Part shown: one piece after another, positions 1 through 54,866 of the stretch
How the letters are laid out: each line of letters starts with the position of its first letter
How positions within the stretch are numbered: position 1 is the stretch's first letter
Virus record (IMG/VR): IMGVR_UViG_3300033146_003306
Coordinates: 1 to 54,866 of that record
Length of the DNA: 54,866 nucleotides
Direction: 5' to 3' (one strand)
DNA from: a virus
The notes under the pieces: model-generated
The model's input: only the letters and a program-made list of their open reading frames with translations
Databases searched by the model: none
Told to the model about the DNA's origin: nothing
Program-made: the position numbers and the translations under genes

Positions 1-500
1 GTTGCATGAGAAACAACTTCATGTATCTCTTCTAAGTTTATAATTCCTGCTAAATGTTTTGCAACTTGTCCTGGTCTTTCATCTAAAAGATACGCCTGAT
101 CCTTCTGTGACTGATAATTAACGCTGCCAAAGTTAAATATTCTTGCTATATCGTCTGGTACAGATTTTCCACCTCCTGTTTGTGGCTGATTATTATCGAG
201 ACTATATTCATTAATAGACTTTGATCTTGTTCTCGTAATTATGTGATCATTACCGTTGTTTTTTACGCCGATTTCTATTTTTGCAGCCTTACCCCTGTCA
301 AGCGGTCTATTAATAAACCCTAATGCTCCTTCTGCACTTTTAGGTGTTTCGTTTTCAATCACCATCTTTAATGCTTTTAGTATTTCTGATTTTCCTGTGC
401 TTGATTCACCAATTATTACATTAACTCCTGGATGAAAATCAAAACGCTGATCTACCCATCCCCCGAAATTTTTTAAATGTACATATTTAACTATCTCCAT
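1..500 (-). CDS. RecF/SbcC-type SMC-like ATPase, N-terminal part (cut by window edge)
   Basis: The first 166 residues of a protein whose remainder lies beyond the left edge of the window. The start begins MEIVKYVHLKNFGGW and is followed by a Walker A motif GESSTGKS at residues 31-38, the layout of SbcC, RecF and phage T4 gp46 ATPase heads. Such proteins work with a nuclease partner in processing DNA ends for recombination. The ATG overlaps the last 10 bases of the upstream 135-residue gene, so the two are translationally coupled. The gene sits at the end of the replication/recombination block that includes RecA-like and endonuclease VII genes. SbcC versus RecF cannot be decided without the coiled-coil and C-terminal half. 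Confidence 0.8.
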   Translation of the reverse strand, partial: MEIVKYVHLKNFGGWVDQRFDFHPGVNVIIGESSTGKSEILKALKMVIENETPKSAEGALGFINRPLDRGKAAKIEIGVKNNGNDHIITRTRSKSINEYSLDNNQPQTGGGKSVPDDIARIFNFGSVNYQSQKDQAYLLDERPGQVAKHLAGIINLEEIHEVVSHA

Positions 501-898
501 GATTCATCCCATTTCTGTTTGGTTACTTTTCCTGACCAAAAACACCCCGGTGGTATCTTATTCTTCCGTTCAAAAAAATCAATGATTTCAACTAAGTCGT
601 CTTTCATTTCACTCCAATTTGTATGTTCAATTATTTCAAGTAAAGCCGACACATACGATATTAAATGACGTGGATTTGTATCCCATTTTGTTAATTTTTC
701 AAATTTCTTAAATTTTTGTTGAACAATTTCAGTTTCTTTTTTATTCAATAAAGGCTTCTTTTTAATTTCTTTATAGGCCTTTTTAGATGCATTGTTTGCA
801 AGACCATAAATCCGACTTTTGGTATTAATTCTTATTATGTCTTTAAGAGAAGCAACTAATCCAAGTTCTGACTGGCTTTTTAATTCATTAATGTTCAT
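491..898 (-). CDS. hypothetical protein, 135 aa
   Basis: Unrecognised, highly charged, lysine-rich protein without membrane segments or Cys/His clusters. The ATG at 898 (MNINELKSQ) is preferred because a GGGAGGG stretch lies about 11 bases upstream; an in-frame GTG at 919 would add seven residues. The 3' end overlaps the start of the SbcC/RecF-type ATPase gene, so the two probably share a message. In many phages the nuclease partner of SbcC lies beside it, but this protein is too short and lacks metallophosphatase motifs, so that role is not supported. Confidence 0.6.
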   Translation of the reverse strand: MNINELKSQSELGLVASLKDIIRINTKSRIYGLANNASKKAYKEIKKKPLLNKKETEIVQQKFKKFEKLTKWDTNPRHLISYVSALLEIIEHTNWSEMKDDLVEIIDFFERKNKIPPGCFWSGKVTKQKWDESWR

Positions 899-973
899 GT
901 TTGATTTTGCCCTCCCCACTATCCCCCATGACTTTTTAAGGATATTGTCATTTATATATTACTTTGTTGTTTT

Positions 974-1531
974 TTATACTCCTATTAATTCAGCATTTTG
1001 TAGTTGATTTAAAATACAGTCTATGAACTGCTCCCATTCCGGCAATTTATGTTCTTTTCTTTGAATAATTATATTCCTCAATACCTTGTAGTTCGTATTG
1101 ATCATTCTTGTTTGAAGAAACCCCTGCGGTAGGTTTTTTGAAACTCCGTCAAAATCACCTGCTAATCTATATCCTTCTACAACATCAAGAATTTTCTGGT
1201 CTACTTTGTTGTGAAACAATTCTGGATTTAACGGTGACCTCATAATTGTATGCATGGTGGATTTACTGAGCTTTGACGTTCCAACTCTATATGTGTCAAT
1301 TTGTTTCCAAAAATCAAGTGTTGCTCGTACAACTATGTGAACTTGAATCTGCTCAAGAAATTTGTTATGTCCGTGATCTCTTCTGCATAATTTAATTGCT
1401 GTTTTCATATGTTTATTGATATCTTCTGCGGTTTGCTGTATTTTACTTATTTCACATTCTTCTTGAAACGAAAATTTCATACCAATTAAAGCCTGTTTTA
1501 GCCCATTTTCACTTACTATTTTTAATTCCAT
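974..1531 (-). CDS. ThyX-like fold protein (possible FAD-dependent thymidylate synthase relative)
   Basis: 185 residues. The segment WKQIDTYRVGTSKLSKSTMH resembles the ThyX signature region (QW-x-RHR-x-S-x-NE-x-S-x-RY), but the RHR triad is replaced by TYR and the final RY by MH. The C-terminal part, with LPQGFLQTR and NYKVLRNIIIQRKEHKLPEW, belongs to a protein family that recurs in phage replication regions; this is recollection, not a search. The fold resemblance suggests a ThyX-like protein, but the altered nucleotide/flavin motif argues against ordinary thymidylate synthase activity. It may act in nucleotide metabolism alongside the dNMP-kinase-like gene at 14.0-14.5 kb. The family assignment is inference. 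Confidence 0.55.
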   Translation of the reverse strand: MELKIVSENGLKQALIGMKFSFQEECEISKIQQTAEDINKHMKTAIKLCRRDHGHNKFLEQIQVHIVVRATLDFWKQIDTYRVGTSKLSKSTMHTIMRSPLNPELFHNKVDQKILDVVEGYRLAGDFDGVSKNLPQGFLQTRMINTNYKVLRNIIIQRKEHKLPEWEQFIDCILNQLQNAELIGV

Positions 1532-1592
1532 TTATTTTTTATCCTTTTGTTTAAGTGTTAATACTTAATTAAATTGATTTACAAAAATACTT

Positions 1593-1937
1593 TTATTTAT
1601 TACCTTGTTTTTTATATTCTATATTGTGTTTTTTAATAAACTGAGACGTGGCTTGTCTTGAATTGCTTTTTATTATTTTACCTATTTCTTTCTGAGTCAT
1701 TAATGATGTGTCAAAACGGCCAATTGCTTTTAGTCTTTGCACTGCCATATAATTTAAACTGTGCTGTCTTTTACATTTAAAACCCAACGCCCTTTTTATA
1801 GTAGATATTGCGCTTGTTCCTCTATATCCATATTTTTTCGCAATTTGAGATTGAGTCATGTTTGTAAATACATTATTGTCTTTTTTAAAATCAATTCTTA
1901 ATCTATCAAGTCCTGTCTGCTTTGTTGTTTTTGGCAT
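1593..1937 (-). CDS. small DNA-binding protein with two helix-turn-helix-like segments
   Basis: 114 residues, basic. Two segments look like helix-turn-helix units: one around TQSQIAKKYGYRGTSAIST and one around TQKEIGKIIKSNSRQATSQF, each with the polar-Q-x-E/Q-I-A/G-K-pattern seen in recognition helices. The start overlaps the end of the endonuclease VII gene by 32 bases. A possible ribosome binding site GGAG lies rather far upstream (about 14 bases). It probably binds DNA as an accessory or regulatory protein; no target is evident. Confidence 0.6.
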   Translation of the reverse strand: MPKTTKQTGLDRLRIDFKKDNNVFTNMTQSQIAKKYGYRGTSAISTIKRALGFKCKRQHSLNYMAVQRLKAIGRFDTSLMTQKEIGKIIKSNSRQATSQFIKKHNIEYKKQGNK

Positions 1938-2352
1938 TTTTAATTTTATTTCTCCTTTTTTTAATTATCATTTTCTTTTGAAGTTTAGTTTTGAAATCTG
2001 GATGCAATATATATGAAGGATTTGTTTTATTTGACTCCCAATGTTCAACAAGGTTTTTTACAAAATCCTCAAAGCTAATTTCTATATTTTTTAAAAACCT
2101 TTGTTTTGCATTTTTTGTTTTTCCTTCAAACCTATTGCATCCGGCACACAATGCACCTCTTATCATTCCTGTTTCATGATCGTGGTCTAAATGTATTTTA
2201 GAAAAATCATGATCTGAAAAATCAGTTTTGCACAACGGACAAATATAATTTTGTTTTTGCGCAAATTGTTTTTTTGTTTCAGATATTTGTTTTGTAGTTA
2301 TTTGCTTTAATAACGGCTGCTTTTTTGATCTTCTTTTTATGTTTTTACTCAT
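1906..2352 (-). CDS. recombination endonuclease VII (HNH / ββα-Me nuclease)
   Basis: 148 residues. The core has CPLC (Cys38/Cys41), HLDHDHETGMIRGALC and CAGCN (Cys69/Cys72, Asn73), the arrangement of T4 endonuclease VII with a structural zinc held by four cysteines and an Asp-His...Asn active site. The family cleaves branched DNA such as Holliday junctions and debranches DNA before packaging. The gene starts immediately after the RecA-like recombinase stop (adjacent codons), so the two are likely cotranslated, which fits a recombination-resolution pair. The N-terminal 30 residues are a basic tail. Confidence 0.88.
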   Translation of the reverse strand: MSKNIKRRSKKQPLLKQITTKQISETKKQFAQKQNYICPLCKTDFSDHDFSKIHLDHDHETGMIRGALCAGCNRFEGKTKNAKQRFLKNIEISFEDFVKNLVEHWESNKTNPSYILHPDFKTKLQKKMIIKKRRNKIKNAKNNKADRT

Positions 2353-3513
2353 TTAAAACACTCTTTTTCTGCCTGTACATAGTTTCTTTTCTCTCGTGTT
2401 CCATGCTTCTTGCGTAAGTGTTCTTAGTTTTTTGATATTATTTTTTGGGTCTTCCCATAGTAAATCAACTAAATCCCTGAATTTAATACTTGTTTTTGAA
2501 AATTCTGTCGCTTTTATTTTTGACGAAGGAGTTACGTTTGTAGATGAACATTCCCACATGTTTTCTGACAAAAACAAACACATACTTTCAATATCGTCTA
2601 TGCCGTACTCAGAATAAATATTAAATGTAATATTTCTCTTTTTTCCGTTAAGGTGATTCTTTTTCATTATTATGTTTGCTGTATTCCCAATCTCAATCTT
2701 GTTTCCATTTATTGTTTGTGTTATTTTTGCCCCCTGCATAACCCTCGCAGAATGAGTTGAATTATAGAAAGGGGATGTACCACCATTAGATGTCCATTTA
2801 TCTTCAAATCGGCTCGCATCCATCTTTTGCGTTAGCTGTTGAACAATAATCAAAACAGAGTTAGTTCCGGCAAGCATATCATTGCATTCGCCTAATATTT
2901 TTCTTATTGTTTTTGCTTTTTCTGCATTGTAACTTTTCTTTATGTCTTTTATTGCTTTTAAATCACCCTCTGCAACTTTAATTGCTTTTTCAATACTTTT
3001 TTCATAATCAGAGTCGGCCTTTAAGGTATCTAATGAGTCGAGTACCTGAATAAAAGGTCTGTTTGTTTTGCATTGTGCAATTATGCTTCCTCCAAACTGT
3101 TGAATTGTTTTAGAAAATCCACCTATCGGCTCTGTTAGCCTTCCTACCAACGAGGGGAATAATTCTTCAAGGTCAAAACTGCCTTTTACTTCTGAGTTAT
3201 TCATTATCAAATCATATTTATCAAACCTTTTATTTGAGGCTGCTTCTGCAAGCCCTGACATTGCAAGGAATGTCTTTCCTGCATCTGATTGTCCCGGCAA
3301 TGTATTTATACTGCCTTTCTTCCATCCTCCCGAAGCATACCCTGAGCATGCAAGATTAAACATCGTTGCACCTGTAGGAACAAGATCTTTTTCTGAAAAC
3401 TTAATTGCCTTCTCATCCATTTGTTCTTTTATATCTTCAAGATTTAACTTTACCTTTTCAGAAACTTCTCCAATCTTTTGCTTGTTTGATTTTCGTGGCT
3501 TTCTTGCTGTCAT
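2353..3513 (-). CDS. RecA/UvsX-like recombinase ATPase
   Basis: 386 residues. A Walker A motif GQSDAGKT lies at residues 74-81 after a short lead GGWKKGSIN, and a Walker B-like strand PFIQVLDSLDTL follows at roughly residue 155; this is the RecA core order. The family forms filaments on single-stranded DNA and carries out strand exchange. The protein is close to bacterial RecA in length. It overlaps the upstream 134-residue gene by four bases (ATGA) and abuts endonuclease VII downstream. The gp32-like SSB and a possible mediator are encoded just upstream, so a T4-like recombination module is likely. Confidence 0.82.
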   Translation of the reverse strand: MTARKPRKSNKQKIGEVSEKVKLNLEDIKEQMDEKAIKFSEKDLVPTGATMFNLACSGYASGGWKKGSINTLPGQSDAGKTFLAMSGLAEAASNKRFDKYDLIMNNSEVKGSFDLEELFPSLVGRLTEPIGGFSKTIQQFGGSIIAQCKTNRPFIQVLDSLDTLKADSDYEKSIEKAIKVAEGDLKAIKDIKKSYNAEKAKTIRKILGECNDMLAGTNSVLIIVQQLTQKMDASRFEDKWTSNGGTSPFYNSTHSARVMQGAKITQTINGNKIEIGNTANIIMKKNHLNGKKRNITFNIYSEYGIDDIESMCLFLSENMWECSSTNVTPSSKIKATEFSKTSIKFRDLVDLLWEDPKNNIKKLRTLTQEAWNTREKKLCTGRKRVF

Positions 3514-3914
3514 TCTCTTCTCCCTATTCTTCTGCCCTTATAAATGCACCTTGTTTGCAAGAACTCTGTCCATCTTTTTTTAGAGTGTTGGAATATGCCC
3601 CCTACCTGAACACCAAGTGCATATTTTTTAGCTAATGTTCTAACTGTCTTGTGTGTGGGCACTCTTTTTTCTCCATACCTCTCTTTATACATTAGTCTTA
3701 CGTCTTTTGTTCCAATTGTTTCATCGTAAAGCTCAAAGTAATTATTATGAGATATTATTTGTTTTTTTATTAACAACTCAATTAATGCCTGGACTGTTGT
3801 TATGTCTCTTTGCTCTCTCATGCCATTAATTTCCTCAGCAATAGCCTCATATACACTGGCTTCTTGCTGAGTCAATTTAGTAGGCGTATACGCAAATATT
3901 TTTTGCCTACTCAT
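3510..3914 (-). CDS. hypothetical protein, 134 aa, in recombination operon
   Basis: Unrecognised basic protein. It has an N-terminal helical part (LTQQEASVYEAIAEEI) and a second helical segment near THKTVRTLAKKYALGV that could be a helix-turn-helix, so DNA binding is possible but not established. It lies between the SSB and RecA-like genes; its stop overlaps the RecA-like start as ATGA, indicating translational coupling. A role as accessory factor for the recombinase is inferred only from position. Confidence 0.6.
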   Translation of the reverse strand: MSRQKIFAYTPTKLTQQEASVYEAIAEEINGMREQRDITTVQALIELLIKKQIISHNNYFELYDETIGTKDVRLMYKERYGEKRVPTHKTVRTLAKKYALGVQVGGIFQHSKKRWTEFLQTRCIYKGRRIGRRE

Positions 3915-3919
3915 TATAG

Positions 3920-5005
3920 TTATCTCCTTGGTTTTCTTCTTCCTTTTCTTTGATGGGAAACTTCTTTATGTGTAACGTCTTGGTTTTTTTCTGCTAAAGG
4001 CTGTCTTCTTCCTGGTCTTTCTTGTGTGTCTCCCCACGCAGGGTTATCGTCAATTTCTTCGTCTTGTATGTTACTATCTGTATCATTTATTGGTGGAGCA
4101 GGTATATCATCTTCTTTTTGCTCTGTCTTGTCGATCATTTTTTTTGCAAGCATTTGTTCCATTTCTTCGTATGTATAAATTAACGGTGTAGCTAATTTAT
4201 CAAACTGAACGCACTCAGAAATGCGAGGTGTAAAATCTGTTCCTTCCGGCCTTTTGTCAAACTTAATAACAGGAAATTCAAAATAACCTTTTGTATATAT
4301 ACCTCCTGTAGGAGTATTCCATACGCTATCGAATCTTAGCGTGTACCCTGCTTTTGGATGTGGCCACGGATATACAAAGTTATCTCCTACTTCTGTGTTC
4401 CTTGAACATGTTATGATATTTTTATGAAAAACTGCTCTTGAAACGTCATTTATAACTTCAAGCGCATCGCCTGACGTATCGTGATTATAAATATTTGCCC
4501 ACGTTCTCCATGTTGGCTTTAATGATTTTGCTTTTTCGTCTGCTTCTGGATCACCTTGCTTTCTTTTTTTATATTCCTCAAACATTCTCTGGCAATGAGG
4601 GCATTTTTCTCCAAATGCTTCTCTTAAACAAACTGCGTCCCCCGAGTCTCCGTCTGCGTATCTATGGAACGGTATTTCAAAAAAAGACATTGCGCTACCT
4701 TGCTTTAAATTTCTTTTTTTTGCATATATCTGGCCCGCTTCCCTTTGCTCTTGTGTTGGAGGTGCATGAAGAAGTTTTTCAATCCACGGTTCTGACACAA
4801 TAAAAGGGATTATATCAATTCTGTTTTCCTTTGCATGGCCGAGTGGTATCCATTCTGTTACTTCTATTTCTGCCGCTTCAAAGTCAAACCCTCTTTTTGT
4901 CCCTGCTTCACTTTCTGTGCTTGCTGTTTTTTCTAAACCCATGTCAGAAACAGTTTCCACCATGTCACAAAAAGCATTTTCAAGCATTGCTAACTGATCA
5001 TTCAT
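3920..5005 (-). CDS. single-stranded DNA-binding protein, T4 gp32-like
   Basis: 361 residues. A zinc site His114-X11-Cys126-X8-Cys135-X2-Cys138 matches the spacing type of T4 gp32 (His-X12-Cys-X9-Cys-X2-Cys), embedded in a core rich in aromatic residues. The C-terminal region (about residues 295-330) is acidic, as in SSBs that recruit partners, but is followed by a very basic tail ending KGRRKPRR. The protein would coat ssDNA during replication and recombination. It heads the SSB / 134-aa / RecA / endonuclease VII run. The match rests on motif spacing, composition and neighbours. Confidence 0.8.
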   Translation of the reverse strand: MNDQLAMLENAFCDMVETVSDMGLEKTASTESEAGTKRGFDFEAAEIEVTEWIPLGHAKENRIDIIPFIVSEPWIEKLLHAPPTQEQREAGQIYAKKRNLKQGSAMSFFEIPFHRYADGDSGDAVCLREAFGEKCPHCQRMFEEYKKRKQGDPEADEKAKSLKPTWRTWANIYNHDTSGDALEVINDVSRAVFHKNIITCSRNTEVGDNFVYPWPHPKAGYTLRFDSVWNTPTGGIYTKGYFEFPVIKFDKRPEGTDFTPRISECVQFDKLATPLIYTYEEMEQMLAKKMIDKTEQKEDDIPAPPINDTDSNIQDEEIDDNPAWGDTQERPGRRQPLAEKNQDVTHKEVSHQRKGRRKPRR

Positions 5006-5092
5006 TATTTATTTTCCTTTTTTATGTAATTTTAAATATTATTTATTTTACTTATAATAAAAAAACAAAAGACAAACCAAAATATTATTGAC

Positions 5093-5263
5093 TTAACTAT
5101 CTTTTTTGTCCTTGTCTTTTAACAAATCACCAAATAAATTAACGCTGGCTCTCGTTTTTCCTATGATACACGCATTATACGCCACAACGACCAGTACGCA
5201 TATCCATATTGGCAATGCTACGTAAAGCCCAAATAACTTTATAAAAACAGTAAATACCTCCAT
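5093..5263 (-). CDS. small single-pass membrane protein, 56 aa
   Basis: The ATG at 5263 has a GGAGAAG ribosome binding site and begins one base after the stop of the upstream gene, so it is preferred over an in-frame start 17 codons earlier. One hydrophobic helix spans residues about 5-31 (FTVFIKLFGLYVALPIWICV), followed by a charged tail ending LKDKDKKDS. There is no lipobox or cleavable signal. Function unknown; the position between DNA-metabolism genes gives no clear hint. A holin-like role cannot be excluded, but no lysis partner is adjacent. Confidence 0.6.
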   Translation of the reverse strand: MEVFTVFIKLFGLYVALPIWICVLVVVAYNACIIGKTRASVNLFGDLLKDKDKKDS

Positions 5264-5264
5264 T

Positions 5265-5879
5265 TTAAATTCTTCTCCTCTTTCTCTTTGTTTTGACTGT
5301 GGATGTGCTATCAATTGCTTTTTCTTCCGTTTTTTTTAATTTTTCCTGGTCTTCTGTTTCTACTTTTACGTCAGCAAGGACATCACTACTGATGTCATCA
5401 ATATCCAACACATGCCTTGATTCTGCTGATTCTGTTGACTCAAAATAATTTGATAATGCCAACGCAACAGCGTCTTTTATAAGCCATTTTTTATCCTCCA
5501 TTATCTTTTGCATACTCTCGTATAAATTAAGCTCGTTTTCTGCATGTATCAATGCATCAACAACAGAAATATAGTCGCTGTGCAACCTATAGTATACCTC
5601 TGCTTTTTTATCTGTGTATTTCGCTGTTTTTGGATCGCACAATGAAGGGTCTGACACGCAATCAAGCATTAATTGTGAGCGTGTTTGCTTTTTTAATTCA
5701 TGTAGTTGGTCAGTAATCTTCTGTAATTTTGCCCTTTCTTTATTATATTTAAAGCAAAGGTCGCCATTCAACTGTATTTCTGAATGAAGGTTATTGATGT
5801 CAATCAATCTATCCTTTGTGACATCAATGTCAGAGCATATGTCTACCGTGTTATATATCTTGTCTATTTTACTTTGCAT
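5265..5879 (-). CDS. coiled-coil protein, possible recombination mediator
   Basis: 204 residues. Two long helical, heptad-like stretches (about 25-75 and 90-140), then an acidic linker and a strongly basic end TKRKRRRI. The helical core with KKAEVYYRLHSDY and the location next to SSB and RecA-like genes recall UvsY-type mediators that load recombinase onto gp32-coated DNA. This is a guess from architecture and neighbourhood; no diagnostic motif is visible. The downstream membrane-protein start follows after one base. Confidence 0.5.
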   Translation of the reverse strand: MQSKIDKIYNTVDICSDIDVTKDRLIDINNLHSEIQLNGDLCFKYNKERAKLQKITDQLHELKKQTRSQLMLDCVSDPSLCDPKTAKYTDKKAEVYYRLHSDYISVVDALIHAENELNLYESMQKIMEDKKWLIKDAVALALSNYFESTESAESRHVLDIDDISSDVLADVKVETEDQEKLKKTEEKAIDSTSTVKTKRKRRRI

Positions 5880-5969
5880 TTTTTATTTTCCTTTTTTTTG
5901 CGCAGAACGTCATTTTTTTTACTGCATTTTCAGGCAATATAATTTCTGTTGTCACTTATTTTACTTTAA

Positions 5970-6149
5970 TCATTTTGTTTCCTTTAATGCCTGTCCACAT
6001 TTTTTATATATTTCTGATAGCTCGTCAAAAAAATCTTTTTTTAATATGCTTTTGAACACATGATGAATATATTTGGTTTGTCTTGCGTCCTTGTTAGTGA
6101 CCATTCCGGGGGGTTCTATTATTACACCTTTTTTGAATAATTCGTTCAT
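5970..6149 (-). CDS. hypothetical protein, 59 aa
   Basis: The ATG at 6149 (MNELFKKGV) follows a strong AAAGGAG site and overlaps the stop of the upstream frame-interrupted gene as ATGA, so it is chosen over an in-frame ATG at 6179. Charged, no membrane segment or Cys cluster. The short segment KYIHHVFKSILKKDFFDELSE looks amphipathic. Function unknown. Confidence 0.6.
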   Translation of the reverse strand: MNELFKKGVIIEPPGMVTNKDARQTKYIHHVFKSILKKDFFDELSEIYKKCGQALKETK

Positions 6150-6477
6150 TCTAATCTCCTTTGGACGGCGAATCTGCATCGTATATTCTTGTAGCCGCTT
6201 CTTCCTGTTGCGGCTACAGGTTTATGGCTCAACTCTATTATAGGTGGACAAAAAGAAACCTTGTCTATTTGGATAGCATAAAAAACCTGACACCCTGCAA
6301 CTGTCATTTCTCCAATTTTGACATACCAATTAGTCGATCTTGAATTAGTTTTTACGCCTAATTCTTTTTCTGCGTCTGTTATGGCACTTACCGTTCCATA
6401 TATCGCTTTGTATTGTTCTCTGTCATGCCCAAAAGCCAATCGCTTGTTGTTATCAAATATCTCTTTTCAACTTCCAT
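6146..6477 (-). CDS. conserved-type phage protein interrupted by a -1 frame change
   Basis: A strong ribosome binding site (AAAGGAG) and ATG at 6477 start MEVEKRYLITTSDWLLG, which runs out of frame into TAA after 29 codons. The -1 frame continues the same protein as HDREQYKAIYGTVSAI through to RRLE and a TGA at 6146. That downstream frame has no ATG of its own, only a TTG at 6439. One extra T in the TTTT run at 6431-6434 would give a single 110-residue reading frame. The junction TTTTGGGC also contains T TTG GGC, which formally fits the -1 slippery pattern, although GG in the second position is not a typical slippery codon. Either a base is missing or frameshifting is used. Confidence 0.6.
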
Positions 6478-6492
6478 TATTTTCTCCTTTTT

Positions 6493-7050
6493 TTATTCTA
6501 CAAAGGCAAATTCATACAGTTTTTCTTTGAATTTGTGTCCCTGTCTTCTACAAGGGTAATATTTTATGTATTTCTTCATGCATTTTTTTAAATTTTTTTG
6601 TTTTCTTGTTTTTTTGTTATCTTTGTTATCTGAAAGCTCAAGTATGTTGCCTGAATATTCCTTAGAGTATACATATCCTTGTTTTGTATATGCTATGTGC
6701 TGACACGTTAACGAAAATTGTGATATAAGTTCAACAGAATCAGTTATTTTCGTAAACAAAATATCTATGTTTATTGATCTGTATCTTGCCTTTATTAATA
6801 AATCAAAACTACCTATATCATAATTCTCTGTTCTATGCGTGCTATTCACTATCTCTAAGCCAATAATTCCTGATAATTTCCTCCTTACATAAGCACTTTC
6901 ATTTATAGAAATCCCTATAAATGCAAAATCAACATCCTTTGATTCATCGCTTACAAGAGACCTTCCAATAATAACGGTCTCGTGAATCTTATTTAACTCC
7001 TTAAATAATTCTTTTACTTCTTGTCTAATTGCAATCACTTTAACCTCCAT
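6493..7050 (-). CDS. putative nucleotidyltransferase-fold protein
   Basis: 185 residues. It contains the minimal nucleotidyltransferase pattern: GRS at residues 29-31, DVDF (Asp39, Asp41) and a later NIDILF strand (Asp96), the three acidic positions that bind metal in the Pol-beta-like superfamily. It is shorter than aminoglycoside or tRNA nucleotidyltransferases. The C-terminal 45 residues are basic with two cysteines (KKCMKKYIKYYPCRR) and could bind nucleic acid. Substrate unknown. It sits between the clamp loader and small hypothetical genes. Confidence 0.55.
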   Translation of the reverse strand: MEVKVIAIRQEVKELFKELNKIHETVIIGRSLVSDESKDVDFAFIGISINESAYVRRKLSGIIGLEIVNSTHRTENYDIGSFDLLIKARYRSINIDILFTKITDSVELISQFSLTCQHIAYTKQGYVYSKEYSGNILELSDNKDNKKTRKQKNLKKCMKKYIKYYPCRRQGHKFKEKLYEFAFVE

Positions 7051-7057
7051 TTTTTAA

Positions 7058-8044
7058 TTAACCTAACATACATACATACCTGACCGCCGTTATCAATGCG
7101 TAGATACGTGAGTCATGCATAGGGTGTTTTAACTGCTCTATGCATGCATGCGCCCTTGCTATCTTTTTGTTATCTGTTTCGTTTAACACTACCGCCGCCA
7201 TATATCCCATAATTGGGAATCTTACTGACTCTGCGTCAACTTTGTTCTTTTTCATTACTATTAATTGCTTTGCGCATTCAGTCCAATTTTTATTTAGCAT
7301 TGACTGACATAGTTTTTTTATGTCTTCTGAAACCTGCTCTTCGTCATTGGGAGTATTGTTTAAATAAGAAATCATTTCTTCCGGTGTATTTAACCCAATA
7401 ATTGTTTCGAGGTTCTTGTACATATTTGCCGGAACACCGTTTGAAATATCGAGAATTTTATCAATAACTGTATCAGGAAGCTGTTCTTCTGGCACATCAA
7501 ATCTTGTCAATGCATTGATGATCATGTTATATCCGTCTGTATCGTCAATTTTATTAACCCTTAGTTCTAAGCACCTCCTTAAGAATGCTTTTCTTTCTTC
7601 CCCTGTAAATTTTTTTAAAAAACCTGACTTGTCAGACGTGCAAAATATAAAATAATTAAAATCAGGAGCATCTTCCAACGGCTTTAACAGTCCTGATATT
7701 GTATTTGCATTTGCCTTATGAGACTCATCAAACAACCATCCGTTTGACCTCCCTATGCCCGGCATAAAATTTATCTGCTTTTCAACCTTTCTCGCTGTTT
7801 CTATGCCCCCTTGCGTTCCCATATTAAACTCTTTTAAACATTCTTTTGCACAACCGACTGTTTTTAAAATAATCCTTGCTATAGTTGTTTTTCCACTACC
7901 CGGCTCTCCTTCAATTAAAATCGCTTTTGGCATTGTAGATGCTGTTTTTGACAATATAATTTTTTTTATATCTGGATTTCCAAAAACATCGTCAATTGTT
8001 TTTGGTCTCATTTCGAGAGCAATGTTCTTAATATTTTTTTTCAA
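7058..8044 (-). CDS. clamp-loader AAA+ ATPase (RFC small subunit / gp44 / DnaX-like)
   Basis: 328 residues. It starts RPKTIDDVFG, typical of RFC/DnaX proteins, then Walker A GEPGSGKT (46-53), a Walker B-type strand ending LFDESH (DExH, 106-109), a sensor-1-like FCTSD near residue 135 and RRC just after, at the arginine-finger position. The rest is helical, as in clamp-loader lid and collar domains. It would open and load the sliding-clamp-like protein at 12.4-14.0 kb. The start codon is TTG at 8044, chosen because AAGGAAGG lies five bases upstream and no better start exists. No second clamp-loader subunit is visible in the window. Confidence 0.82.
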   Translation of the reverse strand: MKKNIKNIALEMRPKTIDDVFGNPDIKKIILSKTASTMPKAILIEGEPGSGKTTIARIILKTVGCAKECLKEFNMGTQGGIETARKVEKQINFMPGIGRSNGWLFDESHKANANTISGLLKPLEDAPDFNYFIFCTSDKSGFLKKFTGEERKAFLRRCLELRVNKIDDTDGYNMIINALTRFDVPEEQLPDTVIDKILDISNGVPANMYKNLETIIGLNTPEEMISYLNNTPNDEEQVSEDIKKLCQSMLNKNWTECAKQLIVMKKNKVDAESVRFPIMGYMAAVVLNETDNKKIARAHACIEQLKHPMHDSRIYALITAVRYVCMLG

Positions 8045-8045
8045 T

Positions 8046-8327
8046 TTAACCTTCCTTTATTTTGTAATCAATATCTATTTTCATTTCTTCCATAAATCTA
8101 TCCTCGATCATCCCGTTGTAAAATGTATCAAGCGACCTCCTATAAGTTTTTATTATTTTCATTTTTTCTTCTTGCGTTTCATATTTAATATAAACAATTA
8201 CTTTTCCATCAGGAGAAGATAGATATGCTTTTTCTGACTCTTGCAATATATTTGATTTTATCTTGTCGATGTCGCATCCGGTTATGAACACCATTATAAT
8301 CAATACTAATATAAATTTTGTTTTCAT
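8046..8327 (-). CDS. small lipoprotein, 93 aa
   Basis: A classical lipoprotein signal: MKTK, a hydrophobic stretch, then lipobox ITGC with Cys18. The mature part (about 76 residues) is charged and helical, with no recognised domain. It would be exported and anchored in the cell envelope. A good AAAGGAAATTAAA site precedes the ATG. It lies between the polymerase and clamp-loader genes; the function is unknown. A superinfection-exclusion or host-envelope role is possible but unsupported. Confidence 0.7.
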   Translation of the reverse strand: MKTKFILVLIIMVFITGCDIDKIKSNILQESEKAYLSSPDGKVIVYIKYETQEEKMKIIKTYRRSLDTFYNGMIEDRFMEEMKIDIDYKIKEG

Positions 8328-8400
8328 TTTAATTTCCTTTATTTATTATTTACGTTACTTTACTATTTTTTTGTTTTGAGTTTGTCGTTCTGGTACGTAT

Positions 8401-8412
8401 ACTAAATTTAGT
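8401..8412. promoter_or_regulatory. palindromic site in the gap between polymerase and lipoprotein genes
   Basis: The sequence ACTAAATTTAGT is a perfect 12-bp palindrome. On the minus strand it directly follows TTG as TTGACTAAATTTAGTATAC. It shares GACT...AGTATA-type halves with the longer palindrome at 23664-23685, so both may bind one dimeric regulator. No convincing -10 box at proper spacing from the TTGACT is seen. Palindromes of this AT content can occur by chance. Confidence 0.3.
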
Positions 8413-8427
8413 CAATAAATAAAATAT

Positions 8428-11400
8428 TTATTTTTGCTTTATGCTAACATTTTTTTGATAAGGAAGAACAAACTGTAAATTGTCTTTTTGTAATTTTCTT
8501 GATGGTAATGTACTTTTATCATGGCACATCATTTCTGCTAATAATAATTGCATTTTATTTTCTGATTCAATTATCTGCATTTCGTCCTCATCGAATATAC
8601 TTATTTTTTTATGTTTTTGTTTTGTTTTTGCATAAAAATCAGCCTTGTCGTCAATGCCGTTTATGCAGTCAAACGGCATATAGAAAGTATTTGTTTGCTT
8701 ATTAAATGCCCATACGTGACCTTTGGACAATCCATATTTAGGTGTCATTATTTTATATTGCTTATGAATCATTAATTCAATCATTGTTAATTTCGACTTT
8801 GCTACGTCTTTGTGTTTTTCATCCCATTTAGCAAAAGATAACGCTGCGGCGTAAAATATTTCTGGACAATTAATTTTATACCACATACACCAATATGTAA
8901 TTAATGAGTATGATGCAGAGTGAGAGTTATGAGACACAATGCCATTTGCGATAAAATTATGCCCAACTGTTTCCATCTCTACATCGTATGTCATTTCTAA
9001 TCCGGCATCAACTATTTTTATTACTCTCGATCCTATAGTTGGTATTCCTTTTGAATACCTTTTTATCCTTTCTCCTTTTAAATAATCATATTTTTTGTGA
9101 CAATTGCTACACAAATAAAGTAAATTTTTATCTGCATGATATTTAGAAAAATCGCCTTTTAAAATTTCAAGTGGGATTATATGTGCATACTCATATGTGT
9201 GAGGTATTTCTGAGTCTTTTTTAATTCCACACCTTTCACATACTCCCATAGACCTTTTAAAAACAACCTTTTTTGATGCTTTTAGGGTAATTGACCTTCC
9301 ATCTATGAACCCTATATTTTTTTCACCTCTCTTGAATCCTTTGCCATTGTACGTCTCTCCTGTGCCCCTTGTCTTGTCAGCTATGTTCGTGTTGCTTTTA
9401 TTTGTCTTTTCATACTCTCCTTTTATAACTACAACGCTACCTATGGATAATGAATCAATTCTTTTATATCCATTATGCGTTAATATCTTGTGGTTATGAG
9501 TTCCTTTTATACTCATTCCATTTTCAAGAATCACCTTAAAAACAACTTTGATGCCGTTTTTGTAAATTTTTTTTATTTTTCCAGGACGTATTTTTCCATC
9601 GTCATCCATTTGTAGTACTGTGATTCCTTGTTTTTTGTATTTCTCTCCAACGTGACTATTGGAATACCAACTGTCATAAAGCTCTCTTATCGTCACTTCT
9701 ATTTTTGTGTGTTGATTTCCTGATACTATAATAACAACCGTATCGCCGGATAAGCATTTGTTAAATCCGTATGAAGCCCATTTAAGCAACCCATCCCAAA
9801 ACTCTTTGGCTTGCTCAGGTGATAATGTTTTTTGTTTTATACATCCTTGTCGGAACTTTTCCCAATAAGGCTCAAACTCTTTTGCTTCTCTTTTTTTTCC
9901 TATTATCTTTCTAATATTGTCTGCTTCTGAAAATGGCAGCCCTGCTAATTTAACAATGCATTCCATTACCTGCTCTTGATATGCAAGAACACCGTATGTC
10001 TTTCTTGTTATCTCTGTATAAAACGGGTGTATGTCGTCCCACTTAGTGCCGTTTTTTCTGTCAATGTACATATCTGTCATGCCAGAATCCATTGGCCCAG
10101 GCCTTACCAACGCAAGGCAAGCCGACAGATCATCAAAATTGTTAGGCTTCATTTTTTTAACAACCTGGGTTGATGCCTTTGCTTCTATTTGAAACGCCCC
10201 TAATGTGTTTCCGGAGGATATCTCTTTAAATACATTTCTATTATCCATTGCGATATCTTCCCATTCAATACCGGATTCTCTTCTGCAATTATGGATAACA
10301 TCAAGTGTTGCTAACCCTAATACATCGAGCTTTAACAATCCGTTGTCTTCACAATCACCCATTATTGTTCCGCATATTCTTTTTACTGATTTTCCTTTGT
10401 CTCTTAATATGGTGCATTGACTACCTGACATCAACGACTTTTTATTAACTATTATTCCTGATGCATGAATTGAAGTGCCTCTGATACTCCCTTGACTTTT
10501 TTTTATGTAATCAACAACATGAGGGTATTTATTATTGAATATCCTTCCATATGCAGAGTTTAAACCTTCCTCTAAATGATCTCCTTCGTATGAAAAACAT
10601 GACTTTGCGAAAACATCAACTTCTTTAAGATTAATATCAAAAACCCTTGACACGTCCCTAACGGCCGTTTTTGCCCCCATTCTTAATAAGGTGACAATAT
10701 ATCCTGTCCTATCTTTTCCGTATGTTTCTGTTATATATTTGACTATCTCATGTCTTCTTTTTTGTGAAAAATCAATATCAATATCTGGATAATCATTTCT
10801 TTGCTCGTTAAGAAATCTTGCAAAGATTAAGTTATGTTCAATTGGATCAAGATGCGTCAAATTAAGAAGGTAAGAAACCAATGATCCAGAACAACTTCCA
10901 CGTCCAGGGCCGACAGGTATATCAACTGACCTTGCAAAATCAACTACATCCTTAACTATTAAAAAATACCTGCACAAATCTTTTTTCTCAAACAGGTCAA
11001 ATTCCTCATTTAGCCTTTGTATGTATATTTCATACTTATCTGCTTTTTCTTTGTTCCCTGCAAAATAAAATTCAGGAGTTTCATTTTCTGCAATTGAAAT
11101 ATCTATATTTAACTTGTTCTTGAACCCTTCCATGCAGCTCTGCCATAAAACATCGCTTGCTGATCTATTTGTCTTTTGTTTTATCTTTGGGGGTATTGGA
11201 AGAATTATTTTCTTCTTATTGATTTCCACGTTACATTCATCTGCAATTGACTGTGTATTTCGTATTGATATTTCTATTTCTTCTTTTGGAATAAAATCGT
11301 GCTTATAATTAAGGCATTCTTGTTCGCTCCATAAATAATATGTATCGCAAGGCAGTTTTATTCTGTTCTTGTCTGTCATTTTACCACGGGTGGCAACTGT

Positions 11401-12018
11401 CATTAATACGTCTTGAAGATTTGACTGCGTTTTATCTGGATAATGAGCATCGCAAGTCATAATTAAATCAAGGTTATACTTTAATGCATAATTATACACT
11501 TTCTTATTAAAATCGTAGTGTAACTTTAAGTCATGAGGTTGTATCTCACAAACAATATCTGCGTTATTTTCAAGCAACACTTGTATGTGCTGATCTGCTC
11601 TTGAATTATTTAGCCAACCACCTGGGCAGGCTGTTGAAATTATTATATTTCTTAAGTCTATTTCAAGTATTTTTTTTATGTCTATTTTTGGTTTATAGTA
11701 AAATCCATGAATATTTGCATATGAGCAAAGTGCTTGAAGGTCTTTGAAACCTTGATTATTTTTTGCAAGCATAAGCATATGGGTTGATTGACGTGTTTTT
11801 ATTAATACATCGTCTACAAAATAAAACTCAGCCCCGAATAGAGGTTTTATATCGTGTTTTTTACATGCAGATTGTAGCTGAATTGCGGACAACATATTTC
11901 CGTGTTCTGTTAATGCTATCGCTGATTGACCTAATTCTTTTGCTTTTAACACCCATTTTTCAGGAGATGACACACCGTCTAATGACGAAAACTCTGAATG
12001 GTTGTGAAGGTGTATCAT
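8428..12018 (-). CDS. dnaE: DNA polymerase III alpha subunit (DnaE type) containing an HNH intein
   Basis: 1196 residues before splicing, about 919 after removal of residues 755-1031. The N-terminal PHP domain is intact in its metal motifs (HLHNHSEFSSLDG, LTEHGNM, GAEFY, CDAHY). The C-family polymerase core has GPGRGSCSGSLVSY, the catalytic PDIDIDF (about residues 409-415) and KLDVLGL (third Asp, about residue 565). The C-terminal extein resumes at SHSASYSLITYW. The spliced protein is shorter than bacterial DnaE (about 1160), apparently lacking the C-terminal OB and tau-binding regions, so it probably works with the phage clamp and loader. The ATG at 12018 follows AAAGGAAAATTAA. This is the replicative polymerase of the phage. 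Confidence 0.93.
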   Translation of the reverse strand: MIHLHNHSEFSSLDGVSSPEKWVLKAKELGQSAIALTEHGNMLSAIQLQSACKKHDIKPLFGAEFYFVDDVLIKTRQSTHMLMLAKNNQGFKDLQALCSYANIHGFYYKPKIDIKKILEIDLRNIIISTACPGGWLNNSRADQHIQVLLENNADIVCEIQPHDLKLHYDFNKKVYNYALKYNLDLIMTCDAHYPDKTQSNLQDVLMTVATRGKMTDKNRIKLPCDTYYLWSEQECLNYKHDFIPKEEIEISIRNTQSIADECNVEINKKKIILPIPPKIKQKTNRSASDVLWQSCMEGFKNKLNIDISIAENETPEFYFAGNKEKADKYEIYIQRLNEEFDLFEKKDLCRYFLIVKDVVDFARSVDIPVGPGRGSCSGSLVSYLLNLTHLDPIEHNLIFARFLNEQRNDYPDIDIDFSQKRRHEIVKYITETYGKDRTGYIVTLLRMGAKTAVRDVSRVFDINLKEVDVFAKSCFSYEGDHLEEGLNSAYGRIFNNKYPHVVDYIKKSQGSIRGTSIHASGIIVNKKSLMSGSQCTILRDKGKSVKRICGTIMGDCEDNGLLKLDVLGLATLDVIHNCRRESGIEWEDIAMDNRNVFKEISSGNTLGAFQIEAKASTQVVKKMKPNNFDDLSACLALVRPGPMDSGMTDMYIDRKNGTKWDDIHPFYTEITRKTYGVLAYQEQVMECIVKLAGLPFSEADNIRKIIGKKREAKEFEPYWEKFRQGCIKQKTLSPEQAKEFWDGLLKWASYGFNKCLSGDTVVIIVSGNQHTKIEVTIRELYDSWYSNSHVGEKYKKQGITVLQMDDDGKIRPGKIKKIYKNGIKVVFKVILENGMSIKGTHNHKILTHNGYKRIDSLSIGSVVVIKGEYEKTNKSNTNIADKTRGTGETYNGKGFKRGEKNIGFIDGRSITLKASKKVVFKRSMGVCERCGIKKDSEIPHTYEYAHIIPLEILKGDFSKYHADKNLLYLCSNCHKKYDYLKGERIKRYSKGIPTIGSRVIKIVDAGLEMTYDVEMETVGHNFIANGIVSHNSHSASYSLITYWCMWYKINCPEIFYAAALSFAKWDEKHKDVAKSKLTMIELMIHKQYKIMTPKYGLSKGHVWAFNKQTNTFYMPFDCINGIDDKADFYAKTKQKHKKISIFDEDEMQIIESENKMQLLLAEMMCHDKSTLPSRKLQKDNLQFVLPYQKNVSIKQK
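8926..9756 (-). mobile_element. HNH-type intein inserted in DnaE (residues 755-1031)
   Basis: 277 residues between extein sequences SYGFNK and SHSASY. The N-terminal splice block starts CLSGDTVV (Cys1), block B has GTHNHKILT (the T-x-x-H motif), and the C-terminal end reads HNFIANGIVSHN, with Ser as the +1 nucleophile. All residues needed for splicing appear present. Between the Hint halves lies an HNH homing endonuclease: CERCG (about residue 927), AHIIPLE and LYLCSNCHKKYD. Insertion falls in the strongly conserved YGFNKSHS stretch of the polymerase, typical of intein targets; cyanobacterial split DnaE inteins use a site a few residues away (before CFNKSHS). Confidence 0.9.
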
Positions 12019-12054
12019 TTTTTTAATTTTCCTTTTTTTATTTATTTTTTTTAT

Positions 12055-12077
12055 ATCAGGACAAAAAATATCCTGAT
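12055..12077. repeat. inverted repeat upstream of the polymerase gene
   Basis: ATCAGGA and TCCTGAT flank a 9-base AT loop in the 67-base gap between the DUF551 gene and dnaE. In the transcript it would form a short hairpin about 37 bases before the dnaE start. No T-run follows it on the minus strand, so it is not a standard terminator; it could be an operator or an mRNA structure. Confidence 0.4.
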
Positions 12078-12085
12078 AGTCTATA

Positions 12086-12388
12086 CTATTTAGGAATGCT
12101 CAGGATTCTCATCCAGTGAGTTATAATTGATGCATAAATAGGGATGTAATTGTACTCTCCATTTTCGCTAAGTTCGTACCATCCCTCCGGAAAATGAGAG
12201 ATTCCTAATTCTTCATCAAACTCACATCCGCAATCATAGTCATTGCAATTGCACTCAATGCTTTTTTTAGAAACAAGCATTCCCATTACTGTTTTTCTCT
12301 TATTTCCTATCTTGCCCACATAAGAAATAATTACTTTTTTATTACTTTCTGGTAGTTTATCCGTTATACATATCCATTTTTGACACAT
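12086..12388 (-). CDS. DUF551-type protein with Cys-rich insert
   Basis: 100 residues. It begins with a WICITDKLPESNKKVIISY segment and ends with ITHWMRILSIPK, the hallmarks of DUF551 (W-I-x-v-x-d-x-L-P...v-I-x-Y ... v-T-H-W-M-x-x-P). Such proteins are common in phages and prophages; their function is unknown. The middle contains a cysteine-rich insert CNCNDYDCGC that may bind metal. It sits between the clamp-like protein and polymerase genes. Confidence 0.7.
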   Translation of the reverse strand: MCQKWICITDKLPESNKKVIISYVGKIGNKRKTVMGMLVSKKSIECNCNDYDCGCEFDEELGISHFPEGWYELSENGEYNYIPIYASIITHWMRILSIPK

Positions 12389-12407
12389 ATTATATCCCTT
12401 TTTTATA

Positions 12408-14006
<1,599 letters not shown>

Positions 14007-14017
14007 ATTTATTTCCT

Positions 14018-14536
14018 TTATAGTAAATTATTTTTGTTACAAAACGCCTGTGCATCATCAAGGAACTCTCCTAATGTTGAGTTATTATAAATATGCCAAT
14101 CATATTTATAATTAAACACACCTTGATCTGCTTCATTATTAGGGATATTCTCTTGTTTTTTTTCATTAACAATAAGTACCGCTTCACACTTTTCTTTAAA
14201 CTTATTTTTATATTTCTGTATTTCTTCTGGTTCTCTGCACATAACAGTAATTATTTTTTCAGGAGAATGCGTCCAAATAGCAGATATCTCTGCGGCAACA
14301 TATCTAAATATACGATCATCATATGCCGTCATTGCTATCCTCATGTCGTTCCATAGTTTTCTTTTTTTGTCTGTTTTTGGCTCTATCTCAACGCCCATAT
14401 ATTTTTCACAAAATCTTTTAACTTGATCTATTGTGCTTATTTTTCTTATTCCATTTTTTGATAACATATCAATGAAATTCACAAAAGTGTCTTTTCCTGC
14501 TTCTGCTACTCCGTTAATAATAATTAATTTTGACAT
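14018..14536 (-). CDS. deoxynucleoside monophosphate kinase-like P-loop protein
   Basis: 172 residues. It starts KLIIINGVAEAGKDTFVNF: a P-loop with GKD-T instead of GK-S/T-x, characteristic of phage dNMP kinases and related adenylate-kinase-like enzymes. A central VMCREPEEIQKYK resembles the R-E-P region contacting substrates, and VLIVN occurs before the C-terminal segment. It would phosphorylate dNMPs for replication. It lies between the helicase and clamp-like genes. The length is somewhat below T4 dNMP kinase (about 240), so a divergent member is likely. Confidence 0.65.
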   Translation of the reverse strand: MSKLIIINGVAEAGKDTFVNFIDMLSKNGIRKISTIDQVKRFCEKYMGVEIEPKTDKKRKLWNDMRIAMTAYDDRIFRYVAAEISAIWTHSPEKIITVMCREPEEIQKYKNKFKEKCEAVLIVNEKKQENIPNNEADQGVFNYKYDWHIYNNSTLGEFLDDAQAFCNKNNLL

Positions 14537-14580
14537 TATTTATCCTTTTTTTTAATATACGCTCTTTTTCTGCGTAAAAA

Positions 14581-14715
14581 TTATCTATTTCGATATCGAG
14601 TTTTCCTTAGCTCAGCCGCAGCATTTATTGTTAATTTTTGATTGCAGTAATTGTCTATACACATCATGACTGGAAACAGGTTGCTCTCTATTTTGCATTC
14701 AGCTTTTACACTCAC
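14581..14715 (-). CDS. small ORF with GTG start, 44 aa
   Basis: GTG at 14715 shares its first base with the TAG stop of the helicase gene and has GGGGAG eight bases upstream, a tight translational-coupling arrangement. The peptide (VSVKAECKIESNLFP... ending RKTRYRNR) has three cysteines (Cys7, Cys19, Cys24) and a basic end. No recognised function. It occupies otherwise empty space between the helicase and kinase genes. Confidence 0.4.
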   Translation of the reverse strand: MSVKAECKIESNLFPVMMCIDNYCNQKLTINAAAELRKTRYRNR

Positions 14716-16265
14716 TATTCATCTCCCCAATATGTATCAAGCACTGGTTTTCCTATTTCAAGCCGCTGTAAACAATATAAAACTTTCCCTTTTGTCCCTT
14801 TTCCAAACCTTTGTTTTATATCCATTGCCCTGAATATCCCCCTTGTCTTTTCTTCATTTGTTTGTAAAATCCTTATTCCTGAGTCCATTAAGTGCATCTT
14901 TTTTCTGCTTCCAAACAGCTTTCCTTCATCGTTTTCCTGGCTTGCTGATACTATTGCAATATGCCTTTTCTGTGCTATTGCTTTTAAGTCTCCGTGTATC
15001 TGGTTTAACCCTAATCTTTCGTCTCTTCTATTGTCCTTTTTCATTTCATCTGCATAATCAATAACTCCTAAGTCAATTAAAATATTTTGATGATGGTACA
15101 AATTATGCAAATATGCTTCATAGTCATCTGTCGATAAATCTTCTCGGGGGAAATCGTCTATATATATTCCTGCGTTAACTAATCCTGACTCACTTAAAAC
15201 ATCAAGGTATTCTATTGATTTATCTGCTGTAGCATAGTTAGCTTTTTCAACTTTGTACCATGTTGATGGTTTAAAATATTTTGCACTTGACAGAGGAGTC
15301 GTTTCTTTGCACTTAGTGCAACATATGTGATCTGAATACATATCGAAATCGTGATATGTAGGTATTGTGTATTTTGTTTCTTCTTTAAATCCTGACTTCA
15401 CTGTTCTTGATGTTGCAATAGGATCGACTGATCTTTCACATTCACCTGTCTGGTTAAAGTAACAATCCCATACAGGAATAAACAGTTTATCGTCTTTTTC
15501 TTTGTACAAGCACAGCCCTGACAACATATGTTGTACTCTTAGGTTTGTTTGAAGATTTGTCATCTCTAAAGGCGTAAGTGCAGTCTCTATTCCTGACATT
15601 GCACCATGAAGTGCTATCCACGATAAAAACCAACTTTTACCTATTCCTGATCCCGCTTGTATTAAATAATACCCACCCCTTCTTATAGGCCCTATCATCT
15701 CTCCTATTGCCCCCGGAAGATTTAAAAGTACCTCCCTTTTATCAGACTCATAGCTCTCAATTAAAAATTCTTTATCAGTTAATGCATTAACTGACTTGTT
15801 ATACTCTGCGTCAATAGTTTCAAAACTATTACATACTTGTTCTGCTTTTTTGTATTCTTTTCCTTTTATCATTTCTCCAAGTGTTTCATGGAGTCTTGAT
15901 AATTTGATATGAGTTAAATGATCTGTTGCATTCTTTAAATGAAAGTCTGTGTTGTATAATTTATCAGGTTTATAATTTTCGAGGTCTAAATTGATACTGA
16001 CTAAAAATGTTTTTATTAATTCTTTTTGGTCAGGGTCAATTCTTGTTATGTTATTATATAAATCTTGAATGTGTTGACCAGGAGCTTGATCATACTCTTT
16101 ATAGTACTCTATACATAAATCAGCTATTGTATTTGTATATGGCATTTTCAAGCTGTTTTTTTTATATGTCTTTTCTATTTTTTGTAAAAAATCTGTATTT
16201 AATATCATTTGTGTAATGATATCTCTTTCTATCTTAGAAGAATCAATCTGCTTTTTTTTAATCAT
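14715..16265 (-). CDS. replicative DNA helicase, DnaB-like
   Basis: 516 residues. A helical N-terminal domain (about 1-160) is followed by a RecA-type helicase domain: Walker A AGSGIGKS (204-211), a Walker B-type strand ILIDLGVIDYADEM (395-408) and a VSASQ sensor-type motif (about 439-443). Between Walker A and B there is a large insert with Cys268, Cys276, Cys315/316 and Cys319 (CYFNQTGEC, CCTKC) that looks like a zinc ribbon; DnaB proteins normally lack this. It would unwind the fork 5'-3' as a hexamer, loaded by the DnaC-like ATPase at 20.4-21.2 kb. Confidence 0.85.
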   Translation of the reverse strand: MIKKKQIDSSKIERDIITQMILNTDFLQKIEKTYKKNSLKMPYTNTIADLCIEYYKEYDQAPGQHIQDLYNNITRIDPDQKELIKTFLVSINLDLENYKPDKLYNTDFHLKNATDHLTHIKLSRLHETLGEMIKGKEYKKAEQVCNSFETIDAEYNKSVNALTDKEFLIESYESDKREVLLNLPGAIGEMIGPIRRGGYYLIQAGSGIGKSWFLSWIALHGAMSGIETALTPLEMTNLQTNLRVQHMLSGLCLYKEKDDKLFIPVWDCYFNQTGECERSVDPIATSRTVKSGFKEETKYTIPTYHDFDMYSDHICCTKCKETTPLSSAKYFKPSTWYKVEKANYATADKSIEYLDVLSESGLVNAGIYIDDFPREDLSTDDYEAYLHNLYHHQNILIDLGVIDYADEMKKDNRRDERLGLNQIHGDLKAIAQKRHIAIVSASQENDEGKLFGSRKKMHLMDSGIRILQTNEEKTRGIFRAMDIKQRFGKGTKGKVLYCLQRLEIGKPVLDTYWGDE

Positions 16266-16280
16266 TTTAATTTTCTTTTT

Positions 16281-16634
16281 TTATTTTGTTATTTTATTTA
16301 ATTCTATTAGTCTTTCAAGATTGATATTTAATTGCTTTGTTATGAAGTCAACGTCATTTTGAACAATTAGTCTGTATGAAGAATGTTTAACTGTTACTGT
16401 CTGTCCATTAACAGATATTTTTATTGTATTATTGTCAGGCAAAACATTTACTATTCTATCCAACCTTGATTTTAATTGTTTGATACTTGCAATTGTTTTT
16501 TTTGTTTTTTCAAGCTGAATGTCAAGAGTTTTGATTAAATTGTTTGACGTTAGTTTTGTGGCTTTTGTGTTTTTGATTACATCTATTTCTTTATTAGCAA
16601 GTCCTTTGCGGTTATCCCTTCCTAATACAACCAT
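16281..16634 (-). CDS. hypothetical coiled-coil protein, 117 aa
   Basis: Lysine-rich; a helical heptad-like stretch spans about residues 32-66 (NLIKTLDIQLEKTKKTIA), followed by a short beta-like segment TIKISVNGQTVTVKHSSY and another helix. It follows the gene at 16.7-17.1 kb by a few bases and precedes the helicase gene, with the common AAAGGAAAATTAAA ribosome binding region. Function unknown. Confidence 0.6.
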   Translation of the reverse strand: MVVLGRDNRKGLANKEIDVIKNTKATKLTSNNLIKTLDIQLEKTKKTIASIKQLKSRLDRIVNVLPDNNTIKISVNGQTVTVKHSSYRLIVQNDVDFITKQLNINLERLIELNKITK

Positions 16635-16660
16635 TTTAATTTTCCTTTTTTTAATTTAAT

Positions 16661-17071
16661 TTATATTTTATTATCAGCAATGTCATTTATAGCCATTTGT
16701 ATCCCCACAATTGTTTTTCTAGAAATTATCTTTTTTCCGTTTGGGTCATCCTCTGCTTTTATTTCATAAATTGAAAATGACCTGGTTGACCTGAAATACG
16801 CAAATGAATATGGCTTACCATTTATATATTTAATTACAATCGGAGTAATTCCTCCGTTATTCTTTTTTATTATTGATGCTATGCCTTGTATCCTGTTTGC
16901 AAGTTCATTCACCACTATCGCAGGGTGAAGTTTTGCGAGTCTTTGTCTTTCATCTATAGGTGATTCTTTTGATACTTGCTTGTAATTAAATACTTTTGTT
17001 TCATTCTCTTTTCTGTCTTTGCCGTTTTTATTATTTTTATTTGATTTAAAATAATCAATTATATTTTTCAT
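16661..17071 (-). CDS. hypothetical protein, 136 aa
   Basis: Charged N-terminus (poly Asn/Lys) then a compact domain with strands ITPIVIKYINGKPYSFAYF and FSIYEIKAEDD. No recognised motif. It is the first of two small genes leading into the DnaB-like helicase, so it may be a replication accessory, but only the context suggests that. Confidence 0.55.
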   Translation of the reverse strand: MKNIIDYFKSNKNNKNGKDRKENETKVFNYKQVSKESPIDERQRLAKLHPAIVVNELANRIQGIASIIKKNNGGITPIVIKYINGKPYSFAYFRSTRSFSIYEIKAEDDPNGKKIISRKTIVGIQMAINDIADNKI

Positions 17072-17165
17072 GTCTTTACTTTCTATTTACGTTAATGTTC
17101 AATTTTTTAATTTCTCTTTATTATTTATTACTTATACTTACTTTATTAATTTTTTAAAATACTTT

Positions 17166-17582
17166 TTATTTTATGTTTAATTTTATTTGATTTATTATTT
17201 TTAATAAAAAAACTATGTCGCATTCAGGAATGACATTTTTAATCACCCATAAAGACTGAAATTTGTTGTTTATTACTATAAGTTCCGGTGGAATATTTTT
17301 TATCTCTTTATTTAGAATATTTAAAAACTCATAAAATGTTATTTGTTTTATTTTTAAAACTGATTCCGCCACACTTAAGACATCTAAAACTTTCTGTCTA
17401 TACATTGGATTTTTTTCAAGGACTTTATACGCCGCAACTTGAATAATTATGTTTGCTGTTTGTTTATCTACTGTCTTTGAAATTATTGAGTCTTCACAAT
17501 TATCAATATTAGTAGTAACATTAAGTATTCCGCACCCTGACAATGCACATATAAGCATAGTAATTAATAGTATTTTTCTCAT
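17166..17582 (-). CDS. lipoprotein, 138 aa
   Basis: The ATG at 17582 (MRKILLITMLICALSGCG) follows GAGAGGAAACA and gives a clean lipoprotein signal with lipobox LSGC, Cys17. An in-frame ATG at 17684 would bury the signal behind 34 residues, so it is rejected. The mature part is helical with Cys22 after lipidation and another Cys near the C-terminus (IPECDIVFLL). No known domain. Exported to the envelope; perhaps lysis or exclusion, unproven. Confidence 0.65.
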   Translation of the reverse strand: MRKILLITMLICALSGCGILNVTTNIDNCEDSIISKTVDKQTANIIIQVAAYKVLEKNPMYRQKVLDVLSVAESVLKIKQITFYEFLNILNKEIKNIPPELIVINNKFQSLWVIKNVIPECDIVFLLKIINQIKLNIK

Positions 17583-17686
17583 TGTTTCCTCTCTTCTTTT
17601 TATTGATTTTTTTATTCTTGTATTTATTCCGCACTTGACATTGACATTCTCAAAACAAAGAATCAACGCACTTTCCTCCTTCATGA

Positions 17687-17869
17687 TTACATATTTTGAT
17701 ATTGATGTTTTGTGCTAACTCTCTCAGGCGTCAACTTTGTTTTACTTAAATTATCTACGTCAATCTTGAATTTAACACTTGCCATTCCTTTAAGTTCTTT
17801 TCCGTCGATTAAGACTTTGTTTCCACAAGCTTTGCCATTAGATATTATCTGTATGTTCTCTGATTTCAT
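17687..17869 (-). CDS. hypothetical phage protein, 60 aa
   Basis: The core VLIDGKELKGMASVKFKIDV is a beta-rich segment of a kind I recall from small phage proteins. The ATG at 17869 (MKSENIQIIS) gives a natural start; the frame is open up to a TTG at 17920 that would overlap the preceding gene. Only a weak purine stretch precedes the ATG. Function unknown. Confidence 0.5.
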   Translation of the reverse strand: MKSENIQIISNGKACGNKVLIDGKELKGMASVKFKIDVDNLSKTKLTPERVSTKHQYQNM

Positions 17870-17891
17870 TTTTTTCTTTTCAAATATTACT

Positions 17892-18278
17892 TTATAATTT
17901 TTGAAAATGACTGCCGCCAAACATCCTAACAGCAGAGTACATTAACGTTCTTTTCCATATAGAAACACCGAGATGCTTCATTGCTTCCAAAAAAATAAAA
18001 TCTGCCTGTTTTCTTGATATAAACCTATCGCAATCAACACTGTATAAAAAATCATGTATTACAGTTGCCTTTCCGTATTTTCCGTAAGGGGGGAAATAAC
18101 CTTGTATTGCTTTCGGTATGCTTCCAAAATTAGTCAAAAAACCTTCTGGGGCAGTATACGTTATACCTGACTCTGAAATGTACCTAAATGGTTTTTTTAA
18201 CATAAAATACCCTACATTGTTATCTACAGGTGTAACGACCAATTCTACTGGAAATCTAAATTTTGAACCAGCTCTCAT
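17892..18278 (-). CDS. DUF1353 family protein
   Basis: 128 residues with the DUF1353 landmarks: APEGFLTNFGSIPKAI (like P-x-G-f-x-t-D-f-a-S-I-P), YGKYGKATVIHDFLY (G-x-y-x-x-A-x-V-x-H-D-x-L-Y), then ISRKQADFIFLEAMKHLGV and a C-terminal MYSAVRMFGG. These are frequent in tailed-phage genomes; the function is not established. It begins right after the 109-residue gene (adjacent), so it is part of the same small operon. Confidence 0.8.
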   Translation of the reverse strand: MRAGSKFRFPVELVVTPVDNNVGYFMLKKPFRYISESGITYTAPEGFLTNFGSIPKAIQGYFPPYGKYGKATVIHDFLYSVDCDRFISRKQADFIFLEAMKHLGVSIWKRTLMYSAVRMFGGSHFQKL

Positions 18279-18608
18279 TTATTTCACCTCCGGTTTTCCA
18301 TAAACTTTAACTATTTCTAATTGAAGGTCGGCAGATGCTTGTTTTTTTGATTCTATTGCTTGCATTAACGCCATTTGCAACCTTATTTTTTCTGGTATTT
18401 TTAATAAATACTTTAAGTTTCCCCCTACAGCTTTTACACATTCTTTTTTTGCGTGTTTCTGGTCTTTAATGCATTGCTTTAATAACGACAATCTATGATT
18501 CATCTGCTTTGAAGTAGAAGACAATAGTATTTTTATTTTTATTCTTGATGTCTGCTCTTTGCATCTTTTATATTTTTCTATTTGAGAAAAGCCTTTTATA
18601 TAGTCCAT
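18279..18608 (-). CDS. hypothetical helical protein, 109 aa, start inside a hairpin
   Basis: Basic, helical, with three cysteines (KRCKEQ, KQCIKDQ, KECVKA) spaced irregularly. No known domain. Its ribosome binding site AAAAGGA lies in the loop of a perfect 15-bp stem and its ATG lies in the 3' arm of the stem (see 18600-18640), so translation is probably controlled by RNA structure. It follows the methyltransferase gene. Confidence 0.6.
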   Translation of the reverse strand: MDYIKGFSQIEKYKRCKEQTSRIKIKILLSSTSKQMNHRLSLLKQCIKDQKHAKKECVKAVGGNLKYLLKIPEKIRLQMALMQAIESKKQASADLQLEIVKVYGKPEVK

Positions 18609-18640
18609 AATATTGTCCTTTTAGTAATATTATGGACTAT
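18600..18640 (-). promoter_or_regulatory. perfect 15-bp inverted repeat enclosing a ribosome binding site and start codon
   Basis: ATAGTCCATAATATT at 18600-18614 and its exact complement at 18626-18640 flank an 11-base loop. In the minus-strand mRNA the loop carries AAAAGGA and the 3' arm contains the ATG of the 109-residue gene; the 5' arm begins two bases after the methyltransferase stop codon. No T-run follows, so it is not a terminator. Alternatively the DNA palindrome is an operator. Confidence 0.6.
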
Positions 18641-18642
18641 GT

Positions 18643-19920
18643 TTATTTTTTGTGCAAATAACTTAATATATGTGCAATGACATCTACTGTCATTCCGTTA
18701 CCTATCGCCTTGTATCTTTGAGTGTTACTTATTTTTACTTTTCCTTTATCATTTACCCCTGTGGAAGTATAATTTTCAGGTAATGTTTGCAGCTTTTCGC
18801 ATTCAATAGGGTGAAATTTCCTTATACAGTCACAGTCTTTCAGTACATTATTTGGGACTCCTTTAAAAAAATTTGCAACAATACAAGTTGATTTTTCATC
18901 TTTGATATCAGAATGATACCCGAAGTCCCAATGCGTCCTTTTTCCGTCTTTTGTTCGTCTATCCATGTACTTAACTGCCTTTTCTGAATGGACAAGTTTG
19001 TCAAAATTAACAACAAGGTGTTCTTTTGTCGTTGAAGTTGTTACGCAATTAGACTTACTCTCATTTCTTTGGGTTAATTCTTTTCCTGTTCTTGGTGAAA
19101 AATCTTTTCCAGTCTCTTTTCTCGCCCTCCTTCTTATCTTTTTTGCGTCACCTGTTCTTGTTTCTGTAAAAGTGACCGGATTTATGACGCTTTTTTTTAT
19201 GAATGACGGTATATGTCCTCCCCCAGATGACGTTTTTACTGTTGGAGACTTTTCTTCAAACACCCTTGGGGTAGTTTCGTTGAAACCTCCATATAAATTA
19301 TGCAGTGCAATTGGCAACGCATCTTTTAAAACAATATTTTTTAATAATATCTTTTTGTCTTCCGGCTGTTCAACTCCTGGAATATTTGTCCAATATAACC
19401 GTTTTCTATTTTGAGCAGATACCAAAGAGCTATTTATTTCTATGTAATTAACACCAATTGCATCAGAAAATACTTTCTTCCACTTTTTACCCATACTACT
19501 AACATTTTCAAGTAAAAAATATTTTGGCTTTAATATTTTCAAAGCTTTTATAAACTCCCAAAAAAGGTATGATTGTCCATCAAACTCAAACCCATCTAAC
19601 TTTAAATTTTCATATTGTTCAAGTGTTAGTATCTCTATCTTTTCTTTTGTAGACAAGCCGCTTCTTTTTCCTGCACAACTTAAATTTGTACAAGGACTCC
19701 CCGCAACAAACAAATCAATTTTAGGAATTTTTTCTAATTCAATGCTTCTTACATCTCCCAGTTGAATTGTCTCAGGAAAATTTTTTTGCGTTATTGAAAT
19801 TGCATATTTGTCGATTTCACTTGCGTAATATTTTTTTATTTTTATATTTTGTTTCTTTAGAGCTAATTGAGCACATGAAATTCCGTCAAAATAACTTAGA
19901 ACATTTATTGAATTTTCCAT
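18643..19920 (-). CDS. DNA (cytosine-5) methyltransferase
   Basis: 425 residues with the C5-MTase motif order: motif I-like VLSYFDGISCAQLAL, motif IV GSPCTNLS with catalytic Cys77, motif VI ENV (138-140), motif VIII-like QNRKRLYW (about 170-177), a long variable target-recognition region, and C-terminal motifs IX/X with RKFHPIECEKLQTLP and YKAIGNGMTVDV. It transfers methyl from SAM to cytosine C5. There is no restriction nuclease gene next to it, so it is probably an orphan that protects phage DNA. Its first bases overlap the end of the zinc-ribbon HTH gene by 16 bases. Specificity cannot be read from the sequence. Confidence 0.92.
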   Translation of the reverse strand: MENSINVLSYFDGISCAQLALKKQNIKIKKYYASEIDKYAISITQKNFPETIQLGDVRSIELEKIPKIDLFVAGSPCTNLSCAGKRSGLSTKEKIEILTLEQYENLKLDGFEFDGQSYLFWEFIKALKILKPKYFLLENVSSMGKKWKKVFSDAIGVNYIEINSSLVSAQNRKRLYWTNIPGVEQPEDKKILLKNIVLKDALPIALHNLYGGFNETTPRVFEEKSPTVKTSSGGGHIPSFIKKSVINPVTFTETRTGDAKKIRRRARKETGKDFSPRTGKELTQRNESKSNCVTTSTTKEHLVVNFDKLVHSEKAVKYMDRRTKDGKRTHWDFGYHSDIKDEKSTCIVANFFKGVPNNVLKDCDCIRKFHPIECEKLQTLPENYTSTGVNDKGKVKISNTQRYKAIGNGMTVDVIAHILSYLHKK

Positions 19921-20396
19921 TGATACCCCTCGTGTCTATGGCTTCCTATTTTTTTAAAACATGTGTCGCATCTAAAATAGTTCTTGCTCATTATTTTATT
20001 ACCACAGTCAATGCAAAACCTTGTCTTTGTTTTCTTTTGATCTATTATGTTGTTCCCTGAATACTTATTGTATAAGTCCTTATAAAATCTTCCTGTGATA
20101 ATTGAATTTATTGTTGTGGTTGTTGTTCCTATATGTTTTGCAATCTTTACTTGTGGTGTTTTCTTTGCATATAAATCAAAAATTTCTTTAATCTGGGGTT
20201 CTTTTAATTTATGTCTCCTTACCCTTCCTTGTGTTTTTACGTTTCTATTATATTTTTTATTTGCTTCCTCTATGCATCTGTTAAACTTATCAAACTTTAA
20301 CCTATATTTTTTAGCTGCTTGTTTTCTTGTTATTCCACTAAAAAATAACTCCTGAATATCGTCAAGGTCTTTATTTGTAAATTTAGTCACAAACAT
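19905..20396 (-). CDS. HTH and zinc-ribbon DNA-binding protein
   Basis: 163 residues. Two helix-turn-helix-like segments (TRKQAAKKYRLKFDKF, and TPQVKIAKHIGTTTTTINS) are followed by a four-cysteine ribbon CIDCGNKIMSKNYFRCDTC. Such a combination suggests sequence-specific DNA binding. It lies between the helicase-loader and the methyltransferase genes, adjoining the first and overlapping the second. Regulatory role inferred. Confidence 0.6.
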   Translation of the reverse strand: MFVTKFTNKDLDDIQELFFSGITRKQAAKKYRLKFDKFNRCIEEANKKYNRNVKTQGRVRRHKLKEPQIKEIFDLYAKKTPQVKIAKHIGTTTTTINSIITGRFYKDLYNKYSGNNIIDQKKTKTRFCIDCGNKIMSKNYFRCDTCFKKIGSHRHEGYQWKIQ

Positions 20397-21221
20397 TTAT
20401 TTATCTCCTGTAAAAAATTCAAATTTAGGGGTTGTTCTCTTTGTAATTATATTGTTCCTTTTTGACTCACCAGTCTTTTTTACGATACTAAATAATTTTA
20501 ATCTGTCCGTGAACATTTCCCCGTATTTTTCTTTGATATTCGACATGCTCTTATTCGTAGTAAAAATGGTTTGTTTTGAAATATCAAGTATTCTTTCATC
20601 GAGGACAGAAAACAGTTTTGAAGCAAAGGCCGGGTGAGCAGATGCACTTCCTAAATCTTGTATTACCAATAAATCCGCATCATACAAATCTTCAAAATTC
20701 CACGCACCATACACATCATACGATTTGTACCTGTCAAATGCTGTTTGCTTTTCTATTTTTCTTGAAAACATATCAAGACACATTTGTTCTGTCACATATA
20801 CAATTTTTCTTTTTGCTCTACTTGTCGTCCCTTGTGCATATATGCCTTCAAAAAAATCCGGCGACTCTCTGTATCTTGTAGGAATATACTGAGAACAAAA
20901 ATAGTCTTTTGTGAGTTTTACAGACAAATATGTCTTTCCCGTTCCTGTTGTTCCCATGATTATGACATTCTGCCCCCTTAATCGGCTGTTTTCTGGACTT
21001 AAATCACAACAGGTATACATAAGTCTACCTGGAACTTTTAAGTCTTTAAAATCGCCTGTTTTTTGGAATATTGCTTTTGTACGTCTTGCCGCAACACAGA
21101 ATGCGAACTGCACTATCTCACTGTCTGATAAATCTTTTGGAACATCAGGCCACTCATAAAGATTTTTTTGTTCAGTGAACAACTGCTTGACTCTATAAGT
21201 GTAGTTTGATTCTGATAACAT
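20397..21221 (-). CDS. DnaC-like helicase-loader ATPase
   Basis: 274 residues. AAA+ features: Walker A GTTGTGKT (90-97), Walker B LLVIQDLG (184-191), sensor 1 TTNKS (about 222-226) and a sensor-2-like DRL near residue 240. This is the DnaC/IstB arrangement. It would load the DnaB-like helicase at the origin in the initiator gene just upstream. No transposase is adjacent, so an IstB role is unlikely. The start overlaps the end of the Cys-motif gene by 29 bases. Confidence 0.82.
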   Translation of the reverse strand: MLSESNYTYRVKQLFTEQKNLYEWPDVPKDLSDSEIVQFAFCVAARRTKAIFQKTGDFKDLKVPGRLMYTCCDLSPENSRLRGQNVIIMGTTGTGKTYLSVKLTKDYFCSQYIPTRYRESPDFFEGIYAQGTTSRAKRKIVYVTEQMCLDMFSRKIEKQTAFDRYKSYDVYGAWNFEDLYDADLLVIQDLGSASAHPAFASKLFSVLDERILDISKQTIFTTNKSMSNIKEKYGEMFTDRLKLFSIVKKTGESKRNNIITKRTTPKFEFFTGDK

Positions 21222-21467
21222 TTTTATTTTTCCTTTTGTGTTTTTTTGTGTTTGCCTTCACTTCCCTATCTGTTTTGTAAGCTTTTCTCTTTGTTTGTCT
21301 GTCAATATCCTTTTTTGTACGATACTGATTCTTACTTATCCTGAAATAATAAAGTTCGCAGTTTGTAATTTCGCACTCTCTAACATCTGACACTGAGTTA
21401 TTTGAACATTCAAGGCATTTTAATCTGGTTGCTTTAAGAAGGGTTTTTGCTTTTGTTTGATTCCCAT
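21193..21467 (-). CDS. Cys-motif phage protein interrupted by a one-base frame change
   Basis: ATG at 21467, preceded by AAAAGGAAG, starts MGIKQ and then runs into TAA after 15 codons. The -1 frame gives KAKTLLKATRLKCLECS, then SVSDVRECEITNCELYYFR and a long basic tail. Its four-cysteine pattern (CLEC ... REC ... TNC-ELYYFR) matches a class of small phage proteins ending C-x-LYPYR-type motifs. The open frame without the 5' part has only a GTG at 21393, inside the cysteine motif. One more A in the AAAA run (21451-21454) would restore one 91-residue frame. No slippery heptamer fits, so a missing base is the simplest explanation. Confidence 0.6.
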
Positions 21468-21473
21468 GCTCAA

Positions 21474-21642
21474 CTTCCTTTTAATTTTGCTTTGTTAATT
21501 GAAACGTTTATTTTTTTATAACAAAACTTGATACATACTAACATATACATTTTTTATTTTTAAATCAAAAAAATGCTAAGCCGTTCATTGGTAAGCTGAC
21601 AAGAAACACCATTCCGGCGTTGCGCCGACCAGTTGTTTTATA
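21474..21642. other. non-coding gap with a GC-rich hairpin island
   Basis: 169 bases between initiator and Cys-motif genes. Most is extremely AT-rich, but about 21572-21632 is markedly richer in GC and contains a CGGCG-TTG-CGCCG hairpin. A 15-codon ORF (MVFLVSLPMNG...) can be read there, but it has no ribosome binding site and is not credited. No T-run follows the hairpin on either strand. The compositional contrast suggests an inserted repeat or a functional structure. Confidence 0.4.
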
Positions 21643-22767
21643 TTAATCTTTGAATATGTCGTTTATACTCTCATAATATATTCCATTAATTTCTTTTCCA
21701 ACACGAGGATCATCATGATTTACACTTCGTATTTCGTCAGCCTGAATACCTTTGTTTTGTAATTCTGTTTTTTGTTTTCTAAATTCATCAAAGCCAAATT
21801 GATTATTTATATTCTTATTATTGTTTTTTGCAAATACAAACGCTTTTAGTTTTGCTGAATGGTCTTCAAGATATCTTTTGTCATAATTAATATAATTTTT
21901 TAATAAGTACATATAAGCCTGTTTAAGCTGAATGCAGTCTTTTAAATTTTTTATGAAGCTTTGTTTGTTTACTTCTCCTGTTTTTATTTTATTATAAAAA
22001 TTAATTAATTTTTTATGATCTCTCGGTTCTACTTTTTCAGAGGGGTAAATATTTAATATTTCATTTTTGAAGTTCTCAGCTTCTTTTTTGAATGAACGGT
22101 TTGTTTTATTAGTTTTATTAGTTTGTTTATTTTTAAAATCATTTAATTGTATACTTTTATTTTTTAATGAAGATTGTGTTTGTTCTTCTATCACTAATCG
22201 TTCGGAATCATGTTTTAGAAACAGGTGGCTACGCCGTGAGGTTGATTTATCAACCGAAGGGGTTGTCACAGGAAGAGCGTTAGCGATTTTCTCTGTAAGT
22301 GAGCTTGATTTATCAAGTGAGCTTTCTTTTTCTTTTTCTTTTTTTTTTATTGTATTATTAACTGTATTATTAACTGTATTATTATACCTGGCGTTTTCGC
22401 CAGGAGGGTACTGGCGTTTTCGCCAGGAGGGTACTGGCGTTTTCGCCAGGAGGGTACTGGCGTTTTCGCCAGGGGGTGTCACGACCTTTAAAATTCTTTT
22501 TTTAATTTGTTTGGAACCCTCTTTGTAAATAATATATCTTTTTATATACCCCTTTGCTTCAAGAGAAGATATGATCCTTATGCATCGAGATGCAGAAATT
22601 CTAAAAAAAGAAGAGAAGTATTCATTTGTGGCAAAGCACCCATTTTCATTATCTAAACTTTCAACTTCAACAACAAACAACATCTCCATTTTTGTAAGGT
22701 TTTCGTCAAGCCAGCGACTTTTTTCTATCCATACTCCTTTAAAATCCCTTTCATATTTCTTTATCAT
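21643..22767 (-). CDS. replication initiator, O-like, with winged-helix N-terminus and internal origin
   Basis: 374 residues. The N-terminal 95 residues form a winged-helix-like domain (LTKMEMLFVVEVESLDN, FRISASRCIRIISSLEAKGYIKR) as in phage replication initiators. The middle is low-complexity and is encoded by iterons and AT-rich repeats. The C-terminal 150 residues are helical and probably contact the helicase or loader. The DnaC-like loader follows downstream. The ATG at 22767 has AGGAG close upstream (a GTG one codon earlier is possible). As with lambda O, the origin appears to lie within the gene. Confidence 0.75.
   Translation of the reverse strand: MIKKYERDFKGVWIEKSRWLDENLTKMEMLFVVEVESLDNENGCFATNEYFSSFFRISASRCIRIISSLEAKGYIKRYIIYKEGSKQIKKRILKVVTPPGENASTLLAKTPVPSWRKRQYPPGENARYNNTVNNTVNNTIKKKEKEKESSLDKSSSLTEKIANALPVTTPSVDKSTSRRSHLFLKHDSERLVIEEQTQSSLKNKSIQLNDFKNKQTNKTNKTNRSFKKEAENFKNEILNIYPSEKVEPRDHKKLINFYNKIKTGEVNKQSFIKNLKDCIQLKQAYMYLLKNYINYDKRYLEDHSAKLKAFVFAKNNNKNINNQFGFDEFRKQKTELQNKGIQADEIRSVNHDDPRVGKEINGIYYESINDIFKD
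22351..22387. repeat. three AT-rich 12-bp tandem repeats, candidate DNA-unwinding element
   Basis: TGTATTATTAAC occurs at 22351-22362 and 22363-22374, with a near copy TGTATTATTATAC at 22375-22387. They lie directly beside the iterons and next to a pyrimidine-rich tract (22324-22350). Three short AT-rich repeats next to initiator sites are the classical layout of an origin unwinding region. Confidence 0.7.
22388..22472. repeat. four 23-bp iterons, candidate replication origin
   Basis: Copies start at 22388, 22411, 22434 and 22457; the first three are identical over 23 bp and the fourth keeps the 16-bp core CTGGCGTTTTCGCCAG. Each core is an inverted repeat (CTGGCG / CGCCAG around TTTT), fitting a dimeric initiator. 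Because 23 is not a multiple of three, successive copies are translated in different frames, so the conserved entity is the DNA. Located inside the initiator gene. Confidence 0.85.
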
Positions 22768-22865
22768 CACACTCCTTTTATTTCCTCTTATAAATCCACT
22801 TTTTAGTCAACGATATATGCAAAATTTCCTTTATGTCTTTTTCTTTCATGTTTTAATACTCTTGA

Positions 22866-23096
22866 TTACTTACGTCTTATTTTAGAGTTAAATATCTTTC
22901 CTCCATTATCCGCATGTATTTTATTATGATCAATGTAAAATTTACCTTGTCCCCCGTCTCCCGGCTTGAAGAATCCTTCTGCCGTTATGTCATCGCCATA
23001 TATATCGTCTTGACAAATAGAATACCAACCAAAACTAAATATAGGATGTCTCCAAAATGGACGTTTTGCGATTATGAGTGGTTTGTTTTTATACAT
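22866..23096 (-). CDS. 76-aa protein carrying a tailspike-type GDGGQGKF motif
   Basis: The C-terminal half has GFFKPGDGGQGKFYIDHNKI followed by HADNGGKIF, very like the neck of the large tailspike in this window (INGDGGQGKFRWDATSTAVD at residues 135-154). Such motifs sit just before the beta-helix in phage tailspikes. Here the protein ends 20 residues after it, so no beta-helix follows. The first half (RPFWRHPIFSFGWYSIC) is aromatic and unrecognised. It could be a domain remnant or a stand-alone protein. Confidence 0.55.
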   Translation of the reverse strand: MYKNKPLIIAKRPFWRHPIFSFGWYSICQDDIYGDDITAEGFFKPGDGGQGKFYIDHNKIHADNGGKIFNSKIRRK

Positions 23097-23108
23097 TTGT
23101 TACCCCTT

Positions 23109-23273
23109 TTATTTATAATTATCAAAATAAACATTTGTGCATTTTTCGCTTTTACATACCCACAAAATGCCATTTTGTTTCAACATACACTTCATTATGT
23201 TTCCACATTCAATACATATATCAGATTCTAATTTTTTGTTTTTGTTTAATTTTTTTAGTTTTTTATTTGTCAT
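23109..23273 (-). CDS. small zinc-ribbon protein, 54 aa
   Basis: ATG at 23273 to TAA at 23109. A lysine-rich N-terminus precedes CIECG (Cys20, Cys23) and, after a 16-residue hairpin, VCKSEKC (Cys40, Cys45), a rubredoxin/zinc-ribbon-like layout. It begins five bases after the upstream gene stop, with GGAG about 12 bases before the ATG, and ends just before the AAGGGG site of the next gene. Likely a small zinc protein; no partner known. Confidence 0.55.
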   Translation of the reverse strand: MTNKKLKKLNKNKKLESDICIECGNIMKCMLKQNGILWVCKSEKCTNVYFDNYK

Positions 23274-23277
23274 TATG

Positions 23278-23480
23278 CTAATAGTCTCCGTCTAACAAGA
23301 TTAATGCATGGTGTACGTTAACAGCATGCTTAATTTGGGAAGTAGGTGTTTTCTGCTCAACCACAATATACTTTAGTTTTTTTGAAATAAGTCTTTTGCT
23401 TGTTTTTTATTGTCTGCCATAATTACAGCTACAGCACCTACCTGATAACGACATTCAAAGCAACATACATATGTTTTCAT
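23278..23480 (-). CDS. small protein made by -1 frame change at A AAA AAC (about 67 aa)
   Basis: ATG at 23480 follows AAAGGAAAATTAAA and starts MKTYVCCFECRYQVGAVAV; the 0 frame stops at TAA right after CAA AAA AAC. The -1 frame continues LKYIVVEQKTPTSQ to GDGDY-like end LLDGDY and TAG at 23278. The sequence at the junction, A AAA AAC immediately before the stop, is a canonical -1 slippery heptamer, so both a 35-residue and a 67-residue product may be made. A single missing A in the A7 run would look the same. The N-terminal part has Cys6, Cys7 and Cys10. Confidence 0.55.
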
Positions 23481-23492
23481 TTTAATTTTCCT

Positions 23493-23633
23493 TTATTTAT
23501 AAATGTTAAAAATCATTAATAATAACATTATTATGTCTCCAACGAGTAAGGAATAAAATATCAAATAAAAAGCTTTATCTGATAAATAAAATTTTCTATC
23601 CAAAAATCTATTGTTTATTAAAAAATCATTCAT
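23493..23633 (-). CDS. small membrane protein, 46 aa
   Basis: ATG at 23633 with AAAGGCGG seven bases upstream; stop overlaps the ribosome binding region of the next gene. A hydrophobic helix covers about residues 22-44 (FYLIFYSLLVGDIIMLLLMI), preceded by a basic and aromatic N-terminus. No lipobox. It is below the length usually reported but has a good start site and a clear membrane segment. Function unknown. Confidence 0.5.
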   Translation of the reverse strand: MNDFLINNRFLDRKFYLSDKAFYLIFYSLLVGDIIMLLLMIFNIYK

Positions 23634-23663
23634 TCGAGCCGCCTTTAAAATAAAATTTTCGTT

Positions 23664-23685
23664 GACTTAGTATATATACTAAGTC
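23664..23685. promoter_or_regulatory. perfect 22-bp palindrome, candidate operator
   Basis: Half-site GACTTAGTATA at 23664-23674 is mirrored exactly at 23675-23685. It lies in the 83-base gap between the primase stop and the small membrane-protein start, where a repressor could control the group of small genes downstream. A TTGACT precedes it on the plus strand, but no -10 box is at proper distance. The palindrome at 8401-8412 has related half-sites. Confidence 0.5.
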
Positions 23686-23716
23686 AGGCAAGCAAATAAA
23701 ATAAAAATCTTATTTG

Positions 23717-24676
23717 TTATAAACATATATCTAATTGTTTGATTAAGTTATCCGCTTCTTTGCAAGTTAAGTCTCCTGGGTCTTTTGGGGTATTGTCTGG
23801 ATTTCTTAGTGATCCATCGAGTTCATATATTTCAGGGGTTATTCCTGTAAGTACTTGTATTTCATCAAATGCCTTTTGAGAGGCCGCTTGACCTGCTGAG
23901 TCAGGATCAAGAATAAAAACGCACTTATTAAAATTAGAAACAATGAATTTAACCTGAGCAGGAGTAAATTTAATACCAGACAAACTGCCGGAACAAGTCG
24001 GAAACATCCATGCGTCAGGTTGCCCCTCAAAAAACAACGTTCGTTGATTTTTACGGTGTTTTATATTGTCAAAATTATATATAAAAAAATTGCCAGGTAG
24101 AAGACAATCTGACTTCTTACAGGCTATATATTTTGCTCTCATACCAGACTGTTTTGTATCAACTGAAATGTCCCTGCATGTATATGTCATTAATTTGTTA
24201 TTCAAGTAATAAGGAATAAAGATTTTGTTTTTTTGATAAAAAGGGTCTGTTTCATATCCGGTAGATTGCAACTTAAAAAAATGAACTAAACGATCAACGT
24301 CAAATCCACGTTGCTCAAGATAAATTTTATGATATTTCACTAACGGTCTTAAATTTAATTTTTCAATATTTACTTTTTCTACATTTGCTTCCCATCCTGA
24401 GAAGTTTTGAGATATAAAACCTGTTGAGTGTTCAGATATTATTTGCTTTGCATGATTAATATCTACCCCTAAAACACTCGACAGTGCTTTATTTACGTTG
24501 TGACCTCCTCACCTGAAACACACACATGAGTTTTGAGCATGATTAAAGCCCATATGCGAGCCGTCATTACCGTGGCAATATGGACAAGGTACGTTTGACC
24601 ATCCATGACGGTAATGACGGCCAGAATTTGATGTTTGAATGCGGTGTATGCTAAATATTTTTTCGAAGTCAATCAT
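23717..24676 (-). CDS. DNA primase (zinc ribbon + Toprim) with an in-frame TGA at a Cys position
   Basis: 320 codons from ATG 24676 (AGGAAAATTAAA upstream) to the TAA at 23717. N-terminal zinc ribbon: CPYCHGNDGSHMGFN, then CVCFR followed by TGA at 24509-24511 and GGH; the second metal pair is expected to be C-x-x-C (CFRC-GGH), so codon 56 stands exactly where the last cysteine should be. The frame continues openly to a Toprim domain with FFEGQPDAW (E-G...D) and LDPDSAG. It would make primers for the DnaE polymerase. Because TGA is a normal stop in neighbouring genes, this is either a nonsense change, a sequence error or a selenocysteine codon. If it terminates, only a 55-residue stub and an unstarted Toprim part remain. 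Confidence 0.75.
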
Positions 24677-24696
24677 TTTAATTTTCCTGTCTTAAT

Positions 24697-24906
24697 TTAA
24701 TTTTTAATTTTATTATGTTTTTTACAGTTTTTTATTACGTTGTTTATATCAAGGTATTTATTGTGCTCTCTTAATATTATCTTATTGGTAACTTTACACC
24801 TACCTTCATACACATAGACCTTTTTTGAATTAAAGTTTGTATAATAATGAGAATATTTAAAATTAGGTTTAAAGGAACAATTGCCACAGTTTTTTTTGTC
24901 TTTCAT
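24697..24906 (-). CDS. small Cys-containing protein, 69 aa
   Basis: Basic, with CGNC (Cys7, Cys10), a later GRCKVTN and NCKKH: four cysteines in pairs of possible zinc ligands. Starts with MKDKKN after AAAAAGGAAGTTAAA. It directly precedes the primase gene. Function unknown; a zinc-dependent nucleic-acid binding fold is plausible. Confidence 0.55.
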   Translation of the reverse strand: MKDKKNCGNCSFKPNFKYSHYYTNFNSKKVYVYEGRCKVTNKIILREHNKYLDINNVIKNCKKHNKIKN

Positions 24907-25014
24907 TTTAACTTCCTTTTTTAATTTTTATGCTTAATAAAGGCCAATTTTGCTGACACCTCATTATTTGTTTAAGCATTTGATAAAAATAGGTATGTGC
25001 TCTTGTTCAACTTT

Positions 25015-26355
25015 TTAATAAGAGCTGTATACTTTTAGTCTTTTGTGCCACTGTTTTAAAAAAACTGGATTATTATCAACAAAATCATATACCCTGACTT
25101 GTTTTTTGCCGGATTGTGTTCTAATTAATCTGCCTAAAATTTGTTCTAATCTTCCATCATATGAAATAGGCATACACAGGAATAGATCAGTGAAGCCGCC
25201 ATAGTCGAATCCTTCTGCTATTAGGCTTGTCGTAGCAAGCAGTATTGTAACTTTATTATTATTTAGGTCTTCAACCACCTGCTTTCTTTTTTTTGTTGAT
25301 ATTTTGCCTGATAGATAGTGATATGAAATTTGTTCAAAATCAAGATTTTTTTTAATAAAATCAAGGTGAGTCGAATGGTCAGATAAAACAAGGCAACATG
25401 AATAGTTTTGCTGAGATGCCTTTTTTATTTCGTCTACAATTATTTGATTTCTTATGTTTGATTTTTTTAATTTTGACAATAACGAAACATAATCACCCCT
25501 TTCTCCATTAAAAAATAAATTAGTTTGCACTTTTATTATTTTGGGTTTTAGTATCTTACCTTGCCTGACAGCTTCTGATTTATTCATTTTATATATTATG
25601 TCGCCCAAACTCCAAAAAATGAAATTTCCTAGGCCATCTCTTCTTTTTGGAGTCGCCGTCAGTCCTAAAATATAAAAACTCTTAAACAAGCTTACACATT
25701 CAGAAAAAGTCCTTCCTGGCACTTTGTGATTTTCATCTACAATTAACATTCCGAAATCTTTACAGAAATTATGCTTTTTGTTTTTATTTATGGTACTTGT
25801 TACCAGTCCAACTGTAATGTCTTTTATGTTAAAATGGTTGTCTCCTACTAATCCGCAATCATAATCCAAAAACTGTTTAATTCTGGCTTGCCATTGATAC
25901 ATTAATTCTTTTGTGTGACAGATTATAAATGTTTTTTGAGATCGTTTATATGTGACATATAGAGCAACTACGGTTTTTCCTGTCCCTGTAGGTAGTTGAA
26001 GAACACCAACCTCATTATTTAGACACGCATTGACCGCGGGCAGTTGCTCTTTGTACGGAGTTATATTACATTTGAACTTAATGTTTACGTTATAAGTTGT
26101 TTTGTCGTCAAAAGAAATATCAGGGTAATACTTGTTGCACAATATACAAAGATAGCCTTCAACTCCCCTTGGTACGCTGAAACAGTCTTTGTGTTTTTTG
26201 TACGCAGATATATTTTTCTGGATGCCGTATACACGCCTGGCGTTTTGTATAGCATCTGTGTATTTTGGATTTGTCATTGTTAAATGTTTTTTTAATATCT
26301 TTTCGATTATTGGCATATCATAAATATAAATTCTTTTTTCGATTATAATCTTCAT
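25015..26355 (-). CDS. superfamily 2 DNA helicase
   Basis: 446 residues. Motif I PTGTGKT (122-128), motif Ia-like ICHTKEL, motif II VDENH (a DExH variant, 207-210), motif III TATP (233-236) and motif VI QILGRLIR (about residue 415) give the SF2 (type III restriction / XPB-like) order. The N-terminal 100 residues include CILC and CYPDISF-like cysteines that might bind zinc. ATP-driven unwinding or remodelling of DNA in replication or repair. It is the first gene of the DNA-metabolism half, after the tailspike. The start follows AAAAAAGGAAAATTAA. Confidence 0.88.
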   Translation of the reverse strand: MKIIIEKRIYIYDMPIIEKILKKHLTMTNPKYTDAIQNARRVYGIQKNISAYKKHKDCFSVPRGVEGYLCILCNKYYPDISFDDKTTYNVNIKFKCNITPYKEQLPAVNACLNNEVGVLQLPTGTGKTVVALYVTYKRSQKTFIICHTKELMYQWQARIKQFLDYDCGLVGDNHFNIKDITVGLVTSTINKNKKHNFCKDFGMLIVDENHKVPGRTFSECVSLFKSFYILGLTATPKRRDGLGNFIFWSLGDIIYKMNKSEAVRQGKILKPKIIKVQTNLFFNGERGDYVSLLSKLKKSNIRNQIIVDEIKKASQQNYSCCLVLSDHSTHLDFIKKNLDFEQISYHYLSGKISTKKRKQVVEDLNNNKVTILLATTSLIAEGFDYGGFTDLFLCMPISYDGRLEQILGRLIRTQSGKKQVRVYDFVDNNPVFLKQWHKRLKVYSSY

Positions 26356-26383
26356 TTAATTTTCCTTTTTTAAAGTTTATTTA

Positions 26384-26412
26384 TATTTATTTCATGTGGC
26401 TTTATATGTCAA
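26384..26412 (-). promoter_or_regulatory. candidate promoter at the late/early boundary
   Basis: On the minus strand a perfect TTGACA (26407-26412) lies 17 bases from TAAATA (26384-26389), which matches the -10 consensus in only three of six positions. It lies in the 80-base gap between the tailspike stop and the SF2 helicase start, the natural place for a promoter serving the replication block. The -10 match is weak. Confidence 0.35.
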
Positions 26413-26435
26413 CAAGTTTTTTATTTTTTTGTTAT

Positions 26436-28433
26436 TTACCTGCTTACGTATGTTAATGTTATTATAAAATCAGCGGCTGAGTTGACACTTGCATCGGTTG
26501 ATAGATTTACAAAAATAGCTTTCGAGCTTGTACTGTACGCTATCTTGTCTTTAGAGGATATAAACCCTGTTTTGTGCGATGTATCAAGCGTTATAACTAA
26601 ACTTTCAGTCCCTGTTCCTGTAGACGCTCCACCGTGATCCACCGTGATCACCGCAGAACCTGCGGTAAGCTCAACTGCTTCTACTCCTACACTGCATAGT
26701 CGCATGATGTGGCCTGTTCTCAACCCTCCTAAAACAGAACTTCTTGGTATAAATTCTTTAGAAAGTGAGGCTCCTGTATTCTCTATAATAAAGGTTTCTT
26801 TATAAAAATTGCCGTCCCTAATTATGTTAGAGGGGTGGCCTTGCTCGTCCGATATCATTTTACCAGAACCGAGAGAACCTATTTCAAGTTGCGAAAACTC
26901 GTTAAATAGTGCGCCCGGCTTTATAGTTATTCCGTTTGGGTTTTGTGTGTTCCATCCTTCCTGTCGGAGATTGACAAATTTATTTGAAAATGCCGCCGAA
27001 TCATGTATCTCATATGTTTCTGAGCCTGCTAAAGATGAAGGGAAAGGCAAATCAAGCGTTAGCGTTGTTGCGTTATTAGATGCGATTCTACGCACTTCGC
27101 CGTTATGTGCCCCTGACGATATCTTTACAGATTTATTGGCGTGTTCCAGAGAAGCCCATGTTTGTGTTGAATCGGTAACCGTTATCGTTGTAGCTGACGT
27201 TAAGGTTCCGCCTTCTTCGTAGGCGTAGTCATTTAGTTTTATTAGTTGAGAGTATAATAACTCGCCGGAGATATTTGTAAAAAGATTGCCATGCCCTGCT
27301 CTAAGGTCTATTAATGTATCTAATACAGCCCCTCTTTTTAATCCGTTTATAATATTTGCGTTACATCCGTTTGCAGAGATAAGTGTCCCATTCGGTTTAA
27401 ATTGTATGCCTATCTGAGTCCCTCCCGAGCCAAACAAAGAAAACGAATCAAAAACATTATAGTACGGGCCGACTCCATTACTGCCTTGACCGTAAATCAG
27501 AATAGCGTTTGTTGTTTTATTTTGGACTTCAAAGTTTCTGTATTCACAATAATTACCACCTGTAAAGTCTATAGATTTACTCCCCGTTTCTGTGTAAAGG
27601 TATATCGACTCCATAACGCACCGCTCTCTTTGCGGGTCTCCATAGCTTAAATTGATTGCTAATTGCGTTCCAGTGCCAGTATAGTGCAGTCTTACAGACG
27701 TACTGTCACCATACATTTTCATGTCAGACACGCCAAAATACAGTGTGTTAGAGTGCCTGTAAGTCACGTTTTCATCTTTTATTTTAGGAAAGAACACACT
27801 ACAACCATTAGCCCTTGCGTATGCAAACGCATTATTAAGTGCAGTTGCGTTATCGGTTGCGTTGTCGGCTACTGCCCCCCAATAACATATATTGGCTACT
27901 TCTCCATTTTCAAATACTCTTACCCACCTACCAGTGGCGATAGATGTAACTTTTATTGTTATTCCGTTGTCATCTACGGCTGTACTTGTTGCGTCCCATC
28001 TGAATTTCCCTTGCCCTCCATCCCCATTTATTGTATGTCCGAGAAGATCAATAACAACGCCGTCAATAACTCCTGGGGTTAATCTTAAATCTGCAATAGT
28101 ATCAACACCGATACCATTGCTTTGATAAACAGCCAGAAAACCATTCGCTAAATCAGTAGCAAATGTGCCTGATATATGATCTCTAATAACAACATAAACA
28201 GTCGCATTTACTGCATACCAAACAAGGTCTTTTTCTTGATATGAAACTCCTGTCGCCCATGTCCCCCTTGCAATGTACCCGACAAGCCTATTCATTGCTG
28301 TTGCGACAGTTACTACTGTTCCATTGTCAGTTATTACATCTTGACCAATAGCTCCGTTTGCAACATTATCAATTATGTCTGTTGCTTCTACAAGCCTTGT
28401 TATTTGAGTAGTTGTTTCAGAAGCAGTTGCCAT
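26436..28433 (-). CDS. tailspike / tail fibre with right-handed beta-helix
   Basis: 665 residues. N-terminal attachment part (1-130), then a neck motif GDGGQGKF (137-144) and YWGAVADNATDNATALNNAF (184-203), the usual start of pectate-lyase-like tailspikes, where Asp-Gly-x-Thr-Asp is varied to DNATDN. A long repetitive beta-rich middle with IYLYTETGSKSIDF and NVFDSFSLFGSGG follows, then a C-terminal beta domain. Such spikes bind and often cleave surface polysaccharide. It is the last gene of the tail block, after the tail-tip protein. Enzymatic activity is likely but no catalytic residues can be named. Confidence 0.82.
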   Translation of the reverse strand: MATASETTTQITRLVEATDIIDNVANGAIGQDVITDNGTVVTVATAMNRLVGYIARGTWATGVSYQEKDLVWYAVNATVYVVIRDHISGTFATDLANGFLAVYQSNGIGVDTIADLRLTPGVIDGVVIDLLGHTINGDGGQGKFRWDATSTAVDDNGITIKVTSIATGRWVRVFENGEVANICYWGAVADNATDNATALNNAFAYARANGCSVFFPKIKDENVTYRHSNTLYFGVSDMKMYGDSTSVRLHYTGTGTQLAINLSYGDPQRERCVMESIYLYTETGSKSIDFTGGNYCEYRNFEVQNKTTNAILIYGQGSNGVGPYYNVFDSFSLFGSGGTQIGIQFKPNGTLISANGCNANIINGLKRGAVLDTLIDLRAGHGNLFTNISGELLYSQLIKLNDYAYEEGGTLTSATTITVTDSTQTWASLEHANKSVKISSGAHNGEVRRIASNNATTLTLDLPFPSSLAGSETYEIHDSAAFSNKFVNLRQEGWNTQNPNGITIKPGALFNEFSQLEIGSLGSGKMISDEQGHPSNIIRDGNFYKETFIIENTGASLSKEFIPRSSVLGGLRTGHIMRLCSVGVEAVELTAGSAVITVDHGGASTGTGTESLVITLDTSHKTGFISSKDKIAYSTSSKAIFVNLSTDASVNSAADFIITLTYVSR

Positions 28434-28442
28434 TTTATTTCC

Positions 28443-28967
28443 TTATACCCATTTATCTTTTATAAAACTGTCTTGTAATTTTGAATCAGTGAAATCAGAA
28501 GAAACACCGTTTGAATACGCATATAAATAATCTACGCTCAAATTAAAATCTGCGTATGTGTCATATGCTGTTAAATTAATATATTGTAACTGAGATATTA
28601 ATTGTTTGTTGTCAATTTCAATATTAAAACTAACAGACCATAAAGTATTGGACATCAGCTTTGCTTCATACTTTGATGTCATTTGAACATAATGCTCAAT
28701 ATACCCTGCGCCTACAAGAATATCTATTTTAAACCATTTATGACCATTTATTAGGTCATTAAAATAAAACATCTCAAAAGTGTTCATTTGAAATTCATTA
28801 AAAACGAAACTCAAAACCATCGAAGTGGTTCTTTGTTCTGAAATTCTCTTTTGTGTTTGAAATCCAAAAGAATCAGGAGTAACACTGACATTTGAAAGGA
28901 TTTGTTCATAGCCATAATTATTAATTAAAGGTGCTGGCAATGATGTTGGATATGTAGGTGTAGCCAC
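28443..28967 (-). CDS. tail protein, 174 aa (tail-tip/baseplate associated)
   Basis: It starts ATPTYPTSLPAPLINNYGYE and has the pattern R-x-T-x-x-M-V-L-S-F-V-F-N-x-x-Q-x-x-x-F-E-x-F-Y, a G-H-K-W-F segment and a terminal W-S-V-S-F-N-I-E-I-D strand, which is a conserved small tail protein type of siphoviruses. The 200-residue protein at 37.4-38.0 kb has a related core (FIFTQEQLGVFEYF ... KLEVQK). Likely a virion component between J-like tip and tailspike; exact role not known. Confidence 0.65.
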   Translation of the reverse strand: MATPTYPTSLPAPLINNYGYEQILSNVSVTPDSFGFQTQKRISEQRTTSMVLSFVFNEFQMNTFEMFYFNDLINGHKWFKIDILVGAGYIEHYVQMTSKYEAKLMSNTLWSVSFNIEIDNKQLISQLQYINLTAYDTYADFNLSVDYLYAYSNGVSSDFTDSKLQDSFIKDKWV

Positions 28968-28988
28968 GTTAAATTCCTTTAATCAATA

Positions 28989-31900
28989 TTAAATTCCAGT
29001 TGTTCCGTCAGCCGTGTAAACTCTTTCGTCATCAACAATACACATTAACTTTACTTTTGTTGATTGTTGAGGTTGCATTGTTTCAACAAGACATTTTTTG
29101 TCATAATCAGCTCCCTTACCGAATTGGAAATAAGTTTTTTCCATTTCATACCCCGTATAAATAAAAGACGGTGGAGTAACTGACATTAAAACTTTTTTTG
29201 GCTCTCCTGTTACTTCGGTAACAAGATACGGTGTGTCTTGCGTTCCGTCTTTTTTTCTAAAAGCAATATAATGATCTCCTGACTCAAATGTAACAGTTTC
29301 AGATAACTCAATTTCATTTCCGTTTACTCCAAGAACTACCCCTGACAGCCCATAGCCTATCCTTGGGTTTGAGATACTTATATAATCAAGCCTTGAAAGA
29401 ATCCTACCCTCAAGTTCTGTAATAAAACTAGGGAGTTTTCTTCTATACGCATTACACGCAGCTTCATATTTTGCTTCCCTTATTGCGTGTGCTTCCTGTG
29501 TTATTCCCCATCTTTGAATCTTTGCCGGACGATCTGTTGTTCCACCTGTAATTGTTTGTAATGTTTGTTTAAATACCCATTCATCATCATCAAGGTATTC
29601 AAATTCTACACTGTCAGGAGTATCATTGTCAAAATTAATGTAATCGACATTAAAGCTGTTCGCTTCAATATTATTTATTGTAAAAACCTGCTTTGGTATT
29701 GTTTTTGGTTGGTCTCTTACAAAATCAATTGAACCTGCGACTAACAATGGCTGCGCCCTTCCTACCCTCATTATCTTTTTTAATGATTCCCAAAAAACTT
29801 CTTTTGACTCAAATACGCCATTGCAGTAATCACCTCTACTTGACCATATAGTATCCATTGCAAGTAGCTCATCAGCGTTTAATTCTGTATCGCTAATAGC
29901 AACGCTGTATTCAGAGTTCCTACACGCATCTGCTGCCGCCCATGCAATGCTCGAAGTCGCAACAGGATCAGACCACATAGCACCGTCATATATCGGTAAT
30001 TTACGTGTTGATACCGTATTGAACTTAGACAATGAAGCATTTACCAAAGAATCAGTTGTTTTTACTTTTACGGCTACAACGGTAACGTCTCCGTAAGTAC
30101 CTGTATTTGTTAAGAATGCTTTTAAGTCAGTAAATACCATTTCTGATTGGCCTTTTTGAGAATCTGCGTAATCAGATGCTGTTCCAAATATCCTATTTAC
30201 CCTTGCCCTTATTTTTTTTGCGGTTACAGGGATACCTGTTACTTCATATGTTTTTGCAATTGGGTTTTTTTGAGCTGCTGTTATTGTTTGTGTTCCAGTA
30301 TCAAGCCATGAAGATGATTCTGTTCCATTTTCAGCAATAAGCTTATATTGCAACTTAAAATTTACAGTTAGGTTTTCAAGCTCTCCATTTGTAAGGTTTG
30401 TGCCGTATAGGCCGTTAGGGAGTACAATATCAAACTGTATTTTTTGAATAGAAGAGTTTGTGTTTGGAACAATATAACCTATAGAATCACTGCCAGGAAC
30501 AAACGTCATTGTTGTTTGCGTAGACAAATCAGCTCCAGAAGGAACAGTTTCAATAAACTCATATGCAACATATTCAATTAAGTCTTCTGTTGTTACTGTT
30601 CCATCTGTGTAATAATAAGACGATTTTATAACAAACCTTGCATTGTACGAGCTTAATGGATCATCAATTATTATTGTATCCCCTGCAATAAACCCATCAA
30701 ATGAGTCAGCTACTCCATAGACTCCATTTGTAAAAGGTATTGTTCCAACTGTCCCTGTTATAAATGTTAAAAATGAATTAGACATAACAGTCCCTATAGG
30801 AAATGTGTAATTTGCAGTAAGTGAAGGCGACACGATATAACCAATGTAAGAGGGGTCTCCGTCTGCAATATTAACTATTTCGGTTGTATATATTGTTCCG
30901 TCAGGTTCTCTTATTTTTAAAACTTCGTTTACTTTCCATACGTACCATTTTGCTTGCGGGGAAAAGTAAAGATTTCCGAGGTAGTCTGTTTCTGCAATAT
31001 CTCCTGATTCAACTGTAAGAGTGGTCAGTGGATTTGACTCGACTTTATATTCATCAACCCTTCTTACAGAAATATTATCAACTTGATTTGAAGTAAAAAC
31101 ATTATCGTAAAATGTTTTTCCTGATGTACATGTTTGTATTTCTCCTGTTATTCCCGCAAGACAAAGTATGTCTGACGTTGCTTCTACACAGTAAAAATCA
31201 CCTGTAAAATTATTTGCATTTGATTGAGTTATCCAATTTATACCGTCAAGACTTGTTTGTATTTTGCCTGTGTCGCCTACAATAGTAAACATTCCGTCTG
31301 CCCATGTTATGCCCGTGAATGTGCCTGTAAAGCCGTCTGCATTGCTTCTATGAGTCCATGTGATACCTTCTCCATCTTCGCATGTCTGTATTTCACCGTT
31401 TGATCCTACAATTACAAATATGTTTAAGTCATTACTATACTCTGCGCCCCAAAATGCATCTAAATATCCACCTCCGTAACCATTGTCTGCTGTTCTGTGC
31501 GTCCATGTTATGGCGTTAAGGTCACTTGTTTGTATTTCGCCTTCCCATCCAACAGCTAAATAAACATTGTTTCCCGATATTATGCTTTTAAAAGTACCTG
31601 TGTAGCTATTATCTGCTGCTCTGTGCGTCCATGTACCTCCTACTGATTGCTGAATCTCTCCGTTATCCCCTACCGCAATTGGGAATATTCCTCCTACAAC
31701 TCCGTTAAAGTCACCTGTGTAACTATCCGCAGGTGTTTCTTTTGTCCATGTTGCCGTATCAGGGCTTGTTTGTATCTCTCCGTTTTCTCCGACTGCAATG
31801 TAGCCCCCTGCTGTAGAATCAACGTCATAAAAAAAGTCAGTAAAGCCGTTGTCTGCTGTCCTGTGTGTCCATGTTATGGCATCTGGACTTGTCTGTATTT

Positions 31901-32738
31901 CTCCAAAGCTCCCTACAAGAACAAGTAAATTTGCTTTAGAGCATATACCTCTAAAAGTATGTGTTGTGCTTAAATCAGGTGTTCTGTGAGTCCAATCTTC
32001 ACCATTAATAGCAAGCCTTACATTTTCATTATTTGAAAAGGTTCTTATTTGAGCATATGAAAGGTCGGTCGAAGGAACAGTGTCAAAATTAAATGATTCA
32101 AAGTCAAATTCCCCTTGCCCCTGACAAAATAAAAGGTATGCATATTTATTATTTTGCTCAAATTGGCTCCACGATTGCATTGCATAGTGTGGATATCTTT
32201 TCATCCGTCCGTACTGGACAGGAATAATTGCATTTAGAGCAGACGTATTTCCTCTGTCGTTAAGGTCGTAAATAGAAGATGACGTACCTTGCCTTGAAGA
32301 TAATCCTCCTATTCCTTCTTGTTGTAGTGGCTCTGGTGGAAACGCCTTGTTTATGAGCATTGATCCACCAAGCATGACTGCACCTCCAAGCATGCCACTC
32401 ATAAAAGTTCCGGCTAAACCTGCTCCGAATAATTGCATGCCTGGTATCATCATTGCGCCTGCGGCAAGAGCAATCGAAAGTACAGTAGCAACAGGGTTTG
32501 ATCCACCGTCACCTCCTCCTAACGGAAAAGCGACAAAAATAACTATATCGTTTTTTTTAATTATTAATGAATCCCAGTGTTTTCTTGAAATAGGCTTTTC
32601 ATTGACAATCAAAATATATGGCGCAACTAATGATATTTTAGTGTCTTGAATATACTCCTGTAGTAAGAAATCATTATTTATTATTTTTTTATTTTCAATG
32701 CCCGTCATAGGCATGTATGTTTGAATTATTTCTGCCAT
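28989..32738 (-). CDS. tail-tip host-specificity protein (J-like) with a seven-repeat propeller-like insertion
   Basis: 1249 residues. N-terminal region: a hydrophobic stretch (about 80-130) and IIPVQYGRMKRYPHYAMQSW, both characteristic of lambda J-like tip proteins. From about 243 to 540 there are seven repeats of about 40 residues with V-G-x-x-G-E-I-Q-T-S and T-W-T-H-R motifs, suggesting a seven-bladed beta-propeller. After it come typical J domains, including RRKLPSFITELEGRILSRLD and a C-terminal end at ADGTTGI. It contacts the host receptor at the end of the tail. Follows NlpC/P60 and DUF1833 tail genes in the standard order. Confidence 0.85.
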   Translation of the reverse strand: MAEIIQTYMPMTGIENKKIINNDFLLQEYIQDTKISLVAPYILIVNEKPISRKHWDSLIIKKNDIVIFVAFPLGGGDGGSNPVATVLSIALAAGAMMIPGMQLFGAGLAGTFMSGMLGGAVMLGGSMLINKAFPPEPLQQEGIGGLSSRQGTSSSIYDLNDRGNTSALNAIIPVQYGRMKRYPHYAMQSWSQFEQNNKYAYLLFCQGQGEFDFESFNFDTVPSTDLSYAQIRTFSNNENVRLAINGEDWTHRTPDLSTTHTFRGICSKANLLVLVGSFGEIQTSPDAITWTHRTADNGFTDFFYDVDSTAGGYIAVGENGEIQTSPDTATWTKETPADSYTGDFNGVVGGIFPIAVGDNGEIQQSVGGTWTHRAADNSYTGTFKSIISGNNVYLAVGWEGEIQTSDLNAITWTHRTADNGYGGGYLDAFWGAEYSNDLNIFVIVGSNGEIQTCEDGEGITWTHRSNADGFTGTFTGITWADGMFTIVGDTGKIQTSLDGINWITQSNANNFTGDFYCVEATSDILCLAGITGEIQTCTSGKTFYDNVFTSNQVDNISVRRVDEYKVESNPLTTLTVESGDIAETDYLGNLYFSPQAKWYVWKVNEVLKIREPDGTIYTTEIVNIADGDPSYIGYIVSPSLTANYTFPIGTVMSNSFLTFITGTVGTIPFTNGVYGVADSFDGFIAGDTIIIDDPLSSYNARFVIKSSYYYTDGTVTTEDLIEYVAYEFIETVPSGADLSTQTTMTFVPGSDSIGYIVPNTNSSIQKIQFDIVLPNGLYGTNLTNGELENLTVNFKLQYKLIAENGTESSSWLDTGTQTITAAQKNPIAKTYEVTGIPVTAKKIRARVNRIFGTASDYADSQKGQSEMVFTDLKAFLTNTGTYGDVTVVAVKVKTTDSLVNASLSKFNTVSTRKLPIYDGAMWSDPVATSSIAWAAADACRNSEYSVAISDTELNADELLAMDTIWSSRGDYCNGVFESKEVFWESLKKIMRVGRAQPLLVAGSIDFVRDQPKTIPKQVFTINNIEANSFNVDYINFDNDTPDSVEFEYLDDDEWVFKQTLQTITGGTTDRPAKIQRWGITQEAHAIREAKYEAACNAYRRKLPSFITELEGRILSRLDYISISNPRIGYGLSGVVLGVNGNEIELSETVTFESGDHYIAFRKKDGTQDTPYLVTEVTGEPKKVLMSVTPPSFIYTGYEMEKTYFQFGKGADYDKKCLVETMQPQQSTKVKLMCIVDDERVYTADGTTGI

Positions 32739-32740
32739 AT

Positions 32741-33184
32741 TTATTTATCTTTTATGAATTTATAAAATTCTAATTTGTTGTATGTTCTTTTTAACGAGAA
32801 CAATGAGTCAAAAATAACGCCATGTTTCCTTATTGAGTGTATTATACCAGATTCAGGATGATCAATATATACTCCTACATGATTTGGTTGTTCTACTGTA
32901 AATATTTTTACAATGCAGCCGTCTTCTGGTTTTTGTATTTTTTCAAATTTTTCCCATATTTTATGTTTTGACATTTTTCTTATTACGTCAAGTATTGATT
33001 TTGCATTGACCTCAACTGACGGAAGTTCATTGCCGTAAAATTCTTTTTGTATTTCAATTACAAGTCCGTGGCAATCATAGTGTGTTGGGCCTGTTTCTCC
33101 TAAGCCCCATTTTAAACCGATATAGTCCACTATGTTTTTTTTATTTAATTTGTTTGATTTGTTTGATTTGTTTGATTTATCCAT
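32741..33184 (-). CDS. NlpC/P60-type tail peptidase (lambda K-like)
   Basis: 147 residues. Catalytic Cys in YDCHGLV (Cys38), His in NHVGVYID (His102) and a following IIHS (His116), the papain-like NlpC/P60 triad. Such tail proteins cleave peptidoglycan during DNA injection or process the tail tip. The N-terminus is a short NKS repeat coded by nine-base DNA repeats (33145-33180). It lies between DUF1833 and J-like genes, the usual tail-tip position. Confidence 0.82.
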   Translation of the reverse strand: MDKSNKSNKSNKLNKKNIVDYIGLKWGLGETGPTHYDCHGLVIEIQKEFYGNELPSVEVNAKSILDVIRKMSKHKIWEKFEKIQKPEDGCIVKIFTVEQPNHVGVYIDHPESGIIHSIRKHGVIFDSLFSLKRTYNKLEFYKFIKDK

Positions 33185-33186
33185 TT

Positions 33187-33702
33187 TTACCTCACTAATG
33201 CAGGGAACCTTGAAGATGTATATATTTTATTTGGGAAAGACCTATTAAAATAGTCAGAAAAGAATAATGTCCCAACAACACTGTTTCCTACGTTTATATT
33301 TTTTAATTGCATGTTTTTAAGGACATAGTGAGGTTCAGGTGAAGCGTCAGACTGAATGAATTGCCTAAATATAATAGGTATTATCTCTTGTGCATCCATG
33401 CTTGACTCAATATATTCACCTAATATTTGACTTACATTATCTATTTCAAGTGTTACCTGCGGTAATGTATCTGTGCTTTCCGGAAGAGTAATTTTAAATT
33501 GGCATTTTTGAAATGTGACTTGCGTAGATGGATCAACAGGAGCATCACTTTCAAGTGTTCCTATAAAATCTTCATAATCAAGAACAAGTCTTGCAGGTGG
33601 CGACAATGAAGTAGGATATATTTCTATTGTATCAAGAATTATTTTATCATCTTCGTTTGAGGCCATAGCCTCTTTTATTGCCTGTGAATACGGGTCAGTC
33701 AT
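33187..33702 (-). CDS. DUF1833-type minor tail protein
   Basis: 171 residues. Beta-rich with the DUF1833 pattern: ILDTIEIYPTSLSPPARLVLDYED near the start, FKITLPESTDTLPQVTLEID in the middle and a C-terminal TSSRFPALVR. Found between tape measure and NlpC/K-like genes in siphoviruses; a distal-tail or tip component. There is no catalytic motif. Confidence 0.75.
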   Translation of the reverse strand: MTDPYSQAIKEAMASNEDDKIILDTIEIYPTSLSPPARLVLDYEDFIGTLESDAPVDPSTQVTFQKCQFKITLPESTDTLPQVTLEIDNVSQILGEYIESSMDAQEIIPIIFRQFIQSDASPEPHYVLKNMQLKNINVGNSVVGTLFFSDYFNRSFPNKIYTSSRFPALVR

Positions 33703-33722
33703 GTATTGTGTCCTTTTTTTTG

Positions 33723-36182
33723 CTATCTATATGCCCCTGCTGCTCTGTTTAGCCCATATACAGAGGACATTGTATTATGGATGCTCCCTCCCCTTCTTAT
33801 GTTTGCATCAACTGCGTTTGAAATCATAACTTCAACATTCATTCCATCATCTGATTGCTGTGTTTCTGCATTTGTTCCTGGTGGGGTTGTTATGCTTATT
33901 TTTGGCTGAACAAGTACATTTGATCCTTTTTTAGACAATGATCTTATCTGGCTTTGGTTTAATACTAATTCGGACTCATTTTCTCCAAACTCCCATGTTC
34001 TACCTGTTCTTTGCCCTACGCCAATAACGTGTTCGTCAATTGCTCCTCCACTTGCCCTACTTACCACAGGCTTGTTCATGATTATATTACTGTTATTAGG
34101 TGAGTATCCTGTTGTTGCAGGTGTTCTCATATAGTTAAATGCACCCTGAAATCCCTGTGCCAATGGCATTACTATTGCCTGTCTAACAGCTATCCTGACA
34201 ATTTGTTCTATGATTGAATTTGCTAAATCTTTCCAACTTGCTTTACCTGTCATTACAAAATTAACCAGTTGGTCTTCCATGCCTTTAAAGGCATCTGCAA
34301 AAGCATTTTTTATATCTTCTGCAATACTAACAGAGTTCTCTTTGTATCCTAAAAACAGGCTATTCATTATGTCAATATGTTTTTTATAATCTTCAAGCAC
34401 TTTTGGGTCTATTTCCGGCAAGAGACTTTTTTTTGCTTTTGTTTCTGATTCTACCAAAGTTCCAATTGGCATTATTTTATAATTATGCTTTATAATTGTT
34501 TTCTTTTTTCTGTTTTGATAAAGCTCTTTTAATCGACTATCTCTGTACATATCTGAAATTATTGCATCTTTTTCTTTTAGTTGCTTTATTTCCTCTGTGC
34601 TTGCTTTCTCTACAGACTTAATATAAGAATCAAAATTATTTTGCTGTTGATTTTTTGCCGCCTTTGCTAATTTATCTCTTATCAATTGTATCGTAGCACC
34701 TGTCTTATTTTCTATGCTTACTGTCTTTTTTGCTAAGTCTTCACTTATTTTTGCTGCTTTATTTGCTGCTGCTGCAAGTATTGGGTGGCCTGTTTTTGCA
34801 AAATAACCCGCAAGTTTTCGTCCTGTTTTTCCGGCTATGTCAAACATTTCAGCATACATTCGTACATAGCCTGTGACGATATCTTTCATATAAGACAGTG
34901 AAGGGTCTACAAACAATATCCTCATTAAGTTTGATGATTCTGTAAAAAACTCTTTAAAAATAACAATTGTAGATGCAAAAGCTATTTTTGTGTATTTTTT
35001 CACTTTTATCCATGCTGTAACAGTTGCGTCTACTAATCCTGTCCCCCAATCCCTCGCCGTTTGAGAATATTCAGAAAACCATGATCCTATATCCCACCCT
35101 GCTTTTAATGCTGTCCATGCGCCTAATATGTTTGCAAATGAAGTTACGAATAACATCGCTCTTGCACTTGCGGTTGCAAATAGGCTTGCAGTTTTTGTTA
35201 AAAGACCGGGAAGAAAAGCTGCTGATTTAGAAAAATACAAAACTATATCTGCTGCTTTAGACATACCTGCGGACATACCTTTTGATATTGTTGATAAAAA
35301 AAGCATTGCTGCACCAGCTTTTGCGGTAAACTTAGCAAACTCTATTATGCCAGAATTGTTACTTGATAGCCTGTCTATCAAATTAACAAGCACATCCATG
35401 TCTTTATTGATAGCCTTTAATGTGTTTGCAACTTGCTTAAATAGATTTGTCAACCACGATGAAGCACCTGCCTTTTTCATAAAAGACTGCTTAAAATCAA
35501 ACCATTCATTTTTAACTCTGTTCAATTCAGCTTGCATTGATTTTGCAGAGTCTAATGCTCCTTTGCCAAAATCAACATGAAAAACCTCACCTAATGAGTA
35601 AAATCTTCAAACGCAACTTTGGCAGCCCTTGCACCTTTCTCAGCCATGCCGGGCATTGCATTTCCCATCTGTACTTTAAACTCTTGAGCTTGAACAGTTC
35701 CTTTGGAGAGCATTTCTTTCAATGCATAAACAATGCTTGCAGTTTTGGCGGCAGGTAATTGAAGTGCTGTAACGCCCTCCATAACTTGAAACCACGCTGT
35801 CCTTATTCCTTCTCCTTCAAGCTTACTTCCTTTTGCCGCAGCTTGAAGTTGCATAAACCCTTCAAAAGCTTAATCCTAATTTATCAGATGACTTTCTTAC
35901 AAAATCCATTTCTTTTTTTGCATTGTCAAGGCTACCTGTAACAGATGTCATTGCTTTGGTCATTCTGTCCATATATATTGCTGTCTGTACAAAATCTTTA
36001 GCAAGCGCACCACCACCGATAGTTGCTCCCAATGCGAGCATTGTTCTTTTTACTGAATCTAAACTTTTATTTATGGATTTTGTTTTTGATCTGACATGCC
36101 TTTCGGCATCAGACATGCCTTTTTTTGCCATTGTAGGGTCAATGGCAAATTTAGCATAAATCATTCCAAGTAAACCTGCCAT
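33723..36182 (-). CDS. tape measure protein, frame interrupted twice (about 819 aa)
   Basis: Three open pieces form one protein: 35862-36182 (MAGLLGMIYAKFAIDP ... KLGLSF), 35591-35854 (GSKLEGEGIRTAW ... AAKVAFEDFTH) and 33723-35537 (frame open upstream to about 35590). The middle piece has the tape-measure block with MLSKGTVQAQEFKVQMGN and MPGMAEKGARAA, typical of TMP domains. Piece 1 to 2 needs loss of one T (TTTT near 35865), piece 2 to 3 needs gain of one T (near 35595), so the net shift is zero. The C-terminal piece has long helices, hydrophobic segments and a gly-rich tail. It sets tail length. Neighbours are the G/GT chaperones and DUF1833. Confidence 0.85.
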
Positions 36183-36201
36183 ATTATTTTCCCTTTAATG
36201 T

Positions 36202-36516
36202 TTATTTGTCCTTTTTTGCCATTGCGGTAAAACAGCTTAGCAATGAATCAATGCAACTTTCAGGCTCTTTTTTTGAGTCTGAATCTTTCCAACTCGGTAA
36301 AAAGATATCATCCCACTCTATATCTTTTTTAAAAGATTTTCCGGCAGAATTGTAAATCGCAGAACATATCTGCCCAAATCGTCTGTTTTCAACATCGTAG
36401 CCAAAAGGCTTAATGCGTCTGTATGCCGACATATCCACTAAATCATCAACAGACATTTCTTTTAGCAATTTTGCTGGCGTGTAACCTAATTCAAAACATA
36501 AGTCTAACACCAACAT
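36202..36516 (-). CDS. tail assembly chaperone T-like extension (made as GT fusion)
   Basis: 104 residues from the ATG at 36516, but the frame is open up to the end of the upstream chaperone gene and is most likely read as a -1 frameshift extension of it, giving about 111 residues after the slip. ELGYTPAKLLKEMSVDDLVD is a DUF4035-type T-domain segment (G-x-T-x-x-x-L-x-x-M-x-x-x-E-L). In lambda and relatives the GT fusion binds the tape measure and recruits tail tube subunits. A separate start is possible but no good ribosome binding site precedes it. Confidence 0.75.
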   Translation of the reverse strand: MLVLDLCFELGYTPAKLLKEMSVDDLVDMSAYRRIKPFGYDVENRRFGQICSAIYNSAGKSFKKDIEWDDIFLPSWKDSDSKKEPESCIDSLLSCFTAMAKKDK

Positions 36517-36533
36517 CCTTTGACTGTCGGCTT

Positions 36534-36935
36534 TTATTTTTTTACTGCTTGTTCAACTTTGCTTTCTGTAACACCGTTAAGACCTTCAACTGCGGCGTAA
36601 ATGGTGTCGATCATCTTTTTTGCTTTCTGTTGAAGAATTTCAACGTCTTCTTTTTCAAAAATTTGATCACCGTCGGCATCACACGTTCCCTGAACAATGA
36701 ACTGAAAAATAAAATCATCTGCTGTTTCATAATCATCCGGTGTAGCTTTGTTTTTGTCTATTCCTTGCTTTAGTATAATTGCGTTTTTTGTTATTTGATT
36801 CGATTCAAATGCGGTCAATGTTTTTGCAAATATCGAGCCTTTAGGAAACCCCCACTCAGTTAAGTCAATTTCTTTCTTTTTAATTGTATCTACATTACGC
36901 ATATGCGATCTTACATCAAACTTCTTTTTTGCCAT
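36534..36935 (-). CDS. tail assembly chaperone G-like
   Basis: 133 residues ending AVKK-stop. The pattern KKKEIDLTEWGFPKGSIF, then D-A-D-G-D-Q-I-F-E-K-E-D-V and GLNGVTESKVEQAVKK, matches the tail-chaperone type located between tube and tape measure. A run of seven A (36537-36543) precedes the TAA and provides an A AAA AAA slippery site; the -1 frame continues into the T-like ORF without a stop. Confidence 0.82.
   Translation of the reverse strand: MAKKKFDVRSHMRNVDTIKKKEIDLTEWGFPKGSIFAKTLTAFESNQITKNAIILKQGIDKNKATPDDYETADDFIFQFIVQGTCDADGDQIFEKEDVEILQQKAKKMIDTIYAAVEGLNGVTESKVEQAVKK
36537..36543 (-). promoter_or_regulatory. programmed -1 frameshift site A AAA AAA between G and T
   Basis: The coding-strand sequence GTA AAA AAA TAA has seven A in phase A AAA AAA. 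A -1 slip yields ...VKKIKADSQRMLVLDL... and joins the two frames, giving a fusion of about 244 residues. The gene order, sizes and position before the tape measure are exactly those of the conserved G/GT frameshift. Confidence 0.8.
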
Positions 36936-36963
36936 TTTAATATCCTTTATTTATTATTTTGCT

Positions 36964-37371
36964 TTATGGTACGTCTGTAATTACTGGTTTACCTACAACT
37001 TTAAGTGTAACCGTAGCAGATATTTTGTCTGCGGCTGATCCTGACTGGTTGTTTGAAATGACAATCACAGGAATTGTAAATACTTTTGCGTCTGTTGTTG
37101 TCAAAACAAAATCTACCGTTTGAGTTGCAAAGTCATTAACAAGTGCATCCAATGCAACAAATGTAGCCGCTGTATAATTCATATCAAGGCTGATGTCGCC
37201 ACCTCTTTTGATAACTTTGATGTGTTCGTCGAAGTTATCAGGTGAATCAATGTTTGTTACTTCTGTTGTATCTGCGGTAACACCAACGTTAGCCCAATTT
37301 GTTATTTCTGAGATAACGTTTCCATCTAATGTTATGGTTGTTCCTTGAGAACTTATCGCTGATGAAGCCAT
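36964..37371 (-). CDS. major tail tube protein
   Basis: 135 residues. Beta-rich, starting SSAISSQGTTITLDGNVISE, with GGDISLDMNY and a C-terminal ISATVTLKVVGKPVITD. This is the composition and length of siphovirus tube subunits, and the gene lies right before the chaperones. A candidate promoter precedes it. A GGAG ribosome binding site (AAGGAGATAT) is strong, as expected for an abundant protein. Confidence 0.75.
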   Translation of the reverse strand: MASSAISSQGTTITLDGNVISEITNWANVGVTADTTEVTNIDSPDNFDEHIKVIKRGGDISLDMNYTAATFVALDALVNDFATQTVDFVLTTTDAKVFTIPVIVISNNQSGSAADKISATVTLKVVGKPVITDVP

Positions 37372-37408
37372 TTTTTATATCTCCTTGTTATTTATTGTTT
37401 TTTTATTA

Positions 37409-37437
37409 ATTATACATCAAGTAAGTATTAATGCAAA
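37409..37437 (-). promoter_or_regulatory. candidate promoter upstream of the tail tube gene
   Basis: Minus strand: TTTGCA (37432-37437, four of six matches to TTGACA), a 17-base spacer and TATAAT (37409-37414, perfect). It overlaps a short inverted repeat TTAATGC-AAAAC-GCATTAA (37427-37445 region) that could be an operator or the terminator stem of the upstream transcript. The 71-base gap is the widest in this part of the tail block. Confidence 0.4.
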
Positions 37438-37442
37438 ACGCA

Positions 37443-38045
37443 TTAAGATATTGTTCTTTTCTGAACTTCTAATTTGCAGACAACTCTATAAACATCGCCT
37501 TGCTTAACTATATTTGGTGGTGCTGAATGCTTTACTGTGATAGGAGATAGTCCATACCCTGTTCTTAAAACAATAGTAAATAATAACGTCATGTCTTCAA
37601 GCTCAACAATATTGAAATATTCAAATACACCTAATTGTTCTTGTGTAAAAATAAACTCAACATTAAAACCTGACGGGATATTTTTTGTTAGTTGTCTTCT
37701 GCGTGTTCTGCCTGATTCCATTGTTGTGATAGCTGTTTGTTTTTGATGATCTTTGTATGAATATGACCTTTGAAGGCATTTATCCAATATGTCTGGAAAC
37801 CATGGTTGTGTTTGAGCAAAGATAAATTCACGGTCAAGTACAATATTAGAATGTACATTTATTATTTCTGATGCAGGGGCGGTGAACTGTTCAATTGGTC
37901 TATATCCTATTGAAACATTGTCTCTTTCGTCTATCGACAAGCTCCTTCCTGATTCAAGCCATATCCCATCTGACGTGCCTAAATCGTCTATCTCCCACCT
38001 TGCAAATTCAGGGTTTAAGTTTACTGTTACTGTAAATATTGACAT
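37443..38045 (-). CDS. tail protein, 200 aa
   Basis: N-terminal half: TVTVNLNPEFARWEIDDLG and a stretch with IVLDREFIF; C-terminal half: ESGRTRRRQLTKNIP, EFIFTQEQLGVFEYF and VYRVVCKLEVQKR, a core related to the 174-residue protein at 28.4-29.0 kb. It sits between tail terminator and tube genes, where a second tube-associated protein is unusual. Function unknown; a virion tail component is likely. Confidence 0.6.
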   Translation of the reverse strand: MSIFTVTVNLNPEFARWEIDDLGTSDGIWLESGRSLSIDERDNVSIGYRPIEQFTAPASEIINVHSNIVLDREFIFAQTQPWFPDILDKCLQRSYSYKDHQKQTAITTMESGRTRRRQLTKNIPSGFNVEFIFTQEQLGVFEYFNIVELEDMTLLFTIVLRTGYGLSPITVKHSAPPNIVKQGDVYRVVCKLEVQKRTIS

Positions 38046-38459
38046 TTAGCTTATATCTACCTGCTCTAATACAAAGTTTATTGAAACAACAGGGCATTCA
38101 TTTGTATCTTCTCCAAGGTCGAGGACATCCCCTGTTAAATGAATACTGATATATCTTTTTGTGTTTATTTCTAAATTGTATGACTGATCAATTAAATCAA
38201 TTATTTGCCTTGCTGTAGTAAATACTTGATCGTATCCGTACTTGTTGCCCCTTATCTTTATTTGTATTGTGGGCTTTGTTATTTTTGTAGATTTTGACAG
38301 GTGAATACCTGGGTCATATCCTCCTGTATCTCTTACACATACTTGGAATGTTTTTCCTGCGGGTGAGTTATGATAAAACAATGTCTGACCGTAAATGCCG
38401 ATGTCGTTTAGCTCTAAGTATTCAGCTATATCTTTTGCAGGGGTTATTGAGTCAGACAT
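38046..38459 (-). CDS. tail terminator / minor capsid-type protein
   Basis: 137 residues. Pattern TIQIKIRGNKYGYDQVFTTA followed by IIDLIDQSYNL and a C-terminal beta pair (VVSINFVLEQVD) resembles the tail-terminator / minor capsid-3 type. The position after an HK97-gp10-like gene and before tail genes agrees. It would cap the tail tube at the head side. Confidence 0.65.
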   Translation of the reverse strand: MSDSITPAKDIAEYLELNDIGIYGQTLFYHNSPAGKTFQVCVRDTGGYDPGIHLSKSTKITKPTIQIKIRGNKYGYDQVFTTARQIIDLIDQSYNLEINTKRYISIHLTGDVLDLGEDTNECPVVSINFVLEQVDIS

Positions 38460-38469
38460 TGTTTACCTT

Positions 38470-39012
38470 TTATATCTTTGCATGTTTCTTTATTATTTCT
38501 AATATTCTTGATGTTTTTTTTAAATTTGTTTCAAGAAACTTCCACTCGCCTACAACTGCGTAACTACCTTCTTTATATGGCTTTCCAGACGGACTTGTTC
38601 CCCCTGTTGCGCCAGACCTTACGTTTTCATGTGTTTTTAGTGCATATATGCTACTAAAGCCTACTGTCCCTGATTCCTCAGATAGTTCTCCATTCGCATC
38701 TTTTGATATTTGTTGCATTCTTTGAATCGCATTTGAATGCTGACTTGCCATTTTTCCGGCAGATAACCCATTATGAGGGCTATCTTTAAAATTTGCTGAC
38801 TGTTTAGGCGTTCGCCTTTGTCCCCATGTAACGAAACTTGAAGCTCTTAAATTGCCAACAACAGATGGAGCAAGCTTTACAGATTGTCTTGCTATATCAA
38901 GCATTGCTGAAATCATTCCTTGCTTTGTTTTATTATGTATCTTCTTGACTTCCTTGTTTAAGTTCTTCATTACATTGTCAATACTTTTCATATCAACGCC
39001 TGACTCGTACAC
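38470..39012 (-). CDS. HK97 gp10-like neck protein
   Basis: 180 residues. N-terminal helix, then SVKLAPSVVGNLRASSFVTWG (like the V-x-x-a-P-v-d-T-G-x-L-R-x-S pattern), IYALKTHENVRSGA and a C-terminal WKFLETNLKK helix, the layout of gp10-type tail-completion proteins. A GTG start at 39012 is chosen because AAAAGGAG lies six bases upstream; an ATG at 38991 is the alternative. It lies in the connector block between the closure protein and the terminator. Confidence 0.7.
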   Translation of the reverse strand: MYESGVDMKSIDNVMKNLNKEVKKIHNKTKQGMISAMLDIARQSVKLAPSVVGNLRASSFVTWGQRRTPKQSANFKDSPHNGLSAGKMASQHSNAIQRMQQISKDANGELSEESGTVGFSSIYALKTHENVRSGATGGTSPSGKPYKEGSYAVVGEWKFLETNLKKTSRILEIIKKHAKI

Positions 39013-39036
39013 TAAGAACTCCTTTTGTGCTTGCAG

Positions 39037-39366
39037 TTAAACATGATAAAGATACATTGAGTAATCAGTACTTAAGTTCGGTATTATTGATTGCCTTTTT
39101 ACTTCCTCACAGCCTGCCGTAACAAAGTCAGGCTGTGAGGTTGTATCTCCAAGCACAACAAGATCGCCTTCATTAAAAAGAACTTTGGTTATTATTAGTG
39201 CTTTTGAATAAATTTCTTCTCCTGAGTTTGTATAAAATAATTCGTTTACGGTTGACCATCTGCAAGGTATTAATTCAGGATTAGAAACAATTGGCTTTCC
39301 AGAAAAATCATTCCCTATTTTTCTATATAAAGTCATGTATTGATTTAATTTTCTTCCAAAATCCAT
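39037..39366 (-). CDS. head closure / head-tail joining protein
   Basis: 109 residues. Short beta-rich protein with NPELIPCRWSTVNELFYTNS, GEEIYSKALIITKVLFNEGD and VLGD, the pattern of SPP1 gp16-like closure proteins (R-W-x..., a mid-G, S-x-A-x-v, D-x-v-x-x-G-D). Located in sequence after the adaptor. It would close the connector and form the tail attachment face. Confidence 0.68.
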   Translation of the reverse strand: MDFGRKLNQYMTLYRKIGNDFSGKPIVSNPELIPCRWSTVNELFYTNSGEEIYSKALIITKVLFNEGDLVVLGDTTSQPDFVTAGCEEVKRQSIIPNLSTDYSMYLYHV

Positions 39367-39369
39367 TTC

Positions 39370-39774
39370 TTACCCCTCTGAGTATGGCCCATAAGTTGTG
39401 ATCCCTGCTTGTTTTTTATTTTTCTTTGCCATATCAGCAAGCGTTCCCGAGTAGTCAAGGTCTACCGCCTGTTGTCCAAAAGCAGTAGAATTAAAGCCAT
39501 GTTCAGTTAAGCTTGATTTTCTTTCTTCTTTTACAGTGGCGTCCCTTCCACCTATTTCTTCCTTAAGAAGTTGTGGTTCTCTTACGCTACAAAAATGAGC
39601 TGCGAGATATAACTCTATTTTTGTTAATATCGGATCAATAACCCCTGCATTTACAAGTAGGCCGTCAGTTATAGCATTTGCTGTTTCAATGCACTGGTCT
39701 ACCATTGGATCGGTAAAAGCATTGCTTAAATATATTGCGTCCCTGACTTGTGTTGATGTTACTCTTATCGCCAT
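39370..39774 (-). CDS. head-tail connector (adaptor) protein
   Basis: 134 residues. Helical, with MVDQCIETANAITDGLL and KIELYLAAHFCSVREP, typical of gp6/gp15-type adaptors whose helices bind beneath the portal. The tail is Gly/Lys-rich. It directly precedes the closure protein. Assignment by pattern and position. Confidence 0.7.
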   Translation of the reverse strand: MAIRVTSTQVRDAIYLSNAFTDPMVDQCIETANAITDGLLVNAGVIDPILTKIELYLAAHFCSVREPQLLKEEIGGRDATVKEERKSSLTEHGFNSTAFGQQAVDLDYSGTLADMAKKNKKQAGITTYGPYSEG

Positions 39775-39777
39775 TGC

Positions 39778-40146
39778 TTAACCTTCTATTATTTTTTTTG
39801 GTCTTCCTGGCCTAACTCTTTTTATTTTTTTAGTATTATTAATTATAATTTCCTCATATTTTTTTTTAAGACTGATTAGTTCTTTTTCTAACTTTACGGC
39901 TAAGCCCCATGAATCGTTGGCAAATTTTAATAATTCTGTATTGTCAATACTATTTGATTTTTCTGATTCTTCGTTAACATATTTCTTAATAGCTTCTACG
40001 TCGCAAGATTTTCTTACGTTAAACTCAACACCCTCACCGGGGTCTCTTATTTCAAACTCAACTCCTTTTGATCTTCTCTCGAGATAGACATAGCTACCCT
40101 CTTTCATTTCCTTTTTTAATTTGCATTTTAATATTGTTATTTCCAA
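39778..40146 (-). CDS. hypothetical protein with C-terminal AT-hook-like motif
   Basis: 122 residues. Two near-repeated strands (VEFEIRDPGEG, VEFNVRKSCD), a helical region and a basic end RVRPGRPKKI, an AT-hook-like R-G-R-P core that could touch the minor groove. It sits between capsid and adaptor genes, so it may be a virion or head-associated protein. Function unknown. Confidence 0.55.
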   Translation of the reverse strand: MEITILKCKLKKEMKEGSYVYLERRSKGVEFEIRDPGEGVEFNVRKSCDVEAIKKYVNEESEKSNSIDNTELLKFANDSWGLAVKLEKELISLKKKYEEIIINNTKKIKRVRPGRPKKIIEG

Positions 40147-40164
40147 TTTAAAAATCCTTTATTT

Positions 40165-40202
40165 ATAACAGAGGTGGGTAAACAAACGACCACCTCTGTT
40201 AT
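40165..40202 (-). terminator. 13-bp stem hairpin downstream of the major capsid gene
   Basis: ATAACAGAGGTGG at 40165-40177 pairs with its exact complement at 40190-40202 around a 12-base loop, right after the capsid stop at 40209. Flanks are AT-rich but no long T-run follows on the minus strand (TTATAAATAAAGG), so it may be a partial terminator or a stabiliser that raises capsid mRNA levels over the connector genes. Confidence 0.6.
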
Positions 40203-40208
40203 TGTTAA

Positions 40209-41387
40209 TTATGCAAGTTCAAACTGAGCGTTGCAAATACCGCAATTCCCGGCCTGCTTAGTTCTGAGCTGTGGAACTTGAATTGTAAGAATGCGATAAC
40301 TTGTATTCATTGCTCCCTGAGTCGCCCACTGAACAGGCATAGCGTCAAAACCGTCAATAATCCTAATAACGTCCGGTCTCTGTGCTACCATACTCATATT
40401 AATAAATTGTCCGGCAGTTGTGGGAGTAATCCTCCCCATTGAATCACAAAACTCAACTGTTAGCTCATTGATCATCCTTATTCTTCCAAGGATAGACAAT
40501 ACGCTTGAAGACTCAGACGACTTGTAATCTGCATCAAGCGGAACTTCAAGATAAGACGGAAGAGTAAGTTTTAAGTCTCCGCTGAAACCTTCTTCAATAA
40601 GAAGTTGTTTCATTGCCATTACATCATCAACTATTTGTTTTCCTGTCGTAGCAGCAGCAAGCCAATTATTAGCTAACGTATACCTTACTGCAGCGTCTTT
40701 AGTGAAAACACCGTCAATGCTGTTTCCTCCATGCGTAAATCTATTTGCTGCTCTTACGGAAGAGTCAGCAAAGTCAAAAGTAAGCTTGTTCGCTTCTGTG
40801 ATCAATCCATTACCAAACAATGTTTGGTTTTCAAGAAACTCTGCATTTGCCCTTGCAAGAAAAGTCATGTTTGTTGTGTCGAGTGGAAGTGCTGAGTTTC
40901 TTGATCCTGCAAGTTGACGAATATCAAGATTAAAACCAGAGCTGATAATAGGAATTGGGATACTGTCTTGTCCAACCTCGAATGTATCTCCCTGATTTTG
41001 GACATTTGCATCCATGCTGATCATTGCCTGTTGTGCATTTGACATATTTTGATGGGTTAGAACAGTGTGCTTTAATGGATCAGGCAAAGAGTACGTAAGG
41101 CCAGCAACCTTAAGGCTTTTTACATAAGAAAGTTCGTGCTGATATGCGGTTATGATGTCTGTATCCATCATCTCCCATTCGTCTTTCGTGAGAGTCGCAT
41201 TGTTCATTGCAGGGACAGCGATGTTTTTAGTTACACCGTCAATCTTTTTATTTGCAGTTATATATGCCTTTCCATTCTGAACATAAGGTCTTAGTGCGTT
41301 TGGGTCAAAGTTGGCAGTAAGAAGCATTTCAGCAATGCCAGAACCTGTTGAAGCTGCACCATCTGCGTTAAATATAATTGGTTCCAT
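40209..41387 (-). CDS. major capsid protein (HK97 fold)
   Basis: 392 residues. Residues with EPIIFNADGAAS at the start, a long helix-rich part with KDEWEMMDTDIITAYQHELSY, and a beta-rich C-terminal half (ELTVEFCDSMGRIT, FINMSMVAQRPDVIRI) ending in a pair of cysteines (GNCGICNAQF). Placed between decoration/protease-scaffold and connector genes. It forms the icosahedral shell. The family cannot be specified further by eye. Confidence 0.8.
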   Translation of the reverse strand: MEPIIFNADGAASTGSGIAEMLLTANFDPNALRPYVQNGKAYITANKKIDGVTKNIAVPAMNNATLTKDEWEMMDTDIITAYQHELSYVKSLKVAGLTYSLPDPLKHTVLTHQNMSNAQQAMISMDANVQNQGDTFEVGQDSIPIPIISSGFNLDIRQLAGSRNSALPLDTTNMTFLARANAEFLENQTLFGNGLITEANKLTFDFADSSVRAANRFTHGGNSIDGVFTKDAAVRYTLANNWLAAATTGKQIVDDVMAMKQLLIEEGFSGDLKLTLPSYLEVPLDADYKSSESSSVLSILGRIRMINELTVEFCDSMGRITPTTAGQFINMSMVAQRPDVIRIIDGFDAMPVQWATQGAMNTSYRILTIQVPQLRTKQAGNCGICNAQFELA

Positions 41388-41419
41388 ATTTTTTTTATTC
41401 CTTTTTATTATTTTATTAG

Positions 41420-41953
41420 TTATGCAACATCACTTAGAACTTTTACAGGAATACATCTTGCAACAATAAGCCCTGTAGTGGTAATATCTGCCGATGGAGC
41501 TTCTTCTACTATAAAGTGGCAAACAGTTGAAAGTTCAAGTGTTCCTGATTTAAAAGTAAGTCCTGTCACTGCTGTTGATGCAACACCTGGCTGATTAACA
41601 AGCTCAACGCCTTTTGCGTAATTTGCAACTGTACCTGCTCCAACTCTAACTGCAACGAGCGTACCGGGTGTAGGCAATCTTGTCATTACCTTTGAGTTTG
41701 TTGTCCATTCATCAAGAACTGTTTTACCTGAAAGATAGTCAAAGTTAGTAAGCTGTGGAGAATAGTAACCACCTTTGTTTGTTGCGTGACCGGAACTAAA
41801 CTTTGATTTATTAACAAGATCAACACACATACCTGGATAGATATCAATGTCTGTCGAACCATAATCAAAATCATCAGCGATCAAATTGTCGCCTGGGCGT
41901 AGAAAAATCGTTTTTATTGCTTTACTTCTGTCTGCTGCTGCGCTATATGCCAT
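41420..41953 (-). CDS. structural head protein, possible decoration protein
   Basis: 177 residues. Beta-rich, with FLRPGDNLIADDF, a glycine-rich segment GTLVAVRVGAGTVANYAKG and C-terminal VARCIPVKVL. It lies between the protease/scaffold and capsid genes, the usual site for a head decoration or stabilising protein. The fold is not recognised; role inferred from place and composition. Confidence 0.6.
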   Translation of the reverse strand: MAYSAAADRSKAIKTIFLRPGDNLIADDFDYGSTDIDIYPGMCVDLVNKSKFSSGHATNKGGYYSPQLTNFDYLSGKTVLDEWTTNSKVMTRLPTPGTLVAVRVGAGTVANYAKGVELVNQPGVASTAVTGLTFKSGTLELSTVCHFIVEEAPSADITTTGLIVARCIPVKVLSDVA

Positions 41954-41982
41954 TTTTCAGACTCCTTATTTTATTATTGTAA

Positions 41983-42516
41983 TTATTTTTTTGCCCAGTC
42001 AATTTTTTTAGGCACAAGCACTTCATTGTCTGCAAGTGTAGTCTTTGTTCCTGGAATTTCTGATTTGTCGTCTGCCCCTGCACTCCCTGTCATATCTGTT
42101 GTTGAATTGTCAGTGACGGTAGTTGTGTTTGTCGCTGACATTTTAGAGACAAGCCCTGAAAGTTTATTTAAATGAACAGTGCTCATGCTTTCAAGTTCTT
42201 CTTTTTCAAATAAGCAATCTTCATTTTTGAAAAGATTTTCAATTATTACAGACCTTTCATCTGATTCTTTTTTGAGAAGCCCGTTCAATACCGCCTGAAT
42301 CTCTTCCGGTGCTGTTTTGATAAATTCATTGATTGTCATTTCTGGAATGTCTTCCTTTTTTGTTTCATGTACATTCTGGTTCATTGCAAGTGCTGATTCA
42401 AGCTGTTTTTCATTTAAGCTTAAAAGAAACTCTTCGTCGCTATCGGTAAATGTGTTTGCGGTTGTCTCGATCAGGCTTTTCACCTTCTCTGGACAACAAG
42501 GTTTTACTTTTGCCAT
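41983..42516 (-). CDS. nested scaffold protein from an internal in-frame start
   Basis: ATG 42516 (MAKVKPCCPEKVK) is preceded by AAGAAGGTGGCGAG, a good ribosome binding site inside the protease coding region. The 177-residue product is acidic and helical with Cys7/Cys8 near the start and a low-complexity thr-rich stretch before the end. This repeats the lambda C/Nu3 layout. Expression as a separate protein is inferred from the site and composition. Confidence 0.6.
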   Translation of the reverse strand: MAKVKPCCPEKVKSLIETTANTFTDSDEEFLLSLNEKQLESALAMNQNVHETKKEDIPEMTINEFIKTAPEEIQAVLNGLLKKESDERSVIIENLFKNEDCLFEKEELESMSTVHLNKLSGLVSKMSATNTTTVTDNSTTDMTGSAGADDKSEIPGTKTTLADNEVLVPKKIDWAKK

Positions 42517-43419
42517 CTCGCCACCTTCTTTATTGGTTTTTGGTTTATCAATATCACCTGTGTTTGTCACTGATGTATATTGTGTTGTTTCGGTAACTTG
42601 CTGTGCTTCACCCTCTGTTGCAATAATATCGTTTATGTTTGTGTATGACTGCTTCCATAGCGTTATTACTGGTTCGTTTTCTTGCGACCTTCTTAACTGT
42701 CTTTTATAAACAAAGCAGTTGCCATAAACAGCTCTTATATAATAAACATAACTGTTATCGTCCATAGAGTCAACATACTGTGATAATTGGGTATCTACCT
42801 GTGAGCGGGACAGTTCGTTAAAAACGATATTATGTTTTTTTTCTTTTTTATTGTTTCTTAATCCGCAACCGTCATTCCATGAGCAAGCACCTGTATCATT
42901 TGGGAGCAATGCGAGGTGATCTCCATGCATATTTGTTGCCGATGAATTATATGCAATTCCGTTAAACTCTCCTGGGTTTCCTTGTTCTTCAAATAAAACT
43001 CCGACTGAAACTTCTATGTTCGCATTTTGAGTCGCAATTTTATTATAAAGGTCGGGGAATTTATCTTGAAGTAATTGTTTGTTTATATATGCGTCTGCTT
43101 TTAACGTCTTTGTTTCAGAATCATAAGAACAATTGAAGATATTGCCGACACCAAAATTCTCAATTACCTCCGGCGACCTTGCAGATACGTTGTTTCCTGA
43201 TACATCTGTTGGATGGTTAATTGTAACAGGTGCACCGTCCCAAAACGGCAATGACTGTTCCATTTCATTTGAGGTGTAGAGTATTGGCCCCATACTACCA
43301 GAAAGTACTCCTTCGACAATCATGTTCACCGGTGCAATAATGTAGTCTACTCCGTGAATACTTCCTGACCTTGTTGTCACGTTTTTTGTTGGTGACCTTA
43401 AATTCGTTATTTTTTTCAT
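41983..43419 (-). CDS. prohead protease (DUF2213 type) with C-terminal scaffold
   Basis: 478 residues from ATG 43419 (AAAGGTAAAT upstream; two bases after the stop of the head-morphogenesis gene). The N-terminal 200 residues have GVDYIIAPVNMIVEGVLSG, APVTINHP and a Met-His-Gly-Asp-His, Leu-Pro-Asn pattern (NMHGDHLALLPND), the DUF2213 protease type. The C-terminal part is acidic and helical (EEFLLSLNEKQLESALAM), like a scaffold core. An in-frame start at 42516 with a good ribosome binding site allows the scaffold to be made separately. It would cleave and assemble the prohead. Confidence 0.82.
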   Translation of the reverse strand: MKKITNLRSPTKNVTTRSGSIHGVDYIIAPVNMIVEGVLSGSMGPILYTSNEMEQSLPFWDGAPVTINHPTDVSGNNVSARSPEVIENFGVGNIFNCSYDSETKTLKADAYINKQLLQDKFPDLYNKIATQNANIEVSVGVLFEEQGNPGEFNGIAYNSSATNMHGDHLALLPNDTGACSWNDGCGLRNNKKEKKHNIVFNELSRSQVDTQLSQYVDSMDDNSYVYYIRAVYGNCFVYKRQLRRSQENEPVITLWKQSYTNINDIIATEGEAQQVTETTQYTSVTNTGDIDKPKTNKEGGEMAKVKPCCPEKVKSLIETTANTFTDSDEEFLLSLNEKQLESALAMNQNVHETKKEDIPEMTINEFIKTAPEEIQAVLNGLLKKESDERSVIIENLFKNEDCLFEKEELESMSTVHLNKLSGLVSKMSATNTTTVTDNSTTDMTGSAGADDKSEIPGTKTTLADNEVLVPKKIDWAKK

Positions 43420-43421
43420 AT

Positions 43422-44381
43422 TTACCTTTCGTAATCTGGTTTTATTTGCACCCATCCATCATAAGGAATATTTAAACTTTCACCTTCGTTGATGCTTGCA
43501 ATATAAGGAATTATTGAGCAACGACAATTAGGCTCACCTATTCTTGTCGTTGCCTTTTGTGTTGTTATTATATCTCCATGCCAATGTCTGTGTTTGCTTC
43601 TGACCCTTTCGTCAAGTGCTGTCCACCACTGAACCATTAAATCATCTGTAATAAGTTTATCTAATTGTTCAAAATTAAGCAATGTAGCGATATTATAGGC
43701 TCTTACAATTTCTGTTCTTGCTATCATCTTCGCTCTTGTAATTCCGATCTTATCAATTCTATTCGCTATGTTTCTTGCTAATTCTAATGGACTTCTTCCT
43801 TCTGCTATTCCCTGAGTTAATACATGGCTTATTTGAGCAGACATAACAGAAGTGATGCCCTTCATTGCTTCAAATTGCCTTATATAAGCTGTTTTTAAAG
43901 CATCTATATGAACACCCATACCCATATATGCGGCGATCGCTGTGTCGGCGGCAGGTAGCTGTAACCCAAAACCCATTTTGATTAAGTCTTGCCTGCTTCT
44001 TTCTAACCCTTTTTGGTAAGCAGTTGTAATATATATACTTGACCACATTTGATTTTCTGGCATAGTAGCCGTCCATACATATTGCATTTCAAATATGTTT
44101 TGTTCTATAAGTAAATTTATGTAATCCATAAAGCCTGATATTTTTTCAGGCGATGATGGATATATGTATTGATTTAATGAAATTACATGACTGTTCTGAA
44201 CAGATAATTGCTGGGTAGCATTAAAATAATTTTCGTTAACAATTTTATTTCTAATTTCTGCAGAAATCTTTCTAAAACGACCTGCGTATTTTGAAGCAAG
44301 TGTTGTTCTTAAAGTTAATGTTAAAGACGGATCACGATCACGCATTGATCCGTCTTTGATTATTTGAACGTTATTTATCAT
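43422..44381 (-). CDS. Mu F-like head morphogenesis protein
   Basis: 319 residues. The C-terminal part has RAKMIARTEIVRAYNIATL, WWTALDERVRSKHRHWHGD and PNCRCSIIP, the diagnostic Mu-F domain (phage_Mu_F; R-t-E-x...W-x-t-x-d-x-R-x-r-x-x-H). The N-terminal part is helical. Such minor head proteins join portal and capsid and may be injected. The stop abuts the protease gene start. Confidence 0.88.
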   Translation of the reverse strand: MINNVQIIKDGSMRDRDPSLTLTLRTTLASKYAGRFRKISAEIRNKIVNENYFNATQQLSVQNSHVISLNQYIYPSSPEKISGFMDYINLLIEQNIFEMQYVWTATMPENQMWSSIYITTAYQKGLERSRQDLIKMGFGLQLPAADTAIAAYMGMGVHIDALKTAYIRQFEAMKGITSVMSAQISHVLTQGIAEGRSPLELARNIANRIDKIGITRAKMIARTEIVRAYNIATLLNFEQLDKLITDDLMVQWWTALDERVRSKHRHWHGDIITTQKATTRIGEPNCRCSIIPYIASINEGESLNIPYDGWVQIKPDYER

Positions 44382-44774
44382 TTATTTTACTGCTACCAGT
44401 GCCATTTGAAGTTCGCCTGTTGCGAGCGTTCCTGATACAGTTATTTTAACGCTTCCTGCTGCAACTGGATCATCTGATGGTGTATTAAATAAGCTCGGTT
44501 TAAACGGCCCTAATTGAATCATGGAGCTTACAGCACAAGTATGTGTGTAATCATCAACCGCAACTTCAAGTGCATCTGTTGTTGAAGGAGTTTCTATTGT
44601 TAGAAGAGGTGTATTTGTCGCACTTGTATTATTGACCAGTAGGTAAAAGCTTTTTGTTGGGTTTTCTACATAGACTACGTCTGCGGTTGCAGGTTCAGTC
44701 CACGGCAATGATACACCTGCATTTGCCGCTGTAAAGTCTTTGATATCTGCCAATACTTTTATTATGTCTGCCAT
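44382..44774 (-). CDS. structural protein, 130 aa, function unknown
   Basis: Beta-rich, Thr/Ala/Val-rich protein with VYVENPTKSFYLLVNNTSA, TTDALEVAVDD and a terminal VALVAVK, low Lys content unlike the replication genes. Such composition suggests a virion surface protein. Contiguous with the Mu F gene. Family unknown. Confidence 0.6.
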   Translation of the reverse strand: MADIIKVLADIKDFTAANAGVSLPWTEPATADVVYVENPTKSFYLLVNNTSATNTPLLTIETPSTTDALEVAVDDYTHTCAVSSMIQLGPFKPSLFNTPSDDPVAAGSVKITVSGTLATGELQMALVAVK

Positions 44775-44804
44775 TTCATCTCCTTGTTATTTATTATTTT
44801 ATTA

Positions 44805-45086
44805 CTATTTAAAAACGTCCCACACACTAAAGTCGAACGTTTCTCCGTAACCTTGCCAGTCAGGCAAAGCTACGTATGCTTGACCTGTATATTTACCCAC
44901 TTCGTCTATGTCGTTTAGAATTGTTGTGTATGTTATTTTTGTTGTTTGTGTCTGCGTACAGTCCCACGTTACTATCGTTCCCGACGGTTTTTTTATTTTT
45001 AATTGCATTGTAGTTGCAGTTGATATATCAGAGCCAGTATCTACTACAAACTCTGTGCCTATGTCACCGTTATATATTTTACTCAT
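44805..45086 (-). CDS. structural protein, 93 aa (BppU-like N-terminal type)
   Basis: ATG 45086 (MSKIYNGDIG) overlaps the stop of the 56-residue gene and follows TTTGGGGGTTGAGTCAG. The protein has STATTMQLKIKKPSGTIVTWD and a C-terminal WQGYGETFDFSVWDV segment, resembling small baseplate/fibre-attachment proteins. A TTG at 45095 would add three residues. Role: virion structural, inferred. Confidence 0.55.
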   Translation of the reverse strand: MSKIYNGDIGTEFVVDTGSDISTATTMQLKIKKPSGTIVTWDCTQTQTTKITYTTILNDIDEVGKYTGQAYVALPDWQGYGETFDFSVWDVFK

Positions 45087-45249
45087 CTGACTCAACCCCC
45101 AAAATACTATTTTCTATTAATGTTGTTTTTACGTAGCTGTCAAAAGCAAGGCTTGTTTTTATATTGCTATTTTCCGCTAACGCTGTTTTTATATTGCTGT
45201 TTTTTGCTTGAGAAATATTTATAAAAGAGCCTGATATTATTTTAGCCAT
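45079..45249 (-). CDS. small repeat protein, 56 aa
   Basis: ATG 45249 to TAA 45079; overlaps both neighbours slightly. Contains an 11-residue quasi-repeat with N-S-N-I-K-T-x-L (AKNSNIKTALA / ENSNIKTSLAF / DSYVKTTLIE). Short helical segments of this kind occur in fibre or connecting proteins. No recognised family. Confidence 0.5.
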   Translation of the reverse strand: MAKIISGSFINISQAKNSNIKTALAENSNIKTSLAFDSYVKTTLIENSILGVESDE

Positions 45250-45383
45250 GATGAATGATAAACCTTTTTTGATATAATTGAAAATTTTCTTATTACTTCT
45301 CTTATTCTTGCAACGATTTCAGAAACACTATATCCTTTTGTAATTATTGTTTTTGATGTATACCCTTTTGTAATTACACTCAT
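45237..45383 (-). CDS. small basic protein, 48 aa
   Basis: ATG 45383 overlaps the TGA stop of the upstream gene as ATGA, so it is likely translated by coupling. The start repeats TKGYTSKTIITKGYS twice, followed by a basic helix (EIVARIREVIRKFS). It ends 13 bases after the start of the 56-residue gene. No family known. Confidence 0.45.
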   Translation of the reverse strand: MSVITKGYTSKTIITKGYSVSEIVARIREVIRKFSIISKKVYHSSWLK

Positions 45384-46000
45384 ACCCTTACCCTTGAAAA
45401 CGCATTTATTGTTGTAGGATTTCCACTTGAATCAAACAAATTAAATCTTGCAATTTCAGTCAAGTTATCAGATTCAAAAAATATCATCTGGTCATTTACG
45501 ATTGTCCATTTTCCACCTTCCATTTTATGAACAAAATCTAATTTAGTACCCCTGTCTTCTTCGCTCCAAACATCGTTTGTAATCGTACTGGATTGTGGCA
45601 GTCCCATTAACTTATCATGTTCTTCACCTGATAGGCCTGATCCTGTCGAGACCTGAACGACCGTGGATGCAGCAGATTGAATAAGCAAGACCTGAACTCC
45701 TGCTGAGTAGGCGACTGGATCGCCTGATACTCCTCCTGTAAGATTTCCCCCAGTAATTGATGCAATATAATTGCCCTCCCAAAACTTGATCTGCCAGTCC
45801 AATAATTGGACGGTGATACCGACGTTGACCTGCCCACCCAATGACTCTTTACCTGATGCGTTTGCGATTTTGTCATAAGTTATTCCTGTTTGAGACGCTT
45901 CATTTGCTCTTATCTCATCAATTAAGTCTTGTATGACAACCTCTGTTTGAGGTGATGTTATATAGATTAAGCGGCTGTCAAAATCAAATTGATATGCCAT
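45380..46000 (-). CDS. structural protein of the accessory cassette, 206 aa
   Basis: Beta-rich protein; starts AYQFDFDSRLIYITSPQTEV, an N-terminal strand-rich pattern also seen at the start of the 455-residue neighbour (INLDYTNKTIEVTSAYSM). A central glycine-rich stretch ASITGGNLTGGVSGDPVA and short helical turns follow. Overlaps the start of the preceding gene at position 46000 by one base. Function unknown; virion protein by context. Confidence 0.55.
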   Translation of the reverse strand: MAYQFDFDSRLIYITSPQTEVVIQDLIDEIRANEASQTGITYDKIANASGKESLGGQVNVGITVQLLDWQIKFWEGNYIASITGGNLTGGVSGDPVAYSAGVQVLLIQSAASTVVQVSTGSGLSGEEHDKLMGLPQSSTITNDVWSEEDRGTKLDFVHKMEGGKWTIVNDQMIFFESDNLTEIARFNLFDSSGNPTTINAFSRVRV

Positions 46001-47256
46001 TAAATAGCCACCGTGTCCTCTATCTGTGACACATACATGTTTAAGCCTGATGCTGTTATTACCCCCAGCATTCTAAAAGGAAGATACTTGACAGGAGTAC
46101 TTGACTCTCTAACTTTTAAAATAACGTTGACATCGGATGTGTAATTGTAGGTCTTGGTAATAGTTCCCGTTGAGTCAACTATTGCAGGTGCTATAATGAC
46201 TGTGCCGTCCGTTTCCTCTAATGTCATTGCGCTTCCTTCTATCATATTCTCTATATTTATATTGACTATTGCTACGGGGACATACCCTGTATCGTACTCA
46301 AACGCTCCTATATCGTAATAGGTGTCTCTATAGACACCTATTATATCAGTGTTTGGTGCATTATATAGTTTTGTACCAACGTCCCTCGCATTTGATGTTG
46401 ACGGAATAGAATAGTCGTCATTTGTGTAATCAGTGAATACATCTCCCGACACTTGATTTATTATGCCATTGTTCCCTGATGCAGTGGCATCAGAAGACAA
46501 GCATCTGTACTTTACACATCCGTAAAAATCATATGCGTTGTTGTCCATTGATACGCAATTAATAGCTTTTCCGTATGTTGAGTTATCGTATATTCCACTT
46601 CTATAACCATTGCCTGATATATTGCACCCATAAACAGTGTTGTTTATATGATTGTTGGACTTTGCCAAGTTTCCATTGGCTCTAATGCCACACTCGTACA
46701 TATCATAAACAAGGTTGTTAATAGTTGTTATGCCCCCATTTCCTGACGCAGAACCGTGATATATTCCGTTTTTTCCACCCCCTGTAATAATTGAATTTTG
46801 TATTGTCATAAAACTTGCATATCCATATAAAGATATTGCATCGTATGCGATATCACTACTGCTCACCTGTATTCCATCTATAACCACATAATTTTCACGT
46901 ACATTTATTGCGTGAGACGCTGATGTATTGACTATTCTGTATGCAGTATTAGTCCATGTTCCAGAATGTCTTGCTACTCCTACTGCGGTAATAGTAATCC
47001 AATTCAAATAGCTATTGTTCCAACCATTAAGAGATAAAATTACATCTTGCGTAGCCCATGTGCCTAATATTTCACATGTAACAGGCTCGCCAATGTCACC
47101 TGCTTCATTGTCATCCCATAATTGCAACGACGCATATCTGGATATGTAATACGCATCCCTTTCTGTAGTTGTTGTTATGACTGTTCCGTCAGATGTCGTC
47201 CAGGAAGCGGCGTTCCAAAAAGAATCATCTTGACAAACTGCGTAATATTTTGTCAT
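46000..47256 (-). CDS. beta-helix structural protein, 418 aa
   Basis: The region about 90-260 contains short beta-strand repeats (HAINVRENYVVIDGIQ, SFMTIQNSIITGGGKNG, GITTINNLVYDMYECGIR) of the parallel beta-helix (PbH1) kind, the fold of many polysaccharide-binding or -cleaving phage proteins. The C-terminal 85 residues share a segment (LPF..., ASGL, EDTV at the end) with the upstream 455-residue protein. Located in an unusual position between portal and Mu F genes. A head-fibre or surface-binding role is inferred. Confidence 0.7.
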   Translation of the reverse strand: MTKYYAVCQDDSFWNAASWTTSDGTVITTTTERDAYYISRYASLQLWDDNEAGDIGEPVTCEILGTWATQDVILSLNGWNNSYLNWITITAVGVARHSGTWTNTAYRIVNTSASHAINVRENYVVIDGIQVSSSDIAYDAISLYGYASFMTIQNSIITGGGKNGIYHGSASGNGGITTINNLVYDMYECGIRANGNLAKSNNHINNTVYGCNISGNGYRSGIYDNSTYGKAINCVSMDNNAYDFYGCVKYRCLSSDATASGNNGIINQVSGDVFTDYTNDDYSIPSTSNARDVGTKLYNAPNTDIIGVYRDTYYDIGAFEYDTGYVPVAIVNINIENMIEGSAMTLEETDGTVIIAPAIVDSTGTITKTYNYTSDVNVILKVRESSTPVKYLPFRMLGVITASGLNMYVSQIEDTVAI

Positions 47257-47269
47257 TTCTTTTTGCCTT

Positions 47270-48637
47270 TTATGTTACCACGGTATCTTCTGTCCTGATT
47301 GCAGAAACAGACAACCCCGACGACGAAATAGTTGTCTCCACTTCAAACGGGAGTATCTTGTATGCCCTCACAACCACCTTAACAGGAACGGATGTTGAGT
47401 ATGTTATTGATGTCGATACACTTATACCCGTTGACTCTTCATCTATAAAAGGGACATACGAGCTTTCCCCTCCTACATAAGCAACGCCAAGGGTCGCAGG
47501 GACTGTAAATACTGAGCCTGTGAAAGATGTATATATATGCCTATTGTCACCGACTCTAACAACGCCGTCCGGGGGGGTGTCTGATGTTATTGTGGTATTT
47601 ACTGTTAAGGTGGTGTCTGTAGATAAGTGCGCTCCTGAAACCGTATACTCTGTTTTATTTATTGTTCCTCCTACCCCTGTAAGCCTGTAAACGCCAACTC
47701 TATCTTCCGCTAAAAGAGAGGAAACAGAAATAGGAACGGTAACCGGTGGGGCTTGTGTAGTTCCTGTAGCATCTATTAATTGGAAGTTATTTGCGTCGCC
47801 TGCGTCATAATTTGTTATCCACACACCCCTTGCTCCAAAAAAAGTTCCACCTGCATACAGCCCAAATGGAGCCGCTTTTACTTCTGAATATGATGTATTC
47901 GCAGAAACATAAGCATATGAATTTATTGTATTTAGTGTTCCTGTTGATGATGCGTATGTTTTGTATTTTAGCCATTCGTATACATTAGATAAAACCTCTC
48001 CGCCGCAATCTATTTCTACATCGTAATTTACAAATCCGTTTCCATTTCCTATATCTCTTGAAATTGTTCCAAAAGTTATTGTTAGGCCTGATAGTGCTTC
48101 TATTGTTGTGACTGATGTTGAATTGTTGATATCACTTTCTGTCGCCAGAGGAACAGGGTTTCTTCCACCTGTTGCCGGGGGCGTAATAGAAAGATTATCA
48201 AACTTATCTCCCCATTCTCTCGCAAAAATAGTCAAATCCCTGTTATCTATGTCAACCCCTGCGGCAGTCACCTTAACAAGTATATCTATGTGTCCGTCTG
48301 CCCAAAAATCAGTTATTTTTGATCCGTTTTGCACAACATACATATGAGTACCTGTCTCGATAGCCCCCAGTGTGTATATATTCGCCCACACATCGTTACC
48401 GCCTGTTTTATTCACAATGACTGACCCGCCAGATAAAAACTGAACGGATGTGTCATTTAGAAATTCCCAACCGTATATAAGCTCGTACTCATCAGGAGTG
48501 TTGTACTTAATAGGTTCGTCGTCGTCCATTTGAACTTGTTCGTAAAAAGTGCCCATCAACGAAGAGTAAAAAGCAACCATGCTGTATGCAGACGTTACTT
48601 CTATTGTTTTGTTTGTGTAATCAAGGTTTATTGCCAT
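47270..48637 (-). CDS. large beta-rich structural protein, 455 aa
   Basis: Beta-rich, glycine/threonine-rich protein with AINLDYTNKTIEVTSAYSM at the N-terminus and a C-terminal strand cluster ending SGLSVSAIRTEDTVVT. No enzymatic motif. It is the upstream partner of the beta-helix protein, with which it shares the C-terminal segment, suggesting a common assembly interface. Composition and place indicate a virion surface protein. Confidence 0.6.
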   Translation of the reverse strand: MAINLDYTNKTIEVTSAYSMVAFYSSLMGTFYEQVQMDDDEPIKYNTPDEYELIYGWEFLNDTSVQFLSGGSVIVNKTGGNDVWANIYTLGAIETGTHMYVVQNGSKITDFWADGHIDILVKVTAAGVDIDNRDLTIFAREWGDKFDNLSITPPATGGRNPVPLATESDINNSTSVTTIEALSGLTITFGTISRDIGNGNGFVNYDVEIDCGGEVLSNVYEWLKYKTYASSTGTLNTINSYAYVSANTSYSEVKAAPFGLYAGGTFFGARGVWITNYDAGDANNFQLIDATGTTQAPPVTVPISVSSLLAEDRVGVYRLTGVGGTINKTEYTVSGAHLSTDTTLTVNTTITSDTPPDGVVRVGDNRHIYTSFTGSVFTVPATLGVAYVGGESSYVPFIDEESTGISVSTSITYSTSVPVKVVVRAYKILPFEVETTISSSGLSVSAIRTEDTVVT

Positions 48638-48648
48638 TTGTTCACCTC

Positions 48649-49014
48649 TTAGTCACCTTGCGTAATAGTGGTTGTAGTAGTTGTAACAATTGTCGCTGAA
48701 CAAGAGTTTATTAAAACAGAACTTACGGCAGAAGGAACAGGCATAGAGCTGACCTCATCAGAGAAACCAGACGAGTTCCCACATTCATTAAATGCCTTGA
48801 CAGCGAAAAAGTTTTGTTTATCGCTTACGTTTTCTGCTGTATACTGAGCGCCTGTTATATTTTCGCTATTATTTGTGTAATTGAGAGACTCTTCCCCCCA
48901 ATAAACAACATAGTAATCAGCGTCAGGGTTTACGTCCCACGACAAAGACACCTCCATTGCAGATACGTAAGTTGAAACTAAAAGTAATATTGTAATAAGT
49001 AATAATTTTTTCAT
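48649..49014 (-). CDS. secreted fibronectin type III domain protein, 121 aa
   Basis: A clear signal peptide (MKKLLLITILLLVSTYVSA, cleavage after Ala19) precedes a single Fn3-like domain (VSLSWDVNPDADYYVVYWG ... YTAENVSDKQNFFAVKAF) and a Thr-rich tail. Fn3 domains bind surfaces. A signal sequence means export through the host membrane, odd for a virion structural cassette, so the product may decorate the infected cell or act outside it. Start is well supported by the signal. Confidence 0.7.
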   Translation of the reverse strand: MKKLLLITILLLVSTYVSAMEVSLSWDVNPDADYYVVYWGEESLNYTNNSENITGAQYTAENVSDKQNFFAVKAFNECGNSSGFSDEVSSMPVPSAVSSVLINSCSATIVTTTTTTITQGD

Positions 49015-49069
49015 GTTTTGTTCCTTTTATTGTTTTATTTATTTTGTTTGTTTTTTTGTTTGTTTTTAA

Positions 49070-50368
49070 TTATCTCCAAAAATAAGCAATTATTCGTGCG
49101 TTTGTTATTACTATGTTGCTTGCGTATGTATCGTCTGGATTACCGGACGTGGCATCCCTGAAAAGGCTCCCATAAATAGTATCTCCCGGTAACGCATCTT
49201 GCACATATATCTCAAATATACTTGTCTGTCTGTGGAAGCGTTGGTTGTTTAACGTCGTTATGTTTGTTTGTGTAACGGCAGGTAACGCCGTTCCGTCATA
49301 TATAAAATCAGAGTCACATACAGTCGCTGAAAGTTCCAATTCAACATCACCCGCCCCCGTTGATTTTCCGTACCAATCAACTATTAACTGAATAGGTATG
49401 GATGTGTCTATACCTACAGGAAGAACTCCCATCAATACATTGCCGTCTTGCGCTCCGTTTGCGAACTCATTGTCTGTTTTTAGCACTGTGACACCAGGAG
49501 AGATAAGTATATTTTCATTAGGCGGGTTCTTAAGTGCATTTGCTTTTATTTCTGTATAAATAGACTTTTGATATCTTGCACCTGCAAAGTATTCTGTCAC
49601 TCCGTCTGCATTTATTTCAAATCTTGCTGTGTGCATCTTGATTTGTTCAATCATAGGGTCGGTAACGATATCGTTGATCACTCTAAATCTTGACCAATAC
49701 CTTTCTTGATCAACACCGTTTATATTTAACGTTATTTTTTGCCATGTATCGGCAGTGTAAGCCCTATTAAATCCAAACCTCCATTGTTCAGAACCTACAA
49801 CAGAAGCAATAACTCTACCTCTTTGCTCATACGGTCTGTCTGCTCCCACTGACATATATTTTGACTGATACCATATGTCTCCCGTTGTTATGAACTCACC
49901 TATAATGTCGTCCGAGTTCATATCTCCTGCTACGGCTATTTTTGCCTTTATCCCTCCGTGTTTATAGTCTGTTCCTATTAAGATATAGTTTCCGGCAGAT
50001 ACACCATTAAACAGACCTGCCGTAGACCCTGTATCGGATTTAAATATAGCTGTTCTGTCTATAGCATTTGTTATTGTCGTTCCTGTTGTATCTGTTTCTG
50101 TACAATGATATGCAACGGGAACAGGATAAGAATCGCCCTCACCAAAGACAGACTCTTTCCCTAATTCTTTTGTTCCTACAGAAAACTGCTCAGTAACAAC
50201 GAGGCCTTTGTCGTCTCCTTCTGCTGTGACTTCGATAAAAGGAGTCTTTGAATATTCTTTTATCGCATCAGGAGAAAAATTCCTTGTTGTTCCGTCTGAT
50301 TCTGTACCGAGTATCTTATCACCTGAATCAATTGGCGACTTTAGCGGATATGTTGATGCTTGTGGCAT
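49070..50368 (-). CDS. large virion-type structural protein, 432 aa
   Basis: N-terminal part: STYPLKSPIDSGDKILGTES, a phage-fibre-like opening, then a long beta-rich body (QWRFGFNRAYTADTWQKITL, RVINDIVTDPMIEQ) and a C-terminal beta end (NIVITNARIIAYFWR). No catalytic motif recognised. It lies just downstream of the small upstream genes after the portal. Probably a fibre or fibre-base protein of the head surface; tail fibre is the alternative. Confidence 0.6.
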   Translation of the reverse strand: MPQASTYPLKSPIDSGDKILGTESDGTTRNFSPDAIKEYSKTPFIEVTAEGDDKGLVVTEQFSVGTKELGKESVFGEGDSYPVPVAYHCTETDTTGTTITNAIDRTAIFKSDTGSTAGLFNGVSAGNYILIGTDYKHGGIKAKIAVAGDMNSDDIIGEFITTGDIWYQSKYMSVGADRPYEQRGRVIASVVGSEQWRFGFNRAYTADTWQKITLNINGVDQERYWSRFRVINDIVTDPMIEQIKMHTARFEINADGVTEYFAGARYQKSIYTEIKANALKNPPNENILISPGVTVLKTDNEFANGAQDGNVLMGVLPVGIDTSIPIQLIVDWYGKSTGAGDVELELSATVCDSDFIYDGTALPAVTQTNITTLNNQRFHRQTSIFEIYVQDALPGDTIYGSLFRDATSGNPDDTYASNIVITNARIIAYFWR

Positions 50369-50382
50369 TTATATATTTCCTT

Positions 50383-50532
50383 TTATTCGGTTATCGGCAA
50401 ATCGTTATTATCTGTTATCGCCAGATCGTTATTATCAAGAATGTTTAAATTGGTATGTCTATGAAAAAACGGTCTATCAAACTGAACCCTTAGCACTCTG
50501 TATAAAAGTAACTCTAACATTTTACCATCCAT
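50383..50532 (-). CDS. small protein with tandem repeat, 49 aa
   Basis: ATG 50532 overlaps the TAA of the preceding gene (TAATG). It starts MDGKMLELLLYRVLRVQF and ends with a duplicated 10-residue unit LDNNDLAIT / TDNNDLPIT encoded by a DNA tandem repeat (50390-50438). Function unknown. A longer reading from 50568 is possible but lacks a better site. Confidence 0.5.
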   Translation of the reverse strand: MDGKMLELLLYRVLRVQFDRPFFHRHTNLNILDNNDLAITDNNDLPITE

Positions 50533-50813
50533 TATTGAATATGTATGTATGCCACGCCAGAAGTCCATGCAGTTGACCCTATCTGGTAGTAATAGTTCCC
50601 ACCGGATATGTCAACTGCTTCAATCGGTGCTGTGTAGTTCTGGACAATCCCTATATTATCAGTGCTTGGAGTCTCTCCGTATTCTTCAAGCCACCTTCTT
50701 ACGGATATTGTTCCTACAAAAGTTCCTTTTACAGATATCGACACACAGTCACCCTTTGAAAGCGATAGTGCGTCTGTCCATTGATCATTGGCTGTTACGG
50801 TTGTGTCTAACAT
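50532..50813 (-). CDS. structural protein, 93 aa
   Basis: Small beta-rich protein: TVTANDQWTDALSLSKGD, SISVKGTFVGTISVRRWL, QNYTAPIEAVDISGGNYYYQ and an IHIQ end. This is a compact beta-sandwich-like pattern. It lies directly downstream of the portal gene at the start of the accessory cassette. A decoration or fibre-base protein is the likely role. Confidence 0.6.
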   Translation of the reverse strand: MLDTTVTANDQWTDALSLSKGDCVSISVKGTFVGTISVRRWLEEYGETPSTDNIGIVQNYTAPIEAVDISGGNYYYQIGSTAWTSGVAYIHIQ

Positions 50814-50824
50814 TTATCACCTCT

Positions 50825-52285
50825 TTACAGTACGTTGTTGTCTTGATTGTCTTGCCTTGATTCCATTATTGACCTTAACTCTGCTGCGCTCATGTCTTTT
50901 CTATCTTCCATTATTTGGCTTACTATATTTTCTGAGAATCCCATGATTTGCTCAAGGAATATTTTTACAGGAAGGACAGACTCTCCGCTCATAGTCAGGT
51001 AATCTTTTAATGCTCTCATTCTTGACTCTGCAATTTTAGATTTGTCAATTGCAGACATAGAGTATAAGTCAGGCCATTCTATCCTATATGGCGTAGCTGG
51101 TTCGGGTAATACCCCTACCTTAATCATTTTGTCAATGAACGGTCTTAGTATTAAAAGTTCTCCGTGGTCAATTCGTCTTTCATCAACTCTTTTGTTCCAA
51201 TTGACTTCATCTTGACCAGACGCAAGCTCACCTGACTCTGACCCTAATAAAATTCTTTTTGGAATTGCTTTTGCCGAAGACACAAGCGTACACAAGACAT
51301 CAAATATATTTTTAGGATCAGCAACTTGTGTTTCAATCGTTTTTACGTCCATGTTTTGCAGCTTTAGATATCTCTGCATGTTATTTACGTAGTTATCAAT
51401 TTCATTCGTTAAGGCGGTTCTTGCTTCTTCGCCCATGGTTGCGCCTTCATCGTTCTTAAATGCAAGCCCCTGAAACGCACCTCTCCAAAACATTTCTGCT
51501 CCACCACCTGAAACAGTATCTATATCTTGCAGCCTATTGTAAACATTCTCTAATCTTGGTGTTCCAAAGATATCATTTTCTGTTGCAAGCTCAGGAATAA
51601 CATGAATCACTCTTGAGTGATGGACATTAAAACTATTGCCTACGCCTGATGTTTGAGCAAGTGTTGTGCTGTCACTTGATAATGGGGTTACTTGATACAT
51701 ATCAGGCTTCATGTATCTTTCACTTACTGGATTTGTATCATAGTTAAGTATCTTTGCAGTTCCTTCATGGTAAGGGCGCATGTATGTTAGCTGCATATTT
51801 TTTTTATAAGTGACTGGTTGATCTAATTTTTTAGAATCATTAAAACCTAAAACAATGATGCCGTACCGTCCTATCCCAGATATAATATCTGCTCTTGATA
51901 AATAATAAAATAATTTATTTTTTGTTGTTATTTGCTTGAATTTAACTTCAAATTCTGTTTCTGTTGAAGGAGTATTTGATTCTAAGACATTCGGCTTCAT
52001 ACTCCACACTGCACTTGGAAATGCTGAGACAACTCTTGTTGCTATGTCTTGCCTTTTGAATCTCCATAGATAATCAGAAAATTCTAACTTTTTTTTATAT
52101 CCTAATATTGTATATAAATCTCTTGTGCCATTATGTGTTGTGCCTATGCTGTCATTTGCGTAACCTGCAAGTATTGACCTGCTTGACAAAGCATTTGTAA
52201 CAGCTTCAAGAGAATTTATCGCTTGCTGCTTCGCAGTTTCTAACGCAGAGTCAGTTGTTTTTGCGATTTGTTTTTTTCTCCGCAT
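50825..52285 (-). CDS. portal protein (DUF1073 / phage-related portal type)
   Basis: 486 residues. Features include YGIIVLGFND, LTYMRPYHEG, HHSRVIHVIPEL, GTPRLENVYNRLQDID, VSSAKAIPKRILLGSESGEL and a helical C-terminus, the characteristic DUF1073 portal pattern. It forms the dodecameric ring through which DNA enters the head. It follows the terminase gene and precedes the accessory cassette. The stop and next gene are separated by 11 bases. Confidence 0.85.
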   Translation of the reverse strand: MRRKKQIAKTTDSALETAKQQAINSLEAVTNALSSRSILAGYANDSIGTTHNGTRDLYTILGYKKKLEFSDYLWRFKRQDIATRVVSAFPSAVWSMKPNVLESNTPSTETEFEVKFKQITTKNKLFYYLSRADIISGIGRYGIIVLGFNDSKKLDQPVTYKKNMQLTYMRPYHEGTAKILNYDTNPVSERYMKPDMYQVTPLSSDSTTLAQTSGVGNSFNVHHSRVIHVIPELATENDIFGTPRLENVYNRLQDIDTVSGGGAEMFWRGAFQGLAFKNDEGATMGEEARTALTNEIDNYVNNMQRYLKLQNMDVKTIETQVADPKNIFDVLCTLVSSAKAIPKRILLGSESGELASGQDEVNWNKRVDERRIDHGELLILRPFIDKMIKVGVLPEPATPYRIEWPDLYSMSAIDKSKIAESRMRALKDYLTMSGESVLPVKIFLEQIMGFSENIVSQIMEDRKDMSAAELRSIMESRQDNQDNNVL

Positions 52286-52298
52286 TATTTATCCTTTA

Positions 52299-52335
52299 AT
52301 TTTTTGTATATTTTTGTATATTTTTTGTATATTTT
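52299..52335. repeat. AT-rich short tandem repeats upstream of the portal gene
   Basis: About three copies of a roughly 12-base unit, ATATACAAAAA on the coding strand with small length changes, lie between the terminase and portal genes, just upstream of the portal ribosome binding site (AAAGGAT). They may raise translation by keeping the leader unstructured. No other motif is visible in this 100-base gap. Confidence 0.6.
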
Positions 52336-52396
52336 ATTTAAAATTATTATATATAATAGTAGCACCTATCAATAACAAAGCCAAATAAATCACCAT
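52334..52396 (-). CDS. 20-aa hydrophobic peptide overlapping the terminase stop
   Basis: ATG 52396 lies inside the terminase end (ACATGGTGA) and reads MVIYLALLLIGATIIYNNFK to TAA, a single hydrophobic helix. An AGG lies seven bases upstream. Too short for confidence, but the overlapping start, strict hydrophobicity and location in an otherwise empty gap suggest a real small membrane peptide. Confidence 0.25.
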   Translation of the reverse strand: MVIYLALLLIGATIIYNNFK

Positions 52397-54087
52397 GTTC
52401 CGGCCTGTTTTGTTCCTAACGCTAACTTATTAAATGCGCCTGCTGAGCTATCCCATGTGTCATTATGTGCACCTTTAGGTGCAAGAGCCATCTCTTCTAA
52501 CGCAATATTGTTCCACTTCCCATCACAAAAACCAACGTTTCCTGCATAGACTTGATCGGCATACGGTTCTGCCCTGCCTGTTTTACCGACTCTTTGGCCT
52601 GTTGACGGTTGTTTTGTTTCTGTTTTTACTCTGAATCCTGCCAATTCCCTTATTGTTATTTCTGCTGATTCTTTTCCTCCTGAACCTGGTTCTTGTTCTA
52701 TCCAATTTACTATGTTTTCGCCGAATTTATTTTTATCTCTTACTGCTGTTTGTCTTATTTTTTGATTCCTTTTAGTTGAAGACCATTGGCCTCTTTCCAT
52801 ATCTTCGATTATGTATTGCGGGCCGTCATACTTCCTTTTCATTCTGTGCATTAATGCTCCACAGGTATAATCACCCCCACCTGCGGTTGCTGCTTTATCC
52901 CAATACCTTACTGACTCTTCTATCATATGGAGTGGTGGCTTAGGCACATCTTCAACTATTCTATCTGCATCAAATAGTCCCGTTCCTCTTGCTACTGGAA
53001 CCTGATCTAGCTGCCCTGCTGCGGCATATGGCCCTAAGTTTGCTCTTAAAGTCGCTATTGCCTGTTTCCCTCTTCTGATAGGATCAAAAAAACCACCTCT
53101 TGCCTTATAGTATTTTTTGCACTCTTCCGGCTTTATGTATTCCTGATACGTAACAGGTAAGCATATATGATTTATTGGACGCATATCAGGGTTCTTTTTT
53201 GCCTTAGATATTAGATGTCCTGTTGTGTCTGTTGAGCCTAATCTCTGCATCACAACTATCATCATTGTTACATCTTGGTCTGTATTTCTTGAAGACAATG
53301 TTTCATCAAAATATGTGTTTGCGCCGGACGCTTTTCTTTCTGAATCAGATGACAGCGGGTTCATCGGGTCATCAGGTATCTTACAATCAAAATGCTGTCC
53401 TGTAACACCTCCGTTTATTCCTACCGACCATCTTTGACCTCCTTGTGTATTCCAAAAATCTCTTATTCCACTTGAATCTTTTTTTATTCTTAGCTCGGGA
53501 AAATAAGACATATATTTGTCGCATTCAACTACTGCTTTATGCTTTCTTGCATTAGCCAGTGCAGCGTCTTCATTATATGAAACTCCACAAAACCGCATGA
53601 AGCCACCGTATATCCTTTTTTCTTTTTCATCTTCATTGTCAGGTCTTAACTTTCCCGCTTTTCTTTTTATTTCATATGTTTTTTTGTATTCTTGTGTTTC
53701 AGGCAATACAGCGATCCATGCCCACGCAGGGAGGAGCTGTGACACAATAGTGCTTTTGCTTGTTCCGGGAGCTACATTTATTATTATGTCGCTTTCAGCG
53801 GGAAGCCTTGCAATAATTCTAAAAATAACAGGCTGTAATAGATTGCATAAATATTTAACATGCCAATTCAAAACAACCTCACCTGGTATCAATTCTGATA
53901 TAAACGTCTGTACAAAAAAATAAAAATTACGTCTGCATTTTTCAGCGATCAAAGCGTCTTTATTAAACACTAACGCCTGAACAGACTTATCTTTGTCTTG
54001 CCTTAGTATCTTTTCTGCTAATTTTCTTTTTTTATAAACTGACATCTCAGAAAATTCTTCTGAAAGCTCTGTTTCTGGCGTATCCAT
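52390..54087 (-). CDS. terL: terminase large subunit
   Basis: 565 residues. An ATPase P-loop VAPGTSKST at about 105-113 with a preceding strand IIINVAPG, motif MMIVVMQRLGSTD (about 265-280, coupling motif type) and a C-terminal nuclease domain opening with RYWDKAATAGGGDYT (metal Asp, about residue 383). This matches TerL of tailed phages, which package DNA into the prohead. Terminase small subunit was not found in the window. The preceding non-coding region may hold the packaging signal. Confidence 0.88.
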   Translation of the reverse strand: MDTPETELSEEFSEMSVYKKRKLAEKILRQDKDKSVQALVFNKDALIAEKCRRNFYFFVQTFISELIPGEVVLNWHVKYLCNLLQPVIFRIIARLPAESDIIINVAPGTSKSTIVSQLLPAWAWIAVLPETQEYKKTYEIKRKAGKLRPDNEDEKEKRIYGGFMRFCGVSYNEDAALANARKHKAVVECDKYMSYFPELRIKKDSSGIRDFWNTQGGQRWSVGINGGVTGQHFDCKIPDDPMNPLSSDSERKASGANTYFDETLSSRNTDQDVTMMIVVMQRLGSTDTTGHLISKAKKNPDMRPINHICLPVTYQEYIKPEECKKYYKARGGFFDPIRRGKQAIATLRANLGPYAAAGQLDQVPVARGTGLFDADRIVEDVPKPPLHMIEESVRYWDKAATAGGGDYTCGALMHRMKRKYDGPQYIIEDMERGQWSSTKRNQKIRQTAVRDKNKFGENIVNWIEQEPGSGGKESAEITIRELAGFRVKTETKQPSTGQRVGKTGRAEPYADQVYAGNVGFCDGKWNNIALEEMALAPKGAHNDTWDSSAGAFNKLALGTKQAGTW

Positions 54088-54138
54088 TTTATTTTCCTTT
54101 TTTTAATAAAAAATATTTCAAGAGTAAGTTTAATTTAG

Positions 54139-54322
54139 TATAATATATGAAGAGTGTGAAATAAAGTATTTTAGAATTTTGAGTTTGTCTTACAAATAAA
54201 AAGGGGGAAGTTATGCTTTATCGCAAGTAATGATAAATATAAAACAAAGTAACTAAAACACAAATACAAAACGATCATTTTCAAAGAAGTTAAACCCTGC
54301 ATATTTTATGCAGGGTTTTTTG
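54139..54322 (+). ncRNA. candidate small RNA on the plus strand
   Basis: A perfect TATAAT at 54139-54144 with a poor -35 match, a purine-rich AAAAAGGGGGAAG near 54200-54212 followed only by a five-codon ORF, and the 12-bp-stem terminator ending at 54321. This would produce a transcript of about 170 nt, the only plus-strand unit in the window. Promoter evidence is partial, so the call is tentative. Confidence 0.3.
54292..54321 (+). terminator. rho-independent terminator, plus strand
   Basis: AAACCCTGCATA (54292-54303) pairs with its complement at 54307-54318 around a three-base loop, and six T follow at 54316-54321. On the minus strand only three T follow, so it favours plus-strand transcription, but the stem could also act as an attenuator in the terminase leader. 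Confidence 0.75.
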
Positions 54323-54391
54323 TAAAGGGTTTTTGAGCAAAAAGTGAAAAAATTCTAAAATAAAATAAATGATGTGCTTATATGGAATTTC

Positions 54392-54470
54392 TGCAACCAA
54401 CCTGATTGTTGCTTTGTGGTTGCAATCGTTACGACAATATTGTGCGCTGCATATCATTTAGCTTTGTCGT
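54392..54470. repeat. two inverted repeats in the terminase leader
   Basis: TGCAACCA (54392-54399) / TGGTTGCA (54417-54424) with a 17-base loop; ACGACAA (54431-54437) / TTGTCGT (54464-54470) with a 26-base loop. Back-to-back stems in a non-coding region upstream of terminase suggest RNA structure or a packaging-recognition site. Confidence 0.45.
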
Positions 54471-54477
54471 TATGTTT

Positions 54478-54505
54478 ATTATTTAATCCTTATTTAAGTT
54501 GTCAA
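54478..54505 (-). promoter_or_regulatory. candidate late promoter upstream of terminase
   Basis: TTGACA (perfect, 54500-54505), 16-base spacer, AATAAT (five of six, 54478-54483) on the minus strand. It would start transcription near 54470, about 385 bases before the terminase ATG, giving a long leader. It overlaps the end of the small membrane ORF. Confidence 0.45.
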
Positions 54506-54686
54506 TAGCTTGCAATAAGCTTTTGATTGTTTCTGGTGGATGGTTGTTCTGAATCATTGAATGTGCTAACGCATACTTATTTTGTTGCGACTTCATGCAG
54601 ATATAACTGTTTGTAATCGCCCCTAAAGTAATAATTACCGAAAAAAAGCCAATCGCTATTGCAATAGCATAGCATTTGAACCATAA
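54483..54686 (-). CDS. small membrane protein, start unclear
   Basis: An open frame with a hydrophobic helix (CYAIAIAIGFFSVIITLGAI) and a charged C-terminal helix (NNHPPETIKSLLQAIDNLNKD) to a TAA at 54483. There is no ATG, GTG or TTG before the hydrophobic segment in this frame. An ATG at 54690 in another frame would fit if one base were changed in number, so a frame interruption near 54678-54690 is suspected. A holin- or spanin-like shape, but no evidence of function. Confidence 0.4.
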   Translation of the reverse strand, partial: LWFKCYAIAIAIGFFSVIITLGAITNSYICMKSQQNKYALAHSMIQNNHPPETIKSLLQAIDNLNKD

Positions 54687-54865
54687 TCATTTCTGTATTT
54701 CTTTTTAACTAATTTTTCAAGTGTTTTAAAATCACCATAAAAACACCCTACTGATATCATATTTAGATTGTCTATTGTTAAAGTTCTGTTTTTATTACCA
54801 AAAGTCCCAATAGTTATAAAATCATTATTTGATTTTACGTGACTGTTGCCTCTTAAAATAGACCT
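54656..54865 (-). CDS. C-terminal end of a protein, 69 residues visible
   Basis: The frame enters from the right edge and ends at TAG 54656. It shows DFITIGTFGNKNRTLTIDNL, then MISVGCFYGDFKTLEKLV and KKKYRNDYGSNA. The G-C-F-x-G-x-x-x-x-x-E-x-x-V-x-x-x-x-G pattern resembles the end of small pentapeptide-like or DUF-type phage proteins, but this is recollection. Function unknown. It is cut by the window edge. Confidence 0.5.
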   Translation of the reverse strand, partial: RSILRGNSHVKSNNDFITIGTFGNKNRTLTIDNLNMISVGCFYGDFKTLEKLVKKKYRNDYGSNAMLLQ

Positions 54866-54866
54866 A

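Follow-up and report, generated by a model that had tools for sequence, protein, structure and literature searches.

Can a block of tandem repeats inside the coding sequence of a phage initiator be the place where that phage begins to replicate? The question is raised by a 54,866-base virus record of IMG/VR, here called the window. Its minus strand carries a 375-aa ORF with a GTG start (21643..22770), identified as an initiator gene by matches to HTH_36, DnaD_N and phrog_19658, and four iterons and a group of AT-rich repeats all lie inside this ORF on its coding strand. An initial annotation had read the arrangement as a lambda-like origin. Judging from sequence comparisons, the segment of ~22320-22480 is very probably the intragenic replication origin of this phage, a reading supported by the placement of the initiator in a family, by a layout conserved in relatives, by covariation between a protein helix and the iterons, and by the anatomy of lambda.

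The iteron array occupies 22388..22477 (minus strand; TRF score 173; repeat family D1) and consists of four copies with a period of 23 bp and 98% matches. Each copy contains a 16-bp palindromic core, CTGGCG-AAAA-CGCCAG on the sense strand, which is identical in all four, so that the coordinates and description given initially were right. The first core (CTGGCGAAAACGCCAG, 22457..22472) is nearest the part encoding the winged helix, and the others follow at 22434..22449, 22411..22426 and 22388..22403, all on the minus strand. The exact core, TGGCGNNNNCGCCA, does not occur in the window outside the array; when up to two mismatches are allowed, the window holds 16 matches, compared with 4.8 expected and 9 in the largest shuffle. 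The three AT-rich 12-bp repeats noted earlier beside the iterons (TGTATTATTAAC, 2.8 copies at 100%, 22351-22384) are seen as three minus-strand AATAATACA boxes spanning 22351-22383. These putative unwinding-element boxes are located at 22375..22383, 22363..22371 and 22351..22359, with steps of 12 bp, and the AATACA of the first box begins 17 bp away from where the AAAA of the fourth core begins. An A-rich polypurine tract on the sense strand (22323..22348, minus) completes the order within the gene: the winged-helix part, the iterons directly after it, the boxes and the tract.

The four iterons are read as PPGENAS, TLLAKTP, VPSWRKRQ and PPGENAR. Three distinct readings result, the first and fourth copies being in one frame because three units of 23 bp make 69. 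Since identical DNA is translated into differing peptides, the protein sequence leaves the identity of the iterons unexplained, and their unit length and frame argue for constraint on DNA rather than on peptide. The same argument from a length not divisible by three had been extended to the whole locus; it holds for the iterons, but not for the 12-mers, which are a multiple of three and stay in frame (NNT). A codon test is therefore needed for DNA-level constraint on the boxes.

No DnaA box (TTWTNCACA) was found near the array, the nearest being at 18432 and 37642, and the count in the window is at chance level. A GC-skew minimum had been expected near 22.4 kb; it is absent, as cumulative skew declines nearly without reversal from one end of the window to the other, and GC skew therefore lends the origin reading no support. 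The window contains two other repeats, a perfect hexamer array (GGTTCT x 9.2, 13444-13498) and two copies of a 24-bp unit, GTTATCGCCAAATCGTTATTATCT, at 91% (50390-50436).

The family of the window initiator, as assigned from sequence profiles, is that of HTH_36-type phage initiators (PHROGs 19658/270) with intragenic iterons. In the Pfam profile scan HTH_36 (PF13730) matches at 8.1e-6, above the cut-off, and DnaD_N at 8e-4, below it; among PHROG profiles, phrog_19658 ("replication initiation protein") matches at 5e-14, phrog_270 at 8e-12 and phrog_678 weakly at 8e-4. The winged helix makes up the N-terminal 100 residues of the 375, the DNA-binding domain being assigned to residues 7-97 (22480..22752, minus) from an AlphaFold model and family alignment A5, with pLDDT block means above 90 for residues 21-90. 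The predicted recognition helix (residues 60-73; 22552..22593, minus), which includes S61 and R65, is placed by the same model and by the covariation described below. The C-terminal part (21643..22322, minus) is modelled at low confidence and is presumed to be the region contacting loader or helicase. Foldseek searches with the model returned generic winged-helix (MarR-like) structures and the N-domain of B. subtilis DnaD, none at E <= 0.001; by sequence, the full-length protein had no meaningful match among solved structures, and the family profile matched winged helices weakly, including chromosome replication initiation protein 2vn2. Close relatives of the initiator, the loader or the exact iteron DNA were not found in IMG/VR.

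A DnaC-like AAA+ helicase loader of 274 aa is encoded at 20397..21221 (minus; phrog_50, 4e-20; IstB_IS21, 1e-9). It had been described as following the initiator gene, and it does lie downstream, but at a distance of ~420 nt rather than adjacent. Among 10 relatives tested for the gene downstream of the initiator, three have a DnaC-like loader and four a DnaB-like helicase or primase-helicase. Iteron arrays can also be centromere-like, e.g., the proposed ParG-type site of Bacillus phage B83 (PMC6669507), and the repeats might be a partition or incompatibility site of a plasmid-like phage instead of an origin. However, the surrounding genes examined are the initiator, the DnaC-like loader, a primase-like gene and a helicase, and the array adjoins unwinding-type boxes within the initiator gene, so we consider a partition site extremely unlikely. 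The primase-like reading frame (23717-24676, minus), with TOPRIM and, by eye, a CHC2-like zinc-finger motif, contains one in-frame TGA at codon 56, at the expected fourth zinc-binding Cys (CPYC...CVCFR*GG); the codon could be recoded, a genuine lesion or an error in the sequence.

Distant relatives were gathered by profile searches of IMG/VR and a genome collection, yielding a non-redundant set of 131 complete initiator genes below 75% identity; these are non-independent samples, and shuffles and permutations remove phylogeny incompletely. Tandem repeats directly follow the winged helix in 92 of the 131 (TRF), compared with 1.6 in dinucleotide shuffles. In control stretches, repeats were found in 7 cases for the C-terminal stretch of the same genes, in none for the first 245 nt, and in 1 of 126 downstream genes. 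The period is 21-24 bp in 79 of the 92, and all three residues modulo 3 are represented.

Loci that had been retrieved with the box motif as the query were for that reason dropped from the box statistics, leaving 85 relatives. TAATACA is present in 63 of these and AATAATACA in 48, whereas shuffles predict 4.7 and 0.9, respectively. The distance from the start of the last iteron AAAA to the start of the first AATACA is exactly 17 bp in 49 of the 69 relatives with both, the window included, and successive boxes mostly follow at steps of 12 bp (n = 31) or 15 bp (n = 43). The polarity of the A-tract is nearly uniform, with 113 occurrences on the sense strand and a single one on the antisense strand. 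Among the named hosts of box-carrying relatives are Bacillota (Clostridium, lactobacilli, Enterococcus), Pseudomonadota (Pseudomonas, Burkholderia, Caballeronia, Paraglaciecola) and Bacteroidota (Saprospiraceae, Aquimarina, Maribacter). The window locus is an ordinary but complete member of a wide, unusually regular family that extends over several bacterial phyla.

Boxes are in frame in 153 of 162 cases, with Asn-Asn-Thr as the usual reading. Such a bias is what peptide constraint or shared descent would give, and since linker regions tolerate repeats, it could be taken to favor a neutral tandem expansion in a disordered protein linker, with no function as DNA. The codon test speaks otherwise. 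Among relatives above 50% GC, 30 of 34 [NS][NS]T triplets in the box region use ACA, whereas elsewhere in the same genes ACA is used at 15 of 168 Thr positions and AAT at 50 of 151 Asn positions. AT-rich codons are thus kept at the boxes in GC-rich phages, which shows that the box DNA itself is constrained and rules out a peptide-only account; an additional peptide constraint is possible. Neutral expansion is further at odds with a repeat unit whose length, in most relatives, cannot be divided by three, with the same placement in most of the 131 divergent genes, and with iteron arms that covary with the recognition helix, and it is scarcely conceivable as an explanation. In one relative (L008), AACAATACA boxes occur in different frames because their spacing is 16 bp.

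The box was also used as a blind probe of IMG/VR. The pattern AATAATACA-N(3-6)-AATAATACA alone gave at least 123 matches in at least 119 stretches; among the matches listed, 93 of 123 fall within genes encoding this winged-helix domain and share their strand, and many of the others are in Asn/Thr-rich low-complexity proteins or non-coding DNA. With about three-quarters of the blind matches listed falling in initiator genes, the box and the 17-bp spacing provide a simple DNA signature for phage origins in metagenomes. Literature searches for the box sequence yielded no relevant paper among the hits listed.

The limits of the family can be seen in several loci. In L252 (reverse complement, 4694-5491), one of the remaining blind matches, an initiator-like protein outside the family HMM has AATAATACAGATAATAATACA after short inverted repeats, which suggests that the box reaches beyond one initiator family. 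Prophages of Halomonas, Vreelandella and Salinicola (L501-L518) keep TTCGGAAAAC-type iterons, and in most of those read GGTTCA-like DNA replaces the AATACA box in the same 17-bp register; the box is therefore replaceable and not universal. Verrucomicrobiota MAGs (L472, L475-L479) encode stand-alone winged-helix proteins of ~120-140 aa from the same domain family, with neither a C-terminal part nor the box motif; they may be repressors or put the domain to another use. A contig labelled as a Thermoplasmatales archaeon MAG (L461) has an initiator with iterons and boxes together with a DnaB-like helicase, so that either the phage was misbinned or its host is an unexpected one.

If the initiator recognizes the iterons, its contact residues should vary with the iteron arms. 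Covariation was measured in 45 relatives with a clear AAAA-centred site, over 86 domain columns and with overall domain identity removed. The columns of window residues 65 and 61 are the best predictors of arm similarity (z 8.8 and 6.0; ranks 1 and 2), and 0 of 1000 permutations scored as high; the two residues are four apart, both in the predicted recognition helix. When the commonest arm group (TTCGG) was left out, residue 65 was still first but at a z of 3.3, and residue 61 fifth, so the effect is due partly, not solely, to that group. Of 14 cases with Glu at the position of residue 65, 12 have TTCG(G/A) arms and a 13th has CTCGG. Where the residue is Lys or Arg, the arms are GGCG or GGTG for the window, L044, L452 and L039, and of other kinds for the remaining four. 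L044 (Lys) and the window (Arg) have the TGGCG-AAAA-CGCCA core in common; the window iteron, earlier thought distinctive, is therefore not unique, and AAAA-centred palindromic iterons are common in the relatives. The covariation is evidence, drawn from aligned sequences and short of proof, that the initiator binds the iterons.

Palindromes of this kind invite another reading, in which their main role is to control expression of initiator and loader, either as an operator or through hairpins in the mRNA. Each core pairs perfectly over 6 bp around a loop of AAAA, the RNA of the stretch has a much better fold than shuffled sequences (z -6.8), and an initiator binding its own gene could have a dual role. 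The fold, however, is a trivial consequence of the palindromes, and an Rfam search of the stretch gave no match. AAAA-centred palindromes with at least 5/6 complementary arm positions were found in just 34 of 88 regions (3.8 in shuffles), and many other relatives keep direct repeats without a strong palindrome. Furthermore, the repeats are mid-gene, ~300 nt from the start codon and away from the promoter, and control of expression would account neither for the sense-strand polarity nor for the constant 17 bp between the repeats and the AATAATACA boxes. A chiefly regulatory role for the repeats is very unlikely.

For the preferred reading, an intragenic origin, we infer a course of binding, opening, loader recruitment and, with these, actual origin activity. 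The N-terminal winged helix of the initiator would bind the four palindromic iterons, with recognition-helix residues, S61 and R65 among them, reading the arms around the constant AAAA core. The assembled initiators, at a fixed 17 bp from the first AATAATACA box, would assist in opening the polypurine tract and the AT-rich boxes, and the C-terminal part and the DnaC-like loader would bring a host DnaB-type helicase onto the opened strand.

The window itself would add one more lambda-style origin, from a phage that lacks close relatives in the databases; the cross-phylum regularity is the interesting part and deserves direct testing. Tentatively, and with chances that we put a little below even, one grammar may govern a large, phylum-crossing class of intragenic phage origins: palindromic iterons whose arms vary to match the protein while the AAAA core stays constant, a fixed 17-bp step, and a constant AATAATACA unwinding box every 12-15 bp. 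The box would be sequence-specific and probably read single-stranded or during melting by initiator or loader, residues 61 and 65 would form a simple specificity code, and the lambda type would be a variant. The literature covered contains no description of such a cross-phylum grammar; key older reviews are outside that coverage, so a prior description is possible. The family offers a test bed for whether unwinding elements are sequence-specific or merely AT-rich, and for how initiator specificity shifts when the binding sites are inside the initiator's own gene.

Several known systems can be compared with the window. SPP1 has its oriL inside gene 38, with direct repeats, an AT-rich unwinding element and gp39 as the loader, and the system has been reconstituted in vitro (PMC6316719). 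As described, G38P/oriL resembles the window in layout; SPP1 differs in also having a second, distant origin, oriR. The unwinding region of B. subtilis oriC comprises DnaA-trios and a DnaD recognition element (PMC10201434); it likewise places short AT-rich step repeats beside initiator sites, and the DnaD fold is a related winged helix. In contrast, the window has no DnaA box near its array, and the family boxes are 9-mers at steps of 12-15 bp rather than trinucleotides, for which reasons a DnaA-trio reading of TAATAATAC was rejected.

Initiators of PHROGs 19658/270, from Pseudomonas phage Skulduggery, Lysinibacillus phage vB_LspM-01, Fusobacterium phage FNU4 and lactobacillus phages, share the domain of the window protein, whose match to them stops near residue 128. 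Like the window, this group has 22-24-bp repeats right after the domain, AATAATACA-type boxes and a loader or helicase downstream, whereas the window differs in its iteron arms and in its more uniform copies (98% matches).

Experiments have established both that lambda O binds its iterons and that the AT-rich tract has a role in unwinding (PMC7466680). The lambda record has four 18-bp iterons such as ATCCCTCAAAACGAGGGA in the middle of gene O, followed by ACACAAAAGACACTATTACAAAAGAAAAAAGAAAAG. Because a lambda O scan of IMG/VR gave near-identical copies, lambda-type phages were collected singly. The O/gp18 origins of lambda and its like (SE10, HK97, SPN3UB, HK225, PAJU2) resemble the window in lying mid-gene after an N-terminal DNA-binding domain, in palindromic repeats (ATCCCTCAAAACGAGGGA in lambda, GTGCCGAAAACGGCAC in PAJU2) centred on a sense-strand A-tract, and in an AT-rich, A/G-rich side downstream with a loader or helicase gene next; GAAAA-centred sites are also found in PAJU2, HK225, SPN3UB and a Mannheimia phage. 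The window polypurine tract can be likened to the A/G-rich side that the AT-rich region has in lambda, and the window loader, downstream as in the lambda type, was identified by the phrog_50 profile. The AT sides differ, with ACACAAAAGA...TATTACAAAAG in the lambda type and AATAATACA at 17 bp in the window. The designation "O-like" is apt for this architecture, but not for protein homology: the window initiator has no Phage_rep_O match in Pfam (E up to 1) and no lambda O-type model in NCBIfam (E up to 0.1), and hhalign of the window family profile against lambda O gave 47% over 33 columns, in the helix-turn-helix only, so membership in the lambda O protein family is unsupported. By analogy, it is well supported that the window locus works like ori-lambda, yet belongs to the HTH_36-type initiators.
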